Source: Komagataeibacter nataicola
GTDB taxonomy: Bacteria; Pseudomonadota; Alphaproteobacteria; Acetobacterales; Acetobacteraceae
Assembly (NCBI RefSeq): GCF_003207795.1
Contig: NZ_NIRT01000006.1
Coordinates: forward strand, 1-64,000
Length of the DNA: 64,000 nucleotides
Reading direction: 5' to 3'
Positions 1-64,000 of this stretch are shown in pieces. Position 1 is the stretch's first letter. Each line of letters opens with the position of its first letter. The notes below the pieces were generated by a model that saw only the letters and a program-made list of their open reading frames with translations, did not search any database and was not told the DNA's origin. The position numbers and the translations under genes are program-made.

Positions 1-402
1 CCATCCAGAATGCCTCCTTCAGAGAATGGTCTGCATCCTATGAATCACATTTTTAAACCGATGGGTACCCCGTGAGTCAGGCCAAACAATGGTTGGTATA
101 AGACGCATAAGCGACCAGCATGGAGCCCTTAAAAAGGGTTTGAAAACAAATAATTGATAAAAAAGAAAAGTTTTTTGGATGTCGCCTTTTTCAAAAAGGC
201 AGTGCCTTCAAAAGCTTTTTGAAAAAATCTTTGCCAAAAACTTCTATAATTTCAGGGTTTGATTGGACCTGACTTTTCGGACAGGTGTTCATACAATGCT
301 TTCAAAAAGCAATCATAACAATATGTTTAAGTAAATATTATATATTGGCGTGCATCCTAAAAATTCCAAAACAATACAGTCCGGCTATACAAATTCAGGA
401 GC
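1..402. other. Left-edge intergenic region, no gene called
   Basis: Lower GC than the rest of the window. Two frames are open from the left edge (stops near 54 and 75), so the 3' end of an unseen gene cannot be excluded, but nothing is recognisable. A weak hairpin (ccctt/aaggg, about 128-141) and repeat copy 1 (166-250) lie here. Positions 47-75 resemble part of the origin-like region at 49671-49699 (see findings). The last 150 bases are AT-rich and presumably hold the promoter of the gene starting at 403. Confidence 0.5.
166..250 (+). repeat. Three-stem intergenic repeat, copy 1
   Basis: A diverged member of the repeat family. It opens with AAAAGTTTTTTGG, carries hairpin A (gcctttttcaaaaaggc), then a damaged hairpin B (aagctttttgaaaaaatctt), and closes with a CCAAAAACTT arm that can pair with the opening arm. 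It lies upstream of the Hint-domain gene; which gene it follows is outside the window. Confidence 0.75.
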
Positions 403-2160
403 ATGAATATGACTGACATTCTCGGTGTGTACTACGGAACAGGCAACACCGTAACCCAAAGTGGCTCATATACGCTGGATCCTGGCGGCGTGCTCGGCCT
501 TCTTTCCCCTGCGGACATGACCGTCTCCTCTGCTGACGGCACGCCCGTCGATGCAACCATCAATCTGGCCGGACTGCTTGACCTGCCCGTCACCGCCGCT
601 GCCACTTTTACCATCACGGCCGAAAAGAATACGGTCGTGACAGTCAGTGCGAGCGCCGTAAACGCGCTGACCACAACCACCCTCGATGCAAACGGCGGCA
701 CGGTCGCTCTGGCTGGCGGCCTGCTGAATGCTGCAAGCGGGGTGACCATCAATCTGACAAATGGCGGCACATTCAACGGGTCTGGCATTATTTCGGCCCT
801 GGCGGGTGCCACCATCAATTTTGGCAGCGGTGGCGGCACGCTCAACCTTGCCGGTTCCAGTACCGGCATTGCGCTACTGTCTGGCGTATCCATCAATAAC
901 TTCGGCAGTGGTGATTCCATTATCGTGGAGAATGATGGCGTCCCCGCAACCGTTACCGGCATCAGCTATAATGGCCTGTTTGGCACGTCCACCCTCACGT
1001 TTTCCAACGGGGATACGCTGGCGCTCCAGGGCCAGTATCAGGATACGGACCCGCAGGCTGCCGGTTATGTTTCCACCGTGCCCGATGCCGATGGCGAAGG
1101 CACGGTCCTGGTCTGCTTCCTCGCCGGCTCCATGATCCGCACCCCCGGAGCGGACATCGCCGTTGAAGACCTGTGCGCTGGCGACACCATCACCGTCATG
1201 GTGAATGGCGCACCCGAGCCCCGCACCATCACATGGGCAGGCAGGGCGCATGCCACGGTTCACCCCGAACTGCCCGATGATGAAGCGGGTTACCCGGTCC
1301 GCATCCTCAAAGACGCCATAAGCGAGGGCGTGCCTTACAAGGACATGCTGATTACGGCGGAGCACTGCCTGTATTTCGAGGGCAGGTTCGTGCCCGCGCG
1401 CATGCTCGTCAATCACACGTCCATTTTCTATGATCACACGATCACATCCTACGATTACTACCATATTGAAACGCAGGAACACGCGGTCATCATCGCTGAT
1501 GGCATGCTGACCGAAAGCTATCTCGATACCGGCAACCGCCGTGCCTTCCGACAGAAAGACAATGTCGTCTTACTCAGTGGCAGCCGCAACCTGACATGGG
1601 CCCACGCCGCAGCCCCACTGGACGTGTCGCCGGGTTTCGTCGAGCCGCTGTTCCGCCAGATTGCGGCCCGTGCCGCTGCGGCAGGGCATGCCCCCCAGGC
1701 CGAAACCACCGCCCTGACAGACGAGGCCGACCTGCATCTGATGACGCAGGCTGGCGCCATCATCCACAAGATGCGTGAGGCAAACGGATTTGCCTTCTTC
1801 ATGATCCCGCCTGGAGTGGAGACCGTACGCATCATGTCCCGGACCAGCCGCCCATCGGACACGATCGGACCCTATATTGACGATCGCCGTCAGCTCGGCG
1901 TTCTGGTCAAGGACATCAGGCTGTTCGAAGGCAGCGTGGCGCGCCCCATTACCACCCACCTTGCCAATGAAGCGCCTGAAGGCTGGTATGATGGCTGGTA
2001 CGCACCCGAAAATGTTCCCTGCCGCTGGACGGACGGACAGGCCACCGTGGATCTGGGCCCCCGGCACCCCACGCTCATGGGGCTGCTCTGCCTCGAAATC
2101 CTTGCAGGTGGCCCCTATGTCATCAGGTCCGCTCCCCAGCCCCAGTCCCTGACAGCGTGA
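403..2160 (+). CDS. Hint-domain (Hedgehog/intein-like) protein with repetitive N-terminal region
   Basis: 585 residues. Residues 1-235 are rich in G, N, T, S and hydrophobics in a beta-repeat pattern (GVTINLTNGGTF, GATINFGSGGGTL) such as is found in beta-helical surface proteins. From Cys238 (CFLAGSMIRT, then AVEDLCAGDTI and ITWAGRA) it matches the Hint_2 family to about residue 390; Cys is the expected first residue of a Hint module. The C-terminal 190 residues are unassigned. There is no classical signal peptide, so export would need another route. The start has a CAGGAG ribosome site 5 bases upstream. Secretion, autoprocessing and the biological target are inference; only the Hint module is recognised. 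Confidence 0.8.
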   Translation: MNMTDILGVYYGTGNTVTQSGSYTLDPGGVLGLLSPADMTVSSADGTPVDATINLAGLLDLPVTAAATFTITAEKNTVVTVSASAVNALTTTTLDANGGTVALAGGLLNAASGVTINLTNGGTFNGSGIISALAGATINFGSGGGTLNLAGSSTGIALLSGVSINNFGSGDSIIVENDGVPATVTGISYNGLFGTSTLTFSNGDTLALQGQYQDTDPQAAGYVSTVPDADGEGTVLVCFLAGSMIRTPGADIAVEDLCAGDTITVMVNGAPEPRTITWAGRAHATVHPELPDDEAGYPVRILKDAISEGVPYKDMLITAEHCLYFEGRFVPARMLVNHTSIFYDHTITSYDYYHIETQEHAVIIADGMLTESYLDTGNRRAFRQKDNVVLLSGSRNLTWAHAAAPLDVSPGFVEPLFRQIAARAAAAGHAPQAETTALTDEADLHLMTQAGAIIHKMREANGFAFFMIPPGVETVRIMSRTSRPSDTIGPYIDDRRQLGVLVKDIRLFEGSVARPITTHLANEAPEGWYDGWYAPENVPCRWTDGQATVDLGPRHPTLMGLLCLEILAGGPYVIRSAPQPQSLTA

Positions 2161-2213
2161 GAGATGATCCCTGCACCCTGAGCGGGTGCGGGGACCGACC
2201 GGTCTTAAAAAGC

Positions 2214-2792
2214 ATGAATACACCCTTTACCCTCAAAGCCGGACAGATCTGGACCGGCGCGCCCCCACGCAGCGAAATACGCGGCATTGATGAAGTGGGG
2301 GAAACCGAAGTCTCATTCCACAAACAGACATCAAAGCGCCGTTTCCTGACATATCAGACCACGACGATCATGGGATTTCGTAAATGGATCCAGCAGAGTC
2401 AGGCCGTGTCCAATGATGGGCTGAATGCTGCCAGTATCCATGGGTTTTCCCCCTCACGTGAAATCGGCCAGCGGATTCAACTCCTGCGCAAGGCGGCGGG
2501 GCTGAGCCAGCAGGCCCTGGCCGACATGCTTGGTGTCTCCCGTACCGCCGTTGGGTTTTGGGAAACGGGGCGCCCCAACATGATAAGCAGGCATGTGCCC
2601 CGTATCGCGAAAATTTTCGGTATCAGCGAGGAGGTTTTCCTCAATGGGCAGAGCAGCGAAAAAACGCAGATGTCCATTACAAAGGACGAAGAAAATATCA
2701 TAAATCTCTACAGGGCCCTTTCCATAGATGACAGGCTCCAGGCCATCAAACGCATGGAAATGCTTTATAAGAAGAAATTATATTCTTCCTGA
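2214..2792 (+). CDS. XRE-family helix-turn-helix regulator
   Basis: 192 residues from this ATG. Residues 84-141 form a typical XRE/Cro HTH (IGQRIQLLRKAAGLSQQALA, then SRTAVGFWETG). The first 65 residues (GQIWTGAPP, FRKWIQQ) form a short separate domain I cannot name. The frame stays open upstream to 2157, overlapping the previous stop, but 2214 is the first ATG after it. It lies 53 bases after the Hint gene in the same direction and may be co-transcribed. Its AT-rich 3' half differs from the genomic norm, suggesting acquired DNA. Start choice is uncertain (2214 or 2370). Confidence 0.75.
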   Translation: MNTPFTLKAGQIWTGAPPRSEIRGIDEVGETEVSFHKQTSKRRFLTYQTTTIMGFRKWIQQSQAVSNDGLNAASIHGFSPSREIGQRIQLLRKAAGLSQQALADMLGVSRTAVGFWETGRPNMISRHVPRIAKIFGISEEVFLNGQSSEKTQMSITKDEENIINLYRALSIDDRLQAIKRMEMLYKKKLYSS

Positions 2793-3094
2793 TACATTCA
2801 ATCTGATACCAACATAACCAAGCGCGTGTGTAAAAACAGATCATTGATAAGAACCGGAAAAGTTTTTGGGTGTCGTCTTTTTTCAAAAAGGCGACGTCTT
2901 CCGAAGCTTTTTGAAAAAAGCTTCACCAAAAACTTTTATAATTTCAGGGCGTTACCGGACCATTTTTTAAAGAATGTCTCCATTACAATACAGAAAAAGA
3001 GACGGCAAATAAAATTAAAACTCTACATATACTTACGTATAATACTTAAAAAACAATATATTCAATAAAACCTGTACTGTTTCCAATTTTCCAC
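2793..3094. other. AT-rich convergent intergenic region
   Basis: It separates the XRE gene (+) from the porin gene (-), so it holds two transcript ends. Repeat copy 2 occupies 2858-2940. The remainder (about 2950-3080) is very AT-rich for this chromosome, with no plausible coding frame and no further hairpin I can support. Confidence 0.6.
2858..2940 (+). repeat. Three-stem intergenic repeat, copy 2
   Basis: Near-complete copy: opening arm AAAAGTTTTTGGGTG, hairpin A (gtcg..cgac around a T-run/A-run), hairpin B (GAAGCTTTTTGAAAAAAGCTTC region, 10-bp stem), closing arm CACCAAAAACTTTT complementary to the opening arm. It lies between convergent genes. Confidence 0.9.
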
Positions 3095-4402
3095 TTAAAA
3101 TCCGATGACCGCATCCCCACCAAAGGTGAACATGCCGTTATTGCGCCCGCCATTGAATGGCGTGGTGCCATTGAGCGCCCGGTCAAAGCGGATTTCAGGC
3201 CGCAGCATGAACACGCGCACATGGTGGCCAATCTGCGGGCGGTAGCTTACGCCAAGCGTCATTTCCCCATAGGTCGTGCCATGGCTGGAGGCTGATGGCC
3301 CCGGCACGACTTCGCCCCCCGTGCCTGCCAGGGCCTCCATGTAGGAATTGTTGCCCCTGAAGGTCGAGACCATGGCGTTGTTGTTGTCGCGATAGATCTC
3401 GCCACGATAGTTGAAAGTCAGGTCGCGGTTGATGCGGTAGCTCAGGAAGCTGATGAAGCTCTCTGCATCCACGCCTGCAAACTGTCCGCGCGCGCCCATG
3501 CCGCGCGTGCCTTCATCATGCAGGTAATTGAACTCCGCCGTCAGGCTCAGGCGTTTGTTGACCTGGTAATAGGCGCTGACATCATTCCAGAAACGCTGGG
3601 TGTGATCGGCTTCGTAATGCCCGATGTCCCGCCAGGCATTTTCCGGCCCGACCCGGCTCAGTTCCACAATCTTCAGCCTGCCGTGGGCGAGATTGTTCAG
3701 GTTGAAGCCAAAATAGCCTGCGGGCGCATTGTTGTTGTCGGCGTGGCCAAAGGATGTCTGGTTGCCGGTATCAATCCCGAACGTCACATCAATCATCGGC
3801 GTCACGTGCCAGTTGAACATGGCCCCGATATGCTGGAACGGCACCGAATATTCAGATGTATAGGCCAGCGTGTAGAAAGGGCGCGAGGTGGGGTCGAGCC
3901 CCTCCACCCCCATCGGGGCCTGCAATATGCCTGCCTGCATGTCCAGCCCGCCCCGGGTGGCCCAGGGCAGGTGCACATCCACATGCGCCTGTGCGGGAAT
4001 AAGCTGGTAACGCGCGTTCCATTCCCGGTCACTCACGCCAAGCAGCTGGTAATAGCGGGCATCCGAGCCGTACATGCCTTCAAGCGTAAAACCGACCTGA
4101 TAGGTATTGCGGGTGGAATCAATGGCTTTGGCAAGCGTGAATTCCGCCTGGTTCAGCTGTACCTGATTGGCGTGGTCGGCAAAGAAATCACCAAAATTAT
4201 AGCCGGGCTGGGGGCGGGCAGGGTTGGCCATGATGCCGCCTTCGATCTGGCCCGTCAGGGTCACGCCGCCCAGCCACCGTGTGAAACCCGTGTCATGCCC
4301 CAGCCCGGAAAACACCTTTACCTGCGCCCGCGCCTTGCCTGAAACGCCGGTAAAAAGGCAGGCGACCACCAGAAGACCCCAAACCCGGTGGTGTGATTTC
4401 AT
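3095..4402 (-). CDS. Outer-membrane beta-barrel porin (BBP2/OprB-like)
   Basis: 435 residues from ATG 4402; GGGGAA lies about 11 bases upstream. Residues 1-26 form a signal peptide ending ARAQ (MKSHHRVWGLLVVACLF...GKARAQ). The rest alternates polar and hydrophobic residues with many aromatic belts and ends in a C-terminal Phe (GGDAVIGF), as outer-membrane barrels do. Motifs such as GGVTLTGQIEGG, AGILQAPMGVEG and EIYRDNNNA match the putative beta-barrel porin 2 group. The likely role is diffusion of small solutes across the outer membrane; the substrate is unknown. A 19-bp palindrome about 125 bases upstream may be an operator. Confidence 0.8.
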   Translation of the reverse strand: MKSHHRVWGLLVVACLFTGVSGKARAQVKVFSGLGHDTGFTRWLGGVTLTGQIEGGIMANPARPQPGYNFGDFFADHANQVQLNQAEFTLAKAIDSTRNTYQVGFTLEGMYGSDARYYQLLGVSDREWNARYQLIPAQAHVDVHLPWATRGGLDMQAGILQAPMGVEGLDPTSRPFYTLAYTSEYSVPFQHIGAMFNWHVTPMIDVTFGIDTGNQTSFGHADNNNAPAGYFGFNLNNLAHGRLKIVELSRVGPENAWRDIGHYEADHTQRFWNDVSAYYQVNKRLSLTAEFNYLHDEGTRGMGARGQFAGVDAESFISFLSYRINRDLTFNYRGEIYRDNNNAMVSTFRGNNSYMEALAGTGGEVVPGPSASSHGTTYGEMTLGVSYRPQIGHHVRVFMLRPEIRFDRALNGTTPFNGGRNNGMFTFGGDAVIGF

Positions 4403-4525
4403 GACAGGCTGTTCCCCTTCGGCATCTGCGGACAGCACCGTGGCATGCGCGCCCGTGTCCGGCAATCATGAAATTTCTTTTATTTTATTTTCCGCGTGCC
4501 TGAAACCTAAATTATTGAAATGGTT

Positions 4526-4544
4526 CGATATTATAATAATATCG
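4526..4544. promoter_or_regulatory. Perfect 19-bp AT-rich palindrome, possible operator
   Basis: CGATATTATAATAATATCG is a perfect inverted repeat around a central A. It sits between the 3' end of the CorA-like gene and the start of the porin gene, about 125 bases upstream of the porin start. The length and symmetry suit a dimeric repressor such as a Fur- or TetR-like protein. No U-tract follows, so a terminator is less likely. Confidence 0.4.
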
Positions 4545-4558
4545 TATAAGATATATCC

Positions 4559-5524
4559 TTACTTTCCCAGCCATCCCCGCCGCCAGAACCACAAGAGCGG
4601 CAGCACAACGGTGGCCGCCATCAGGGCCAGGGAGTACCAGTAGCCGTATTTCCAGTTCAGCTCCGGAATATCGTGAAAGTTCATGCCATAAATACCGGCC
4701 ACCAGCGTGGGCGCCACGCCAATGAAGCTGACCACGGTCAGAATTTTCATGCCGTTATTCTGCTCGATGCTGATAAAGCCCAGCGTCGCATCAAGCAGGA
4801 ACTGCACCTTGTTGGCGGTCTGTGACACGAAATCATTGAGCGAGCGGATATCACGCCCCACCGTGCCCAAGCGCGCCTGCAGCCGCTCGCTCAGGTCATG
4901 GCGCTTGTTCTCGCCCAGAAAGATCGAGATCCGCTCCAGCCCCAGCAGGCTGTCACGCACCGATGAGCCGAGATCACCCGAACGGCCCACCCGGCGCAGC
5001 ATGTTGCGCAGCAGCGTGCCCGCCTGCGCCTGCCCCGGCGCTTCCGACTGGAACACATCCTTCGACATGCCATCAAGCGCCTGCCCCAGATGCTCGAGAA
5101 TATCGGCCAGCCGGTCCACGATGGCCTCGAGCAGCATGATCCCCGCCTCATTGGCGCTCAGCGGCGCGGTCTGCCCCGCCACCTGCCGCGCCACCACGTC
5201 AAACGCGCTGAAACCGGTAAAGCGGATGGTCAGGATCTGCTCATGCATCAGCACGAAGCCAACGGGGGAGACGAAAAAATCATCCGGCGTCTTCCGCACC
5301 AGCGGGGTGGAAAGGTAGACGGCGTCATCTTCCATGAACAGCCGCGATGAACTCTCGATCTCGTCAAGCTGGGCGCGGGTGGGAATGCGCTGGCCCGTAA
5401 TCTGGGCGGCCAGGGCTTCCTCATCGGGGGTGGGGTCAAGCAGGTCCAGCCATGCCGCACCTGCCGCGTCTGCCGCTGCGGTCACGGTGCGGGCCGGCGC
5501 GCCGGGGTGATGCGCTAGAAACAT
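4559..5524 (-). CDS. CorA-family divalent metal ion transporter
   Basis: 321 residues, the usual CorA length. A long N-terminal cytoplasmic domain with helical stretches (residues about 130-250) precedes two C-terminal membrane helices. The family signature YGMNF is at residues 279-283 and is followed by the short periplasmic loop [11 protein letters not shown] and the last helix. CorA proteins form pentameric Mg2+/Co2+ channels in the inner membrane; a ZntB-like Zn2+ role is possible because the loop is not the canonical MPEL. It is divergent from trpB across about 200 bases. Confidence 0.88.
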
Positions 5525-5721
5525 GGGCTGTCTTTCGTTGGTTCCTGTCGTTGTTCATCCATCATGCCGGGGCAAGCATGTCAAATCATGACACGCTCCT
5601 GTGGCCCCCGGGGGCTGGTATTTTACCGCCATCCAGTCCAGAACCGCATGACACGGCAGCCCGGGACGGCTGCATGGCAAAACCCCTGAGCCACGCACCT
5701 ATTTCTTGCGGAGTAGAGAAG

Positions 5722-6951
5722 TTGAGCGCAACAGACACACAGGCAGGCGCCAACAGCCTGCGCAGCGGGCCGGACGGGCGCGGCCGTTTCGGCATTTTTG
5801 GGGGCCGCTTCGTGGCCGAGACCCTGATGCCGCTCCTGCTGGAGCTGGACGCCGCCTATAAGGCCGCCCAGGCCGACCCCGAATTCCACCGCGAACTGGA
5901 TTATTACCTCAAGGATTACGTCGGCCGTCCCAGCCCGCTATGGCTTGCCCGCCGCATGACCGAGCAGCTCGGTGGCGCAAAGATCTACATGAAGCGCGAG
6001 GAGCTGAACCACACCGGCTCCCACAAGCTCAACAATGTCATGGGCCAGATCCTGCTCGCCCGCCGCATGGGCCGCACGCGCATCGTGGCCGAGACGGGCG
6101 CGGGCCAGCACGGCGTTGCCACCGCCACCGTGTGCGCGCTGTTCGGCATGAAATGCGCCATCTACATGGGCGCCACCGATGTCGAACGCCAGAAGCCCAA
6201 CGTATTCCGCATGCGGCTGCTCGGCGCGGAAGTGGTTCCCGTCACGGCCGGTGCCGGCACGCTGAAGGATGCCATGAACGAGGCCATGCGCGACTGGGTG
6301 ACCAACGTGCATGACACCTACTTTCTGGTCGGCACCGTGGCGGGCCCCCACCCCTACCCGCAGATGGTGCGTGACTTCCAGTCCATCATCGGGGTGGAAA
6401 CAAAAGAGCAGATCCTGGCGGCCGAGGGCCGCCTGCCCGACGCCATCGTGGCCGCCATCGGTGGCGGGTCGAACGCGATGGGCATTTTCCACCCCTTCCT
6501 CGATGACCCCGAGGTGAAGCTGATCGGCGTCGAGGCGGCAGGCTGCGGGCTGGACAGCGGGCGCACCGCCGCCTCCATCGAACGGGGCAAACCGGGCGTG
6601 CTGCACGGCAACCGCACCTACCTTTTGCAGGATGATGACGGGCAGATCACCGAAGCGCATTCCATCAGCGCGGGCCTCGACTACCCCGGCGTCGGCCCCG
6701 AGCATTCATGGCTCAGCGATATTGGCCGCGCGGAATATGTGGGTGCGACCGACCAGGAGGCGCTCGACGCCTTCCAGCTCTGCACCCGCACCGAGGGCAT
6801 CATCCCCGCGCTGGAAAGTGCCCACGCCATCGCCTATGCCGCCAGGATCGCGCCCGCCATGGGCAGGGACCAGATCATCGTGATCAACATTTCCGGCAGG
6901 GGAGACAAGGACATCTTCACCGTTGCCGAACATCTGGGAGTGAAACTGTGA
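5722..6951 (+). CDS. trpB: Tryptophan synthase beta chain
   Basis: It joins indole to serine in the last step of tryptophan synthesis. I chose the TTG at 5722 because GGAG lies 8 bases upstream and the resulting 409 residues fit the family; an in-frame ATG at 5674 is the alternative. The PLP lysine is Lys102 in [20 protein letters not shown] (PLP phosphate site), the ETGAGQHG substrate loop and SGRGDKD near the C-terminus are all present. Usually trpF precedes trpB in this operon order, but here a divergent CorA-like gene does, so trpF must lie elsewhere. The trpA start overlaps the stop by 4 bases. Confidence 0.97.
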
Positions 6952-7784
6952 GCCGCATCGCCCGCCGCTTCGCCACCCTGCGCGCGCAGGGCCGTGGCGC
7001 CCTCATCCCCTATGTCGAGGCCTGCGACCCCGATTACGACACCTCGCTCGCCACCCTGCGCGGCATGCCTGCCGCAGGCGCCGACCTGATCGAGGTTGGC
7101 GTGCCCTTCTCGGACCCGTCAGCCGATGGCCCGACCATCCAGAAGGCCGCCCTGCGCGGGCTGAAGGGCGGCTCGACCATGAAGCGCGTGCTGGAGATGG
7201 TGCGGGCTTTCCGTGAAGGCGATAACGAGACGCCGATCATCCTGATGGGCTACACCAACCCCATCGAGGCCTACGGGCCGGAACGCTTCTGCACGGATGC
7301 AAAAGCCGCGGGCGTGGACGGGCTGATCGTGGTCGACATGCCACCGGAGGAAGCCGACCTGCTGGCAGGCCCGGCAGCGGCCAGCGGGCTGGACATCATT
7401 CGCCTTGTCGCCCCCACCACGCCTGACGCGCGCCTGCCCGTCGTGTTCAGTGGCGCGTCGGGCTTTGTGTATTACGTCAGCATCACGGGCGTTACCGGCA
7501 CGCGCACCGCCAGCACCGATGAACTGGCCGCAGCCCTGCCGCGCCTGCGCCGCGCCACCGACCTGCCGATCGCCATCGGCTTTGGCATCCGCACGCCCGC
7601 GCTTGCGGCCAGCGCCGTGCGCGTGGCTGATGCCGCGGTAGTGGCCTCGGCCCTGCTCAACACGCTTGAGGGCACGCTTGATGCGGATGGCAAAGCCACG
7701 CCCCGCACCGTGCCCGACGTGCTGGCGCAACTGCGCGGCCTGGCCGATGCCGTGCATGCCGTGGACAAAACCGACTCAAAATAA
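6948..7784 (+). CDS. trpA: Tryptophan synthase alpha chain
   Basis: It cleaves indole-3-glycerol phosphate to indole, which is channelled to TrpB. 278 residues from a GTG that overlaps the trpB stop, indicating translational coupling. The (beta/alpha)8 barrel signatures are clear: [19 protein letters not shown] carries the catalytic Glu and Asp; [11 protein letters not shown] and [12 protein letters not shown] form the phosphate-binding region. Repeat copy 3 begins about 14 bases after the stop. Confidence 0.97.
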
Positions 7785-7797
7785 TCCATTGATAAAA

Positions 7798-7887
7798 AAC
7801 GGAAGTTTCCGGGCGTCGCCTTTTTTCAAAAAGGGCGGCGTTCTTCTGAAGCTTTTTGAAAAAAGCTTCACCAAAAAACCTTTTATG
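7798..7887 (+). repeat. Three-stem intergenic repeat, copy 3
   Basis: Complete copy directly after trpA, in the orientation hairpin A (gtcgcc..ggcggc) then hairpin B (GAAGCTTTTTG..AAGCTTC) then closing arm CACCAAAAAACC. It separates trpA from accD by about 200 bases and probably ends or processes the trp transcript. Confidence 0.9.
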
Positions 7888-8003
7888 ATTTGCGGGCCGT
7901 TTCGCTGGCGATTTTCCACAACGTCCCCTGCAATGACAATCTGGCCCAATCGTTCATCTGCCTGTATGGAACAGGCCTCCAGAAAGCTTAAGGGAGAGGC
8001 AAT

Positions 8004-8870
8004 ATGAGCTGGCTGACCGAATATGTCCGCCCCAAGATCCGCGGCCTGCTCAAGCGGGAAGTGCCGGACAACCTGTGGACCAACTGCGACTCATGCGAGC
8101 AGATGATCCTGACCAAGGACCTGCGCAAGGCGCTGAACGTGTGCCCGCATTGCGGCCACCACATGCGCGCCACCGTGCCCGAGCGGCTGGAATGGACATT
8201 CGATAACGGGGAATACACCCGCATCGAACTGCCCAAGGTGCCGGTTGACCCGCTCTCCTTCCGTGACCGCAAGCGCTATACCGACCGCCTCAAGGATGAG
8301 CGCGCCAAGTCCCACCTTGAGGAATCAATGGCCGTGGCCCATGGCCAGATTGGTGGCCATAACGCGGTGGTGGCCGTGATGGCGTTCGAGTTCATCGCAG
8401 GCACCATGGGCGCGGCACTCGGCGAGGCGTTCCTTGCCGCCGCCCGCCTGGCCATCCTGCAGCAGTCACCGCTGATCGTGTTCACCGCCTCAGGCGGGGC
8501 GCGCATGCAGGAAGGCATGATAAGCCTGATGCAGATGCCGCGCACCACGGTGGCCGTGCAGATGCTCAAGGAAGCAGGCCTGCCCTACTTCGTGGTGCTG
8601 ACCAACCCGACCACGGGCGGGGTGTCCGCCTCGTTCGCCATGCTGGGCGATGTGCAGATTGCCGAGCCCAATGCACTGATCGGCTTCGCGGGCCAGCGCG
8701 TGATCGAGGATACGGTGCGCGAGAAGCTGCCAGAAGGCTTCCAGCGCGCGGAATACCTGCTTGAGCATGGCATGCTCGACATGGTGGTCAAGCGCGGCGA
8801 CCTGCGCGAGGTGCTTGGCCGCCTTACCGCGCAGCTCAACTACCGCCACATAGCCCCCCGCGCCGCTTAA
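8004..8870 (+). CDS. accD: Acetyl-CoA carboxylase carboxyltransferase subunit beta
   Basis: With AccA it transfers CO2 from carboxybiotin to acetyl-CoA, the committed step of fatty acid synthesis. 288 residues with an N-terminal zinc ribbon (Cys28, Cys31, Cys47, Cys50: NCDSCE and CPHCGH) and the crotonase-like carboxyltransferase fold (GTMGAALGE, FTASGGARMQEG, NPTTGGVSASFA). GGGAGAGG lies 7-12 bases before the ATG. folC follows 18 bases downstream, the standard alphaproteobacterial pair. Confidence 0.97.
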   Translation: MSWLTEYVRPKIRGLLKREVPDNLWTNCDSCEQMILTKDLRKALNVCPHCGHHMRATVPERLEWTFDNGEYTRIELPKVPVDPLSFRDRKRYTDRLKDERAKSHLEESMAVAHGQIGGHNAVVAVMAFEFIAGTMGAALGEAFLAAARLAILQQSPLIVFTASGGARMQEGMISLMQMPRTTVAVQMLKEAGLPYFVVLTNPTTGGVSASFAMLGDVQIAEPNALIGFAGQRVIEDTVREKLPEGFQRAEYLLEHGMLDMVVKRGDLREVLGRLTAQLNYRHIAPRAA

Positions 8871-8888
8871 GCTACGGAAACCCCGCAC

Positions 8889-10211
8889 ATGAAAGCGCCT
8901 GCCCTCGGGCCGGAATTCGTGGGCCGCACAGGGCAGATACTGGAACGGCTGAACCGGCTGTATCCGGCCCTGATCGACCTGTCGCTCACCCGGCTTGAAA
9001 CGCTGCTTGGCCGCCTTGGCCACCCCGAGCGCCACATGCCGCCTGTCGTGCACGTGGCGGGCACCAACGGCAAGGGCAGTACCTGCGCCTTCATGCGCGC
9101 CGTGGCCGAGGCGGCGGGCTGGCGCGTGCATGTGCTCACCTCGCCCCACCTCGTGCATGTGACCGAGCGCTTCCGCATTGCGGGCCAGATCGTGAGCGAG
9201 CACGAACTCGCCGCCGTGCTTGAAGAGATCGAACAGGTCAACGCAGGCGCCCCCATTACGGTGTTCGAGGTGCTGACAGCGGCAGGCTTCATGCTCAGCG
9301 CCCGCCACCCGGCGGAGCTGACAATTGTTGAGGTCGGCCTCGGTGGCCGGTGCGACGCGACCAACGTGATCCAGCGCCCCGCAGCCTGCGCCATTACCGC
9401 CATCTCGATGGACCATGAGGCCTTTCTGGGCGATACGCTCGGCGCCATTGCGGGCGAGAAGGCCGGCATCATCAAGCACGGCGTGCCAGTGGCCACAGGC
9501 CGCCAGCCTGCCGAGGTAATGGAGGTCATTGCCCGCACCGCGCGCGCGCAGGCGGCCCCGCTGTGGCGGCGTGACCATGAATGGTTCATCGCCCCCACGG
9601 CTCAGGGCACCGCCCTGCGCTACCGTGACGCCCATGGCACGCTGGAGCTGCCCCTGCCCGGCCTGCGCGGCGCCCACCAGATTGATAATGCGGGGCTGGC
9701 CATCGCCACCCTGCGGGCAAGCACCCTGCCCGTGCCCGCTCAGGGCTGGGCGGGCATTGCCCAGGCACGCTGGCCCGCGCGCATGCAGCGCCTGTCGGGC
9801 CATCTGGCGGCCCTTCTGCCTGCCCGGTGGGAACTATGGCTTGATGGTGGCCACAACCCCGGCGCGGGCGAAGTGCTGGCGCAGGTGATGGATGAGTGGG
9901 CAGACAGGCCCACCCATCTGGTCATTGGCATGAAGCAGACCAAGGATGCCACCGGTTTCCTCGCTCCGCTGCTGCCGCGCGCCGCCTCCATCCAGGCTGT
10001 AGCGGAAGAAGGCCAGCATCTGGCCCAGCCCGTGGCCGACATCGTGGCCGCATCAGGCGGCCGCGCCACGGCAGGCCCGACCCTGCACGCTGCCCTGAGC
10101 CATCTTGTGGCCGGAGCAGGCGCGGATGCCCCTCCTGCCCGCGTGATCATATGCGGCAGCCTGTACCTGGCCGGCGTGGCGCTACAGCGCGATGGCTGGC
10201 GGCCGGACTGA
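8889..10211 (+). CDS. folC: Bifunctional folylpolyglutamate / dihydrofolate synthase
   Basis: It adds glutamate to dihydropteroate and folates using ATP. 440 residues. The Mur-ligase P-loop HVAGTNGKGST (about residues 56-66) and the following LTSPHLVHVTERFRI loop are diagnostic, and LWLDGGHNPG marks the C-terminal domain. It is co-oriented with and close to accD. Repeat copy 4 follows within 10 bases of the stop and faces the convergent transporter gene. Confidence 0.95.
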   Translation: MKAPALGPEFVGRTGQILERLNRLYPALIDLSLTRLETLLGRLGHPERHMPPVVHVAGTNGKGSTCAFMRAVAEAAGWRVHVLTSPHLVHVTERFRIAGQIVSEHELAAVLEEIEQVNAGAPITVFEVLTAAGFMLSARHPAELTIVEVGLGGRCDATNVIQRPAACAITAISMDHEAFLGDTLGAIAGEKAGIIKHGVPVATGRQPAEVMEVIARTARAQAAPLWRRDHEWFIAPTAQGTALRYRDAHGTLELPLPGLRGAHQIDNAGLAIATLRASTLPVPAQGWAGIAQARWPARMQRLSGHLAALLPARWELWLDGGHNPGAGEVLAQVMDEWADRPTHLVIGMKQTKDATGFLAPLLPRAASIQAVAEEGQHLAQPVADIVAASGGRATAGPTLHAALSHLVAGAGADAPPARVIICGSLYLAGVALQRDGWRPD

Positions 10212-10220
10212 AAACAGATA

Positions 10221-10298
10221 AACGTTTTTGGTGAAGCCTTTTCCAGAAAGCTTCAGAAGAAGCCGCCTTTTTGAAAAAAGGGGCACCCAAAAACCTTT
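10221..10298 (-). repeat. Three-stem intergenic repeat, copy 4
   Basis: Reverse orientation: on the plus strand hairpin B (imperfect GAAGCC..AGCTTC) comes first, then hairpin A (gccgcc..ggggc), closing with CACCCAAAAACC. It sits between the convergent folC and sugar transporter stops. Read from the minus strand it immediately follows the transporter gene in the common A-then-B order. Confidence 0.85.
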
Positions 10299-10303
10299 AC
10301 TTT

Positions 10304-11719
10304 CTATTTATCCTCCGGCAGTGGCGCGCCCCGCCCGATCTCGCGCAGCGGCAGCCCCGCCATCAGGCGCTGCTCGATCTTTTCAAGCGACATGTCCCGC
10401 GTCTCGGGGATGAAGCGCCACGTGACCAGCACAAAAAACAGGTTGAAGCCCGCAAACAGCCAGAAGGTGGGGCCATTGCCCATCCACTGCAGCAGCGACA
10501 GGAAGCTTGCGCCCACGATCATGTTGGCGATCCAGTTGGTGAGCGTGGAGATGGAAATGCCAAGGTCACGCCCCTGCAGTGGCTGCACCTCCGAGCACAG
10601 CACCCAGATCAGCGGACCCGCCGACATGGCGAAGCCGGAAATATAGATCAGCAGCATGAACACCGCGATGATCTGCTCCGACTGGTCCAGATGCGGGCGG
10701 TTGAGCATGAAGCCAAGGCTGCCCATGCCCACCGCCATGATCAGGAAACCGGTATAGAGGATCGGCTTGCGCCCCCAGCGATCGACAAGGCCAATGGCAA
10801 TGAAGGTGGCCAGCATGTTCACCAGCCCCACCATGGCCGTGCACCAAAGCTGCGCGGGGCCGACATAGCCTGCGAGCGCGAAGATCTTGGGGGCGTAATA
10901 CATCACCACGTTCACGCCCGCGAGCTGCTGCATGACCTGCAGCGTCATGCCCAGAAAGATGGAGCGGCGGAAATTGCGGTTGTTGCGCAGCAGGCTCCAG
11001 CCGCGCTGCTTTTGCTGAAGCTGGCGGCTGATGTTCTGGATCTCCTGCATGGCGACGCTCCTGTCGTTGCGCAGGTCTTCCAGCACTTCCAGTGCTTCCT
11101 TGCGGCGGCCGCGCATCATGAGCCAGCGCGGGCTGTAGGGCAGGAACAGCACGCCAATCAGGAACAGCACGCCCGGCACGGCGGCCACGGCGAACATGCC
11201 GCGCCAGTTGCCCGAATAGCTAAACATGGTGTTGCTGAGAAAGGCGATGAAAATGCCCGCCGTAATCATGAGCTGGTAGGTCGAGATCATGGCGCCACGC
11301 GCCTGCTCGCTTGCAATCTCGGACAGGTAGAGTGGCGCCGTGAACGCCGCCACCCCGATGGCGAGCCCCATGATGAGCCGCCCCGCAATCATGGACGGGA
11401 TGGACCACGCCAGCGCGCAGGCCAGCGAACCCGCCACGAACACGGCCGCCCCCACCAGCAGCGCATGCTTGCGCCCGATCTGGTGCGACATCCAGCCCCC
11501 GCACAGCGAGCCGATAGCAGCGCCCCCCATCATGGCGCTGACAATCCATTCCTGCTCGAAGGTGGTGGCGTGGAAGTTGGCGGCGAGCAGGTCGAGCGCA
11601 CCGGATATGACCCCGATATCAAGCCCGGCCATGAGGCCTGCGAGCGCCGCGAGGCAACCAATGATGAGGGTACGCATCCGGGCCGAATCAAATACGGGCG
11701 GCGCAGGCTGATTTTCCAT
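10304..11719 (-). CDS. MFS sugar porter (sugar:H+ symporter, GalP/XylE type)
   Basis: 471 residues, 12 predicted membrane helices. Sugar porter motifs are present: GGWMSHQIGRKHALL (loop 2-3), GRLIMGLAIGVA, PLYLSEIA, PYSPRWLMMRGR before the central loop, QLAGVNVVMYYAPKIF in helix 7, and PETRDMSLEKIE at the C-terminus. It probably imports a hexose or pentose with protons across the inner membrane; the exact sugar cannot be read from sequence. It stands alone, convergent with folC. The ATG at 11719 is followed by a polar 15-residue tail and the first helix. Confidence 0.92.
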   Translation of the reverse strand: MENQPAPPVFDSARMRTLIIGCLAALAGLMAGLDIGVISGALDLLAANFHATTFEQEWIVSAMMGGAAIGSLCGGWMSHQIGRKHALLVGAAVFVAGSLACALAWSIPSMIAGRLIMGLAIGVAAFTAPLYLSEIASEQARGAMISTYQLMITAGIFIAFLSNTMFSYSGNWRGMFAVAAVPGVLFLIGVLFLPYSPRWLMMRGRRKEALEVLEDLRNDRSVAMQEIQNISRQLQQKQRGWSLLRNNRNFRRSIFLGMTLQVMQQLAGVNVVMYYAPKIFALAGYVGPAQLWCTAMVGLVNMLATFIAIGLVDRWGRKPILYTGFLIMAVGMGSLGFMLNRPHLDQSEQIIAVFMLLIYISGFAMSAGPLIWVLCSEVQPLQGRDLGISISTLTNWIANMIVGASFLSLLQWMGNGPTFWLFAGFNLFFVLVTWRFIPETRDMSLEKIEQRLMAGLPLREIGRGAPLPEDK

Positions 11720-11763
11720 TAAAATCCGGTCCTTTGATATTTTTCTTGTTGCCGGTGATCACA

Positions 11764-12306
11764 TTATTCCTGCCGCGCGAGACCGGTCAGGAGAAAGAAC
11801 GATACACCATATTCGCGCGTCTGGTCGGGATCATGTTCCAGCAGCCTGTCGATGACAAATCGTTTTACCCTAAAAACAACGGGGCTATCTGATCTATGCC
11901 CTGCTTCACTATCCGATTCCATGACTTCCATCATATTTGCAAGCCATGGAAGCACGCCGGGGCGCTCGGTCAGCACAAGGGGCGCGCGCGGCGAGAACAG
12001 GAGCGTGCCGCGCGCACGCAGCATATCCAGCCCGGCGGCAGTGGTGATGTGGTAAAGATAGCCATCCGGCCCGTCATCCGGGCGCAGGGCGTGGACCGGC
12101 ACCACGGCCAGCCCCAGCGCCGTGATATCAAGATAGGTCAGCGCGTGCGGGCGATCCGTCGTGGCCCCGGCAAACAGGTCGGGCTGCGCCCCGGCCACGG
12201 GTGGCGGCGCAACGGGCGGGGCCGCAGGCCGCCTGCGGCGCGGGTGCCGGGGTGCGGTGGGTATGAGCGGCAGTCCCGCCATCCTGCCTTTGCGCCCCTG
12301 CCCCAT
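11764..12306 (-). CDS. Hypothetical protein with YxYHITxxAGL motif
   Basis: 180 residues, not assigned. A proline/arginine-rich, disordered N-terminus (residues 1-55) precedes a compact domain containing YLYHITTAAGLDMLRARG, LLFSPRAPLVLTERPG and VVFRVKRFVIDRLLEHD. The first segment resembles in shape the opening strand and helix of small ADP-ribosyltransferase-like or DUF952-like folds (YHIT...L), but the match is too short to claim. It lies 64 bases after the Zur-like gene on the same strand, so they may share a transcript. The 3' part is locally AT-richer than its neighbours. Confidence 0.6.
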   Translation of the reverse strand: MGQGRKGRMAGLPLIPTAPRHPRRRRPAAPPVAPPPVAGAQPDLFAGATTDRPHALTYLDITALGLAVVPVHALRPDDGPDGYLYHITTAAGLDMLRARGTLLFSPRAPLVLTERPGVLPWLANMMEVMESDSEAGHRSDSPVVFRVKRFVIDRLLEHDPDQTREYGVSFFLLTGLARQE

Positions 12307-12370
12307 GCATCCGCCCCATCAATACCGGCTCACGCCCCGCCAGGGCCGCGCCTGCTCCGTTCAACCACCC

Positions 12371-12868
12371 TCAGCCACACGCGGCGCACAGGCCTTCAGC
12401 CTCGATGGTGGTCTGCCGCACCGTAAAGCCCCGCGCCTTTGTCACTTCAAGCAGCGCCTTGAGGATATGGGGATCATCGAGTTCGGTCACGCGCCCGCAC
12501 GCGCTACAGATCAGGAACTGCGCCGCATGAACATGCCCGTGGCAGGCATGCCCCGATTCCAGCATGTGCCTGCACCCCACGAAGGCGGAAAGCCGCTCGA
12601 TCTTGTGGATCAGCCCCTGCTCCATCAGAAAATCCAGCGCCCGGTACACCGTGGGCGGCGCCACCGGGCGGCCACGGCTGGCACGGATCTGTTCAAGCAG
12701 TTCATAAGCGCCCAGCGGCCGGTCGGCGGCCAGCACCAGCCCGAGCACCAGGCGGCGCATGTCGGTCAGCCTGACCGCGCGCGCGGCGCACAGGCTGGCA
12801 GCCTGCTCAAGCAGGGACTCCATCCCTGCGGGCAGGCCGGTTCCAGCCGTCTGTGTCATGCGGGCCAC
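12371..12868 (-). CDS. Fur-family transcriptional regulator, Zur-like
   Basis: 165 residues from a GTG at 12868 that has AGGAG 7 bases upstream; the ATG at 12859 lacks a well-placed site. A winged-helix domain (RLTDMRRLVLGLVL, APPTVYRALDFLMEQGLIHKIE) is followed by a dimerisation domain with the metal ligands HACHGHVHAAQFLICSACG and a final CAAC. Two Cys-x2-Cys pairs form the structural zinc site, as in Zur proteins. The likely role is zinc- (or iron-) dependent repression. No zinc ABC transporter adjoins it. A 43-residue membrane protein gene precedes it. Confidence 0.88.
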   Translation of the reverse strand: MARMTQTAGTGLPAGMESLLEQAASLCAARAVRLTDMRRLVLGLVLAADRPLGAYELLEQIRASRGRPVAPPTVYRALDFLMEQGLIHKIERLSAFVGCRHMLESGHACHGHVHAAQFLICSACGRVTELDDPHILKALLEVTKARGFTVRQTTIEAEGLCAACG

Positions 12869-12931
12869 TGCTGTGCTCCTGTGCGGTTGCCGGGAGGCTC
12901 CAACCACCCTGCCCTATGCCCCGGCAGGCGG

Positions 12932-13063
12932 TCAGTCCGGCAGGTGATCCACCCACATGGCCATCAGGGCCAAAAAAAGGGCAAGTCCCGCATGTATCCA
13001 GATCAGCCCGCGCAGCGTCAAGACAGGAACCTGCGGGGCACGGGCGCGCGGGGTCTGTGTCAT
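12932..13063 (-). CDS. Small single-span membrane protein (43 residues)
   Basis: The frame reads MTQTPRARAPQVPV, then a hydrophobic stretch (LIWIHAGLALFLALMAMWV, about residues 20-38) and ends HLPD. GGAG lies 8 bases before the ATG, a good ribosome site. One membrane helix with a positively charged N-terminus predicts an N-in topology. It is 63 bases upstream of the Zur-like gene on the same strand, so a shared transcript and a link to metal regulation are plausible. No family recognised; coding status rests on the ribosome site, helix and position. Confidence 0.55.
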   Translation of the reverse strand: MTQTPRARAPQVPVLTLRGLIWIHAGLALFLALMAMWVDHLPD

Positions 13064-13140
13064 GGCGTTGGCTCCATTCTGTTGCATTGCCATGCATGCA
13101 CCAGAAGGCTGGATTTTTTCTTAATGTAGAAGACGTATAA

Positions 13141-13207
13141 AAAATTTCTGATAAAGCTTTTTCAAAAATCTTCAGAAAAAACAGCGTCTTTTTTTAAAAA
13201 AGCGGCA
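13141..13207 (-). repeat. Three-stem intergenic repeat, copy 5 (degenerate)
   Basis: A decayed, reverse-oriented copy: hairpin B remnant aaagctttttcaaaaatcttc, then hairpin A remnant gcgtcttttttt..aaaaaagcggc. The complementary outer arms are largely lost. On the minus strand it directly follows the flavin reductase stop. Confidence 0.65.
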
Positions 13208-13702
13208 CTATTCGCCCGGCGCATGGGGCAGCATGTGGTAGCTGCGGTTGAAATAGACCAGCCCGCCACGGGGGCTGGAATTGCGCAGGCTTTCCACCGC
13301 GCCGAACATGACGCTGTGGGTACCCACTTCCACAATCCGCTCAATGCGGCAGTCAAGCGACAGCACGGCCTCGTTCAGCACGGGCGCACCGGTGGTCAGC
13401 GTATCCCAATGGCCGGAACGGAAGCGCTCGGCCTGCTCGAGCGGGCTTGCGAACACGCCCGATATGTCCTGCTGGTCAGCGGCAAGTACGTTGATGCACA
13501 TGGCCGCATCCACCCGGAAGCGGTCGCGCACGCGGGAGTTGCGGTTGAGGCAGACCAGGACCGTGGGCGGCGTATCGGTAACCGAACACACGGCGGACGC
13601 GGTAAAACCCGCCGGGTCTTCCAGTGTTCCCGTCGTGACAACATTTACGGCCGCGCCAAGGCGGGCCATGGCGTTGCGAAAGGTGAGGGCGTCAATCCCC
13701 AT
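13208..13702 (-). CDS. Flavin reductase domain protein (HpaC/RutF type)
   Basis: 164 residues from ATG 13702 (CGAGG about 10 bases upstream; the frame stays open to 13810). The family pattern is intact: FRNAMARLGAAVNVVTT, PAGFTASAVCSVTDTPPTVLVCLN, INVLAADQQDIS, VFGAVESLR-like end and YFNRSYHML. Such proteins use NAD(P)H to reduce free FMN or FAD for a partner monooxygenase; none is encoded nearby. It is divergent from the hydrolase at 13828 across 125 bases. Confidence 0.88.
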   Translation of the reverse strand: MGIDALTFRNAMARLGAAVNVVTTGTLEDPAGFTASAVCSVTDTPPTVLVCLNRNSRVRDRFRVDAAMCINVLAADQQDISGVFASPLEQAERFRSGHWDTLTTGAPVLNEAVLSLDCRIERIVEVGTHSVMFGAVESLRNSSPRGGLVYFNRSYHMLPHAPGE

Positions 13703-13827
13703 GGTGCTTCTGCCTCGGTAACTGTGCATGCCTGTGGTCCGCACGCAGCCGTGACGCCGGACAGCAGCGGAGGTAGCGCATTCTATCGTCATTGAATACC
13801 GCAAAACCACACGAAAGGACGCAACCC

Positions 13828-14889
13828 GTGCCCCCCGAACCCATCCGCACCCGCCAGGAAGGCGCGCTAGGCCGCATCACGCTCGCCCGCCCCGAGGCGC
13901 TCAATGCCCTGAACCTGGACATGATCCACCACCTTGCCGCCACCCTGCGCGCGTGGCGCCATGATCCGAGCGTTGAAACCGTGCTGCTTGACAGCACCAG
14001 CCCCAGAGCCTTCTGCGCGGGCGGGGATATCCGCGCCATCCGCGCCCTGCTGCACGAGCGCGGGGTAGAAGCGGCGGCAGAACCCTTCCGCCACAGCTAC
14101 CGGCTGGCCTCGATGCTGGCAGGCTACCCCAAGCCGGTTGTCTCGTTTCTTGACGGGATCTGCATGGGCGGCGGCGTGGGGCTTGGCGGGCATGTACGCC
14201 ACCGCATCGTGACCGAGCGCGCCTGCGTGGCCATGCCGGAGAACGCCATTGCGCTGACACCGGATGCGGGCGGGTCCTACCTGCTCTCCCGCGCGCCGGG
14301 GCTGAGCGGGCTGCGCCTTGCCCTGACCGGCGGGCGCATGAACGCCACCACGGCCATCGCCGCGGGCTTTGCCGACCGGCAGGCCCCCTCCGGCCAGCTT
14401 GAAAGCATAAGGCAGGCGCTCGCCCATCTGCCCGCAGGGCAGGTGATGGACAGCCTGCCACCCTGCCCTGCCCTTGATGGCGGCCCGGACACCGCCACCA
14501 TCGCCCCGGTCTATGACGCGCCGGACGTGGCGACGGTAATGGCGCGGCTACAGGCCCATCCGGCCCCATGGGCGCAGGCCGACCTTGCCGCCATGCAGGG
14601 AGCCTGCCCGTTCTCGCTGTGCATCACTTATGCCGCCTACCATGCCGCGCGCGCCCTGCCCGACCTTGACCATGTGCTCGAACAGGAATTCCAGTTAATC
14701 AGCCAGTTGCTGCGCCGCCCCGATTTCGCCGAGGGGGTGCGCGCCCGCCTGATCGACAAGGACAATGCGCCGCGCTGGTCACCGCCCACGCTGGGCGACG
14801 TGTCCGGACGGGAAATTGCCTCCTGCCTGCAAAACCATGCATCCTTTTCCCTCGACCTGCCCGTGCTCGATGCGGATCAGGAAAAATAA
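13828..14889 (+). CDS. Enoyl-CoA hydratase / 3-hydroxyisobutyryl-CoA hydrolase family protein
   Basis: 353 residues from a GTG at 13828 with GAAAGGA 9 bases upstream. The crotonase core is clear: RPEALNALNLDMI, AFCAGGDIRAI (oxyanion hole), LDGICMGGGVGLGGH and MPENAIALTPDAGGSYLLSR, whose Glu and Asp match the hydrolase catalytic pair. The long C-terminal extension (DFAEGVRARLIDKDNAPRW) is diagnostic of 3-hydroxyisobutyryl-CoA hydrolases of valine breakdown. No other valine catabolic gene is nearby. selO begins 19 bases downstream. Confidence 0.88.
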   Translation: MPPEPIRTRQEGALGRITLARPEALNALNLDMIHHLAATLRAWRHDPSVETVLLDSTSPRAFCAGGDIRAIRALLHERGVEAAAEPFRHSYRLASMLAGYPKPVVSFLDGICMGGGVGLGGHVRHRIVTERACVAMPENAIALTPDAGGSYLLSRAPGLSGLRLALTGGRMNATTAIAAGFADRQAPSGQLESIRQALAHLPAGQVMDSLPPCPALDGGPDTATIAPVYDAPDVATVMARLQAHPAPWAQADLAAMQGACPFSLCITYAAYHAARALPDLDHVLEQEFQLISQLLRRPDFAEGVRARLIDKDNAPRWSPPTLGDVSGREIASCLQNHASFSLDLPVLDADQEK

Positions 14890-14908
14890 ATTATCACACA
14901 TAAAGTAT

Positions 14909-16348
14909 ATGAAAATGCCCTTCTCCACCCGTTATGCCCCCGCCACCCATCACAGCCGTCTCGGCGATGAATTCTATGACGTGGTTCAGGCCGCCACCTT
15001 CCCCGCCCATATCCTGCGTTACCGCAATCATGATGCCGAATGGCGCATCGGCCTCGACGGGCTGACGGATGCGGAGTGGATCCGCCATTTCGGCCATTTC
15101 GACCCCCTGCCCGGTTCGCTGCCCCAGCCTCTGGCGCTGCGCTATCACGGGCATCAGTTCCGGTCGTACAATCCCGATCTGGGCGATGGGCGGGGCTTCC
15201 TGTTCGCGCAACTCATGGACAGCGTGGATGGCCGCCTGCTCGATATCGGCACCAAGGGCAGCGGCACCACGCCATGGTCACGCGGGGGAGACGGGCGGCT
15301 GACGCTCAAGGGCGGCGTGCGTGAAATCCTGGCCAGCGAGCGGCTTGATGCGATGGGCGTGCGCACCTCGCGCACACTGAGCGTGATCGAAACCGGCGAG
15401 GCGCTGCACCGGGGCGATGAACCCTCGCCCACGCGCTCATGCGTGCTCGCACGGCTCAGCCATTCGCATATCCGCATCGGCACGTTCCAGCGCCTTGTGG
15501 CCAATGATGACCAGACCAGCCTGAAGCACCTCGTGGCCTATGTGCTCGAGACCTATTACCCCCACCTTGCCAATGAACCCGACCCGGCGGCGGCACTGTA
15601 CGAAGCCGCCACCACCCGCATGGCCGAGATGACGGCGCAGTGGATGACGGCGGGCTTCGTGCACGGGGTGCTCAATACCGATAACATTAATCTGACCGGC
15701 GAGAGCTTCGATTACGGCCCGTGGCGGTTCCTGCCCAGTTTCGACCCCCGCTTCACCGCCGCCTATTTCGACCATTCAGGCCTATATGCCTATGGCCGCC
15801 AGCCCGAGGCGATGATGTGGAACGTGGCCCGGCTGGGCGAGTGCCTGATCGCGCTTTCGTCACTTGAGAAAATTCAAAGTATTTTTGATGAATTCTGGGA
15901 GAAATACGAAAGATTCCTTGATATTTCTGTATTAAACCGGCTTGGCGTCAATGAAATTTCAAGAAAATCATCGCAACATCTGCGTGAATGTCTGTTCTCA
16001 TTCATGGAAGAAAGCCAGATTGGGTTTGAATTTCCGTTTTTTGACTGGTATGGTGGCCCCAAGAGCCAAAAACGGGCCATATCGGGGCCACATGCATCTT
16101 TTTATGCACAGGACAGTTTCCGCCCTGTGCGGGACGCGCTCATGCAGCATGAGCCCATGCCTGGCTGTGATCTGTCGCACCCCTATTTTGCTGACGGGGC
16201 GCCATGCCTGATGCCGGTCGAGACTGTGGAAGCCCTGTGGCAGCCCATCGCCACGGCCGATGACTGGAGCGGCCTGCACGCCACCATGGGGCACATTGCC
16301 CGCATGAAAGCGGCCCTGAACGCCCAGCCCCACGAAGGGGCAGGCTGA
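14909..16348 (+). CDS. selO: Protein adenylyltransferase SelO (YdiU/UPF0061 family)
   Basis: 479 residues, close to the family length. SelO is a pseudokinase-fold enzyme that AMPylates proteins. Recognised segments are YHGHQFRSYNPDLGDGRG, DIGTKGSGTTPWSRGGDGR (nucleotide loop with Lys), GVREILASERLDAMGV, and FVHGVLNTDNINLTGESFDYG, which carries the Asn and Asp metal ligands. The loop is GSGTTPWS rather than the usual GAGQTPYS, a divergent subgroup. Codons about 15850-16115 are much more AT-rich than the rest of the gene. Start ATG 14909 (alternative 14915) has only a weak ribosome site. Confidence 0.88.
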   Translation: MKMPFSTRYAPATHHSRLGDEFYDVVQAATFPAHILRYRNHDAEWRIGLDGLTDAEWIRHFGHFDPLPGSLPQPLALRYHGHQFRSYNPDLGDGRGFLFAQLMDSVDGRLLDIGTKGSGTTPWSRGGDGRLTLKGGVREILASERLDAMGVRTSRTLSVIETGEALHRGDEPSPTRSCVLARLSHSHIRIGTFQRLVANDDQTSLKHLVAYVLETYYPHLANEPDPAAALYEAATTRMAEMTAQWMTAGFVHGVLNTDNINLTGESFDYGPWRFLPSFDPRFTAAYFDHSGLYAYGRQPEAMMWNVARLGECLIALSSLEKIQSIFDEFWEKYERFLDISVLNRLGVNEISRKSSQHLRECLFSFMEESQIGFEFPFFDWYGGPKSQKRAISGPHASFYAQDSFRPVRDALMQHEPMPGCDLSHPYFADGAPCLMPVETVEALWQPIATADDWSGLHATMGHIARMKAALNAQPHEGAG

Positions 16349-16412
16349 CCCTGCGGGGGAACCGGGCCGATACGGATGAATTATAACAACAAGGAAAGGA
16401 AAAGGCACCCGC

Positions 16413-17891
16413 ATGAACACCCAGTCCCCCCCAACCCAGACCACGCAGCAGCCCACCGAACCGCTACCCGATCTGTCGCAGATCGAGATTTCCCCCAACG
16501 CGCGCAAGACCCTGTGGCTCGCAGCCATCGTGGCCGCAATCTGTGGCGGCCTCTATGGTTACGATACCGGCATCGTATCGGGCGCGCTTTTGCTCATTAC
16601 CAAGGACTTCCACCTCAGCAGCTTCCTGCAGGAGATGGTGGCCTCCGCCATCCTCGCGGGCGCGGTGCTGGGCTCGCTGCTCACCGGCTGGCTGTCGGAA
16701 CATTATGGCCGACGCAAATCGGTCATGATCGTAACGGCGGTGTTCGTGCTCGGCGCGCTGGCCTGCGCCTTCTCGCCTGATGTGTATACGCTGATCGCGG
16801 CGCGCGTGTTCCTCGGGCTGGCGGTGGGTGGCTCCACCCAGGTGGTGCCGATGTACATCTCGGAGCTTGCCCCCGCGCACAAGCGCGGCCACATGGTCAC
16901 GATGTTCAACATCGCCATCGGCATCGGCATCTTTGCCGCCAACATCATAGGCTTCGCCGCGCGTGATGCGTGGGGCTGGCGGCCGATGGTGGCCATTGCG
17001 GCCATTCCGGCGGCAGGCGTGTTCATCTCCATGTTCTTCCTGCCCAAGAGCCCGCGCTGGGCGGCCGAGCATGAAAGCCTGGATTCCGCCCTTGAGCAGC
17101 TCCAGCGCATCCGCACCTCCGAGCGCGAGATCCGTCGCGAGATGCGCCGCATCCACGCCAATGCCAATGAGGAAACCGACCCGCGCGATGTCGGCTGGCG
17201 CGGCATCCGCCAGCCCTGGGTGCGCCCCGCACTCATCGCCGCCCTTGGCGTTGCCTTCTTCACGCAGGCAGGCGGGCTGGAGATGATGATCTATTACGCG
17301 CCGACCTTCCTGTCGGATGCGGGGTTTGGCAGTTCATCGGCGCTGATGGCCAGCATCGGCATTTCCATCATCTACCTGGTCATGACCGTGCTGGGCTCGA
17401 ACATTGTTGACCGCATCGGCCGCCGCCGCCTTGTGCTGGTCATGGGGCCGGGCAGCGTGCTGAGTCTGATCGGGCTGGGCATCATGTTCATTGCCCACCC
17501 GCAGCCGGGCAGCATGGGCAGCTGGCTGATCATTGTGTTCATGCTGCTGTTCATGGTGTTCAACGCCGGTGGCATTCAGGTGGTGGGCTGGCTGCTCGGC
17601 GCCGAGATGTTCCCGCTTTCCATGCGCGGCAACGCCACCAGCCTGCATTCCGCCATGCTGTGGGGCAGTGACCTGCTTGTCACCAGCACGGCGCTTACGC
17701 TGGTCACCAAGATCACGCTGGGGGGAACCATGTGGTTCTATGCCGGGGTGAACCTGCTTTCGGTGCTGTTCGTGTATTTCATGGTGCCCGAAACGCGCGG
17801 CGCATCGCTCGAGGATATCGAGGAAGCCCTGCGCGAAGGCCGCTTCCGCCCCACGCGCGGCAACACCGCGATCGTGGAAGAAGAAGAATAA
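16413..17891 (+). CDS. MFS sugar porter (sugar:H+ symporter)
   Basis: 492 residues with 12 predicted helices after a 30-residue polar N-terminus. Motifs: YGYDTGIVSGALLLI (helix 1), GWLSEHYGRRKSVM, GGSTQVVPMYISELAP, PKSPRWAAEHE before the central loop, EMMIYYAPTF in helix 7 and VPETRGASLEDIEE. Similar in class to the transporter at 10304-11719 but clearly divergent in sequence, so the two probably take different sugars. AAGGAAAGG lies about 10 bases before the ATG. Repeat copy 6 starts at its stop codon. Confidence 0.92.
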   Translation: MNTQSPPTQTTQQPTEPLPDLSQIEISPNARKTLWLAAIVAAICGGLYGYDTGIVSGALLLITKDFHLSSFLQEMVASAILAGAVLGSLLTGWLSEHYGRRKSVMIVTAVFVLGALACAFSPDVYTLIAARVFLGLAVGGSTQVVPMYISELAPAHKRGHMVTMFNIAIGIGIFAANIIGFAARDAWGWRPMVAIAAIPAAGVFISMFFLPKSPRWAAEHESLDSALEQLQRIRTSEREIRREMRRIHANANEETDPRDVGWRGIRQPWVRPALIAALGVAFFTQAGGLEMMIYYAPTFLSDAGFGSSSALMASIGISIIYLVMTVLGSNIVDRIGRRRLVLVMGPGSVLSLIGLGIMFIAHPQPGSMGSWLIIVFMLLFMVFNAGGIQVVGWLLGAEMFPLSMRGNATSLHSAMLWGSDLLVTSTALTLVTKITLGGTMWFYAGVNLLSVLFVYFMVPETRGASLEDIEEALREGRFRPTRGNTAIVEEEE

Positions 17892-17937
17892 AAGTTTCTG
17901 GGTGCCGCCCTTTTTGAAAAAGGCGGCATTCTTTTTT
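17890..17937 (+). repeat. Three-stem intergenic repeat, copy 6 (half element)
   Basis: Only the opening arm AAAAGTTTCTGGGTG and hairpin A (gccgcc..ggcggc) remain, followed by a T-run; hairpin B and the closing arm are missing. It fills the whole gap between two convergent stops and, with stem plus T-run, could serve alone as a terminator for the transporter gene. Confidence 0.85.
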
Positions 17938-19915
17938 ACGCCTTCAGTTCAACCGGCAGGGCAGGGGTCACGGGCAGGCGCAGCACCTGCTGGTAGAAGG
18001 CCAGTTCAAGCTCCCAGGCCTGCCGTATGGTGGCCTCCTGCCGGAAGCCATGGCCCTCGCCCGCAAATTCATACAGGGCGCACGGCACGCCCTGCCCACG
18101 CAGGGCTTCCACCATGGAGCGCGCCTGCGAGGGCGGCACCACCTTGTCATCAAGTCCCTGCAAAAACAGCACCGGCGCCCGGATATGCGCCACCTGCGTG
18201 AGGGGGGAGCGGGCCAGATAGGTCGCTTCATCGGCAGGGTAGGGGCCAACAAGTGTATCAAGATAGCGTGACTCGAACTTGTGGGTATCGGTTGCCAGCG
18301 CCCGCAGGTCGGTCACGCCATACAGGCTGGTGCCTGCGGCAAACAGTTCGGAACGCGCCAGCGCCAGAAGCACCGTCAGCCCCCCGGCGCTGCTGCCGCG
18401 TATGACGATGCGGGTCGGGTCCACCAGCCCCCGGTCGGCCAGGTAATGACAGGCGGCGATGCAGTCATCCACATCCACCACGCCCCACTGGCCTTCCAGC
18501 CGCTGGCGGTAGGCGCGGCCAAAGCCGGTCGAGCCGCCATAATTGACATCCACCACCGCAAAGCCACGACTGGTCCACCACTGCACCTTGAACGAGAAGG
18601 CGGCACTTGCCCGCCCGGTCGGGCCGCCATGGGCCATAACCACCAGCGGCGGCTTTTCACCCGCAGGGCCGACATGGCGGCTGCTGGTGGGCGCATAGAA
18701 AAAGGCCTGGCCCAGACCATCGCCCGAGGGCAGGGGAAAGGTGATGGCGCGCGGCAGGGCGATATCAGCCGCTCCGAGCGGCAGGTCGGTGGCGCGGCGC
18801 AGCACATGGGGCGGCTGCCCGGGCATGCCCGTTACCACCGCCGCCGCGTTGTCAGGCGGCACGTCAAGCCACGCAAAGCCGCCGCCTTCCACCGGTACGG
18901 GGCAGCCTGAGGGGTGGCCAAGGGCCACGGGTGTGGCCACGCCATCGCGCAGGCAGGCCATGCGGGCTTCGCCACCATTTACGATCATGGCCAGGATCGT
19001 GCCATCGGCCAGCAGCGCGTAGCTGCGCAGGCCAAAGATCCAGTGCGGCTGGCCAATTTCGGCCTGCATGGGGGCCAGCGCCACCGGGGCGGAGGCTGTG
19101 GTGTCGAACCGATAGAGGTTCCACCACCCGCTGCGATCCGACAGGGCGAGCAGGCGGCCTGCCGCATCCCAGCCCGGTTCAATGACGGATTCCGCCTGCC
19201 CGTCATCGCCCGCCAGCGTCCAGGGTGCTGCGAGGCGAGGGGGGTCGCTGCCTTCCTGCAGCAGAGTGGCGACACGCAGGCGGGTGGCGTCCCACGGCAT
19301 GGCAGGATGGTCCCACTCGATCCACGCCAGGTACCGCCCATCGGGGGAGGGGCGGGGCGATGACAGGAAATCCGGACCCATCACCAGCGGGGTTCCGCCA
19401 TTGAAGGCCGGGTCCTCCACCATCGCCGTGCAGTCCAGCACCACGATGGCGGCGGCGGGTTCGCCCTCCGCCACGCCATGATCCTCGCGCACGCAGAACA
19501 GGAAGCGGCCATCGGCGCTGAAGGTCAGGTCGGCAAAGCGCAGCCCTGCACCTGCGGCGAGGCAGCGCGACTGTCCGCCTTCCATCAGCCACACGCTGCC
19601 ATCGCGCCGGTTGCTCAGCGCAACCCGGCCCTGGCACACGGCATAGGCGCCCCCGCCATATTCATGCACGCGGGTGCCGACATCAAACGGCGCGGGCGTT
19701 ACATCGGCCACCTGTCCTGCACGGGCACGCACCAGCACCCGGCGGCCTCCCTCTGCGGGGCGGCCCTCGATCCAGTAAATATCCCGCCCATCGACCCGGA
19801 CATCGGACAGCGACACCGTCTGCCCCGCCACCAGCGCCGCGCTGACGGGTGAGGGCCATGTGCCATAAGGGCTTGTTTCGATGTCCGTCTTGCCGCTGGT
19901 GCGGGACTGGGTCAT
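17936..19915 (-). CDS. S9-family serine peptidase (prolyl oligopeptidase / acylaminoacyl peptidase type)
   Basis: 659 residues from ATG 19915, with AGGAG 7 bases upstream. The N-terminal 400 residues form beta-propeller-like blades with TolB-like repeats (FSADGRFLFCV, PSPDGRYLAWIEWD). The C-terminal alpha/beta hydrolase carries MAHGGPTGR (oxyanion), IRGSSAGGLTVLLAL (nucleophile Ser), LQGLDDKVVPP (Asp) and GEGHGF (His). No signal peptide, so cytoplasmic peptide hydrolysis is likely. It is convergent with the sugar porter and divergent from dedA. Confidence 0.93.
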   Translation of the reverse strand: MTQSRTSGKTDIETSPYGTWPSPVSAALVAGQTVSLSDVRVDGRDIYWIEGRPAEGGRRVLVRARAGQVADVTPAPFDVGTRVHEYGGGAYAVCQGRVALSNRRDGSVWLMEGGQSRCLAAGAGLRFADLTFSADGRFLFCVREDHGVAEGEPAAAIVVLDCTAMVEDPAFNGGTPLVMGPDFLSSPRPSPDGRYLAWIEWDHPAMPWDATRLRVATLLQEGSDPPRLAAPWTLAGDDGQAESVIEPGWDAAGRLLALSDRSGWWNLYRFDTTASAPVALAPMQAEIGQPHWIFGLRSYALLADGTILAMIVNGGEARMACLRDGVATPVALGHPSGCPVPVEGGGFAWLDVPPDNAAAVVTGMPGQPPHVLRRATDLPLGAADIALPRAITFPLPSGDGLGQAFFYAPTSSRHVGPAGEKPPLVVMAHGGPTGRASAAFSFKVQWWTSRGFAVVDVNYGGSTGFGRAYRQRLEGQWGVVDVDDCIAACHYLADRGLVDPTRIVIRGSSAGGLTVLLALARSELFAAGTSLYGVTDLRALATDTHKFESRYLDTLVGPYPADEATYLARSPLTQVAHIRAPVLFLQGLDDKVVPPSQARSMVEALRGQGVPCALYEFAGEGHGFRQEATIRQAWELELAFYQQVLRLPVTPALPVELKA

Positions 19916-19981
19916 GCTTCTGCTCCTGCCATTTGTGCGTGACAATGGTGTCGGGATTGCCCAAACCGTGTTTCACGGCCT

Positions 19982-20680
19982 GTGCCCGTACCCTACATAA
20001 TCTTCTTATCTCTGACAGGTAGTCCGCTGCTTCACCATCTTGAATCCCTTTTCCAGCATTACGGCTATGGCGTTATCGGGGTCATTGTCATGCTCGAGAG
20101 CATGGGCATCCCGCTTCCGGCGGAAACACTGGTCATTTCCGCAGCACTTTACTGCGCCACCACCCACAGGCTGGACATCAGATGGGTGGCGACGGCCGCC
20201 ATCGTGGGCGCAATCATGGGTGACAACTGCGGCTACCTGATCGGCAAATGGCTGGGCTACCCGCTGCTCGAGCGCAAGGGCGCGCGGATCGGGCTGACTG
20301 CGCGGCGGCTGCAGCTCGGGCGCTTCCTGTTCCGCCGACATGGGGGCCTTATCGTGTTCCTCGGGCGCTTTATCGCCATATTGCGGGTGCTGGTTGCCCT
20401 GCTGGCAGGCGCCAACCACATGTCATGGCCCAAATTCCTCCTGTTCAATGCCATGGGGGGCGTATTATGGGCGGGAGGATATGCCTACGCGGCCTACTAC
20501 CTGGGCAACCGGATCACCCGACTGTCGGGGCCGGTGGGGATGACGGTGGCCATCTGTGGCGGGATCGTGCTGGTGTGTGTCATCATCTTCCTGCGGCGCA
20601 ACGAAGCGCGGCTGACAGCCGAGGCGGAAGCCGCCGCCGAGAAAGAAATGAACCAACCCGGAGAACAGGCTGAACCATGA
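19982..20680 (+). CDS. DedA-family inner-membrane protein
   Basis: 232 residues counted from a GTG at 19982; no convincing ribosome site, so the true start may be a few codons later. The DedA/VTT core is complete: MLESMGIPLPAETLVISAA, GDNCGYLIGKWLGY, FRRHGGLIVFLGRFIAILR, ALLAGANHMSWPKFLLFNAMGG. DedA proteins act in phospholipid (undecaprenyl phosphate) translocation and envelope homeostasis. A charged C-terminal tail follows the last helix. The SDR start overlaps its stop by 4 bases. Confidence 0.9.
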   Translation: MPVPYIIFLSLTGSPLLHHLESLFQHYGYGVIGVIVMLESMGIPLPAETLVISAALYCATTHRLDIRWVATAAIVGAIMGDNCGYLIGKWLGYPLLERKGARIGLTARRLQLGRFLFRRHGGLIVFLGRFIAILRVLVALLAGANHMSWPKFLLFNAMGGVLWAGGYAYAAYYLGNRITRLSGPVGMTVAICGGIVLVCVIIFLRRNEARLTAEAEAAAEKEMNQPGEQAEP

Positions 20681-21618
20681 GCAGACACTGGACCATAAAA
20701 CAGGCCCCCCGCATGGATGGGCGCCTGGCCCTGGTCACGGGTGCGACCGGTGGCCTGGGCTACCAGACCGCCCTTGGCCTGGCGCGGCGCGGCGCGCGGG
20801 TCATACTGGCGGGCCGCAACCCCGACAAGGGGCTGGCGGCACTCACGCGCCTGCAACACGACGCGCCAGGGGCCAATGCCTCTTTCCGCCTGCTTGATGT
20901 CGCCTCCCTTGACTCGATTGCGACCTTTGCCCGCGATCTGGCGGATGAAACCGATACGCTCGATGTGCTGGTCAACAATGCAGGCGTGATGGGCACGCCC
21001 CACCGGCTGGAAACGCGCGACGGGTTCGAGTTGCAGTTCGGCACCAATTTCCTCGGGCCCTTCGCGCTCACCGCGCGCCTGCGCCCGCTGCTGTGCGCAC
21101 CCCGGCATGGCGGGCGGGTGGTGACGGTGGCAAGCCTTGCGGCGCTGACCGGCCAGATCGTGTTTGATGACCTGCAGGCCCGCCGCCGCTACGCGCCGTT
21201 CCGTGCCTACCGCCAGAGCAAGCTGGCCGACCTCATTTTAGCGCTGGAGCTTGACCGGCAGGCCCGCGCGCATGGCTGGAACCTGCATTCCATCGCAGCC
21301 CACCCCGGCTGGTCCATGACCGATATCGCCACCAGCCGCCTCAATAACGACCAGGGCCTGCATGAGCGCATGACCCGCTTTGGCGCGGTGTGGGCGTTCC
21401 GCCTGATGGGGCAGTCGGCAGTCGATGGCGCGCTGCCCATCGAATTCGCCGCCATGGCGCCCGAGGCGCGTGATGGCGGTTATTACGGCCCCGGTGGCTG
21501 GGGCGAGCGCCGGGGGCCGGTAACCGAAGCCTTCGTGCCGCCCGCCGCCCGCGACCTGACCATTGCACGGCGGCTGTGGCAGGCGGCGGAACGGCTGACC
21601 GGCACGTCGCTTTCGTAA
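20677..21618 (+). CDS. Short-chain dehydrogenase/reductase
   Basis: 313 residues. The classical SDR pattern is present: VTGATGGLGYQTALG (TGxxxGxG cofactor site), LVNNAGVMG, and the catalytic Ser in VTVASLAALTG with YRQSKLADL providing Tyr and Lys. Length and motifs resemble retinol dehydrogenase-like / WW-domain oxidoreductase-like SDRs; the substrate is unknown. ATGA overlap with the upstream dedA gene implies coupling. Its stop abuts the trmB stop with no gap. Confidence 0.9.
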   Translation: MSRHWTIKQAPRMDGRLALVTGATGGLGYQTALGLARRGARVILAGRNPDKGLAALTRLQHDAPGANASFRLLDVASLDSIATFARDLADETDTLDVLVNNAGVMGTPHRLETRDGFELQFGTNFLGPFALTARLRPLLCAPRHGGRVVTVASLAALTGQIVFDDLQARRRYAPFRAYRQSKLADLILALELDRQARAHGWNLHSIAAHPGWSMTDIATSRLNNDQGLHERMTRFGAVWAFRLMGQSAVDGALPIEFAAMAPEARDGGYYGPGGWGERRGPVTEAFVPPAARDLTIARRLWQAAERLTGTSLS

Positions 21619-22323
21619 TCAGCGGCGCGTAAAGGTCCAGTACAGCGGCTGGCGGCCCGCCTTGAGCGCCTTGGCCTCGTAGCGGGTGGGTGGCCAGCCT
21701 TCGGGCCGCACGGTGGCGGGCTGGGCTGTATCAAACAGGTCCTGCGCGCCCATCACTTCCTCCACCCAGGCCTGATAGGTCGGGTCATCGCTGGCCACGC
21801 GCCACACGGCGCCGGGGCGCAGGATGCGGGCCGCCATCCTGACCGTTTCGGGGTGTACGAAGCGGCGCTTGGCATGGCGCGACTTGGGCCAGGGGTCGGG
21901 GAACATGAGAAACATGCGGTCGATCGACTGATCGGGCAGGCCCCGCAGCAGGATGCGGGCATCCTCATCCCACACCCGCAGCATGTCGGGCACGGGGGCG
22001 GTTTCCTCGCCGCCATCGGGCACCACGCGCGAGAGCAGGGAACACAGACCATTCTCGAACACCTCGCAGGCAATATAGCCCACATCGGGGTGGGCTGCGT
22101 GCTGGGCCAGCGAATGCTCGCCCCCGCCAAAGCCTACTTCCAGCCAGACCTGCGCGGGCCTGTGGCCAAAGCCTGATGCAGGATCAGCGATGGCGCCTTG
22201 CGGAAAGCGCAGGCGCGGCAGCGTCTGGTCCAGAAGGCGCTGCTGGCGCGGGCGCAGCGGATGGCCGCGCTGGCGCCCATAAAGTCGGTCTGGCGATGCC
22301 TTTACATCCACGGAGGCCGTCAT
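21619..22323 (-). CDS. trmB: tRNA (guanine-N7-)-methyltransferase
   Basis: It makes m7G46 in tRNA using S-adenosylmethionine. 234 residues. SAM-binding LEVGFGGGEHSLAQ, the CEVFENGLCSLL helix and the signature FPDPWPKSRHAKRRFV identify it. It lies downstream of metK on the same strand, a common alphaproteobacterial order, but separated here by repeat copy 7. Its 3' end meets the SDR gene head-on without intergenic bases. Confidence 0.95.
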   Translation of the reverse strand: MTASVDVKASPDRLYGRQRGHPLRPRQQRLLDQTLPRLRFPQGAIADPASGFGHRPAQVWLEVGFGGGEHSLAQHAAHPDVGYIACEVFENGLCSLLSRVVPDGGEETAPVPDMLRVWDEDARILLRGLPDQSIDRMFLMFPDPWPKSRHAKRRFVHPETVRMAARILRPGAVWRVASDDPTYQAWVEEVMGAQDLFDTAQPATVRPEGWPPTRYEAKALKAGRQPLYWTFTRR

Positions 22324-22469
22324 CTATCCGAAAATCCTGCTCCTGCTGCCGTAATAGCCGGGCCATACGGCATGATTACCCTGATGGAACGCAACAGGGG
22401 CCGCCACGACCGGCTTTTGCAAGCGGTCAGGGCAGGCCCCCGAAAGGCCCCGGCCCGTATAGAGGCCGG

Positions 22470-22550
22470 GAAGTTTCTGGTGAAGCTTTTTTCAGGAAGC
22501 TTCAAGGACTGCCGCTTTCCCGAAAAAAGGCGGCACCCAAAAACTTTTAT
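22470..22550 (-). repeat. Three-stem intergenic repeat, copy 7
   Basis: Full reverse-oriented copy between metK and trmB: plus-strand order is opening arm GAAGTTTCTGGTG, hairpin B (GAAGC..GCTTC), hairpin A (gccgc..ggcggc), then CACCCAAAAACTTTT. On the minus strand it follows metK by 17 bases in the common A-then-B order. Confidence 0.9.
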
Positions 22551-22567
22551 TTTTTTCAGACCACCTT

Positions 22568-23755
22568 TTAGCGGTTGAACGCGCCACGCAGGGCATCGAC
22601 CAGGTCGGTCTGCTCCCAGGTGAAATCGTCCTTCGCCGCATCCGGCGTACGACCGAAATGGCCATAGGCGGAGGTCTGGGTGTAGATGGGGCGGTTGAGG
22701 CGCAGGTGCTTGCGGATGCCGCGCGGGCTGAGGTCCATGACCTCGCGCAGGACGCGGCCGAGCTTCGCCTCGTCAATGTCCTTGCCCGTGCCATCAAGGT
22801 CCACATAGACCGAAAGCGGGTGAGACACGCCAATAGCGTAGGAGATCTGCAGCGTGCAGCGATCGGCAAGGCCTGCGGCAACGACATTCTTGGCCAGGTA
22901 GCGGCAGGCATAGGCTGCCGAGCGGTCCACCTTCGTGGGGTCCTTGCCCGAGAACGCGCCACCACCATGCGGGGCCGCGCCACCATAGGTGTCGACAATG
23001 ATCTTGCGCCCGGTCAGGCCGCAATCGCCATCGGGGCCGCCGATCACGAACACGCCGGTCGGGTTGACGTAGAATTCGTCTTCCGGCGGCATCCAGCCCT
23101 CGGGCAGCACGTCACGCACGATGCTGCCGAGTTCGTCGCGGATGGTGGCCTGGCTGGCGCCTTCCACGTGCTGGGTCGAGATCACGACCGAAGTGGCGCC
23201 CACGGGCTTGCCATCGACATAGCGCAGCGTGACCTGGCTCTTGGCATCGGGCTGCAGGGCCGCGGCGCGCGGATCGCCCGCCTTGCGCAGGTCGCGCACG
23301 CGGTGAAGGATGTCATGCGCGTAGAACAGCGGCGCGGGCATGAGGCTTTCGGTCTCGCGCGTGGCGAAGCCGAACATGATGCCCTGGTCGCCTGCGCCTT
23401 CGTCCTTCTCGCCCGCGCTGTCAACGCCCACGGCGATGTCGGCGGACTGGGCATGCAGGTAGTATTCCACCTCGGCATTGCGCCACGAGAAGCCGGCCTG
23501 GTCGTAGCCGATATCCTTCACCGCGTCGCGCGCGCCCTGAATCAGCAGGTCAGGCGTTACGGAAGCCGGACCACGTACTTCACCGGCAAGGATGATGCGG
23601 TTGGTGGTGACCATCGTTTCACACGCAACGCGGGATTCACCGTCTGCTGTCAGGAACGCATCAAGAACGGTATCACTGATCCGGTCAGCGACCTTGTCGG
23701 GATGCCCTTCGGATACTGATTCCGATGTAAACAGAAAATCGCCTTTATTGCGCAT
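22568..23755 (-). CDS. metK: S-adenosylmethionine synthetase
   Basis: It condenses methionine and ATP to SAM. 395 residues from ATG 23755 (the frame stays open to 23974, but [21 protein letters not shown] is the normal N-terminus). Motifs [18 protein letters not shown] and the P-loop-like [16 protein letters not shown] are intact. I looked for a SAM-II or SAM/SAH riboswitch in the 190 bases upstream and saw none I could support. Repeat copies flank the gene on both sides. Confidence 0.97.
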
Positions 23756-23947
23756 GATGGTCCTGTCTGCCTCGTATGGAGTAGAATAACGCCTGCGAAA
23801 CCGGGCGTACGATCGCATGCGTTTGGCCGAAACCCGCCCAAGCGTCAAGCCATTTCCCCGAATAGCACCCTCCCGCACGGCCTGCGGCGCGCGGATGGTC
23901 AGGGCGCTATCTGAAAAACCGGTCACACAAACATTGTCTGAACATGG

Positions 23948-24028
23948 AAAAGTTTTTGCTGAAGCTTTTTTCAAAAAGCTTCAAAAGACGCCGCTTTTTC
24001 GAAAAAAGGCGACACTTGAAAACTTTTA
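23948..24028 (-). repeat. Three-stem intergenic repeat, copy 8
   Basis: Full reverse-oriented copy in the dapB-metK gap: AAAAGTTTTTGCTG arm, hairpin B (GAAGCTTTTTTCAAAAAGCTTC region), hairpin A (gccgc..ggcgac), closing CTTGAAAACTTTT. On the minus strand it follows the dapB stop by about 25 bases. Confidence 0.9.
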
Positions 24029-24052
24029 TTGTTTTTTATCAATGGTTTGATT

Positions 24053-24841
24053 TTAGTCGCGCGGCAGGCCCAGCACATCTTCCATGTCATAAAGCCCTGC
24101 CTTGTGCCCGCGCAGCCAGTGCGCGGCCCGCACTGCGCCCGTGGCGTACACCCTGCGGTCAAAGGAGCGGTGGGTCAGGCTGATCTGTTCATGGCTGGAG
24201 GTGAAAATGACCGAATGCTCACCCACGATCTGCCCGCCGCGCAGGGCAGCGAAACCGATCGCGCCATCGGCGCGCGGGCCGGTATGGCCATCACGCCCGC
24301 TTTCAATATGATCTTCAAGCCTGATGCCCCGCCCGTCGGCCACGGCGCGGCCCATGGCCAGGGCAGTACCCGATGGAGCATCCACTTTCTGCCGATGATG
24401 CATTTCAAGGATCTCGGCATCATACTCGCTGCCGGGCAGCACGGCGGCCATCTGGCGTGCAAGGCGGGTCACCAGCGTTACGCCGGGCGAGAAATTGGCC
24501 GCCTGCACCACGGCAATGCGGGTCGCGGCCTGATCGACCGCCTGCTGCTCGGCACCTGACAGGCCGGTCGTGCCCAGCACCCAGGCCGTGCCTGCCGTTG
24601 CCAGGGCCCGGGCATGCGCCGCCACCGTGCTGACATGGGTGAAGTCGATCACCACATCGCACTGCGCAGCCAGATCGGCGATATCGGCATGAACGGGGCA
24701 GTCGATCCCGTCAACACGACGGCCATCGCGCGTCGTGCCACCGGCCAGCACGGCCCCTGCCGCTGGCACTTCCTGCGCCAGAAGGCGACCGACACGGCCA
24801 TTGAGGCCCGCAATACCGATCCGCAGGGGCTGCGCGTTCAT
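24053..24841 (-). CDS. dapB: 4-hydroxy-tetrahydrodipicolinate reductase
   Basis: It reduces hydroxy-tetrahydrodipicolinate in lysine and diaminopimelate synthesis. 262 residues from ATG 24841 with GGAG 8 bases upstream. The cofactor site GIAGLNGRVGRLL, VIDFTHVS, LGTTGLSG, the catalytic EMHHRQKVDAPSGTAL and the C-terminal FDRRVYATGAVRAAHWL match the family. It lies downstream of dnaJ, separated by a strong stem-loop. Confidence 0.95.
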   Translation of the reverse strand: MNAQPLRIGIAGLNGRVGRLLAQEVPAAGAVLAGGTTRDGRRVDGIDCPVHADIADLAAQCDVVIDFTHVSTVAAHARALATAGTAWVLGTTGLSGAEQQAVDQAATRIAVVQAANFSPGVTLVTRLARQMAAVLPGSEYDAEILEMHHRQKVDAPSGTALAMGRAVADGRGIRLEDHIESGRDGHTGPRADGAIGFAALRGGQIVGEHSVIFTSSHEQISLTHRSFDRRVYATGAVRAAHWLRGHKAGLYDMEDVLGLPRD

Positions 24842-24875
24842 GCTGTTTTCTCCACCAGTGCCCAGATATGCAAAT

Positions 24876-24903
24876 GGCGGCGCGACCGGGGGATCGCGCC
24901 GCC
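24876..24903 (-). terminator. GC-rich stem-loop between dnaJ and dapB
   Basis: A perfect 10-bp stem (GGCGGCGCGA with TCGCGCCGCC) around an 8-base loop. On the minus strand it is followed by ATTTG, not a long U-tract, so it may act as a weak terminator or as a processing/stability barrier after dnaJ. Confidence 0.5.
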
Positions 24904-25025
24904 TGAACTCTATCCATGGTGCAGGTTGGGGGGGATTCACCATGAATAGTGGTTCGACCCTACACCTGACCCATCAGCAATTTCAACCATCTGCACGCCA
25001 TGGTCTCCGTGGCGTGAGAACAGGC

Positions 25026-26153
25026 TTACAGCTTGCCTTCAAAAAAGTCCTTCACCTTGCTGAAGAAGCCGGTGCTCTCGGGGCTGCCCTTGGCGTGGCC
25101 TGCCGCATCGGTCTCGAATTCCTCCAGCAGTTCACGCTGGCGCTTGCTCAGATGGCGCGGGGTCTCGACCACGACCTGAATATACATGTCGCCCCGCGCG
25201 GAAGAGCGCAGCACCGAGAAGCCCTTGCCGCGCAGGCGGAAGTGCTCGCCCGTCTGGGTGCCGGCCGGAATCTTGACCTTGGCGCGCGAGCCATCAACCA
25301 CTGGCACCTCGATCTCGGTGCCAAGGGCGGCCTGACCCATGCGCACCGGCACGCGGCAATAGATATTGGCGCCATCACGCTGGAAGATGGCATGCGCCTC
25401 TACCGACACATGCACATACAGGTCGCCTGCCGGCACGCCCTTGCCACCGGCCTCGCCCTCACCGGTGATGCGGATGCGCGTGCCATCCTCAACGCCTGCG
25501 GGGATCGCCACCTCGATGACGCGGTTTTTTTCCACCGTGCCCGCGCCATGACATTCCTTGCACGGGTTGCGGATCAGGCGGCCGGTGCCGTGACAGGTGG
25601 GGCAGGGGCGCTCGATGGCGAAAAAGCCCTGCTGCGCGCGCACCTTGCCCGCGCCGTGGCACGAGGGGCAGGTTTCGGGCGGCTGGTCCTTGTCCGCCGA
25701 GCCGGTGCCGTCGCAGCTTTTGCAGGTGACGCGGGTGGGGATGGTGATTTCCTTCTTCACCCCCGCAAAGGCCTCGGCGAAGGTGATGGTGACCTGCACC
25801 TGGATATCAGCGCCCGAGCGGCGGCCACCGCGCCTGCCACCCATCATGTCGCCAAACATCTGCTCGAAGATGTCGCCAAGGCCGCCGCCACCGAAGTCGA
25901 AGCCACCCGCGCCCGGGCCACCGCCCTCGAATGCGGCATGGCCAAAGCGGTCATAGGCGGCGCGCTTCTGGTCGTCCTTCAGCACGTCGTAGGCTTCGCT
26001 GATTTCCTTGAACTTGTTTTCCGCGTCCGCATCACCCGGATTGCGGTCGGGATGGTATTTCATGGCCAGCTTGCGATACGCCCGCTTGATCTCGTCACCA
26101 TTGGCATCGCGCGAAACTTCAAGGGCTGCGTAATAATCTATCTTGGTGGCCAT
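25026..26153 (-). CDS. dnaJ: Chaperone DnaJ (Hsp40)
   Basis: Co-chaperone that stimulates DnaK ATPase and delivers unfolded proteins. 375 residues, normal length. J domain 1-70 with HPDRNPGD, then a G/F-rich linker (about 76-110), four CxxCxGxG zinc repeats (CKSCDGTG, CPSCHGAG, CPTCHGTG, CKECHGAG; about 145-210) and the C-terminal substrate-binding domain. GAGGA lies 5 bases upstream. A terminator separates it from dnaK. Confidence 0.97.
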   Translation of the reverse strand: MATKIDYYAALEVSRDANGDEIKRAYRKLAMKYHPDRNPGDADAENKFKEISEAYDVLKDDQKRAAYDRFGHAAFEGGGPGAGGFDFGGGGLGDIFEQMFGDMMGGRRGGRRSGADIQVQVTITFAEAFAGVKKEITIPTRVTCKSCDGTGSADKDQPPETCPSCHGAGKVRAQQGFFAIERPCPTCHGTGRLIRNPCKECHGAGTVEKNRVIEVAIPAGVEDGTRIRITGEGEAGGKGVPAGDLYVHVSVEAHAIFQRDGANIYCRVPVRMGQAALGTEIEVPVVDGSRAKVKIPAGTQTGEHFRLRGKGFSVLRSSARGDMYIQVVVETPRHLSKRQRELLEEFETDAAGHAKGSPESTGFFSKVKDFFEGKL

Positions 26154-26235
26154 GTTGGTCCTCTAGCAAACGCGGCCGCCCGGCTTGTCGCGGCACGATC
26201 CTCGCGTTCCAGCTTTGGTTGTTGGGCAGCATATG

Positions 26236-26267
26236 AAAAGCGCCCGTCTTCAAAGAAGCACGGGCGC
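26236..26267 (-). terminator. Intrinsic terminator after dnaK
   Basis: The minus strand reads an 8-bp GC stem (GCGCCCGT/ACGGGCGC), a one-base bulge, a further CTTC/GAAG pairing with a TTT loop, then TTTT. It lies between dnaK and dnaJ and should make dnaJ expression lower than, or partly independent of, dnaK. Confidence 0.75.
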
Positions 26268-26343
26268 CACCCTGGTGGAAAGGGAGCGCGGCGCCTCAGG
26301 CCCGCGCCCCGCTTTCCGGAGCCTGTATGACGCCTTGCGGCAA

Positions 26344-28251
26344 TCAGGACTTCTTGGAGTCGTCCACGTCCTCGAAGTCGGCGTCCACGACCTTTTCGTC
26401 CTTCGGTGCTGCCCCACCTGCGGCGGCACCTGCGGCACCCTCGGCCTGGCCTGCCTTGTGGATGGCCTCGCCAACCTTCATGGCAACCTGCGTCAGGTTA
26501 TCGGTCGCGGTCTTCAGCGCCTCGGCATCGGTGCCTTCAAGCGCCTTGCGCACGGCGGCGATCGCGGCTTCCGCCTCGGTCTTGTCAGCGGCCGGGATCT
26601 TGTCGCCACCTTCAGCCAGCGACTTCTCGACCTGATGGGTCAGACCTTCAGCCTGGTTACGGGCCTCGACCTGCTCCTTCTTGGCCTTGTCGGCCTCGGC
26701 ATTGGCTTCGGCGTCCTTCACCATCTTCTCGATGTCGGACTCGGACAGACCACCAGAAGCCTGGATCTTGATCTGCTGTTCCTTGCCGGTCGCCTTGTCC
26801 TTGGCCGAGACGGACACGATGCCGTTGGCGTCGATGTCGAACGTCACCTCGATCTGGGGCACGCCACGCGGTGCGGGCGCAATCCCGGTCAGGTCGAAGT
26901 TGCCAAGCAGCTTGTTGTCAGCCGCCATTTCACGCTCGCCCTGATAGACCTTGATGGTCACGGCGTTCTGGTTGTCTTCCGCGGTCGAGAAGGTCTGGCT
27001 CTTCTTGGTCGGGATGGTCGTATTGCGGTCGATCAGACGGGTGAACACGCCACCGAGCGTCTCGATGCCCAGCGACAGCGGGGTCACGTCGAGCAGCAGC
27101 ACGTCCTTCACGTCACCCTGCAGCACCGCACCCTGCACGGCGGCGCCGATGGCGACCACTTCGTCGGGGTTCACGTTGCGGGCGGGTTCCTTGCCAAAGA
27201 ACTCTTTGACGGCCTCGATCACCTTGGGCATGCGGGTCATGCCGCCCACGAGGATGACTTCGTCGATCTCGCCAGCCGAAACCGACGCATCCTTCATCGC
27301 CGCGCGGCAGGGCTCGAGCGTGCGCTGGATCAGGTCATCGACCAGGCTTTCGAGCTTCGCACGGCTCAGCTTGACCACAAGGTGCTTGGGGCCGGATGCA
27401 TCAGCGGTAATGAACGGCAGGTTGATCTCGGTCTCCTTGGAGGAGGAGAGTTCGATCTTCGCCTTTTCCGCCGCTTCCTTCAGGCGCTGCAGGGCCAGCT
27501 TGTCCTGACGCAGGTCGATACCCTGCTCGCGCTTGAACTCGTCGGCCAGGAAGCCGATGATGCGGGCGTCAAAGTCTTCACCGCCGAGGAAGGTGTCACC
27601 GTTGGTGGACTTCACCTCGATCACGCCATCGGAGATCTCGAGGATGGACACGTCGAACGTGCCGCCGCCAAGGTCATAGACCGCAATGGTGCCGCCGTCC
27701 TTCTTCTGCAGGCCATAGGCCAGTGCAGCAGCGGTCGGCTCGTTGATGATGCGCAGCACTTCAAGGCCCGCGATGCGGCCCGCATCCTTCGTGGCCTGAC
27801 GCTGGGCGTCGTTGAAGTAGGCCGGAACGGTGATGACGGCCTGCTTGACCGGCTCGCCAAGATAGGACTCGGCGGTTTCCTTCATCTTGCCCAGAATGAA
27901 GGCGGAGATCTGCGCGGGAGCATATTTTTTGCCCTGCGCCTCGACCCATGCATCGCCGTTGTCGCCCTTGACGATCTCGTAGGGGACAAGACCCTTGTCC
28001 TTCGCCACGGTCGGGTCGTCATAACGGCGGCCGATCAGGCGCTTGACGGCATAAAGCGTGTTGGCGGGGTTGGTGACCGCCTGGCGCTTGGCGGCCTGGC
28101 CGACGAGCATTTCGCCGCTGTCGGTAAAGGCGACCATCGACGGGGTCGTGCGTGCGCCTTCGCTGTTCTCGATAACCCGCGTCTCGTCGCCTTCACGCAC
28201 GGCAACGCAGGAATTGGTCGTACCAAGGTCGATACCGATAACCTTGCTCAT
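26344..28251 (-). CDS. dnaK: Chaperone DnaK (Hsp70)
   Basis: ATP-dependent protein-folding chaperone. 635 residues, full length. The ATPase domain has [27 protein letters not shown] and [11 protein letters not shown]; the substrate domain follows the linker at about residue 390 ([15 protein letters not shown]), and the C-terminus ends in an acidic tail ([13 protein letters not shown]). GGAG lies 8 bases upstream. A sigma-32-type promoter is at 28379-28407. The plus strand also carries a 758-codon open frame opposite this gene, a codon-bias artefact well known for dnaK. Confidence 0.98.
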
Positions 28252-28378
28252 AAAGTCTTCTCCTTTTCAGCGGCCTGTCCGGACCCGAAGCATCGGGACA
28301 GACCCTTCTTTTTCAGTATTCCGGCGTGTGGCGCGGACTGTTTTTTCACATCCATCCGCACGCCGTCATCATTATCCG

Positions 28379-28407
28379 ATGTAGGCAGCCCGGGCATCGC
28401 TTTCAAG
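28379..28407 (-). promoter_or_regulatory. Heat-shock (sigma-32/RpoH) promoter of dnaK
   Basis: On the minus strand, CTTGAA, 16 bases, then CCTACAT, matching the alphaproteobacterial RpoH pattern (CTTG..., C-C/T-TATNT). Transcription would begin near 28371, giving a 5' leader of about 120 bases with a small hairpin (CCCGA/TCGGG). No CIRCE inverted repeat is present. Confidence 0.7.
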
Positions 28408-28434
28408 AGGATCCAGCCATGCACGGGCGGGATT

Positions 28435-29040
28435 TCACCCTGCCTGCGCCGGTCCTTTTGATACGACCACCATGGCCGGCTTGAGCAGCCGCCCGTGCAG
28501 GGTCCAGGCCGGAGTCCAGGCCTCCATCACGGTATCGGCGGGGTGTTCGTCGCTGTGCTGCTGGCTCATGGCCTGATGCAGGTTGGCGTCAAAGGGCTTG
28601 CCCTTCGCGTCTTCCGCCTTAATGCCATTGCGCTCGAGAATGCCCATGAACGAACGCTCGGTGCTCTCGATGCCTTCGCGCATGCTGGTCAGCAGCTTGT
28701 CCTCGCCCTCGGTGGGCTGGGGCAGGCTGGCGAGCGCGCGCTTGAGGTTCTCGGCGGCCTCGACCACGTCCTTGGCGAATTTCTGCACGGCATACTGCCG
28801 GGCGTCTTCCACTTCGCGCTTGGTGCGGGTGCGCAGGTTCTGCATGTCGGCTTCCGCGCGCATCCACTTGTCGCGCATGGCCGAGACTTCGGCTTCAAGC
28901 TCGGCTATGCGCGGATCGGGTCCGGCCTCCGCCTCGGGCGGGGGAGCCGATTCATGGGCGTGGGCGCCTTGCGCGCCGGAGGGCGTGCCGTCGCCGGGGG
29001 TGGCGTCGGCAAAGGGGGTGGGGTCTGTGTTCTCGCTCAT
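28435..29040 (-). CDS. grpE: Nucleotide exchange factor GrpE
   Basis: It releases ADP from DnaK. 201 residues from ATG 29040. An acidic, disordered N-terminus (to about 60) is followed by a long coiled coil (IAELEAEVSAMRDKWMRAEAD) and the beta-domain with VMEAWTPAWTLHGRLLKPAMV, a slightly diverged form of the family signature. Order grpE-dnaK-dnaJ on one strand; no hrcA adjoins. A sigma-32-like promoter ends only 8 bases before the ATG, so the mRNA may be leaderless. AAGAG just upstream is a poor ribosome site. Confidence 0.95.
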   Translation of the reverse strand: MSENTDPTPFADATPGDGTPSGAQGAHAHESAPPPEAEAGPDPRIAELEAEVSAMRDKWMRAEADMQNLRTRTKREVEDARQYAVQKFAKDVVEAAENLKRALASLPQPTEGEDKLLTSMREGIESTERSFMGILERNGIKAEDAKGKPFDANLHQAMSQQHSDEHPADTVMEAWTPAWTLHGRLLKPAMVVVSKGPAQAG

Positions 29041-29048
29041 GCTCTTAC

Positions 29049-29077
29049 AAGTAGGTAACGACTGACCGATGGACAAG
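29049..29077 (-). promoter_or_regulatory. Possible sigma-32-type promoter of grpE
   Basis: On the minus strand, CTTGTC, 16 bases, CCTACTT: the same spacing and near-identical -10 as the dnaK promoter. The predicted start of transcription falls at or within a base or two of the grpE ATG, which would make a leaderless message. Alternatively the match is fortuitous. Confidence 0.4.
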
Positions 29078-29284
29078 GCATTGCGCTCCCGGCAGGCATG
29101 CCGATTTTGCGCAACATCCCCGACGTGAACGGAGCAGCCGGAATGACGTTATCATTCCAGGGGATCCCGGCGCCCGCATCCCCTCATGACATGCGGGCGG
29201 TTATGACGCTATGCTGCGCGCGCCTGCCAGGCAAGATGCTGGCGGTCATGCCCGGATCGGCGAAGGAGCAAAAAGAGAGCCCCC

Positions 29285-29995
29285 ATGGAGCCAACGAAAC
29301 AGACGATCGTGCTGGTTGACGATGACAGGAACATCCTGACCTCCGTGCAGATGACACTGGAGGCGGAAGGCTTCATCGTCCGCACCTATACCGATGGCGA
29401 GAGTGCGCTGCATGGTCTGTCATCGCGCCCGGCCGACTTGGCGGTGCTCGATATCAAGATGCCGCGCATGGACGGGATGGAACTGCTCCAGCGCCTGCGC
29501 GCGCGCTCGCAGCTGCCGGTGATCTTCCTGTCTTCCAAGGATGAGGAAGTGGACCAGCTCATGGGCCTGCGCCTGGGGGCTGATGACTACATCACCAAGC
29601 CGTTCTCCCAGCGTCTGCTGCTCGAGCGCATCCGCGCGCTGCTGCGCCGCAACGAGGTCAGCCGCAGCGAGGCGGCGGGCATCAGCCCTACCGGCACCAT
29701 GGTGCGCGGCGGCCTGTCGCTCGACGAGACCCGCCACCAGTGCCTGTGGCACGGGCGCGACATCCAGCTTACGGTCACCGAGTTCCTGCTCGTCAAGGCG
29801 CTGGCCGCCCGCCCCGGCCTGGTCAAGTCGCGCGACCAGTTGATCGACGCGGCCTATGGCGAGAACATCTACGTGGATGACCGCACCATCGACAGCCACA
29901 TCAAGCGCGTGCGCAAGAAGTTCCGGCAGGTGGATGACGAGTTCAACCAGATCGAGACGCTGTACGGAATCGGCTACCGCTACAAGGAGGAATGA
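29285..29995 (+). CDS. chvI: OmpR/PhoB-family response regulator (ChvI-like)
   Basis: 236 residues. Receiver domain 1-120 with the phosphoacceptor Asp56 in [13 protein letters not shown] and acidic residues VDDD; winged-helix DNA-binding domain about 135-236 ending [27 protein letters not shown], the characteristic ChvI-type end. Its start codon follows GGAG-type sequence, and the kinase gene overlaps its stop by 4 bases. ChvI/ExoR-type systems control envelope, acid and surface polysaccharide responses in alphaproteobacteria; targets here are unknown. Divergent from grpE. Confidence 0.9.
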
Positions 29996-31776
29996 GCACG
30001 CCGGTGTCCCGTCTCCTCCTGTCTTCCCTGCCGTTTTCCCGCCCGCTGCGCCGCCTGCTGCCCCGGCGGTGGAGCGGGGAGCAACAGAACGCGGTTGCGG
30101 AATTCATGGAATACCGCCCCCGGCTGGTTTCGCCGCTCATGCGGCGCATCCTGCTGGTCAATACGCTGCCGCTCGGCCTGCTGGCGCTGACGCTGCTCTA
30201 CCTGACCCAGTTCCAGAACAGCCTGCTCGAGGCCGAGGTCTCGGCGCTGCGCGAGCAGGCGCGCATCTATGCGGGCGCGCTGGGGCAGAGCGCCGTGATC
30301 GTGTCGCACCGCGACGTGACCCTGGCCCCTGACCTTGCAGGCCCGCTGCTGCTACGCCTGACAGAGCCCAGCCCGAGTGCGCATGCCCGCCTGTTCGCCC
30401 CTGATGGGCAGGTCGTGGCCGACAGCCGCGTGGAACAGGCAGGCTTCGGCATCAAGGCCACACCCCTTCCACCCGCCGAGGAAGACGAACATCCGCCTCC
30501 CCCCCACGGGGCCTCGATCAATATGGGCGAGCGGCTTTATAACTGGCTGCTGGCGCAGTTGCCCACGCTCTCGGGCGAGCGGATCATGAAGCTGGACACG
30601 CCGGATTCGGACCCGTCGATCCAGCCTGTCACCCAACCTGATGGCACGCGGGTGATGGAGATCCCGCCCTATATCCGTCGCAACGCCGACCACCAGCTCA
30701 TGGTGACGGTGGCCGAGCCTGTCATGCATGCGGGGCAGACCACGGTGGGCATCATCCAGCTCACGCGTGAGGCGCGCGATGTTGACCGCTCGCTGTTTGC
30801 GGTGCGCTCTTCCATCCTGTCGCTGTTCCTCATGGCGCTGGCGCTGACCATCCTGCTGTCATGGTATCTGTCGCTCACCATCGCACGGCCGCTGCTGCGG
30901 CTCGCGGCCTCGGCCCATACCATGCGCGAATCCTCCGACCGCACCGACATGGTGCCCGAGCGCCTGCTGGCCCGGCGTGACGAGATTGGCGAGGTCGCCC
31001 GCGCGTTGCAGGACAGTGCGAGCGCGCTGTGGGCCCGCATGGATGCCATCGAGCGCTTTGCCGCCGATGTCAGCCACGAGATCAAGAACCCGCTCTCCTC
31101 CATCCGCTCGGCCATTGAAAGCCTGCTGCGCATTGATGACCCCGAGCGCCAGCGCCGCCTGATGTCGATCATCAATGACGACGTGCGCAGGCTTGACCGG
31201 CTGATTACCGATATTTCCGATGCCAGCCGCGTCGATGCCGAACTCTCACGCACCCGCGCCGAGCCGGTGGCCATCGTGCCGCTGCTGTCTGTTCTGGCTG
31301 AAATCCATCAGGCCACGCGCCAGCCGGGCCAGCCCTTCATGGCTGTGGCCAGCAGCGGCGACAGCCCCGAGCGCAGGCTGGTGGTGCTGGCGGTGGAGGA
31401 CCGGCTGGTGCAGGTGCTGCGCAACCTGATCGGCAACGCCATCTCGTTCTCGCCGCCTGATGGCAAGATCCTGCTCAGCGCGGTGCCTGCGGGCGGCATG
31501 GTGGAGATTGCGGTCAGCGATGAAGGCCCCGGCATCCCGCAGGCCAAGCTCGACAACATTTTCGACCGCTTTTATTCCGAGCGGCCGAGCAGCGAGAATT
31601 TCGGCCAGCATTCCGGCCTGGGCCTGTCGATCAGCAAGCAGATCATCGAGGCCCTGCGCGGCACCATCAGTGCTGAAAACCGCATGGATGCCGATGGCCA
31701 CGTGCAGGGCGCCCGCTTCGTGATCTGCCTGCCGCGCGTGGATGTGAAGGGTGAGGTCAGCCGACCTCATCCGTAG
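29992..31776 (+). CDS. chvG: Sensor histidine kinase (ChvG-like)
   Basis: 594 residues. First membrane helix about residues 46-66 ([18 protein letters not shown]), a periplasmic sensor region to about 270, second helix ([19 protein letters not shown]), HAMP linker, HisKA domain with phosphorylated His362 in [12 protein letters not shown], and HATPase with [19 protein letters not shown] and SGLGLSIS. Translationally coupled to the regulator. Its last 20 bases overlap the 3' end of pqqE on the other strand. In many alphaproteobacteria hprK follows directly; here hprK is 22 kb away. Confidence 0.92.
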
Positions 31777-32863
31777 CACGCGCGTAACGCCGGTAGCGAA
31801 AGGGCGGCGGTTCAGCAGGCAGGGTATCAAGCACGGCCTTGACCCGCTCATGGTCCGGCGCGCGCGCGCATACCGGGTCGGTCGCTGCCGCATCACCCGC
31901 CAGCGCCAGCGCCTGGCAGCGGCAGCCCCCCCAGTCCTTCTCACGCTGGTCGCAGCTGCGGCAGGGCTGGGGCATCCAGTCCGTGCCGCGGAACATGGTA
32001 AAAAGCGGGGCCTCGCGCCAGATATGGTCCAGCGTGTCATGCTTTACGTCGGGGAAGGCGACGTTGGGGATGGTCTCGGCCGCATGGCACGGCAGCACCC
32101 GGCCCGAGGGCGAGATGTTGATGAACCGCCGCCCCCAGCCGCCCATGCACGGCTTGGGCCGGTCGGCATAGTAATCGGGTGTTACGTAATCGATGGTCAG
32201 GCGGCCTTCGTATTTTTTGCGCGCGGCTTCCACCGCCTCGGTCGTCTGCTCAAGCTGGGCGGCTGTGGGCATGAGGGCCTCCCGGTTGGCCAGCCCCCAG
32301 CCATAATACTGCGTATGGGCGATCTCGACCCGGCGCGCGCCCATCTGCACGGCGGCCTCAAGCATCTGTGGCACGCGCGCAGCATTTTCGCGGTAGATGA
32401 CGAAGTTCAGCGTCAGCGGCATGCCGTCGGCTGCAACCAGCCGCGCCGCCTCGATCTTGCGGGCCTGCGCGCCCTTCATGCCGCCAACAAGCTCGGCATT
32501 TGCCGTATCAATATCCTGAAACGAAAGCTGGACGTGATCGAGTCCCGCCTCCACCAGCGCCGGGAAGGTCTTCTCGTTAAGCAGCACGCCGGAGGTGATG
32601 AGGTTGGTGTATAGCCCCAGCCCCACCGCATGACGGATGAGTTCGGGCAGATCGGGGCGGCTCATCGGCTCGCCACCCGAGAAATGGACCTGCAGCACCC
32701 CCATCTCGGCGGCCTGGTCGAGCACGCTGATCCACTCGGCGGTGGAAAGCTCGTTCTGACGCGGCTCCAGCGCCAGCGGGTTGGAACAGTACGGGCACTG
32801 CAACGGGCAGCGATGCGTGAGTTCCGCCAGCAGGCTCATGGGCGAGAGAATGGTTTCGGTCAT
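31757..32863 (-). CDS. pqqE: PqqA peptide cyclase (radical SAM)
   Basis: It forms the Glu-Tyr carbon-carbon crosslink in PqqA, the first step of PQQ synthesis. 368 residues. The radical SAM cluster motif is HRCPLQCPYCSN (CxxxCxxC, about residues 18-25), and the SPASM-type C-terminal Cys set includes CMGGWGRRFINISPSGRVLPCHAAE and CRSCDQREKDWGGCRCQ. The start overlaps pqqD by 4 bases. The 3' end overlaps chvG. Confidence 0.97.
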   Translation of the reverse strand: MTETILSPMSLLAELTHRCPLQCPYCSNPLALEPRQNELSTAEWISVLDQAAEMGVLQVHFSGGEPMSRPDLPELIRHAVGLGLYTNLITSGVLLNEKTFPALVEAGLDHVQLSFQDIDTANAELVGGMKGAQARKIEAARLVAADGMPLTLNFVIYRENAARVPQMLEAAVQMGARRVEIAHTQYYGWGLANREALMPTAAQLEQTTEAVEAARKKYEGRLTIDYVTPDYYADRPKPCMGGWGRRFINISPSGRVLPCHAAETIPNVAFPDVKHDTLDHIWREAPLFTMFRGTDWMPQPCRSCDQREKDWGGCRCQALALAGDAAATDPVCARAPDHERVKAVLDTLPAEPPPFRYRRYARATDEVG

Positions 32864-33141
32864 GCCACCAGCACCTGTCGGGTCATGAGATCAGTCACCA
32901 TGACATGGACATCGCGCCCGATCACATCAACCGGGGCCGCGAAGCGGCTGGCCAGATCGGCAATGATCTGGCCCAGCGTGCGCGTGCCATCAACGAGCTT
33001 CAGCACCTCCGCCGCGATGGGGTCGGGAATGAAGGCCCGCTCCGGCGCCTGGATGATCCAGCGCTCGCGCACGCGGTCATGCTGCAGCCGCACCCCGCGC
33101 GCGAAGCGGATAATGCTGTCGTCTGTGAGGTCTGCGCTCAT
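32860..33141 (-). CDS. pqqD: PQQ peptide chaperone PqqD
   Basis: It binds PqqA and presents it to PqqE. 93 residues, winged-helix RiPP-recognition fold. The family pattern FARGVRLQHDRVRERWIIQAPE, then IAAEVLKLVDGTRTLGQII, is clear. Overlaps of 4 bases at both ends tie its translation to pqqC and pqqE. Confidence 0.96.
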   Translation of the reverse strand: MSADLTDDSIIRFARGVRLQHDRVRERWIIQAPERAFIPDPIAAEVLKLVDGTRTLGQIIADLASRFAAPVDVIGRDVHVMVTDLMTRQVLVA

Positions 33142-33875
33142 GCCGCGTCCGGGCGGAACGCACCGGGCGGGATGCGGCCGGGATTGACGTAGGCATATTC
33201 CAGCTCATCGAGCATGGCCCACAGCACGCCGCATTTGAACTTGAGCGCGCCAAGCACCGCCTGCTGCTGCTCGGGCGTGCGGGCATGCTCCTTCACGTAG
33301 GCCAGCGCGAAATCGGAATCACGCGGGGCCTGTGTGAGGCGCGGCTGGAAGTAGGCCAGCGTCTCGGGCGTGATGAAGTCGTAATGGCGCAGCATGCCCG
33401 CCACGCGCTCGCTGATGATGGTGGGCGAGAACAGCTCGGTCAGCGACGAGGCAATGGCCTCGAGGATGGAACGGTCGCGCACGAAAGCCACATACGCATC
33501 CACCGCGAAGCGGGTGGCGGGCAGCAGCCCTTCGAGCGACTCCACATAGGCGCGGTCCAGACCCAGCCCGTCGGTCAGTTTGAGCCAGCGCGCTACGCCG
33601 CCGGTGCCCGGTGCATCGCCATCATGGTCGACCAGCCGCCGGCGCCATTCACGCCGCAGTTCCGCCGTGGTCAGGCGGGCAAGCAGCGTTGCGTCCTTGG
33701 CGGGAATGCTGGCCTGGTAATAATAGCGGTTCAGCGCCCAGGCCTGCACCTGCGCACGGTTCAGCCGCCCGTCATGCAGCGCACGATGGAAGGGGTGCAG
33801 GTTATGATAGCGTTCCGCCCCGATGGCGCGGAGTGCCGCCTCGAGTTCATCGGGGGAAAGCAGGGGTGCGCTCAT
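33138..33875 (-). CDS. pqqC: Pyrroloquinoline-quinone synthase PqqC
   Basis: It carries out the final ring closure and eight-electron oxidation to PQQ, needing no metal cofactor. 245 residues, TenA-like all-helical fold. Typical segments: YHNLHPFHRALHDGRL, ALNRYYYQASIPAKDA, RRLVDHDGD, ATRFAVDAYVAFV and LTELFSPTIISERVAGML. Overlaps pqqB and pqqD by 4 bases each. Confidence 0.97.
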   Translation of the reverse strand: MSAPLLSPDELEAALRAIGAERYHNLHPFHRALHDGRLNRAQVQAWALNRYYYQASIPAKDATLLARLTTAELRREWRRRLVDHDGDAPGTGGVARWLKLTDGLGLDRAYVESLEGLLPATRFAVDAYVAFVRDRSILEAIASSLTELFSPTIISERVAGMLRHYDFITPETLAYFQPRLTQAPRDSDFALAYVKEHARTPEQQQAVLGALKFKCGVLWAMLDELEYAYVNPGRIPPGAFRPDAA

Positions 33876-34795
33876 GCCGTAATCCTCATCCCGTCATGGG
33901 AGATTTCCCACCCTGCGGCCTCGACGGCGGCGCGCTCGGGCGTATCCGCCAGCAGCACAGGGTTGGAATTGTTGATGTGTATGAAAATCCTGCGCCTGAT
34001 GCCCAGGTCACGCAGGGCGGCGATGGTGCCGTCCATGCCATCCATGGACATGTGGCCCATGCGGCGCCCGGTCTTTTCACCCAGGCCCGCGCGCACCATC
34101 TCGTCATCCACCCACAGCGTGCCGTCAAAGAAGACGGCATCCGCCCCGCGCAGGCGCACGCGCAGGTTATCGGTCATGCGCGCGCAGCCGGGCACGAAGC
34201 ATACGCGGTGGCTGCCATCGGAAATCTCGAGGCCGATCGTCTCGCCATTTTCGCATATGGCGGCGGGATCGGGGCCGGACTCGGCATAAAGCGGCACCTT
34301 GCCAGGCACGGCGAAGGGCACGATGGTCAGGCCCGCGGGCGCGCCATCGGTCAGCTTCAGCGCCAGGGGCTGGTCGAGTCCCATCGGTTCACGGGTCACG
34401 ACCGCGCGGTTCAGGGCCTCAAAAATGGGGTTGGCGTCCAGCATGGACAGCACTTCGGGCGTGGCCAGAAGGGTAAAGGGCTGTCGCTCGCGCAGGGTGA
34501 GCAGGCCGGTGATGGTATCCACCTCGCCACCTGTCAGGATCACGCCGGCGATGGGCGTGGAGCGCAGGCCTTCATGCGGGTGAAGGGCCGGGGTCTGGTT
34601 GATCTGGGTACGCAGGTCAGGCGATGCGTTGACCACGAACCAGTTTTTTCCATCTCCACTGATGGCGATGGAAGCCTGTGTGCGGGGCAGGGCTGCCGGA
34701 TCGCCGGCCCTGGCCCGCCTGCAACCGGGAGCGTTGGAGTTCCATTGGGGAAATCCGCCACCCGCCGCCGCGCCGAGAACGATAATGTCGATCAT
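33872..34795 (-). CDS. pqqB: PQQ biosynthesis protein PqqB
   Basis: 307 residues, metallo-beta-lactamase-like fold; proposed to hydroxylate the PqqA-derived Tyr. N-terminus IIVLGAAAGGGFPQWNSN is typical, but the Cys-rich CNCxxC of gammaproteobacterial PqqB is reduced to a single Cys (SNAPGC), and the D-H of the usual ...DHTxGLLxLRE loop reads D-T here (VDTITGLLTLRE). This looks like a lineage variant rather than damage because the rest is intact. It follows pqqA after a strong hairpin. Confidence 0.95.
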   Translation of the reverse strand: MIDIIVLGAAAGGGFPQWNSNAPGCRRARAGDPAALPRTQASIAISGDGKNWFVVNASPDLRTQINQTPALHPHEGLRSTPIAGVILTGGEVDTITGLLTLRERQPFTLLATPEVLSMLDANPIFEALNRAVVTREPMGLDQPLALKLTDGAPAGLTIVPFAVPGKVPLYAESGPDPAAICENGETIGLEISDGSHRVCFVPGCARMTDNLRVRLRGADAVFFDGTLWVDDEMVRAGLGEKTGRRMGHMSMDGMDGTIAALRDLGIRRRIFIHINNSNPVLLADTPERAAVEAAGWEISHDGMRITA

Positions 34796-34808
34796 GGACG
34801 CAGAGTGT

Positions 34809-34845
34809 AAAAGAAAATCGCCGCCTGTGCGAGACAGGCGGCGAT
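34809..34845 (-). terminator. Attenuating hairpin between pqqA and pqqB
   Basis: A perfect 12-bp stem (ATCGCCGCCTGT with ACAGGCGGCGAT) and 5-base loop, followed on the minus strand by TTTTCTTTT. It lies 9 bases after the pqqA stop and 22 before the pqqB start. As in other PQQ operons, it should let the precursor peptide be made in excess over the enzymes. Confidence 0.75.
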
Positions 34846-34854
34846 GTTTCCATC

Positions 34855-34935
34855 TTACTTCTTTTCGCCGCAGACGTAGCTGTTGATCTCGGCGCCCAGG
34901 GGGACTTCAACGATCTTGGGGGTATTCCAGGCCAT
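34855..34935 (-). CDS. pqqA: PQQ precursor peptide PqqA
   Basis: A 26-residue peptide starting MAWNTPKIVEVPLGAEI and ending SYVCGEKK. The conserved Glu16 and Tyr20, with three residues between, are the atoms donors for PQQ. The start carries GGAGAG upstream on the minus strand. It heads the pqqABCDE operon; no pqqF/pqqG protease lies in the window. Confidence 0.95.
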   Translation of the reverse strand: MAWNTPKIVEVPLGAEINSYVCGEKK

Positions 34936-35219
34936 GGGACTCTCCATTGATTGTATGCGAAAGGCAGGAACCTTCGTCTAAGGCGTATTTGATCCCTGTC
35001 TCCCGCCACTTTCAAGTCGTGTGAGGGGGCATATGGGGCCGGAAAATTCACGTTAGCGTGTACCGCGCCGCCCCCTGCAATGGTTGCGTAGCGGGAATGT
35101 GCCAAAATCCTTGGTCCTGCCTGCCCGATACAGCCATAAGGAGCGGGTGGGCACGGGAAAGCGGACAACCAGCCCCCCGGCCATACGGGCCAAGCCAGCA
35201 CAAGCCAGGACCTGAACCG

Positions 35220-36497
35220 ATGCCGCCCGAGACACCGCCCCCACCGCCACCATCCTACGAGCAGGTCCAGCAGCAGCGCGCCATCGAGGTCATGCGCCAC
35301 AGCCGCCTCGACACCCGCACGGCCTGCCTGCTGCTGCTCAGCGTGCTGGCGGTGTTCTATACGCTGTATTTCGCCTCGGCCATCATCCTGCCCATGATCC
35401 TGGCGCTGGTGGTCAACCTGCTGCTGTCCTCGCCGCTGCGCTTTTTGCACACGCGGCTGCACCTGCCCAAGCCACTGGCGGCCCTGTGCCTGATCCTGTG
35501 CGTATTTGGCGTGGTGGGGGCGGTGGGCACCGCCATTTCCGTGCCCGCCACGGGCTGGCTCGAGCGCGCGCCCGAGGCGATCAATACATTACAGGAGCGC
35601 CTGGCCTTCCTGCGCGGGCCATTCCAGCTCCTGACCGGCGCCTCGGACCGGATCCATAACTTCCTTTCCATCGCAGGCGGGCATGCCACGGCGGCCGCAA
35701 CCGATGCACAGACCCAGGACGGGCACGTCATCATCGTGTCCAGCCCAACGGGCGGTGGCGGGGTGGCGGGGCTGGACCGCTTTTCCTCCTCCATCCTGCT
35801 GGGCACGCAGGCCTTCATGGGCCAGTTCTTTACCATGATCCTGATGCTGTTCTTCCTGCTCGCGCAGGGGGACAGCCTGCTCAGGCGCTTTGTCGAGATC
35901 ATGCCCACCTTCGCCGACAAGCGCCGCACGGTGCAGATCGCCTATCAGATCGAGCGCAATGTGTCGGAATATCTGGCCACCATCACCATCATCAACAGCC
36001 TCGTGGGCGTGGTGAACATGGTGCAGTGCTGGCTGCTGGGCATGCCCAACCCGCTGCTGTGGGGGGTTATGGCGTTCCTGCTCAACTACATTCCCATCAT
36101 CGGGCCGATGATGGGCATCATCATCTATTTTCTGGTGGGGCTGTTCGTCTATCCATCGGTGTGGCAGGCGCTCCTGCCCCCGGCCATCTACCTGTGCATC
36201 CACCTGACGGAAGGCGAGACCATAACCCCCATGGTGCTGGCGCGGCGCTTTACGCTCAACCCGGTGCTGGTCATGGCGTCACTCATGTTCTGGGACTGGC
36301 TGTGGGGCATTTTCGGGGCCTTCCTGTCGGTGCCCCTGCTCGCGGTGTTCAAGATCATCTGCGACCATGTGGAAATTCTGACCCCGCTGGGCCACATCGT
36401 CGGTGGCCCGGCCCATCCCGCGCCACAGAAACCGCTCTTTACCGAAATGCCTGACAGCACCACGCCGGGTGAAGACCCCGACCGGCTGGAAGACTAG
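35220..36497 (+). CDS. AI-2E family transporter (PerM/TqsA-like)
   Basis: 425 residues from ATG 35220 with AGGA 9 bases upstream. A proline-rich cytoplasmic N-terminus (PPETPPPPPPSYEQV) precedes about 8 membrane helices in the PerM pattern (LSVLAVFYTLYFASAIILPMI, then IINSLVGVVNMVQCWLLGMPNPLLWGV and NYIPIIGPMMGIIIYF). The family exports small molecules or ions; autoinducer-2 export is proven for few members, so the substrate is unknown. Its TAG shares CTAG with the convergent FNR-type gene stop. Confidence 0.85.
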   Translation: MPPETPPPPPPSYEQVQQQRAIEVMRHSRLDTRTACLLLLSVLAVFYTLYFASAIILPMILALVVNLLLSSPLRFLHTRLHLPKPLAALCLILCVFGVVGAVGTAISVPATGWLERAPEAINTLQERLAFLRGPFQLLTGASDRIHNFLSIAGGHATAAATDAQTQDGHVIIVSSPTGGGGVAGLDRFSSSILLGTQAFMGQFFTMILMLFFLLAQGDSLLRRFVEIMPTFADKRRTVQIAYQIERNVSEYLATITIINSLVGVVNMVQCWLLGMPNPLLWGVMAFLLNYIPIIGPMMGIIIYFLVGLFVYPSVWQALLPPAIYLCIHLTEGETITPMVLARRFTLNPVLVMASLMFWDWLWGIFGAFLSVPLLAVFKIICDHVEILTPLGHIVGGPAHPAPQKPLFTEMPDSTTPGEDPDRLED

Positions 36498-37321
36498 CTG
36501 TTGCCTGCGGCCAGCACCTCAAGCTTGGGCGTTGACACGATGGTAATGGCGTAACCCTTGCCCACCTCGATCATGCCCTGCGCGCGCATCCAGCTCAGCG
36601 TGCGGCTGACGGTCTCGATGGTCAGGCCAAGATAGTCGGCAATGTCGCCGCGGGTCATGGGCAGGTGCAGCCGGCCACCCGATGGCGGCGGCTGGCCGGG
36701 CAGGAGGCCTGCCTGCATCTGGTCAAGCAGGAAGCTCGCCACGCGCTCGCGCGCGGTCTTGCGGCCAAGCAGGAGCATCTGGTTCTGGGCGGCAACGAGT
36801 TCGTTGGAGGCTTCCTCAAGCAGGCGGCGCTCGAGCTTGGGAAAATCATCGAGCAGCTCGCCCATCTTCTCGCGTGAGAAGCGGCACACGCGCACCGTGT
36901 CGATCGCCTCCGCGCCAAAGGCATAGCTGTCGGACACGGCAAGGCCGAGAAAATGCCCCGGCGCCGCGAAACCGGTAATCTGGCGCCGCCCGTCGGGCAG
37001 GGCCTTGAACAGCTTTACGGTACCCGATGTCACGTTGAAGAAGTCGGTCGCGGGTGCGCCTTCCTCGATAAAGCCGCGACCGGGGGAAATGATGGTTTCC
37101 ACCGCGACTTCGGCCAGGCGGGAGATATCGGAGGGTTCGATCACGCTACAGACACTGGTGGGGCGAACGCTGCAACTGGCGCAGAAATCCGCCTGTACGC
37201 CGCCCGACCCGATCACGATACGCCGTGGCCTCGATTCAAACTGACACGAAGGCATATCCGACATGATAATTTCCAATTCACTTTCAGGCGCCCGCGTTCC
37301 GGCGCCGAAGTAACCGGACAT
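36494..37321 (-). CDS. Crp/Fnr-family oxygen-responsive regulator with Fe-S cysteines
   Basis: 275 residues from ATG 37321, which has GGGAG 7 bases upstream. Cys47, Cys50 and Cys58 (C-x2-C-x7-C) plus Cys146 give four candidate [4Fe-4S] ligands, as in FnrN/FnrL proteins. A cyclic-nucleotide-like barrel follows (about 65-175), and the C-terminal HTH contains MTRGDIADYLGLTIETVSRTL, whose ExxSR recognition motif reads TTGAT half-sites. Perfect TTGAT-N4-ATCAA boxes lie upstream of this gene and of ompW-hemN. Expected role: anaerobic/microaerobic activation with autoregulation. Confidence 0.92.
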   Translation of the reverse strand: MSGYFGAGTRAPESELEIIMSDMPSCQFESRPRRIVIGSGGVQADFCASCSVRPTSVCSVIEPSDISRLAEVAVETIISPGRGFIEEGAPATDFFNVTSGTVKLFKALPDGRRQITGFAAPGHFLGLAVSDSYAFGAEAIDTVRVCRFSREKMGELLDDFPKLERRLLEEASNELVAAQNQMLLLGRKTARERVASFLLDQMQAGLLPGQPPPSGGRLHLPMTRGDIADYLGLTIETVSRTLSWMRAQGMIEVGKGYAITIVSTPKLEVLAAGNS

Positions 37322-37383
37322 GCCCTGGCTCCCTAGAAATACAATAAATGCATTCGCCAAGAGCGCAGACTATGGCTGATGGG

Positions 37384-37397
37384 TTGATGTAAATCAA
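37384..37397. promoter_or_regulatory. FNR box upstream of the FNR-type gene
   Basis: TTGATGTAAATCAA is a perfect TTGAT-N4-ATCAA site. Its centre is about 69 bases from the regulator ATG on the left and about 83 bases from the gene at 37474 on the right, so it can serve a class II promoter in either direction. Confidence 0.8.
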
Positions 37398-37473
37398 TGC
37401 GGTCAACCCAGAAATATAAGGTAAACACGACGGATCATAACAAAAAATTCTTAGCCCGAGGAAATCCCGACGC

Positions 37474-37941
37474 GTGCAGGCCGTCCCCCCGCCCATGGTC
37501 AGACGACTGGACCCCGCCGATGTCCCGCTCCTTTATCCACTTGTGCGCCTGTCCTTTCCACACCTCACGCTGCGCGAATGGATGCGGATCGGCCGCAGGC
37601 TGGCCCGCCCCGGCGCGCGGGCGCGGCAGGGCATCCTTGTCGCCCGCTATGGCGATGCCAGGCCGCCGTGCGGCATGGCCACCTTCCGGCGCGGGTTCGA
37701 CCTGTGTTCGGGCGATACCCTGACATCGGACTACATCATCACCCTGTCCTACACCGGGGCGCAGACCATTATCGATGCGCTGCTCCCCGCAATGGAAACA
37801 CTGGCGCGCGAGTGGGGGTGTGACGCCATACGAACCATCACCCATAGTAAACCCGCTGCAAAAACACACAGCGCGTTTCCCAGACTGTGTTCATACGGCA
37901 ACATTACCGAAAGAACAGTCAGGCTGGACCACAACACGTAA
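37474..37941 (+). CDS. Putative GNAT-type acetyltransferase-like protein
   Basis: 155 residues from a GTG at 37474 (GAGGA about 11 bases upstream); ATG 37495 is the alternative. Segments MVRRLDPADVPLLYPLVRLSFPHLT and a C-terminal CSYGNITERTVRLDH resemble the first and last strands of GNAT proteins, and ILVARYGDARPPCGMATFRRG would be the central strands, but the acetyl-CoA loop is not convincing. Divergent from the FNR-type gene across a region with an FNR box. Function unknown. Confidence 0.6.
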   Translation: MQAVPPPMVRRLDPADVPLLYPLVRLSFPHLTLREWMRIGRRLARPGARARQGILVARYGDARPPCGMATFRRGFDLCSGDTLTSDYIITLSYTGAQTIIDALLPAMETLAREWGCDAIRTITHSKPAAKTHSAFPRLCSYGNITERTVRLDHNT

Positions 37942-37959
37942 ATAGTTCTGTCTGGTTGA

Positions 37960-37973
37960 TTGATTCATATCAA
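37960..37973. promoter_or_regulatory. FNR box upstream of ompW-hemN
   Basis: TTGATTCATATCAA is a perfect TTGAT-N4-ATCAA site centred about 114 bases before the ompW ATG. A class II promoter would start near 38008, leaving a leader of about 70 bases. The site makes sense for both genes downstream: OmpW and HemN are FNR-controlled in other bacteria. Confidence 0.8.
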
Positions 37974-38080
37974 GGCCGAGTGCTAGGTGGCCGTGATTTC
38001 TGCACACATCAAACTAACTTGAGTATTCTTAACGCTCTCGCCTGCCTGCCAGCCGGGAAAGAAATTAGGGTCTGCTTACC

Positions 38081-38881
38081 ATGAAGAACATTCGCAAACT
38101 TGCCCTGTCGGCAGTGCTCGGCGCCTCGGCGCTGGCCCCCGTGGCTGGCCACGCACAGACGACCGCTCCCTCCACCTACGTCAATGCCCCGCTGTCAGCC
38201 CCCGTTGCCCCGGCGCAGCCGAAGGGCCACTGCGGCATCTTCGAGACCTGTGCCTCGACCAAGATCGGCCTGGGCCGCGGCGATTTCATGATCCGCCTGT
38301 CCGCCGTGGGCGTGCTGCCCGAAGATCGTGACAGCCGGGTGTGGTCTGCCGCCAGCGGCGGCCGCTATAGCGCGATCAGCGGCACGCGCATCAAGACCAC
38401 CAACCAGGTGATGCCGGAACTGACGTTCGAATACTTCCTGACCGACAACGTCTCGCTCGACCTGATCGCCACCAGCACGCGCCATGAAGTCGCGGCCGAA
38501 GGCGCCGCTGTCGGTGGCAAGCTCGATGTGGGCAGCGCCTGGGTCCTGCCCCCCACGCTCACGGTGGCCTGGCACTTCCGTCCGCACAAGCGCCTGAACC
38601 CGTATGTGGGCGTTGGTGGCACCTTCATGTGGTTCCACAACATGCATGCCAGCGGCGCAATGGGCCTGACCAAGCTGAACTCCAGCTTCACCGGTGGCCC
38701 GTCCATCAACGCCGGTGTTGACTACCAGCTGGTTGGCAACTGGTTCTTCAACTTCGATGTGAAGCAGATGTTCGTGCGCATGCACGCCGAGGCTGAAGAC
38801 GCTGGTGAAACCACCAAGATCAAGGCCCACGACTCGCTGGACCCGACCGTCATCTCCGCTGGTATCGCTTACCGGTTCTGA
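38081..38881 (+). CDS. ompW: OmpW-family outer-membrane protein
   Basis: 266 residues. Signal peptide 1-25 ending GHAQT (MKNIRKLALSAVLGASALAPV). After a 40-residue linker comes the eight-strand barrel: DFMIRLSAVGVLPEDRDS, PELTFEYFLTDNVSLDLIA, LPPTLTVAWHFRPH, LNPYVGVGGTFMWF and a C-terminal YRF. OmpW forms a small hydrophobic channel and is induced without oxygen in enteric bacteria. A perfect FNR box lies upstream. hemN begins 5 bases after its stop. Confidence 0.92.
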   Translation: MKNIRKLALSAVLGASALAPVAGHAQTTAPSTYVNAPLSAPVAPAQPKGHCGIFETCASTKIGLGRGDFMIRLSAVGVLPEDRDSRVWSAASGGRYSAISGTRIKTTNQVMPELTFEYFLTDNVSLDLIATSTRHEVAAEGAAVGGKLDVGSAWVLPPTLTVAWHFRPHKRLNPYVGVGGTFMWFHNMHASGAMGLTKLNSSFTGGPSINAGVDYQLVGNWFFNFDVKQMFVRMHAEAEDAGETTKIKAHDSLDPTVISAGIAYRF

Positions 38882-38885
38882 TGGC

Positions 38886-40250
38886 ATGAGCGCGGCGGAC
38901 AGCACCCTGCTTTCCCGCTATGGGGGCAACCTGCCGCGTTATACCAGCTACCCCACCGCAGCCCAGTTTACGGATGCGGTGGGCCCGGACGACAGCCGCG
39001 AATGGCTGTCCTCCCTCCCGGCGGACCAGCCGGTTTCCCTTTACCTGCACGTTCCTTTCTGTGACACGCTATGCCGGTTCTGCGGGTGCAACACCGCCGT
39101 GCTGCGCAATGCCGATGCGCGGGCCGCCTATGCCGCCCTGCTGCACGAGGAACTGCGTCGCGTCATTGCCCTGATTGGCCCCGGTCGCCGCGTGACCCAT
39201 CTGCAATGGGGGGGCGGCACGCCCACCACACTGCCCGCGAGTGCAATGCGCCGCGTGATGCAGGCCATACGCCGTGACTTCGAGATAGCCCCCGATGCCG
39301 AGATCAGCATTGAGGTCGATCCCCGCCATCTCCCGCCCGAATACCCGGCACTCCTGCATGAGCTTGGCTTCAACCGCGCCAGCATGGGCGTGCAGGATCT
39401 TGATGCCCGCGTGCAGGAGGCCTGTGGCCGCATCCAGAGCTGGGAACAGACGCGCGACTGCCTTGATGCCCTGCGCGGGGCGGGCATTGGCTCCATCAAC
39501 ATCGACCTGATCTATGGCCTGCCCCGGCAGGATGTGCAGGGCGTTGCCCGCACGGCGCAGGCCGTGGCCAGCCTGAAGCCAGACCGGCTGGCCGTGTTCG
39601 GCTACGCCCATGTGCCATGGAAGCAGAAGCGTCAGAATCTCATGCCCGTAGGCGAGCTGCCCGGCGCGCAGGAACGCATCATGCAGCGCGCGGCGATGGA
39701 CAGCGTGCTGCGCGAGGCCGGTTTCCTGCCCGTGGGGCTAGATCATTACGTCAGCCCTGATGATAGCATGGCCCAAGCCCTGCGCACCGGCACGCTGCAC
39801 CGCAATTTTCAGGGCTATACCACCGACAGCGCGCCGGTGCTGATCGGCATCGGGGCCTCAGCCATTTCCTCGCTGCCCGGCGGCATGACGCAGAACGCCG
39901 TATCGGCCGCCGCCTATGCCCGCCACATGGCCCGGCCCGACAGCCTGCCCGTGGCGCGTGGCGTGCGCCTGCAGCATGATGACCGGGCACGCGCCGATAT
40001 CATTGAGCAGCTCATGTGCACCATGCGGGTCGATCTTGATGCGCTGGGCGCCCGCCACGGCCTGCCCGCCGGTCATTTCGACTCCGAACGAAACCGCCTT
40101 GCGCCCATGGTGGCGGACGGGCTTGTCACCCTCACGGGCCGGGACGTGCGTCTTACCGAAAAGGGGCGGCCTTTCGTGCGGCATGTCGCGGCAGTTTTTG
40201 ACCGTTACCTCACGGCCCGGAGCAGCACCCGCCACGCCAGCGCCCTGTAA
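38886..40250 (+). CDS. hemN: Oxygen-independent coproporphyrinogen III oxidase
   Basis: It decarboxylates coproporphyrinogen III to protoporphyrinogen IX without oxygen. 454 residues from ATG 38886. RYTSYPTAAQF is the family N-terminus, and the radical SAM motif is VPFCDTLCRFCGC (CxxxCxxCxC). NIDLIYGLPRQD, FGYAHVPWKQKRQ and GLDHY are also diagnostic. Start codon spacing after ompW and the lack of a strong ribosome site suggest translational coupling, placing hemN under the FNR box. Confidence 0.96.
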   Translation: MSAADSTLLSRYGGNLPRYTSYPTAAQFTDAVGPDDSREWLSSLPADQPVSLYLHVPFCDTLCRFCGCNTAVLRNADARAAYAALLHEELRRVIALIGPGRRVTHLQWGGGTPTTLPASAMRRVMQAIRRDFEIAPDAEISIEVDPRHLPPEYPALLHELGFNRASMGVQDLDARVQEACGRIQSWEQTRDCLDALRGAGIGSINIDLIYGLPRQDVQGVARTAQAVASLKPDRLAVFGYAHVPWKQKRQNLMPVGELPGAQERIMQRAAMDSVLREAGFLPVGLDHYVSPDDSMAQALRTGTLHRNFQGYTTDSAPVLIGIGASAISSLPGGMTQNAVSAAAYARHMARPDSLPVARGVRLQHDDRARADIIEQLMCTMRVDLDALGARHGLPAGHFDSERNRLAPMVADGLVTLTGRDVRLTEKGRPFVRHVAAVFDRYLTARSSTRHASAL

Positions 40251-40303
40251 GCGCGGCCCCACGGCACCAGCACGGCCCACCCCACAGCCAGCAGCAGACC
40301 TTC

Positions 40304-40945
40304 ATGCAAACCAACTGCGTCACCGCCGCCCTTGCCGCAAGCCCTGTCGTGCCATGGCCCTATCCCCACTGGCAACTGCATGACGTGCTGCCTGCCGCCA
40401 TTGCCGCCTCCCTGGTGCAATGGGTACCCGGCGCGCGGTTCATGGGCGGCGACAGCGGTGGCCAGCGCGCGGGCCGCAATGGGCACCGGCTGTTCGTAAC
40501 CCCCGCCCAGCGCGCGGCCCATCCCGCACTCGACCAGCTGGCCTGCCTGTTCGATGCCACCGCCACGCGCGCGGGCTTCACCCACCAGTGCCATGCCCGG
40601 CTGCAGGACGCCGCCCTGCGCCTTGAACTGTGCCTCGATACCGATGGCTTCTGGCTTGAGCCACATACCGATATCGGCGCCAAGCGGCTGACGCTGCTGG
40701 TCTCACTCTCGATGGGGGCTGAGGCGATGGACTGGGGCACCGATATCATGACAGCGGAGGGCACGCCGGTGGCCCGTGCCTCGGGGCTGTTCAATTCGGG
40801 GCTGCTGTTTATTCCGTCCTCGAAATCATGGCATGGCTTCGTGCGCAGGCCGCTCAGGGGGGTGCGGCGCACGCTGATCGTCAATTACGTCAGCCCCGAA
40901 TGGCGGGCGACCGAGGAACTGGCCCAGATGCCACATGCCGCCTGA
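40304..40945 (+). CDS. Putative 2-oxoglutarate/Fe(II)-dependent oxygenase
   Basis: 213 residues. The jelly-roll iron site is visible: His and Asp in EPHTDIGAKRLTLLVSLS (HxD), a distal His in SKSWHGF and the 2-oxoglutarate-binding Arg in GVRRTLIVNYV. Similar stand-alone oxygenases occur in polysaccharide and natural-product loci; the substrate is unknown. It lies 53 bases after hemN on the same strand and could share its transcript, which would be odd for an oxygen-using enzyme under FNR control. Confidence 0.75.
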   Translation: MQTNCVTAALAASPVVPWPYPHWQLHDVLPAAIAASLVQWVPGARFMGGDSGGQRAGRNGHRLFVTPAQRAAHPALDQLACLFDATATRAGFTHQCHARLQDAALRLELCLDTDGFWLEPHTDIGAKRLTLLVSLSMGAEAMDWGTDIMTAEGTPVARASGLFNSGLLFIPSSKSWHGFVRRPLRGVRRTLIVNYVSPEWRATEELAQMPHAA

Positions 40946-41093
40946 ATACGGCCCCATGATGCGGCCGGACGGAACAGAATACGCACGCAAGGCTTTATTC
41001 GCGCACCAATCGGTTCTAGGAAACACACCTATACAAGTGTAATCCCATTCATCCCATGTCATCCCGGTCATGACGCAAGAGGACAACAGAGGT

Positions 41094-42734
41094 ATGAGCG
41101 AGACCCCGCGCGAGACTATGGAATTCGATGTCGTCATTGTTGGTGGCGGCCCGTCTGGCCTGGCCGCGGCCATCCGGCTGCGCCAGGTTGCCCCCGATGC
41201 CACCGTGTGCCTGATTGAAAAAGGCAGCGAAATTGGCGCCCATATCCTGTCCGGCGCGGTGATCGAGCCGCGCGCGCTGGCGGAACTCCTGCCGCACTGG
41301 CAGGAAGAAGGCGCACCGCTGAACACGCCCGTGACGGAAGAGCAGATGCTCTACCTGACCGAGAACGGCGGTATCGAGGTCCCGTTCCTCGACCGCGTGA
41401 TGCCGCACATGCGCAACCACGGCAACTACATCGTAAGCCTTGGCGACCTGTGCCGCTGGCTGGCGGGCCGCGCCGAGGAACTCGGCGTGGAGATCTATCC
41501 CGGCTTTGCCGGGGCCGAGGTGCTGGTTGATGACAGCGGGCGCGTAGCCGGTGTCGCTACGGGCGACATGGGCGTGGGCCGCGACGGAGAGCCTACCGGC
41601 AATTACGCGCCGGGCATGGAACTGCGCGCGAAATACACCCTGTTTGCCGAAGGCTGCCGTGGCTCGCTGACCAAGCAGGTCATGGCGATGTACAACCTGC
41701 GCCAGGGCGTGGACCCGCAGACCTACGGGCTGGGCATCAAGGAACTGTGGGAAATTCCGAAAGAGATGCACCGCCCCGGCCTGATCCAGCACAGCTTTGG
41801 CTGGCCGCTCGATGACCGGACCTATGGCGGCGCGTGGATGTACCATTTTGGCGACAACCTCGTCTCCTACGGCTTTGTGGTGGGGCTTGATTACCCCAAT
41901 ACCTGGCTCTCGCCGTTTGACGAGATGCAGCGCGTGAAGCTGCACCCCTCCTTCCGCCCGTATTTCGAGGGCGGGCGGCGCATCGCCTATGGCGCGCGCG
42001 CCCTGTCGGAAGGGGGGATCCAGTCCATCCCGCGCCTGACCTTCCCCGGTGGCGCGCTGATTGGCGATACGGCGGGCTTCCTCAACGTGCCCAAGATCAA
42101 GGGCACGCACACGGCCATGAAGTCGGGCATGCTCGCGGCCGAGGCCGTGGGCGAAGCGCTGGCCACCAGCCGCGTGGAGCCGGGCTCCTATACCCGCCGC
42201 ATCAAGGATTCCTGGCTGTGGGATGAACTGCGCACGGTGCGCAACATCCGTCCCGCCTTCGCCAAATTCGGCATGAAGGGCGGCGCGCTTTACGCGGGCA
42301 TCGACGCCATGCTGCTGCGTGGCCGTGCGCCCTGGACGCTGCACACCCGCCACGCCGATAACGAAGTGCTGGAACCGGCCTCGATCTCGCCAAAAATCGA
42401 CTACCCAAAACCCGATGGCAAGATCACCTTCGATCGCCTCTCCTCGGTGTTCCTGTCCGCCACCAACCATGAGGAAGACCAGCCCGTCCACCTCAAGGTG
42501 CGCAACATGTCGCTGTGGAAGACGGTGAACTGGGATGTGTTCCGCGCGCCCGAAAGCCGCTACTGCCCGGCGGGCGTGTATGAAGTGGCCGATGAGGCCA
42601 CTGACCCGCATCTGCAGATCAACGCGCAGAACTGCGTGCACTGCAAGACATGCGACATCAAGGACCCCGCACAGAACATCGACTGGGCCACGCCGGAGGG
42701 GGCGGGCGGCCCGAACTATCCGGGCGGGATGTAA
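41094..42734 (+). CDS. Electron transfer flavoprotein-ubiquinone oxidoreductase
   Basis: It passes electrons from ETF to ubiquinone at the inner membrane. 546 residues from ATG 41094 (GAGGA 10 bases upstream; ATG 41070 lacks a site). FAD-binding [38 protein letters not shown] and GCHIGD-like [15 protein letters not shown] are present. The C-terminal [4Fe-4S] ligands are in RYCPAGVYE and [13 protein letters not shown]. etfB and etfA follow in the same direction. Confidence 0.96.
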
Positions 42735-42805
42735 TTGCCCGGCGGGTACGGTATGTATCCGCCACACCGATTGCCCTTATCCGAAGACAGACAGGCAAAT
42801 ATGCA

Positions 42806-43555
42806 ATGAAGGTTCTTGTACCCGTTAAGCGCGTGATTGACTACAACATCAAACCCCGCGTGAAGGCCGACGGTTCCGGCGTGGAAACCGCTGGCGTCAA
42901 GATGTCCATGAATCCGTTTGACGAGATCGCGGTCGAGGAAGCCGTGCGCCTGAAGGAAAAAGGCGTAGTGAGCGAGATCATCGCCGTCTCCATCGGCGAG
43001 GCCAAGGCGCAGGACACGCTGCGCACCGCCATGGCCATGGGCGCTGACCGCTCCATTCTGGTCGAGACCGATGTCGTAACCGAGCCGCTCGCCGTTGCCA
43101 AGGTGCTCAAGGCACTGGTGGAAAAGGAAAAGCCGGAACTCATCATTCTGGGCAAGCAGGCCATTGACGATGACATGAACGCCACCGGCCAGATGCTCGC
43201 AGGCCTGCTCGACCGCCCGCAGGCCACCTTCGCCTCGAAGGTGGAAGTAGCTGATGGCGCGGTTACGGTGACGCGCGAGATCGATGGCGGCTCACAGACC
43301 GTGAAGCTGGCGCTCCCCGCCATCATCACCGCCGACCTGCGCCTGAACGAGCCGCGCTACGCCTCGCTGCCCAACATCATGAAGGCGCGCAAGAAGCCTA
43401 TGGAAAAGATCACGCCAGCCGATCTGGGCGTGGACATGACCCCGCGCCTGAGCGTGATCTCGGTGGCCGAGCCGCCGGAGCGCAAGGCGGGTGTGAAACT
43501 CGATTCGGCAGCGGAACTGGTTTCGCGTCTGCGTAACGAAGCAAAGGTGATCTGA
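42806..43555 (+). CDS. etfB: Electron transfer flavoprotein subunit beta
   Basis: 249 residues from ATG 42806, normal length. [14 protein letters not shown] is the standard N-terminus; [36 protein letters not shown] and the signature [21 protein letters not shown] bind AMP and the partner subunit. It shuttles electrons from acyl-CoA and related dehydrogenases. Two bases separate it from etfA. Confidence 0.97.
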
Positions 43556-43557
43556 TC

Positions 43558-44496
43558 ATGACCGTTCTCGTTTACCTCGATCATGAAGGCGGCGTGATCC
43601 GCCAGGCTTCGCGCTCCGCCATCACCGCGGCCACCAGGCTCGGCGATGTCGATGTACTGGTCACCGGTCCGGATGCCGCCGCTGCCGCGAAGTCGGCTGC
43701 CGCCATCCCCGGCGTGAAGAAGGTATTTGCCGTAACCGACACCACCGGCAACAGCGAACTCGCCGAGCCGGTCGCAGCCCTGCTGGTGCAGCTTGCGGGC
43801 GGTTACACGCATATCCTGGCCGCGTCTTCCGCCACGGCCAAGAACGTGCTGCCGCGCGCGGCGGCCCTGCTTGATGTGCAGCCGATCCCCGATATCGTCG
43901 CCATCAACGATGCCGAGACCTTCGTGCGCCCGATCTATGCGGGCAGCGCGCTGGCAACCGTGAAGTCGGCTGATGCGAAAAAGGTCATCACGGTGCGCGC
44001 ATCCGCCTTCGATCCCGCCCCGGCGGAAGGCGGCAGCGCCACCATCGAGGAAGTCGCCCTGCCCGCGGGCCCAGGTGGCTCCACCTTTGTCGCCACCGAA
44101 CTCTCGAAGTCCGAGCGGCCGGAACTGGAATCTGCCCGCGTGGTGGTTTCGGGTGGTAACGGCATGCTCAATGAGGAAAACTTCAAGCTGCTCGAGCCGC
44201 TGGCCGACCGTCTGGGCGCCGCCATTGGCGCATCGCGCGCGGCAGTGGACAAGGGCTTTGTCTCGAACGAATACCAGGTGGGCCAGACCGGCAAGATCGT
44301 GGCGCCGGAACTGTATATCGCCATGGGCATTTCCGGGCAGATCCAGCATCTGGCCGGCATGAAGGACAGCAAGGTCATTGTTGCCGTCAACAAGGACCCT
44401 GAGGCACCGATCTTCCAGGTGGCGGATTACGGGATTGTGGGCGACCTGTTCACCATCCTGCCGCAGCTTGAGGCCGAACTCGACAAGGCAGGCTGA
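43558..44496 (+). CDS. etfA: Electron transfer flavoprotein subunit alpha
   Basis: 312 residues. The N-terminal domain ([10 protein letters not shown]) is followed by the FAD-binding C-terminal domain with [52 protein letters not shown] and [26 protein letters not shown]. It holds the FAD of the ETF dimer. A strong terminator follows the stop by about 27 bases. Confidence 0.97.
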
Positions 44497-44523
44497 CCCC
44501 TGCGGGCCATGCTTATGCGTAAA

Positions 44524-44559
44524 GGGGTGCCGGGCGGTCTGTCCGGCACCCCTTTTTTT
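44524..44559 (+). terminator. Intrinsic terminator after etfA
   Basis: Ten-base-pair GC-rich stem (GGGGTGCCGG / CCGGCACCCC), 9-base loop, then T7. The complement ends in a short T-run too, so it may also stop the convergent small gene at 44571. Confidence 0.9.
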
Positions 44560-44570
44560 GTCATGCGGGT

Positions 44571-44774
44571 CTATTCATTTTCCAGCACGGCATGGGCGCG
44601 GGCGGCCACCGTGTCATAGTCCTGCTGGCTCAGGTCGCCCCGGTGCAGCATCTCGCTCGCACGGGCCAGCGCGTCACGCGCATGGGTGGCGTCGGGTATG
44701 GGGTAGCGTCGGCCCGGCAGGGCAAAAGCTGAATCGGGCAGGGCATTGCGTTCGGCCGCCGTCAGTCTGGACAT
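44571..44774 (-). CDS. Small protein of unknown function, DUF6582-like
   Basis: 67 residues from ATG 44774, with GGGAGGA 6 bases upstream. The N-terminal pattern MSRLTAAERNALPDSAFALPGRRYPIPDATHARDAL resembles short proteins often named DUF6582 or found in phage/plasmid contexts (LPxSxFALPGxRxYPIPDxxHAR), with a helical C-terminus ending HAVLENE. Cytoplasmic, role unknown. Its frame stays open upstream through repeat copy 9, which is not coding. Confidence 0.7.
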   Translation of the reverse strand: MSRLTAAERNALPDSAFALPGRRYPIPDATHARDALARASEMLHRGDLSQQDYDTVAARAHAVLENE

Positions 44775-44888
44775 CGGTATTCCTCCCTTAATGCAGGGGT
44801 TCCTGCCACGGGCGGGAACCGGCTTTAGCGTAATGGAGACGCCCTGTTCGCCACCAGCGGTAAAAGCGCCGGTCTCCCGCGCAATGAT

Positions 44889-44970
44889 AAAAGTTTTCGG
44901 GTGCCGCCTTTTGTCAAAAAGGCAGCGTTCTTCGAAGCTTTTTGAAAAAAGCTTCACCAAAACCTTCTTT
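44889..44970 (+). repeat. Three-stem intergenic repeat, copy 9
   Basis: Full plus-oriented copy: AAAAGTTTTCGGGTG, hairpin A (gcc..ggc, one arm changed), hairpin B (GAAGCTTTTTGAAAAAAGCTTC region), CACCAAAACC. It lies 11 bases from the stop of the membrane protein gene at 44982, which reads towards it in the less common orientation. Confidence 0.9.
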
Positions 44971-44981
44971 TGGCAGAAGGC

Positions 44982-45617
44982 TTACAGATCCTGCTCGACC
45001 TCATGGGCCACGTGATGCCGCCCATCAGGCGCAAGGCCACCGGGCAGGGGCCGCGCGGTCTCGACGGACTGCATCCGTGCCCACAGCATCGGCATGGCCA
45101 CGACATAGTCACAACCCAGCATGACCACATTGCACACCATGGCGCAGGATACGGTCATAAGCAGCCTGTGCCTTGCGGATATGAGATAGGCGGTGGTCAC
45201 GCACAGGATTTCCAGCCATTCGATGCCAAACAGGAGGGCGCTGCCATACCCCCACTGCCAGTAGGCCCACGCCCCCTGCAGGCTGAGGGTCACCAGCACG
45301 AACACCCCGGTCCTGTGCAGCGGCCGAAGCCGGGATAGATGCCCAATGAACCAGTAAGGCACGCTCATGCACACGGTATCGTCCAGAATATTGTGTCCCA
45401 GTGCATAGATGATCTGCCTGCGCAGCACGGATGCCATAAACATTACAACCGCCAGCGGGCCTGACAGGTTTTGCAGGATCTGCTGTCCCTGCGGACTGCG
45501 CAGGTCGTCGAGTATGCTGCTGTCGGGTTCAAACAGCCACTCCACCACCCCGAGCAGAACGCCCATAAGGCCGATGAGCAGGCAGGAATATTTTGGCGGC
45601 AGGGACATGCGGTTCAT
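44982..45617 (-). CDS. Hypothetical integral membrane protein
   Basis: 211 residues with about five predicted membrane helices: LLIGLMGVLLGVVEWLF, LAVVMFMASVL, TGVFVLVTLSLQGAWAYW, LLFGIEWLEILCVTTAYLIS and LMTVSCAMVCNVVMLGCDYV. The C-terminal tail (ARPLPGGLAPDGRHHVAHEVEQ) is polar. No family recognised and no motif suggesting a substrate. Alone on the minus strand between two intergenic spacers. Confidence 0.7.
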   Translation of the reverse strand: MNRMSLPPKYSCLLIGLMGVLLGVVEWLFEPDSSILDDLRSPQGQQILQNLSGPLAVVMFMASVLRRQIIYALGHNILDDTVCMSVPYWFIGHLSRLRPLHRTGVFVLVTLSLQGAWAYWQWGYGSALLFGIEWLEILCVTTAYLISARHRLLMTVSCAMVCNVVMLGCDYVVAMPMLWARMQSVETARPLPGGLAPDGRHHVAHEVEQDL

Positions 45618-45749
45618 GAAGGGCGATACTCAGGCGGATCGGGTTGCACGGCAGGACTGTTACCTTTGCCAGAAATGGACCGACCCGGTCCAATTTTTAA
45701 CCCGACCTGCCCCCCTTGCGGGCCAGGTGGTATTGCACGGGCAGGGCAC

Positions 45750-45785
45750 AAAAAAAGACAGGGCCTCCCATGGGGCGACCCTGTC
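45750..45785 (-). terminator. Intrinsic terminator of the predicted small RNA
   Basis: On the minus strand GACAGGG pairs with CCCTGTC across a 15-base loop, followed by exactly seven T residues. No annotated minus-strand gene lies upstream of it within the gap, which is what points to a small RNA. Confidence 0.75.
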
Positions 45786-45874
45786 AGTAGAACGTTGATA
45801 CCGGAGGGTAACACGTCCAGCCCGGCATCATGACCGGATTTTATTGGTTTTTATGGAAGCCAGCGGCTTCGTGT
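45750..45874 (-). ncRNA. Predicted small RNA, about 125 nt
   Basis: No protein frame explains a minus-strand promoter followed about 90 bases later by an intrinsic terminator. The RNA would begin near 45874 (ACACG...), form a perfect GAAGCC-GCT-GGCTTC hairpin, close ACACG with CGTGT, and expose ACCCTCCGG, an anti-Shine-Dalgarno-like stretch. It ends at the GACAGGG/CCCTGTC terminator and T7. Not recognised as 6S, SRP, tmRNA or RNase P RNA. A base-pairing regulator is the simplest guess. Exact ends are inferred. Confidence 0.5.
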
Positions 45875-45879
45875 AACCC

Positions 45880-45908
45880 CTTATGCCATCGCCCTATTTA
45901 AACGTCAA
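45880..45908 (-). promoter_or_regulatory. Sigma-70-like promoter of the predicted small RNA
   Basis: On the minus strand TTGACG, 17 bases, CATAAG: five of six and four of six matches to consensus at ideal spacing. It lies just downstream of the direct repeat at 45942-45985. Confidence 0.55.
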
Positions 45909-45941
45909 CAATAAATATAAATAAAAATACGATTTTACTTT

Positions 45942-45985
45942 TTTTGCACTGCACAATCGGTATGGTTATTTTGCACTGCACAATC
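45942..45985. repeat. 17-bp direct repeat, possible operator pair
   Basis: TTTTGCACTGCACAATC occurs twice (45942-45958 and 45969-45985), 27 bp start to start. Each unit has a partial dyad, TTGcaCTGcaCAA. The pair sits between the divergent small RNA promoter and the MATE gene and could bind a regulator of either. Confidence 0.55.
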
Positions 45986-46144
45986 AAATTTTATTATATA
46001 CATCAACAACACGGCAATTTTCTGCCAGGCGGCAAAAACAGGCCGGACAGGGGTCTTGTGCCCGGTTTCAATGCCCCGCATCATGGGGCGTGACCATGGC
46101 GGCACCGGCCAGGCCGCCCCCACTGCAGCAGACAGGACACCCGA

Positions 46145-47578
46145 ATGGGGGGACAACCCGCGACCCGACCAAAAGCCGCATTCTGCACGGGCAGCATTGT
46201 CCGCCATGTCGTGGTCATGGCCGGGACGGGTGCCATCGGCCTGATGGCCGTGTTCCTTGTCGACCTGCTGAACCTTTTCTACATTTCATGGCTTGGCGAT
46301 CCCGCGCTGACGGCGGCCATCGGCTTTTCCGGTGTCATCAGCTTCGTGCAGATCGCGGTCTCCATCGGGCTGTCCATCGGTATCGGCGCCATTACCGGCA
46401 GGCTGATCGGCGCGGGCAAGATGGAGCAGGCGCAACGGGTCGCCTCCTCCTTCGGCATTGTCATGCTCGGCTGCTGCCTGCTCATCGGGGTGTTTACCGC
46501 ATGGCTCGCACCGCTCCTGCTGGCCCTGCTCGGGGCACAGGGTAATGCGGCACGGCAGGCGGCCACGTTCCTGCGCATCGTCTCGCCCGGGCTGCCGCTG
46601 ATCGCGGCAGGCATGGGGTGCTCGGGGCTGCTGCGCGCCATCGGGGCGGCCCGTATCTCCATGAATGTAACGCTGATCGGCGCCATGATCTCGGCCATAG
46701 CCGACCCCGTGCTGATCGTGGGCCTCGGGCTGGGGCTCAAGGGGGCGGCGATCAGCACCATTTTCTCACGCGGGATCGTGGCGCTGATGGGCTTTCGCTG
46801 CGCGCGCCGTCACGGCCTGCTGGCATGGCCCGTGCGCACCCATGTCGTGGCCGACACAAAGCTGGTGGGGCAGGTGGCCATGCCCGCCATCCTGACCAAC
46901 CTGGCAACGCCGGTGGGCAGCGTGTTCGTAACCCATGCCATGGCGGGGTTCGGACTGGCGGCGGTGGCGGGGCAGGCGACCATCGAGCGTATCGTGCCGG
47001 TGGCCTTCGCCTTTGTCTTTGCCCTGACGGGCTCGGTGGGGCCGATCATGTCGCAGAACCTTGGCGCGGGTAAACTCGACCGCGTGCGGGCGACACTCGT
47101 GGCCTCGCTGTGGCTGGTCGCGGGCTGTGTTGCACTGACATGGGCCATCCTGTTCCTGACACAGGACCTGGTGGTGCGGGTGTTTTCAGCGCAGGGCACG
47201 GCGGCGATGCTGATCCACCTGTTCTGTAACTGGACCATCGCGGGCTACGTGTTCATCGGCATGCTGTTCGTGGCCAATTCCGCTTTCAACAATCTGGGCC
47301 ACCCGCTGTATTCCACGCTGTTCAACTGGGGGCGGGCGACGCTGGGCACCATTCCGTTCGTGTGGATGGGCATGCGTTACGGGCCGGGCGGCGTGCAGGT
47401 GGGGCAGGTGCTGGGCAGCGTGCTGTTTGGCTCCTGCGCGGTGCTCACCGCCTTTTCCGTGGTGAGACGCCTGCACCCGGGCGACCGGGCCACGGAACAG
47501 GCCATGCCGGTCATTCCCCCGCCCCAGACCGGCGAAGCCGGGCAGATCGAACTCGACGAGCTCGACCACTCGGCCTGA
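46145..47578 (+). CDS. MATE-family multidrug efflux transporter
   Basis: 477 residues, about 12 membrane helices in two similar halves. The N-terminus VVMAGTGAIGLMAVFLVDLLNLFYISWLG and SIGLSIGIGAITGRLIGAGK, and in the second half GSVGPIMSQNLGAGKLDRV, are MATE hallmarks. Such proteins export cationic compounds using H+ or Na+ gradients across the inner membrane. AGGA lies 7 bases upstream. The upstream direct repeat suggests regulated expression. Confidence 0.92.
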   Translation: MGGQPATRPKAAFCTGSIVRHVVVMAGTGAIGLMAVFLVDLLNLFYISWLGDPALTAAIGFSGVISFVQIAVSIGLSIGIGAITGRLIGAGKMEQAQRVASSFGIVMLGCCLLIGVFTAWLAPLLLALLGAQGNAARQAATFLRIVSPGLPLIAAGMGCSGLLRAIGAARISMNVTLIGAMISAIADPVLIVGLGLGLKGAAISTIFSRGIVALMGFRCARRHGLLAWPVRTHVVADTKLVGQVAMPAILTNLATPVGSVFVTHAMAGFGLAAVAGQATIERIVPVAFAFVFALTGSVGPIMSQNLGAGKLDRVRATLVASLWLVAGCVALTWAILFLTQDLVVRVFSAQGTAAMLIHLFCNWTIAGYVFIGMLFVANSAFNNLGHPLYSTLFNWGRATLGTIPFVWMGMRYGPGGVQVGQVLGSVLFGSCAVLTAFSVVRRLHPGDRATEQAMPVIPPPQTGEAGQIELDELDHSA

Positions 47579-47654
47579 TCCCCGCGCCAGGGCATCCTGT
47601 CAGCAGGCAGGACCGAACGCCGCCCGCCCAGCTGCGGTGGAAAAGGCCGGCGCG

Positions 47655-48293
47655 TTACGCGTAATGGAACCAGTCGATCACGGCGGAAAAGGGCGGTGCC
47701 GCCGCATCGTGCTCCGAAACAATGGCCTGGCCATCGGTCACGGGCCATTCAATGCCCAGTGTTGCATCATTCCAGCGCAGGCTGCGCGCGCAGGTGGGGT
47801 CGGAGGGAGTGGTGCACTGCCAGTGCACCTCCGTATGGTCGGTCAATGTGCAGAAACCGTGCAGGAAGCCCGGCGGTATCCATAACTGGTTGCCATTCCC
47901 GGCATTCAGGGTAACACCCACCCATTGACCGAAGGTGGGCGAGCCGGTGCGCACATCCACCGCCACATCCCATATCGCCCCGCGCGTGCACCGCACCAGC
48001 TTGCCCTGCGCGCGGGGCGCCACCTGGGCGTGAAGGCCCCTCACCATGCCCCGTTGCCGCGACAGGCAATGGTGATCCTGCGCAAAAGGGCTGGCCATGC
48101 CGATCCGGGCCAGACCGGCTGCGCTGGAAAGCCCGCGTTCCTCTTCAATACGGGGCGGAGTAAACAAAAGCAGGCCTTCAAGCGGCAGAGCCTCGAGCTG
48201 AAGGGCATGCCCTGCCGCCATGCGGCCCAAATTCGGCCGGGCGCGGACAGAAGACTGCGTTTCCACTTTCAGCACGCTCGCATGGTCGGGCAA
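47655..48293 (-). CDS. RmlC-like cupin (dTDP-sugar 3,5-epimerase family), catalytic Tyr missing
   Basis: 212 residues. The core follows dTDP-4-dehydrorhamnose 3,5-epimerase: RGMVRGLHAQ (catalytic His), QGKLVRCTRGAIWDVAVDVR, SPTFGQWVGVTLNAGNGNQLWIPPGFLHGF and RSLRWNDATLGIEWP. The stretch that normally reads ...KCTDYYAPE and supplies the catalytic Tyr reads CTTPSDPT here. No other rml genes are nearby and about 45 unusual residues extend the N-terminus. It may be an isomerase-like relative with changed chemistry, or inactive. Confidence 0.75.
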   Translation of the reverse strand: MPDHASVLKVETQSSVRARPNLGRMAAGHALQLEALPLEGLLLFTPPRIEEERGLSSAAGLARIGMASPFAQDHHCLSRQRGMVRGLHAQVAPRAQGKLVRCTRGAIWDVAVDVRTGSPTFGQWVGVTLNAGNGNQLWIPPGFLHGFCTLTDHTEVHWQCTTPSDPTCARSLRWNDATLGIEWPVTDGQAIVSEHDAAAPPFSAVIDWFHYA

Positions 48294-48616
48294 TTGGTTG
48301 AATGCTGCATCATGGCCGTGCTCGCTATCCGGTCGGGTTATTTCATCACTTTGAAATGCAGTTTTAACGCAGCATCGGTTACGAACCGATTAAGGGCATA
48401 TTTTGAAATAACCATTTGATAAGAAATAAATATTTTTGGATTCTGCTTTTTTTGAAAAGGCAGCGTCATCTGAAACTGTCTGAAAAAAGCATCACCGAAA
48501 CCTTTTTCATGATTTCAGGACATAAGATCCGGACGCACAAAGCCCTCATGCAGCACATGAAGGCGTTGACGACATCATCAATAATTTAAAGTGTGGGGGT
48601 ACCAGATTAAGGAATC
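48294..48616. other. Intergenic region between the RmlC-like gene and tRNA-Ala
   Basis: It contains repeat copy 10 (48428-48510) and otherwise AT-rich sequence. I see no coding frame of substance and no further hairpin with a T-run. It should hold the promoter of the leftward RmlC-like gene and the 3' end of the tRNA transcript. Confidence 0.55.
48428..48510 (+). repeat. Three-stem intergenic repeat, copy 10 (diverged)
   Basis: Plus-oriented but eroded: ATATTTTTGGATTC opening arm, hairpin A (ctgcttttttt..aaaaggcag), hairpin B disrupted (tgaaactgtctgaaaaaagcatca), closing CACCGAAACC. It lies 3' of tRNA-Ala(GGC). Confidence 0.75.
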
Positions 48617-48692
48617 TGGTGGAGCCAAGGGGAGTCGAACCCCTGACCTCCTGAATGCCATTCAGGCGCTCTCCCAACTGAGCTATGGCCCC
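48617..48692 (-). tRNA. tRNA-Ala (anticodon GGC)
   Basis: A 76-nt cloverleaf on the minus strand. Acceptor GGGGCCA pairs with TGGCTCC, with A73 and an encoded CCA. The anticodon stem CCTGA/TCAGG encloses ATGGCAT, giving GGC. The T arm holds GGTTCGACTCC. It reads GCC and GCU alanine codons. Confidence 0.97.
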
Positions 48693-48745
48693 ACTGTTCC
48701 GACGGGTGCTGGCCATCTGCATGGCCACCGTGGTCCGGTGACGGG

Positions 48746-48774
48746 GGTATAACCTCAAGCGCAGACCGATGCAA
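48746..48774 (-). promoter_or_regulatory. Possible promoter of tRNA-Ala(GGC)
   Basis: On the minus strand TTGCAT, 17 bases, TATACC. The transcript would start near 48739, with a leader of about 45 nt before the mature tRNA end, to be removed by RNase P. Confidence 0.4.
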
Positions 48775-48792
48775 CCCCCTCCGGAAGATTAT

Positions 48793-49437
48793 TCACGGCA
48801 AGATAATGCCATGCGTGCGCAGGGCCGCGAGCAGCGGCAGCAGCGGCAGGCCCATAATGGCCGACTGTTCCCCCTCAATGCAGGAGAAAAGCTGGATCCC
48901 GCGCCCTTCAAGCCGGTAGCACCCCACGCAGGATAGAATCGCCTCGCCTTCGGCCGCCAGATACCACCCGAGAAAGGACTCGCTGAAGGCACGCATATGC
49001 AGCACGGGGCAGGCCACGTGATGCCAGACCTCGTGGCCATCGCGCAGCAGGCACACCGCCGTGTGCAGCACATGCGCGCGGCCGCGCAGGCGCAGCAACT
49101 GCGCGCGGGCCGTATCACAGTCTTCGGGCTTGTCGAACCATTCCTCCCCGCAGGACAGGATCTGGTCCGCGCCAATCACCACCGTGCCGGGGTCAACCTG
49201 CACAGCCCTGGCCTTGGCGCGGGCGAGTGCAAGGGCAGCAGCACTGGCGTCGTGCCCGGCACGGCGCTGTGCCGCGCGAATGGCGTGTTCATCCACATCC
49301 GCCGCCATGAACCGGGCCGAAAGTCCCGCCGATTCCATCAGGGCGCGCCGCGCCGTCGAGCGGCTGGCCAGTACTATCGGTGGCGACTCCACCTGTAATG
49401 GGGCGGGCTTTAGTACTAAACTGGAGTCGTCCGGCAT
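48793..49437 (-). CDS. Maf/Ham1-type nucleoside triphosphate pyrophosphatase
   Basis: 214 residues from ATG 49437 with GGAG 5 bases upstream. Family motifs: LASRSTARRALMESAG (SxxR nucleotide loop), VDEHAIR, VIGADQILSCGEEWFDKP and CYRLEGRGIQLF, the last pair framing the active site. Maf proteins hydrolyse non-canonical nucleotides. Its place beside hemE, with the putative origin between, is the usual alphaproteobacterial order. Confidence 0.9.
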   Translation of the reverse strand: MPDDSSLVLKPAPLQVESPPIVLASRSTARRALMESAGLSARFMAADVDEHAIRAAQRRAGHDASAAALALARAKARAVQVDPGTVVIGADQILSCGEEWFDKPEDCDTARAQLLRLRGRAHVLHTAVCLLRDGHEVWHHVACPVLHMRAFSESFLGWYLAAEGEAILSCVGCYRLEGRGIQLFSCIEGEQSAIMGLPLLPLLAALRTHGIILP

Positions 49438-49447
49438 CGCGCTCTCC

Positions 49448-49757
49448 GTACTGCGGAAGTGAAACATTTAATTCGGGGCTCTGGAGTACTGGGGTACATG
49501 GGGACAGTACTCCAAACAATTCTGTGCCGTACCGAGTACCGTGGACAACGTGTACCCGCCCCATTCCGGTGAGTTGTACACAGCCTTATGTCGGTACATT
49601 CGGGATAACTTTCCGACTCCGTGGGAATCCTTGGAGTCGGAAACGGTACACACTGTGGGGAAAACGGGGTACATTTTCGGAAACATGGGTACCCCGTGAT
49701 CCACAGCACTAAAAGCACATCAAGAAATTTCTTTCTCTTTTCTTTTATTGTTTTGAA
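49448..49757. other. Probable chromosomal replication origin (oriC)
   Basis: It lies between maf and hemE, the conserved site of oriC in many alphaproteobacteria. Twelve GTAC tetranucleotides occur in 49448-49692, where about one is expected. There are inverted repeats GGAGTACT/AGTACTCC (49483-49513) and CCGACTCC/GGAGTCGG (49613-49640), and a one-mismatch DnaA box TGATCCACA (49697-49705), with weaker relatives TTGTACACA and TTGTCCACG. An AT-rich tract (49717-49757) next to the box is a fitting unwinding element. Most genes rightwards read away from it. No perfect DnaA box was seen. Confidence 0.7.
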
Positions 49758-49844
49758 AGGGGCGCGCGCGTTGCGCCCTGCCCGCTATCCGTCAGCCCGA
49801 AAGTACGAGATAGTCCGGCCACAACGAAACAGAACGACGGATCG

Positions 49845-50906
49845 ATGACAGAAACACGCAAACCCCTGCTCGCCACCCTGTTGGGAGAGGCGACATGGCC
49901 CCCTCCGGTATGGCTGATGCGGCAGGCGGGCCGGTTCCTGCCAGAATTCCGGGCCCTGCGTGAAAAGGCGGATTTCATAACCCGCTGCATGACCCCCGAC
50001 ATGGCGGTCGACATTACGTTACAGCCCATCCGCCGTTTCGGCATGGATGGGGCCATCCTGTTTTCCGACATCCTGATCCTGCCCTGGGCCATGGGGCAGT
50101 CACTGGAATTCGTGCCGGGACGGGGCCCCGTTCTGGGGGCCGTGCGCTCACAGGCCGATCTCGACCAGCTTGATCCGGGCAGGGTGGCGCAGGCGGTTGA
50201 ACCGGTCATGCAGACCCTGCGCAGGCTGCGGGCCATTGTCGATGGGCCGGAGGCGATCGGTCCGGCACGACCGGGGCAGGTGACGCTGATCGGGTTCGCT
50301 GGCGCGCCGTTTACGGTGGCATGCTACATGGTGGAAGGCCATGGCTCGCGTGAGTTCGAGGAAACCCGCAGGCTCGCCTATACCGATCCCGCGTTTTTCG
50401 ATCGGCTGATCGACCTGCTCACCACGTCTACGGCGGATATGCTGTGCGCCCAGATCGAGGCGGGAGCCGAGGCGGTCATGCTGTTCGATAGCTGGTCAGG
50501 GCTGCTGCCGCCTTCGCAGTTCCGCAAGCATGTGATTGAACCGGCAAAACGCATTACCGCCATCATCAACGCCCGCCACCCCGGCGTGCCGGTCATTGGC
50601 TTCCCCCGGCTGGCGGGACTGATGGCAGTTGAATACGGGCGTGAAACCGGCGTGAACGCGATGGCGCTCGATACTGGGGCGGACATGAAGGCCGTAGCCG
50701 ACAAGGTGCCCGGCACGCTGGTGCTGCAGGGCAATCTCGACCCCATACGCGTTCTGGCTGGTGGCGAAGGCATGCGGGCCGAGGCGCGCGCCATCCGGGA
50801 TGCCATGAAGGGTCGCCCGCATGTGTTCAACCTTGGCCACGGCGTCATTCCCACCACGCCGCCCGAGCATGTGGGCGACCTGATCAAGACCATCCGGGAG
50901 GTCTGA
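49845..50906 (+). CDS. hemE: Uroporphyrinogen decarboxylase
   Basis: It converts uroporphyrinogen III to coproporphyrinogen III in haem synthesis. 353 residues. PPVWLMRQAGRFLPEFRALREK is the active-site signature with the Arg residues and LFSDILILP holds the catalytic Asp; GFAGAPFTVACYMVEG is the second signature. The HAD gene begins 3 bases after its stop, and hemJ follows, forming one transcript pointing away from the putative origin. Confidence 0.97.
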   Translation: MTETRKPLLATLLGEATWPPPVWLMRQAGRFLPEFRALREKADFITRCMTPDMAVDITLQPIRRFGMDGAILFSDILILPWAMGQSLEFVPGRGPVLGAVRSQADLDQLDPGRVAQAVEPVMQTLRRLRAIVDGPEAIGPARPGQVTLIGFAGAPFTVACYMVEGHGSREFEETRRLAYTDPAFFDRLIDLLTTSTADMLCAQIEAGAEAVMLFDSWSGLLPPSQFRKHVIEPAKRITAIINARHPGVPVIGFPRLAGLMAVEYGRETGVNAMALDTGADMKAVADKVPGTLVLQGNLDPIRVLAGGEGMRAEARAIRDAMKGRPHVFNLGHGVIPTTPPEHVGDLIKTIREV

Positions 50907-50909
50907 GCC

Positions 50910-51623
50910 ATGCTGCCCTCCGCCCTGCGCCCAGATGGCGCGCTCAGGCTGGTCATTTTCGATTGCGATGGCGTGCTGATCGACAGTGAAGGCCCCTCAT
51001 GCCGCATGATCGCCCGTACCCTGCGCGATTATGGCCCCGAGATCAGCGATGAAGACGCCGTGCGCCGCTTTGCAGGCCATGCCCTGACCGCGCTCAAGCA
51101 CGAGATCGAGGATGAGGAGGGCATCAGCCTGCCCGCTGACTGGCCTGCCCGGATGCAGCGCAACCTCGTCACCCTCATGCGCAATGAGGCGGAAACCATC
51201 GAGGGCGCGCCCGCCATGCTGCGTGGCGTGACAGAGCTGGGACTGCCCTACCGCATCGGCTCCAATTCCTCGGTGGAGGAAATGGAGGCCAAATTCGGCC
51301 GCACCGGGCTTGATGCGCTGATTGCGCCTGCCAGCATCCACTCCGCGCGTGACATGGGCCAGCCCAAGCCGGATCCGGCAGTCTATCTGGCGGCGGCAAA
51401 GGCGCAGGGCGTGCCGCCGGAATGCTGCATCGTTTTAGAAGATACCGATACCGGCGCCCGCGCGGCTCAGGCCGCGGGCATGGGCTGCGTGCTGCTGCGC
51501 GCGCCCGACCTGCCGGCTCCACAGTGGCCGGGGCTGCTGCGGATCGCGCATCTGGATGAATTCGTGCCGCTGCTTGCGCGCATCCAGGCCAGCCAGAAGC
51601 AGGCGGGCAGTGTGAATGGGTAG
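50910..51623 (+). CDS. HAD-superfamily hydrolase (subfamily IA phosphatase)
   Basis: 237 residues. Motif I FDCDGVLIDSEG (nucleophile Asp), motif II SNSS, Lys in GQPKPDPAVYLAA and motif IV VLEDTDTGARAA are all present, with a helical cap of subclass I. Related to beta-phosphoglucomutase and phosphoglycolate phosphatase; the substrate is not determined. GGGAGG lies 12 bases upstream in the end of hemE, and hemJ overlaps its 3' end by 8 bases, so it is locked into the haem operon. Confidence 0.9.
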   Translation: MLPSALRPDGALRLVIFDCDGVLIDSEGPSCRMIARTLRDYGPEISDEDAVRRFAGHALTALKHEIEDEEGISLPADWPARMQRNLVTLMRNEAETIEGAPAMLRGVTELGLPYRIGSNSSVEEMEAKFGRTGLDALIAPASIHSARDMGQPKPDPAVYLAAAKAQGVPPECCIVLEDTDTGARAAQAAGMGCVLLRAPDLPAPQWPGLLRIAHLDEFVPLLARIQASQKQAGSVNG

Positions 51624-52065
51624 CGCCCTCATTCCCTTCATGCTGTGGCTCAAGGCGTTCCACATCATGTCACTGATTGCGTGGATGGCGGGGCTGTTCT
51701 ACCTGCCGCGCCTGTTTGTCTATCACTGCCAGGTGGTGGCCGGTTCACCGGAATCAGCACGCTTCAAGGTGATGGAATACAAGCTGCTGCGCTTCATCAT
51801 GGCGCCCGCGATGATCAGCACTTTCGTGTTTGGCGGGCTGCTGGCCGCCATACCGGGGGTGATCGACTGGCATGCGGGATGGTGGCTGGTCAAGCTGGCC
51901 TGCGTGCTCGCCCTGGCGGGCTTTCAGGGGGCGTGCGGACGGTGGCGGCGTGACTTCGCCAATGACCGCAATACGCGGCCCGAACGCTTCTATCGCATGG
52001 CCAATGAAGTGCCGACCGTGCTGATGATGGTCATCGTCATCATGGTGGTGGTCCGCCCGTTCTGA
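51616..52065 (+). CDS. hemJ: Protoporphyrinogen IX oxidase HemJ
   Basis: 149 residues, four membrane helices. The family N-terminus LWLKAFHIMSLIAWMAGLFYLPRLFVYH carries the conserved His, and a conserved Lys lies in EYKLLRFIMAPAMI; the C-terminus has FYRMANEVPTVLMMVIVIMVVV. HemJ oxidises protoporphyrinogen in the inner membrane in place of HemG or HemY. Overlap with the HAD gene indicates coupling. Confidence 0.95.
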   Translation: MGSALIPFMLWLKAFHIMSLIAWMAGLFYLPRLFVYHCQVVAGSPESARFKVMEYKLLRFIMAPAMISTFVFGGLLAAIPGVIDWHAGWWLVKLACVLALAGFQGACGRWRRDFANDRNTRPERFYRMANEVPTVLMMVIVIMVVVRPF

Positions 52066-52095
52066 ACCGATCAGGCGGCCCCCGTCAGGCGTGGA

Positions 52096-52533
52096 TCAGA
52101 GCAGGGACTTGCCCTGCTTGAGCACGGCCTTGCAGACCTTTGTGGTGACCTTCTGCTTGATGTTGCCTTTCAGCGAGGACAGCGAGAAGGTATTGCCATT
52201 GCCGGTATCAAGAATGCCGTTCTGGCCGTTTGAATACTGGCTGCTCGAGGTATCGAGCCCGGCTTTCTGCTTCAGTGAGGAAAGCAGGGTGGAGGGGGTG
52301 TTGCCCTGCAGGTAGTTGTTCTGCACGCAGTAGCTCATCAGGCCCGTGACGTTGGAAGGGGCGAGCGAGGAAACGGAGGGCATGCTCATGCCACTGCCCG
52401 ACAGCAGGCTCGATGCGTCGCCGCCAAGCCCACCAAGGCTGCCAAGACCTTCGGCATGCACGGGGGCGGCAGAAAGGGCTGCCGCTACGGGCAGGGCGGC
52501 GAGAAGCGCCAGGAAACGGTTTGATTTTTTCAT
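52096..52533 (-). CDS. Secreted DUF2501 family protein
   Basis: 145 residues from ATG 52533. Signal peptide 1-26 (MKKSNRFLALLAALPVAAAL...APVHA) followed by a Ser/Gly-rich segment and the conserved YCVQNNYLQG..., LKQKAGLD... and KVCKAVLKQGKSLL. Two Cys residues may form a disulphide in the periplasm. The family (E. coli YjjA) has no assigned function. Confidence 0.85.
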   Translation of the reverse strand: MKKSNRFLALLAALPVAAALSAAPVHAEGLGSLGGLGGDASSLLSGSGMSMPSVSSLAPSNVTGLMSYCVQNNYLQGNTPSTLLSSLKQKAGLDTSSSQYSNGQNGILDTGNGNTFSLSSLKGNIKQKVTTKVCKAVLKQGKSLL

Positions 52534-52625
52534 GTGAATACTAACTCCTGAAAATGCGGTCCGAGTGAAAAAGCAGGGCCCGTGCACCCATTATAGGCCG
52601 CACGATGGCGGCGGCGATAGCCCGC

Positions 52626-52946
52626 TTACATCGGGGGAACAAGCAGCATGCCTTCGATCCTGAACAGGATCGGCAGCGCCAGGTACTGAATCAGCAGCAG
52701 CAGTACGAGCGGACTGAAATCCATGTTGCCAAAGTTGGGCAGCACGCTGCGGATGGGGCGTAGCACCGGTTCGGTCATGCGATACAGGAAATTGCCGATA
52801 TTCCACACGATCGGGTTGCGCTGGTCGAGAATGCCGAATGCCAGCAGGAAGCTGAACAGGCACGAGACCAGCACCACATAGGTGTAAAGCTGTATCAGTT
52901 CAGCCAGCAGGCTAAAGATTATGGGGATCAACGGGCCAACTTTCAT
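52626..52946 (-). CDS. YggT family membrane protein
   Basis: 106 residues from ATG 52946. Two hydrophobic regions (PIIFSLLAELIQLYTYVVLVSCLFSFLLAF and PLVLLLLIQYLALPILF) flank the signature FLYRMTEPVLRPIRSVLPNFGNMDFSPL. YggT proteins are implicated in osmotic tolerance and division-site organisation. The ribosome site is weak; the open frame extends to 53039. It is divergent from tRNA-Ala(CGC). Confidence 0.9.
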   Translation of the reverse strand: MKVGPLIPIIFSLLAELIQLYTYVVLVSCLFSFLLAFGILDQRNPIVWNIGNFLYRMTEPVLRPIRSVLPNFGNMDFSPLVLLLLIQYLALPILFRIEGMLLVPPM

Positions 52947-53047
52947 AGGTGACGACACACCGGAATCTAGTGTCGTCAGAGGGCGCATACAACCGCCATG
53001 AACCGCCATACCGGAGCGGGAAATTATATGTAGCCCCAAATTTGGCC

Positions 53048-53075
53048 TTGACTTGCGCCCGTTGCGGGTTATCTA
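53048..53075 (+). promoter_or_regulatory. Promoter of tRNA-Ala(CGC)
   Basis: TTGACT, 16 bases, TATCTA, ending 15 bases before the mature tRNA 5' end, so transcription would begin about 8 bases ahead of it. Confidence 0.6.
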
Positions 53076-53090
53076 TCGCGCGAGGATTGT

Positions 53091-53166
53091 GGGGCTGTAG
53101 CTCAGATGGGAGAGCGCCTCGTTCGCAATGAGGAGGTCAGGGGTTCGATTCCCCTCAGCTCCACCA
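53091..53166 (+). tRNA. tRNA-Ala (anticodon CGC)
   Basis: A 76-nt cloverleaf: acceptor GGGGCTG with CAGCTCC, A73 and encoded CCA; anticodon stem CCTCG/TGAGG (one G-T pair) with loop TTCGCAA giving CGC; T arm GGTTCGATTCC. It reads GCG codons, frequent in this GC-rich genome. Confidence 0.97.
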
Positions 53167-53219
53167 CGATCCCCCCTGATTTCATGAAAATTGCTGCGTT
53201 TCGTTCAGGCTGATGTTCT

Positions 53220-53576
53220 TCAGGTCTCCGTGTCGTCCGGCTCGACTGTGGCGAGCAGTTCGATCTCGGCAAGTTGGCCCGGCTGTTCAAACGGCTTGAC
53301 CAGACGCAACGTGGTGGCGGGGCAGGTACGGCCAAACAGATCGTTGAGCAGCGGAAAACAGGCGGCAAATCCCGCCGTGTCGTGCAGCATGAAGATGATG
53401 CGCGTGACGTTCTCCGCCCCCATGCCCCGGCTGGCTAGCTGGTCCATGCCCGTCATGAGCGCCTGGCGGATCTGGCCAAACAGTTCAGGGGGGAAGCCAC
53501 CGGTCTGCGCGTTGATCCCGGTCAGGTGCCGGAGGTGGAGTTCGGGCTGCGGGCGCAACGACGTGTTTTCTTCCAT
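53220..53576 (-). CDS. RidA/YjgF family protein
   Basis: 118 residues from ATG 53576 (ATG 53591 and an upstream open frame are alternatives; no clear ribosome site). LRHLTGINAQTGGFPPELFGQIRQAL and ASRGMGAENVTRIIFML match the trimeric RidA fold, and the conserved Arg is in CPATTLRLVKPF. RidA enzymes deaminate reactive enamines and imines; the C-terminal active-site pattern (AEIELLATV) departs from the classic IEIEAIA, so it belongs to a divergent subgroup. Confidence 0.8.
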   Translation of the reverse strand: MEENTSLRPQPELHLRHLTGINAQTGGFPPELFGQIRQALMTGMDQLASRGMGAENVTRIIFMLHDTAGFAACFPLLNDLFGRTCPATTLRLVKPFEQPGQLAEIELLATVEPDDTET

Positions 53577-53662
53577 CTGCAAAAGAATCATGAAGTCGCC
53601 ATGCTTTGTCCATAAAAATTTTTCCTTTCCCGAAACCACGCCCCGTCCGGTAAAGCACGGGC

Positions 53663-54106
53663 ATGAACGCGCCGCTCCACATCCATGCCTCCTGTGCCGC
53701 GCGCGGTGCGCAGGGCATCATGCTCATGGGGGCATCGGGGGCGGGCAAGTCGGATCTTCTGCTGCGCCTCATTGATGCGGGCTATGCCCTCGTGGCCGAT
53801 GATCAGGTCTGCCTGCAGGCGGGGTGGGCCAGCCCGCCTGCAGCCCTTGCGGGGTTGCTCGAGGTGCGCGGCATCGGCATCATCCGCATGGCATGGCGGC
53901 AACGCGTGCGGGTGGTAGCCCTTGCAAGGCTGGTGTCAGCGCCCGATTATGCTTCCCGCCTGCCTCCCGCACCTGAACCCGATGCGCTGACCGGCGTGCC
54001 CGCGTTCCGCCTCGACCCGGCCCAGCCCTCGGCCGTGGCGCGCGTGGGCCTGATCCTTGACTGCGTTGCCGGACGGAGCCAATTGCTGGATGAAAGACAG
54101 ATGTGA
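53663..54106 (+). CDS. hprK: HPr kinase/phosphorylase, short form
   Basis: 147 residues: only the catalytic domain, as in alphaproteobacteria. Walker A GASGAGKS (23-30), YALVADDQV with the catalytic Asp region, and LLEVRGIGIIRM, the HPrK/P signature. It phosphorylates a serine in HPr. HPr (Ser56) and the other PTS parts follow about 120 bases downstream after rapZ. Confidence 0.92.
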   Translation: MNAPLHIHASCAARGAQGIMLMGASGAGKSDLLLRLIDAGYALVADDQVCLQAGWASPPAALAGLLEVRGIGIIRMAWRQRVRVVALARLVSAPDYASRLPPAPEPDALTGVPAFRLDPAQPSAVARVGLILDCVAGRSQLLDERQM

Positions 54107-54228
54107 TGCGGCTGCCACTTTCCATGATTGCCCTTTCGGGGGAGAATGGGTTCAGGAAAAGGTTTCGATCCCGCCATGATACAGCGATCTGTCATCCGGC
54201 AAATGGCTGAGAGAAGTCAGGGTTTTGC

Positions 54229-55212
54229 GTGACTGACACCATGCATGAAGACACACCTCTCCCCCGTCGCATCCTGCTTGTGACCGGCCTGTCCGGGGCG
54301 GGCAAATCCTCGATTCTGCGTATTCTGGAGGATCTGGGGCACGAGGTGATCGACAATCCGCCGCTCGGCATGCTCGATGAGATCGTAGCCCGTGCCGAAC
54401 GCCCGGTGGCCATTGGCGTGGATTCGCGCACGCGTGGCTTCGATGCCTCCGCCGTGCTCGCAGCCCTTGCCCGGCTGCGCGTCAACCCCGCCCTCAATGC
54501 CGAACTGATCTACGCCACGGCCGAGGAAAGCGTGCTGCTCAGCCGCTATACAGCCACCCGCAGGCGCCACCCGCAGGCCGTGCATGGCACGGTCAAGGAA
54601 GGGATCGAGGCCGAGATCCGCCTCACCTCCCCCCTGCGTGAAGCTGCCGATATGGTAATCGATACCTCCGACCTGCCGCCATTCGAGCTGCGCCAGCTTG
54701 TCGAGGCCCGCTTTGGCGAGTGGTCGGCAGGCGGGCTTGACGGGCTGACCGTGGCGCTGATGTCGTTTGCCTTTCCCGCGGGCCTGCCGCGGGAGGCGGA
54801 TATGGTGTTCGATGCCCGCTTCCTCACCAACCCGTATTACGACCCCGCCCTGTCGCCCATGACCGGGCTCGATGCGGCCGTGGCGGATTACGTGGCCAAT
54901 GACCCTGATTATGCCGAATTCCTTGATCGTATGGCAGGGCTGCTCGAACTCGTGCTGCCGCGCTTCGTGCGTGAGGGCAAGAAATACGCCACCATCGCCA
55001 TTGGCTGTTCGGGCGGGCGGCACCGCTCGGTCACCCTTGTCGAGGCACTGGCGCGGCGGCTGGCGCAGCGTGCTGACAGTGCCCACCCCCAGGATGCATG
55101 GCCCGTCGTGATCATGCACCGTGAACTGGCCCGCCAGGGTCGCAGCAGCTGGCGCTGGGCCAACCGCCCGCGCGGGCTGGCCGAACCAACGGAGCAGGCG
55201 GACCCGCAATGA
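54229..55212 (+). CDS. rapZ: RNase adapter protein RapZ (YvcJ family)
   Basis: 327 residues from a GTG with AGGG 6 bases upstream; an ATG follows 4 codons later. Walker A GLSGAGKSS (20-28), IDNPPLGML, and the C-terminal signature IAIGCSGGRHRSVTLVEALA are diagnostic. RapZ controls cell-wall precursor synthesis via GlmZ RNA in enteric bacteria; elsewhere it is a nucleotide-binding protein of PTS loci. A Pro/Ala-rich C-terminal tail is specific to this lineage. The EIIA gene overlaps its stop by 4 bases. Confidence 0.95.
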   Translation: MTDTMHEDTPLPRRILLVTGLSGAGKSSILRILEDLGHEVIDNPPLGMLDEIVARAERPVAIGVDSRTRGFDASAVLAALARLRVNPALNAELIYATAEESVLLSRYTATRRRHPQAVHGTVKEGIEAEIRLTSPLREAADMVIDTSDLPPFELRQLVEARFGEWSAGGLDGLTVALMSFAFPAGLPREADMVFDARFLTNPYYDPALSPMTGLDAAVADYVANDPDYAEFLDRMAGLLELVLPRFVREGKKYATIAIGCSGGRHRSVTLVEALARRLAQRADSAHPQDAWPVVIMHRELARQGRSSWRWANRPRGLAEPTEQADPQ

Positions 55213-55670
55213 TCGGTCTTGTATTCGTGATGCATGGTGTTCTGGGCGAGACCCTGAAGGCGGAACTCGAACACGTGGTTGGCCCGCAGGCGCAGGCCAC
55301 GGTGTTCAATGTCACGGCGGCCTCGCTGCCGGGCACCTGCCGCGCACCGTTGCGCCAGGCCATCGATTCGGTCGATAGCGGGCAGGGCGTGATCCTGCTG
55401 ACCGACATGTTCGGCAGCACGCCGTCCAATGTCGCGATCTCGGTGCTGGAGAACAACCGCGTGGAGGTGCTGGCAGGCGTCAACATGCCCATGCTGGTCA
55501 AGCTGGCGCAGATGCGCGGCCAGGCGGCCCTGCAGGATTGCCTGCACGGCGCGGAAGAGGCGGGCAGGCGTTATATTTCGGTTGCCTCGCACCTGCCGGC
55601 TGCCTGCCTGTCAGGCGTGGGGGCCTGCGCGGGCGAGGCGGCGGACAGCGTCGTGGGCCATGGTGGCTGA
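55209..55670 (+). CDS. PTS EIIA component, mannose family
   Basis: 153 residues. The phosphorylated His is His9 in VFVMHGVLGETL. GVILLTDMFGSTPSNVAISVLE and VEVLAGVNMPMLVKLA are the ManX fold signatures. No EIIB, EIIC or EIID gene is present, so it is a regulatory EIIA rather than part of a permease. Overlaps rapZ by 4 and the HPr gene by 11 bases. Confidence 0.93.
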   Translation: MIGLVFVMHGVLGETLKAELEHVVGPQAQATVFNVTAASLPGTCRAPLRQAIDSVDSGQGVILLTDMFGSTPSNVAISVLENNRVEVLAGVNMPMLVKLAQMRGQAALQDCLHGAEEAGRRYISVASHLPAACLSGVGACAGEAADSVVGHGG

Positions 55671-55959
55671 ACCCGTGGCGCAGGCGGCGCCCCGGCGGGC
55701 GGATGTGGGCATTGTCAACCAGCGCGGGCTGCATGCGCGCGCGGCGGCCAGATTCGTCACGATGGCGGAAAAATTCGATGCAACCATCGACGTGACCCAT
55801 GCGGGCATGACGGTTTCGGGCCACTCCATCATGGGGCTCATGATGCTGGGGGCGGGGAAGGGCGAGACGATCAGCATCGCCGCCTCCGGCCCGCAGGCGG
55901 AACCGGCACTCGCGGCCCTCGTGCGGCTGGTCGGGGCCGGGTTTGATGAAGACGACTGA
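55660..55959 (+). CDS. PTS phosphocarrier protein HPr
   Basis: 99 residues from ATG 55660 (GTG 55663 or 55675 possible). Phosphorylated His25 in NQRGLHARAAARF, and Ser56 in VSGHSIMGLMMLGAGKG, the site for HPr kinase. A 14-residue N-terminal extension precedes the usual start. It receives phosphate from EI and passes it to the EIIA next door. EI begins 14 bases inside its 3' end. Confidence 0.95.
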   Translation: MVAEPVAQAAPRRADVGIVNQRGLHARAAARFVTMAEKFDATIDVTHAGMTVSGHSIMGLMMLGAGKGETISIAASGPQAEPALAALVRLVGAGFDEDD

Positions 55960-57784
55960 ACGCGCCACCACCCGTCGTCCGCGCCCCGGTGAGGCGCGGC
56001 TGGAAGGTCAGCCCGTTTCATCGGGCGTGGCCATCGGGTATGCCGCCATTGCGCATGATCCCGCCCTGCCGCCCATCGACACCACGCGGCGCGACTGCGA
56101 CCCTGCCCATGAACGCGCGCGCCTGTTTGAGGCCATAACCCGCTCTACTGCCCAGCTGCGTCGCCTGCATGACCGCCTGGCCCTGCTGCCTGAGGACGGG
56201 CAGGTGGAAATCGGCTCCCTGCTTGAGGTCTATCGCCGCATGCTCGGCCCCTCGCGCCTGCGGCGCGGCATCGAGGCCCTGCTCGGGCAGGGTATGCTGG
56301 CCGAGGCCGCCGTGCAGCACGAAACCGAGGCCCTGGCCGCCTTCATGCTCAGCCCCCCTGGCCGCCCTGCGCCCGAAGGCGAGGATGCGGTGGCGGCAAG
56401 GCGGCGGGCGGGAGAGTTCCGTGAGATCGGGCGCAGGCTGGTGCGTAACCTCAGCGGCACGCCGTACCGGTCGTTTTCCACCATTCCCGATGGTGCGATC
56501 CTTGTTGCCGAGCAGTTGCGCCCCGCCGATGCCGCCCTGATCGACCCCTCGCGTATCGCCGCCGTGGTGACTGAAGAGGGCGGCAGCACCGGGCATACCG
56601 CCATCTTGCTGCGCGCGCTTGGCATTCCCGCCGTGCTGGCCGTCCATGGCCTGCTGGCGCGCGTCGGGCGGCGCACGCGGCTGGTGGTTGATGGCACGAC
56701 CGGGCGTGTCATCATCCGGCCTTCCACCCGCACGGCGGCCGCGGCCCGGGTGGAGGTGGCGGCCTATGCGCGTGAACGCCAGGCGCTTGGCCGTCTGCGC
56801 CGCCTGCCTGCCCGCCTGTCGAGCGGAGAAGTGCTGACATTGCAGGCCAATCTCGAAATCCCGGCCGAACTGCCCATGATCGCGCAGTCAGGTGCTGCGG
56901 GCATCGGGCTGCTGCGCAGCGAGTTCCTGTTCATGAATGCCGAAACCCTGCCTGATGAAGCCCGGCAGGAAGCCCTCTACCGCCCTCTGGTCGAGGCCAT
57001 GGCGGGCGATCCGGTCACGATCCGCGTCGTGGACTGGGGAAGCGAGAAGAACAGCGATGCCCTGACACAGGCAGGCATTGGCACCGGCAGCGATGTCAAT
57101 CCGGCGTTGGGCCTGCGGGGCATAAGGCTGCTTTTGCGCCATCGCGCCCTGCTTGAAACGCAGTTCGCCGCCATCCTGCGCGCGGCCACCGCAGGCCCGG
57201 TGCGGGTGCTGCTGCCCATGGTGTCGAGCCCGGCGGAACTGCATGAAGCGCGTGAAATCTATGCCCGCGTGGGCCGCAGGCTGCGGCGCAAGGGGGTGGA
57301 CATACCCGACCCGCTGCCGCCGCTTGGCATCATGATCGAAACGCCTGCCGCCGCCCTCATGGCCGATGTGCTGGCGCAGGAGGCTGAATTCCTCGCCATC
57401 GGCACCAATGACCTGACCATGTACACCCTGGCGGCAGACCGGGCGGCGACGGATGTGGCGGGGCTGTATGACCCGCTGCACCCCGCCGTGCTGCGGCTTG
57501 TGCGGCTGGCGGCGGATGCCGGGCTGCGGCAGCGCAGGCCGGTCTCGCTGTGTGGCGAGATGGCCTCCGACCCGCTGGCCGTGCCGTTGCTGGTGGGGCT
57601 GGGGGTGCGGTCGTTTTCCATGCATGCTTCCGCCGTGCCGCGCGTCAAGCGCGCGGTGCGGGCGGCGGCGATGGATGACTGCCGCCGCATGGCCTGCCGC
57701 GCGCTTGAAGCCGCCGACGGACCGGAAGTCAGCGCCATGCTGATGGATTATGCCGCAACCCTGCATCACGCCGGGGATGGCTAG
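55946..57784 (+). CDS. ptsI: PTS enzyme I (phosphoenolpyruvate-protein phosphotransferase)
   Basis: 612 residues from ATG 55946. The phosphorylated residue is His217 in EEGGSTGHTAILLRALGIPAVL; the usual ...TSHxAI reads TGHTAI. PEP-binding segments GIGLLRSEFLFMN, RVVDWGSEKN and SLCGEMASDP (catalytic Cys) are intact, and FLAIGTNDLTMYTLAADR is the C-terminal signature. No GAF domain, so it is not PtsP. It phosphorylates HPr from PEP. pabB overlaps its end by 8 bases. Confidence 0.95.
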   Translation: MKTTERATTRRPRPGEARLEGQPVSSGVAIGYAAIAHDPALPPIDTTRRDCDPAHERARLFEAITRSTAQLRRLHDRLALLPEDGQVEIGSLLEVYRRMLGPSRLRRGIEALLGQGMLAEAAVQHETEALAAFMLSPPGRPAPEGEDAVAARRRAGEFREIGRRLVRNLSGTPYRSFSTIPDGAILVAEQLRPADAALIDPSRIAAVVTEEGGSTGHTAILLRALGIPAVLAVHGLLARVGRRTRLVVDGTTGRVIIRPSTRTAAAARVEVAAYARERQALGRLRRLPARLSSGEVLTLQANLEIPAELPMIAQSGAAGIGLLRSEFLFMNAETLPDEARQEALYRPLVEAMAGDPVTIRVVDWGSEKNSDALTQAGIGTGSDVNPALGLRGIRLLLRHRALLETQFAAILRAATAGPVRVLLPMVSSPAELHEAREIYARVGRRLRRKGVDIPDPLPPLGIMIETPAAALMADVLAQEAEFLAIGTNDLTMYTLAADRAATDVAGLYDPLHPAVLRLVRLAADAGLRQRRPVSLCGEMASDPLAVPLLVGLGVRSFSMHASAVPRVKRAVRAAAMDDCRRMACRALEAADGPEVSAMLMDYAATLHHAGDG

Positions 57785-59153
57785 CTCCGCGCCCTGCCTG
57801 CCCTTGGCCTGGCGGGATGTGGATGACGTGCTGGCCGCGTGGGGCGACCAACCGGGGTTTGTCTGTCTTGACAGCGGCGGTCCGGTCGGCCCGCGTGCGC
57901 GCTGGACCATCATCTGCCGCGACCCTGCACATTGGATCGAGCAGCGTGATGGCATGTGCTGGCTGGATGGCACGCAGGTGGCGCATGACCTGCCCGGCCT
58001 GCTGCGCCAGTGCGTGCCAGGTGGGTGCTGCCCGCCCGAGGTGCCGTTTGCCGGAGGCGCGATCGGCTTTATCGGCTATGGCGCGGGTCAGCGTATGGAA
58101 GGCATCGGCACGCGCCATGGGGCAGGAGATGATGGCCCCGAGGCCGCTTTCGGCCTGTATGACCATGCCTTCGTGCTCGATCGCAAGACAGGTCGCGCCT
58201 GGCTGGCGGGAACAGACCTTGATGCTCCGCATATGATGGCACTGGCAGCGCAGTGGGCGGCGATGGCTCCGGCGGCAAAACCCCCGCCCCTGCCCGCGTT
58301 GCGTTTCCGGCCCGATCAGGACGGGGCGGCGTATCGCGCCGCCGTGGCGCAGACCGTGGCCCGGATTGCGGCGGGCGAAGTATTTCAGGTCAACATCACC
58401 GGGCGCATGCGGGCCACCCGTCCGCCCGGGCTTTCGGCGGTTGATGTGTACCGCACGCTGCGCGCCACATCGCCCGCGCCATTCGGGGCCTTTATGGTGG
58501 GTGAGGGCGGGTTTGCGCTGCTCGGCGCCTCGCCCGAGCGTTTTTTACGCCTTGATGGCGCAGGCCGGGTCAGCACCCGGCCCATAAAGGGCACCGCCCC
58601 GCGCGGCGGCACGGCGCAGGACGACGCCCGGCTGGCCCATGCCCTGCGCCATGATGCGAAGGAGCGGGCCGAGAACCTGATGATCGTTGACCTCATGCGC
58701 AACGATATCGGGCGCGTGGCACAGATGGGCAGCATTGCCGTGCCAGAACTTTTTGCGGTCGAGCAATTCGCGCATGTGCATCATCTGGTCTCCGAAATAA
58801 CGGGGCGGCTGGCACCGGAGCACGATGCCTGTGACCTGCTGGCAGCCACCCTGCCACCCGGCTCGGTCACCGGCGCGCCCAAGCACCGCGCCATGCAGGT
58901 GATCGATGCGCTCGAGGCCTCGCCCCGTGGGGCCTATTGCGGCGCCGTGGTCAGGATTGGCAGCGATGGCACCATGGATAGCGCCGTCATCATCCGCACG
59001 CTGGTCCTCACGCGTGACCACGTTACAGCAGCGGCAGGGGGCGGCATTACCGTGGAGTCCGACCCGGAGCGTGAATACCGCGAGATGCAGCTTAAAATCG
59101 CGGCTCTGCTGGCCCTGTTCGGGCCGCAGGTGGATGAAGGAAACATGCCATGA
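57777..59153 (+). CDS. pabB: Aminodeoxychorismate synthase component I
   Basis: It makes 4-amino-4-deoxychorismate for folate synthesis. 458 residues from ATG 57777. The C-terminal chorismate-binding domain is typical: IAAGEVFQVNITGRM, GASPERFLRL, RPIKGTAPRGG, AENLMIVDLMRNDIGRVAQMGS, LPPGSVTGAPKHRAMQVID and GITVESDPEREYREMQLK. The PabA amidotransferase is not in the window. The start is buried in the end of ptsI and pabC overlaps its stop by 4 bases. Confidence 0.94.
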   Translation: MASSAPCLPLAWRDVDDVLAAWGDQPGFVCLDSGGPVGPRARWTIICRDPAHWIEQRDGMCWLDGTQVAHDLPGLLRQCVPGGCCPPEVPFAGGAIGFIGYGAGQRMEGIGTRHGAGDDGPEAAFGLYDHAFVLDRKTGRAWLAGTDLDAPHMMALAAQWAAMAPAAKPPPLPALRFRPDQDGAAYRAAVAQTVARIAAGEVFQVNITGRMRATRPPGLSAVDVYRTLRATSPAPFGAFMVGEGGFALLGASPERFLRLDGAGRVSTRPIKGTAPRGGTAQDDARLAHALRHDAKERAENLMIVDLMRNDIGRVAQMGSIAVPELFAVEQFAHVHHLVSEITGRLAPEHDACDLLAATLPPGSVTGAPKHRAMQVIDALEASPRGAYCGAVVRIGSDGTMDSAVIIRTLVLTRDHVTAAAGGGITVESDPEREYREMQLKIAALLALFGPQVDEGNMP

Positions 59154-59959
59154 CCCCTACAGGCCTGCCCGTATGGCTCAATGGCCAGGTTCTCAGTCCG
59201 GCCGAGGCCCGCATCGACCCGGCGGATAGGGGGCTGCTGCTGGGTGATGGCCTGTTCGAGACCATGCGCGTGGCCGATGGTGCGGTCCGGCATTTCACGC
59301 TTCATATGGAGCGGCTGGCCCACGGCGCTGGCGTGCTCATGCTCCCCCCACCCGATACGGACAGGATCGCGCAGGCGGTGCATGACCTGCTGGCCGCCTC
59401 CGGGCTGCAGAGCGGTTCGCTGCGGCTTACGCTCACCCGTGGTCCCGGCCCGCGCGGGCTGCTGCCCCCGCCTCGGGTCCAGCCCACCCTGCTGCTTGCT
59501 GCTGCCGCCAGCCTGCCGCCCGCAACCCCCGTGCGGCTGGTCACTGCCACCCACCGGCGCGATGAGGAGAGCGTGCTCTCGCGCATCAAGAGTCTGAACT
59601 ACCTGCCCTCCATCCTCGCGCGGATGGAGGCTGCGAGCCTGGGTGCGGATGATGCGCTGCTGCTCAACCGGGCGGGGCATGTGGCCGAGACGAGTGCCAG
59701 CACGCTCGTGGCGGTTATTGGCGGGGAGCTGCTTACCCCCCCTGTGAGCGATGGCGCCTTGCCCGGCATTGCCCGTGGCGTGCTGCTGGCGGCGGGGCTG
59801 CTGCGCGAAGGTCGCCTTACCCCCGCCATGCTGCGCGGAGCCGACGCGGTTTTTGCCCTCAACAGCCTGTGCGCGCGTGAAGTGGTGGCGATTGACGGCC
59901 ATGAACTGCCACGCCAGCCTGCCTGTCTGGCGCGGCTGGTGACGTATCTCGATGGCTGA
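59150..59959 (+). CDS. pabC: Aminodeoxychorismate lyase / class IV aminotransferase
   Basis: It releases pyruvate to give p-aminobenzoate. 269 residues. The PLP lysine lies in SRIKSLNYLPSILARMEA, with LLLGDGLFETMRV near the N-terminus and ETSASTLVAV, GALPGIARGVLL as further fold type IV motifs. Branched-chain aminotransferase activity cannot be excluded, but coupling to pabB supports the lyase. Repeat copy 11 follows the stop. Confidence 0.88.
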   Translation: MTPTGLPVWLNGQVLSPAEARIDPADRGLLLGDGLFETMRVADGAVRHFTLHMERLAHGAGVLMLPPPDTDRIAQAVHDLLAASGLQSGSLRLTLTRGPGPRGLLPPPRVQPTLLLAAAASLPPATPVRLVTATHRRDEESVLSRIKSLNYLPSILARMEAASLGADDALLLNRAGHVAETSASTLVAVIGGELLTPPVSDGALPGIARGVLLAAGLLREGRLTPAMLRGADAVFALNSLCAREVVAIDGHELPRQPACLARLVTYLDG

Positions 59960-59988
59960 TTTTTCACCTGCTTTTCATAAAAAATGAC

Positions 59989-60070
59989 AAAAGTTTCCGG
60001 GTGCCGCCGTGTTGAAAAAAAGGCGGCATTTTTCACGAAGCTTTTTGAAAAAAGCTTCACCAAAAACTTT
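59989..60070 (+). repeat. Three-stem intergenic repeat, copy 11
   Basis: Full plus-oriented copy after pabC: AAAAGTTTCCGGGTG, hairpin A (GCCGCC..GGCGGC), hairpin B (GAAGCTTTTTGAAAAAAGCTTC region), CACCAAAAACTTT. It lies 29 bases after the stop and 140 before purH. Confidence 0.92.
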
Positions 60071-60149
60071 CTGATGTTTCACAGGCAGGCTTTTCAAACC
60101 GCGCCGGGGGAGCCAGCCATGGCATTTCGCTTATTGCCCATTCTGGCGC

Positions 60150-60167
60150 GGTTGGACTAATCCAACC
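60150..60167 (+). promoter_or_regulatory. Stem-loop / dyad in the purH leader
   Basis: GGTTGGA-CTAA-TCCAACC, a perfect 7-bp dyad, 42 bases before the purH ATG. It could be an operator or an mRNA hairpin. Not the PurR consensus; no riboswitch fold recognised. Confidence 0.35.
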
Positions 60168-60209
60168 CGCATTGGCTCATTTCCAGCTTGCGTGAAAGGT
60201 CACTTGCAG

Positions 60210-61790
60210 ATGACCCCCCCCACCACCGTGCCGGTCCGGCGTGCCCTGATTTCCGTGTCTGACAAGAAGGGGCTGCTTGATCTGGCCCGCGCGCTTGTTG
60301 CCCACGGGGCCGAGATCCTTTCCACCGGCGGCTCCGCCCGCACCCTGCGCGAGGCCGGCATCGCCGTGCGCGACGTGTCCGAGCATACCGGCTTCCCGGA
60401 AATTCTTGATGGCCGCGTCAAGACGCTGGTGCCGCAGGTACATGGGGGCATTCTGGGCCGGCGCGACCTGCCCGCCCATGTGCGGCAGATGGAAGAGCAC
60501 AAGATCGCCCCGATCGACCTCGTGGCCGTCAACCTCTACCCGTTCGAGGCCACCGTGGCCTCTGGCGCGGGACCGGAGGACTGCATCGAAAACATCGATA
60601 TCGGCGGCCCCGCCCTGATCCGCGCCGCCGCCAAAAACCACGCTCACGTGGCCATCGTGACCGACCCCGCCCAGTATGGCGAGGTGATTACCGCACTGGA
60701 AAATGGCGGCACCACGCTGGCGCAGCGCACGAAGCTGGCAGGCGCCGCCTATGCCCGCACCGCAGCCTATGACGCCGCGATTGCCGCATGGTTTGCTGGC
60801 CAGGAAGGCGAGGTGCTGCCCCCGCGCATGATCCTTGCGGGCGAAAAGCGCGAAAGCCTGCGCTATGGCGAGAACCCGCACCAGAAGGCGGCCTTCTACA
60901 CCGATGGCTCGACCCGCCCCGGTGTTGCCACGGCAAAGCAGATTCAGGGCAAGGCGCTGTCCTACAACAACATCAACGACACCGATGCGGCGTTCGAGGC
61001 GGTGGCGGAATTCGATGCGCCCGCCGTGGTCATCGTCAAGCACGCCAACCCCTGTGGGGTGGCGGTCGCCCCCACACAGGCTGAAGCCTGGGACCGCGCC
61101 CTGCGCTGCGACCCGGTCTCGGCCTTTGGCGGCATCGTGGCGCTGAACCGCACGCTCGAGGCTGAGGCGGCGGCGCGTATCGCCGGCATCTTCACCGAGG
61201 TGATCGTGGCACCTGACGCGACGGCCGAAGCGCGCGAGATCCTGTCACGCAAGAAAAACCTGCGCCTGCTGCTGACCGGAGCATTGCCCGACCCCGCGGC
61301 TGGCGGCGTGGTGGTGCGCTCGGTGGCCGGTGGCTTCCTGGCCCAGACGCGTGATAGCGGCCGCATCACCCCCGAGGCGCTGAAAGTCGTGACGAAACGT
61401 GCCCCGACTCCAGCCGAGATGGCGGATCTCATCTTCGCCTTCCGTGTGGCCAAGCACGTCAAGTCGAACGCGATCGTCTATGTAAAGGACCAGAGCACGG
61501 TCGGCATTGGCGCGGGCCAGATGAGCCGGGTTGATTCCGCGCGCATCGCCGCCACCAAGAGTGCCGATGCGGCGAAGGAAGCAGGCATCGACCACCCGCT
61601 GACCCAGGGCAGCGTTGTGGCGTCCGATGCGTTCTTCCCGTTTGCCGACGGGCTTGAGGCCGCGATTGCGGCAGGGGCCACCGCCGTGATCCAGCCCGGC
61701 GGCTCGATCCGTGATGACGAGGTGATCGCCGCCGCCGACAGGGCGGGCATCGCCATGGTCTTCACAGGTATGCGCCATTTCCGGCACTGA
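60210..61790 (+). CDS. purH: Bifunctional AICAR transformylase / IMP cyclohydrolase
   Basis: The last two steps of IMP synthesis. 526 residues from ATG 60210 (AAGG about 11 bases upstream; a GTG at 60192 is in frame). The N-terminal cyclohydrolase has [25 protein letters not shown] and [16 protein letters not shown]; the transformylase has [36 protein letters not shown] and [28 protein letters not shown]. Complete and typical. Confidence 0.97.
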
Positions 61791-61886
61791 TCCGTCGTCA
61801 AGCCCCCTTGCCTGCGGGGCGGGGATGGAATGAGATGGCACGCCCGGCAGCGTGCCGGTCAAGACAGACGAAAGACGGGTACCCGC

Positions 61887-62657
61887 ATGGACATTCATCG
61901 ACGTTCCTCCTGCCGCCTGCTCGCGGGCGTGCTTGTTGCTGGCAGCCTGGCGGCGGGTAGCGCCCATGCGGCTGGCAAGACGGGCGCGCAGCCCACGGCC
62001 ACGGCCCCTGCGGCAACGCAGGTCGCCCCCGTGTTTGACCTCGCTCCGCTGCCTGTCACGAGCGGGCAGCTCGTGCAGTACATCCTCAGCCCGGCAGGGC
62101 AGATCGCGGGGCTGCTGCTGGCTGATGGCACGCAGGTTTTCTGCCCGCAGGATCTTGGCGAGAACCTGCCCGCCATCGTCCGGCCGGGCGAGCAGGTTTC
62201 TGTCAACGGGCTCAAGGGCATTGGCCGCCCCATCGTGCGCGCCTATGCCATAACCGGCCCGCGCGGGCAGCGTATTGCCGATGTGCGCCCCGCAAATGCG
62301 CCCGCACCCTATGATTCGCCCTCCATCGGCCCCGACGTGCCGGTGGATGGCACCGTGCTCGCCCCGCTCTATGACATGCAGGGCAGGGTGCAGGGCGCCA
62401 TCATGCGCGATCATAGCGTCGTGTATGTGGGCGAGACCAACGCCACCCGGCTTGCTGCCTGGCTCAAACCGGGTGCCAGCCTGCACGCCATTGGCATTGG
62501 CGTGAGCGGGGAGCGCGGCACCGCCATCAACGCGCGTGAGATCGGGCCGGACGTGAACCAGGCCATTCACATCGAGCCCGCCGATGCGCCGCCGCCGGGG
62601 GCTTTTCCCGGCAGCGCGGGTTATGACGTGATTCCAGGCAGTGCCACGGCGCAATAA
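61887..62657 (+). CDS. Secreted protein of unknown function with duplicated module
   Basis: 256 residues from ATG 61887. Signal peptide about 1-29 (LLAGVLVAGSLAAGSAHA). Then two similar modules of about 70 residues: GQLVQYILSPAGQIAGLLLADGT... with ...VRPGEQVSVNGLKG, and GTVLAPLYDMQGRVQGAIMRDHS... with ...LKPGASLHAIGIGVSG, suggesting an OB-like internal duplication. The C-terminus is Pro-rich. Probably periplasmic. Not recognised as a named family. Ribosome site weak. A terminator follows. Confidence 0.75.
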   Translation: MDIHRRSSCRLLAGVLVAGSLAAGSAHAAGKTGAQPTATAPAATQVAPVFDLAPLPVTSGQLVQYILSPAGQIAGLLLADGTQVFCPQDLGENLPAIVRPGEQVSVNGLKGIGRPIVRAYAITGPRGQRIADVRPANAPAPYDSPSIGPDVPVDGTVLAPLYDMQGRVQGAIMRDHSVVYVGETNATRLAAWLKPGASLHAIGIGVSGERGTAINAREIGPDVNQAIHIEPADAPPPGAFPGSAGYDVIPGSATAQ

Positions 62658-62692
62658 GGGTGCGGCAAACGCACAGCCGATAAAAAAGATGC

Positions 62693-62721
62693 GGGGGGAA
62701 ACGCTTTGTTTGCCCCCCTTT
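62693..62721 (+). terminator. Terminator after the secreted-protein gene
   Basis: GGGGGGAAAC pairs with GTTT(g)CCCCCC across a 5-base loop, followed by TTT. It ends transcription just before the ATP synthase promoter. Confidence 0.75.
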
Positions 62722-62723
62722 GC

Positions 62724-62752
62724 TTGACAGGTTATTGCAGCCCCGTTAGCTA
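62724..62752 (+). promoter_or_regulatory. Promoter of the F0 ATP synthase operon
   Basis: An exact TTGACA, 17 bases, then TAGCTA. It lies directly after the preceding terminator and about 30 bases before the atpI start, so the leader would be short. Confidence 0.55.
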
Positions 62753-62781
62753 CCGCCTGCACCCTCAAGGAGGTGCGAGAA

Positions 62782-63123
62782 GTGGATAAGGATAACGATC
62801 CTTCCGGCGAGTCCTTCAACCGGCGACTGGAAGCGGCCCGCGAGCGCATGAAGCCCCGCGTCACCGCTGAACGCGATACGGGGGGGACAATGTCCGACCT
62901 GGGCCTGGTCATCCGGTCTGGAACGGAACTGGTGTCGGCTCTTGTGGTCGGGGTTGGCATTGGCTGGGGTCTTGACCACTGGCTGGGCACAAAGCCCTGG
63001 TTCCTCATCGTCTTTTCGCTTCTTGGCGGTGTGGCAGGTGTACTTAATGTCTGGCGTCTTGTCAGGCCCGATGCCATAAGCACTAAGGCAGACGGGCCGG
63101 ATGGCGGCTCCGGACGGTTATAG
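62782..63123 (+). CDS. atpI: ATP synthase assembly protein AtpI/AtpZ-like
   Basis: 113 residues from a GTG at 62782, 8 bases after AAGGAGG. A charged N-terminus is followed by two membrane helices (ELVSALVVGVGIGWGLDHWLG and FLIVFSLLGGVAGVLNVWRLV), the AtpI/AtpZ pattern, thought to help c-ring assembly or Mg2+ supply. It heads the F0 gene cluster, 12 bases before atpB. Confidence 0.88.
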   Translation: MDKDNDPSGESFNRRLEAARERMKPRVTAERDTGGTMSDLGLVIRSGTELVSALVVGVGIGWGLDHWLGTKPWFLIVFSLLGGVAGVLNVWRLVRPDAISTKADGPDGGSGRL

Positions 63124-63135
63124 GGAAGAACGAAG

Positions 63136-63885
63136 TTGGCGGCCGGATCATCTATCGACGCGCTCGGTCAGTTCGAGCTCCATCCAGTTCTGGGTGCATT
63201 GGGCGAATCCCTGCGGTTCAGCCAGTCCCCCATGATGATGATTGTCGCCGCCTTGCTGGTTCTGGCGTTCCTGTACGTGGGCATGCGGCCTGCTGCAGTG
63301 GTGCCGGGTCGCCTGCAGGCCGCAGCCGAGATGTGCTACGATTTCATCTACAACATGGCGGTCGATACGATCGGCGTAGAGGGCAAGGCCTTCTTCCCCT
63401 TCGTGTTTACGCTGTTCTTCTTCATTCTGGCCGGTAACTACCTTGGCCTGCTGCCTTTCTCCTTCGCCTTCACCAGCCATATCGCCGTGACCCTGGCGCT
63501 GGCGCTGATGGTGTTCTGTCTCTCGATCATCGTATCGCTCAAGGTGCAGGGGGCGAAGTTCTTCGCCCACTTCATGCCCGCGGGCGCGCCCAAGGCGCTG
63601 GCCCCGCTGCTGATCCCGATCGAGATCCTTTCTTTTCTTTCGCGTCCCGTGAGCCTGTCGATCCGTCTGTTCGCCAACATGGTGGCTGGTCACGTGATGT
63701 TCGATATGTTTGCCGCCTTCACGATCATGCTGGCCGGTCTGGGCTTCTTCGGTGATATCATCGCCGTTGGTCCCGTGGTCATCAATATCGCGCTGATGGC
63801 ACTCGAATTGCTGGTTGGTGCCTTGCAGGCCTATGTGTTTGCAATCCTGACCTGCATCTATCTGAGGGAGGCGGTGGCCCACTAA
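63136..63885 (+). CDS. atpB: ATP synthase F0 subunit a
   Basis: 249 residues from a TTG at 63136 with GGGAAG upstream. Five to six membrane helices. The conserved Arg of the proton channel is in SLSIRLFANMVAGHVM, and ELLVGALQAYVFAILTCIYLREAV is the standard C-terminal helix. It forms the proton half-channels facing the c-ring in the inner membrane. Confidence 0.96.
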   Translation: MAAGSSIDALGQFELHPVLGALGESLRFSQSPMMMIVAALLVLAFLYVGMRPAAVVPGRLQAAAEMCYDFIYNMAVDTIGVEGKAFFPFVFTLFFFILAGNYLGLLPFSFAFTSHIAVTLALALMVFCLSIIVSLKVQGAKFFAHFMPAGAPKALAPLLIPIEILSFLSRPVSLSIRLFANMVAGHVMFDMFAAFTIMLAGLGFFGDIIAVGPVVINIALMALELLVGALQAYVFAILTCIYLREAVAH

Positions 63886-63945
63886 CAGGCCGCATCCGCT
63901 TCCATCTATTTCAATCCAGAACGTCTGAAACAAGGAAAACAAGAC

Positions 63946-64000
63946 ATGGATATCGCAGCAGCCCGTGAAATTGGTGCCGGTATCGCCGTTATCGCCCTCG
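63946..64000 (+). CDS. atpE: ATP synthase F0 subunit c, cut by window end
   Basis: Only the first 18 codons are present: MDIAAAREIGAGIAVIAL, the normal N-terminal helix of alphaproteobacterial subunit c. AAGGAAAAC lies about 6-13 bases before the ATG. It follows atpB by 60 bases, as expected for the c-ring subunit. Confidence 0.93.
   Translation, partial: MDIAAAREIGAGIAVIAL

Follow-up and report, generated by a model that had tools for sequence, protein, structure and literature searches.

Immediately behind the tryptophan synthase alpha gene of Komagataeibacter nataicola (6948-7784), 14 nt past its stop codon, lies a palindromic sequence (7799..7885, + strand) of a kind that recurs around it, which raises the question of what such a repeat is, how it came to be dispersed and whether it serves the genes that it follows. 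The DNA analysed here, referred to as the window, is the stretch C84:1-64000 (64,000 nt) of the K. nataicola genome G000 (3.67 Mb, 105 contigs), for which a preliminary description had listed 11 copies of such an element. The arm AAAAGTTTTTGG, with up to one mismatch and on both strands, is matched 11 times in the window, compared with 0.08 times expected from shuffled sequences, and R1, a covariance model built from a 16-copy seed, recognises full three-stem elements (84 nt) at nine of the 11 places listed. The repeat family is therefore real, although only nine of its listed members are complete, the copy at 13141 being decayed and that at 17890 a half copy. The seed comprised nine of the 11 window copies and seven from elsewhere in the K. 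nataicola genome, 13141 and 17890 being left out; the nine and the seven match R1 by construction, because they are part of its seed, and the remaining matches in this genome are outside the seed. The nine full copies score 64-100 bits, against 27 bits for 13138(-) and about 26 bits for 17888.

The consensus reads ATAAAAGTTTTTGG, GT, GCCGCCTTTTT-TC-AAAAAGGCGGC, GTTCTTC, TGAAGCTTTTT-GA-AAAAAGCTTCA, CCAAAAACTTTTAT, and is laid out as two inverted half units, each consisting of an arm and a hairpin. Hairpin A (11 bp, loop TC) and hairpin B (11 bp, loop GA) are separated by a 7-nt linker; their heads are mutually reverse complementary, and the outer arms are complementary across 13-14 bp. The constant parts are the outer arms AAAAGTTTTTGG/CCAAAAACTTTT and the heads, i.e., a T-run, C or G, and an A-run. 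Among 68 copies, the A-side flank is A-rich (up to 72% A) and the B-side flank T-rich (up to 65% T), a bias that spans about 8 bases, beyond which the flanks are near random.

The first full element of the window (165..247, +, R1 72.6 bits), whose neighbour to the left falls outside the contig, is bordered at 121-164 and 249-298 by arm remnants of a larger MITE carrier (see below), and the element at 2856..2939 (+, 99.9 bits) stands between convergent genes, with remnants of the carrier at 2815-2854 and 2941-2986. The A-side arm of the carrier exceeds the null at 7799..7885 (79.4 bits), at 23946..24029 (-, 90.8 bits; 23 nt past the stop of minus-strand gene 24053-24841) and at 48426..48508 (+, 63.7 bits); the gene 3' end nearest to the last of these is that of a minus-strand tRNA (48620-48692), 111 nt off. 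The full element at 10218..10300 (-, 86.4 bits) fills a convergent gap, with stop codons 6 nt and 3 nt off, and those at 22467..22550 (-, 80.7 bits), 44887..44970 (+, 95.4 bits) and 59987..60073 (+, 75.8 bits) lie 17, 11 and 27 nt past the stops of minus-strand gene 22568-23755, minus-strand gene 44982-45617 and an aminotransferase class IV gene (59150-59959), respectively. The decayed copy (13138..13215, -, 27.1 bits) overlaps the called 3' end of minus-strand gene 13208-13702; the half element (17888..17937, +, 25.6 bits), made up of one arm and hairpin A and flanked by convergent genes, shares bases with the stop codon called for gene 16413-17891.

The family is present in the window, yet the window holds a small part of it only: the K. 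nataicola genome contains at least 150 R1 matches (the best 150 of 1742 candidates scored, all 150 of which pass), a few with a length of just about 57-62 nt. In a sample of the family, scanned with filters that lose weak matches, R1 matches 43/249 genomes and 21/102 genera at E 0.001. R2, a model made from 92 matches on both strands at 46 loci, matches 77/395 genomes and 18/84 genera of the order at E 0.0001; among the R2 rows listed, all 19 own-genus genomes match, 298 non-matching genomes being outside that list. Long matches of a K. rhaeticus contig are 81-85% identical in own-genus genomes, compared with mostly 71-77% (82-85% in one stretch) in the neighbouring genus g73. In a class-wide scan, 1/385 genomes matched, namely K. 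nataicola's own, and with 11 candidates scored per genome this is weak evidence for absence outside. When the genome collection was scanned with an exact pattern, 116 stretches were returned, 80 of them listed; the matches listed belong to Acetobacteraceae and Rhodospirillales bins, Komagataeibacter, Acidocella and an Asaia bin, and a Ruminococcus bin, also among the matches listed, was judged a chance match. Plasmid matches come from Komagataeibacter and Novacetimonas, and phage records gave no match to the element. Rfam found only two tRNAs in the 64-kb window, and on six element loci every Rfam match was below gathering score. The elements are carried by acetic acid bacteria and by some of their relatives. 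A bin titled Acidobacteria (CAJCIS01; L148, L158, L189) also bears Acetobacteraceae-type elements; this title is probably wrong, one contig corresponding to a contig of the Acetobacteraceae genome G080.

In other genera, the same arms and heads accompany different stems (GTTC, CTTC, GGGAG, GCCGCC, GTGGGGGC, etc.). Covariation was measured on elements defined by their arms alone (176 non-redundant) and on hairpins defined by their T-run/A-run heads alone (329), definitions chosen to lessen circularity. Around the 329 heads, the five flanking stem cells are 87% paired versus 60% after the right sides are shuffled, in a set many of whose loci were first found via the structure model R1. Perfect stems number 151, versus 42 in shuffled sets (maximum 59 in 300 shuffles), and stem positions 2 to 4 show all four Watson-Crick pairs. 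Genome G187, some stretches of which were picked for holding matches, has 28/30 perfect heads and uses 10 different stem words. Since the stems differ from copy to copy and from genus to genus, it is shape rather than letters that is conserved. The number of hairpins also varies: G187 elements of 129-137 nt have, in most cases, a third GC-rich hairpin in their minimum-energy folds. By the same type of fold, a 188-nt version, likewise of G187 (L281:6936-7123), places four hairpins in the same arms and adjoins both called convergent stop codons. The idea that A and B must differ, so as to avoid one long palindrome, was dropped because of copies with equal A and B stems, e.g., L258 and L190.

Orthologous copies also support the covariation of stems, for which the preliminary description had proposed a search. 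In 15 orthologous groups from three species (K. nataicola, G222 and G135; long matches are about 92% identical), stems A and B show 0.13 and 0.10 differences per site, compared with 0.25 in loops and linker; the arms show 0.18. Both members of a pair are changed in 36/1046 cells versus 20.1 expected, a count that 0/2000 permutations reach, in cells that are non-independent, coming from three species, and under an alignment fitted to the model and so favouring stems. Thirteen of the 36 double-changed cells are paired in both orthologues, against 141 stem cells in which pairing is gained or lost, so that many copies must be decaying. Orthologous sites often differ by a deletion, a half copy or a reversed element. 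At 2856 and 89727 of contig C84, for instance, the element has the opposite orientation in the orthologous gap of G222:C57, as if inverted or independently inserted.

Placement relative to genes, called by a home-made dicodon method, was determined in K. nataicola for 60 copies (40 on 442 kb and 20 on other contigs), from which 165 was dropped, its left neighbour being off the contig. The remaining 59 comprise 32 convergent, 26 tandem and no divergent copies, plus one called inside a gene whose start codon is doubtful (146057); of 145 background gaps measuring 100 nt or more, 91 are tandem, 35 divergent and 19 convergent. That copies lie just 3' of genes, as initially described, holds well in this genus, where 53/59 have a called stop codon no more than 30 nt away. 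Among the tandem copies, 25/26 are closer to the upstream stop than to the next start, the exception being 48426, behind a tRNA gene, and copies still adjoin the stop in tandem gaps with at least 340 nt to the next start (147243, L014). The A-then-B orientation relative to the gene, also part of the initial picture, finds weak support (18 A-B vs 8 B-A among the 26 tandem copies with both neighbours known).

Elsewhere the picture is mixed. Loci picked by score (n=39, from 22 genomes in 12 other genera) are divided into 27 tandem, 11 convergent and one divergent; the 14 arm-defined elements of G187 into nine convergent, five tandem and no divergent, compared with 48/186 divergent among its background gaps of at least 70 nt; and the 20 of G020 into 14 tandem, two convergent, two divergent and two at ends. 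Copies chosen by pattern in other genera (n=81) comprise 42 tandem, 17 convergent, 15 divergent, five at ends and two inside genes, and since 15/81 divergent stands against a background of 61/219, the bias to gene ends is weak there. Copies unrelated to transcript ends, which would speak against a role at such ends, are in part found in those genera, and a universal gene-end bias was dropped: Komagataeibacter shows a strong bias, some other genera a weak one. Independent annotation places four plasmid copies outside the listed genes, in records whose gene table is incomplete: three are convergent, and one is 45 nt behind an IS630 transposase gene.

Whether the element ends transcripts was approached with a simple hairpin plus U-tract criterion, which 15/47 element-bearing gene ends pass unmasked, compared with 39/167 element-free ends and 16/266 in a coding control. 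With the element masked, 3/47 pass, which would make other terminators look strongly depleted at element-bearing ends; this candidate effect was given up, as it is not significant when the element is spliced out and ends are length-matched (4/46 vs 26/166, p=0.34; 5/46 vs 36/166, p=0.14; 7/46 vs 38/166, p=0.31). Neither hairpin of the consensus stands directly before a long U-tract. Flank complementarity, for its part, is an ambiguous sign of insertion into older terminators, because convergent stop codons alone can yield it. As the length-matched difference is not significant, termination is inferred from shape, tails and place, by which the elements probably mark transcript ends. On this basis we lean, by a modest degree, towards a gene-end structure that would probably act as a two-way terminator or mRNA-end stabiliser.

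The element itself is a dispersed palindrome of Acetobacteraceae that usually sits right behind stop codons in Komagataeibacter and has two hairpins (in one genus sometimes three or four) of variable stems between constant arms; one Komagataeibacter form moves inside a 162-nt MITE, whose insertion duplicates 3 bp, mostly TNA. A broader reading, which we rate well short of an even chance, is that of a family-wide gene-end device. What is inherited would be a shape, namely a closed junction of several hairpins, and stems would be swapped module by module, each hairpin intact, with two, three or four hairpins to an element. The device would serve in both directions as a terminator or mRNA-end cap, transposons that take it up as cargo would disperse it, and those copies that reach stop codons would be retained as transcript ends of the host.

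One form of the element is clearly mobile in Komagataeibacter, namely the 162-nt MITE that carries it, with ends GAGACTGTTTGAAAA...TTTTCAAACAGTCTC around the core. Its terminal inverted repeats (GAGACTGTTTGAAAA at both ends) are a perfect 15 bp, and no gene lies inside. Its transposase may, as our guess, be of the IS5 family, and the carrier would belong to the IS5-type MITEs by its likeness to IS5/IS1031. The set comprises 25 full-length copies, 21 of them from genome G713, where the 21 listed copies are 91-96% identical. Identical 3-bp flanks border 20/25 carriers, and 19 of these flanks are TNA, L320 and L268 being one event. In L320 (K. nataicola), the carrier lies between TTA on both sides, and in 9/9 relatives read (L333-L341, flanks 95-100% identical) the empty site is a single, uninterrupted TTA; L332 (G135) shares the L320 insertion. 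A carrier on a Novacetimonas hansenii plasmid was taken as the same event because the identity extends over 168 nt and one flank is shared. Among the 25 carriers, 11 are convergent, nine tandem and five near stretch ends and hence unplaceable, with none divergent or inside called genes; a called stop codon is at most 1 nt away in 8/25 and at most 30 nt away in 11/25, and several carriers are hundreds of nt from one. The TNA target often coincides with or adjoins a called stop codon (L320:1663, L344, L346, L357, L106:4559, L269:1466); a 3-bp duplication at such targets would preserve the stop. The element has thus probably spread in part inside a small transposon. The MITE-type mobility suggested in the preliminary description stands for the 162-nt form, by empty site and duplication. 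Core-only copies gave no clean empty site in G060, G184, G135 or against K. rhaeticus, and the direct-repeat excess at their flanks is no greater than many tests give by chance.

These features could also belong to a purely selfish repeat, comprising the MITE and whatever derives from it, that does nothing for the host; its excess at gene ends would arise from purging from promoters and coding sequence and from a TNA target that covers TAA and TGA. We regard this as possible, though doubtful. It accords with a MITE form that has both target duplication and empty site, with the carriers at stop codons and their absence from divergent gaps and genes, with orthologous sites that show deletions, half copies and inverted copies, and with the common divergent placement in other genera. 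The cores themselves fit it less well. Of 33 full K. nataicola cores, 10 keep the A-side carrier arm above null, four the B-side arm and 23 have no A-side arm, four of these arm-less cores being 90-94% identical to the carrier's core. The view that all cores are decayed MITEs was therefore dropped, and with A-side arms in 10/33 and arm-less cores so close to the carrier's, the core-only copies are treated as a separate state. Also against a selfish repeat are the slower change of orthologous stems relative to loops, with their excess of double changes, and the copies that adjoin a stop even where at least 340 nt separate it from the next start.

A signal acting at the level of DNA would be another explanation: AT-rich palindromes could bind a nucleoid protein or gyrase or serve DNA uptake, and their position at gene ends would then be incidental. 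We consider it improbable. The near-perfect symmetry of the element, its T-run/A-run heads conserved on both strands and its low GC content (0.33-0.46 in the nine full window copies, within a window of 63.6% GC) would suit such a signal, whereas stem letters that vary and yet stay complementary are unlike a sequence-specific site; a protein that binds cruciforms would still be compatible with them. Least plausible, to the point of being rejected, is the view of the repeat as a REP/REPIN that a RAYT (Y1 transposase) has spread, the machinery for which the preliminary description had proposed a search: half copies occur, the two inverted half units resemble a REPIN, and the eight genomes with a Y1_Tnp match among 63 tested are all element-positive (0/20 element-negative genomes match), but a search that was positive in 5/14 control genomes, E. 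coli included, found no Y1_Tnp in the K. nataicola genome nor in 35/43 element-positive genomes, including 5/5 own-genus genomes tested.

The element described here has partial counterparts among known repeats. REP, BIME and REPIN sequences are intergenic palindromic repeats with inverted half units and a mosaic composition. The present element shares these traits and differs from them in its complementary outer arms, in the freedom of its stem sequence and in the lack of Y1_Tnp from most carriers. No description of such repeats in Acetobacteraceae was found in the literature searched. Lichenicola cladoniae is presumably a member of this family. For this species, 1,369 REPs were counted with RepRanger, with no motif given in the relevant section (PMC12306157); that count may already include such elements, unlabelled. 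Closest in behaviour, from the part of its description consulted, is SPRITE, an interspersed repeat that is small and AT-rich, ends in AAAA/TTTT and is over-represented in convergent gaps and near gene 3' ends; it was proposed to be a co-opted terminator, and its target site duplication could not be established (PMC3049150). The likeness lies in the convergent and 3'-end placement and in the missing duplication, as in the core-only copies. SPRITE is described there as a single 18-bp duplex with a U-rich tract, found in pneumococcus and near kin, unlike the present element, with two to four hairpins closed by an arm stem and stems that vary but stay paired, in many Acetobacteraceae genera. MITEs have been reviewed (PMC10969869). 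IS5-type MITEs would be a counterpart of the 162-nt carrier, with its perfect 15-bp terminal repeats, mostly TNA 3-bp duplications and absence of a gene; the difference is that most K. nataicola cores are without carrier arms and that a subset of the cores of one bin (bin_299) is in another, larger repeat. Lastly, the DUS/USS terminators of Neisseria and Pasteurellaceae likewise consist of repeated inverted sequences that form hairpins at gene ends, but are, in the part of the source consulted, uptake words of only about 9-11 nt with a high degree of conservation (PMC1852404), whereas the stem letters of the present element are free and the element is not known to serve uptake.

If the elements do end transcripts, a transposon-borne structure would provide acetic acid bacteria with ready-made gene ends that work in both directions, and its insertions could rewire operon boundaries. 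Some relatives of K. nataicola are industrial producers of cellulose and vinegar. In addition, structure evolves apart from sequence within one genome, which makes selection on shape directly measurable, and the covariance model can be used by annotators for at least 150 features in the K. nataicola genome and many in its relatives.

Two further observations concern carriers. In JAATGE01 bin_299, a subset of cores (L126, L132, L150, L173, L197, L202, etc.) is found within the larger repeat mentioned above, whose ends, like GGGCAATCGCATTTGAAAA ... TTCCAAATGCGATTCCC, are quite unlike those of the 162-nt MITE; it appears to be a second, unrelated carrier. In G135, a further insertion of about 1.44 kb (G135:C2:37725-39165) lies beside a carrier end, apparently with an 11-base duplication, as read from match coordinates.
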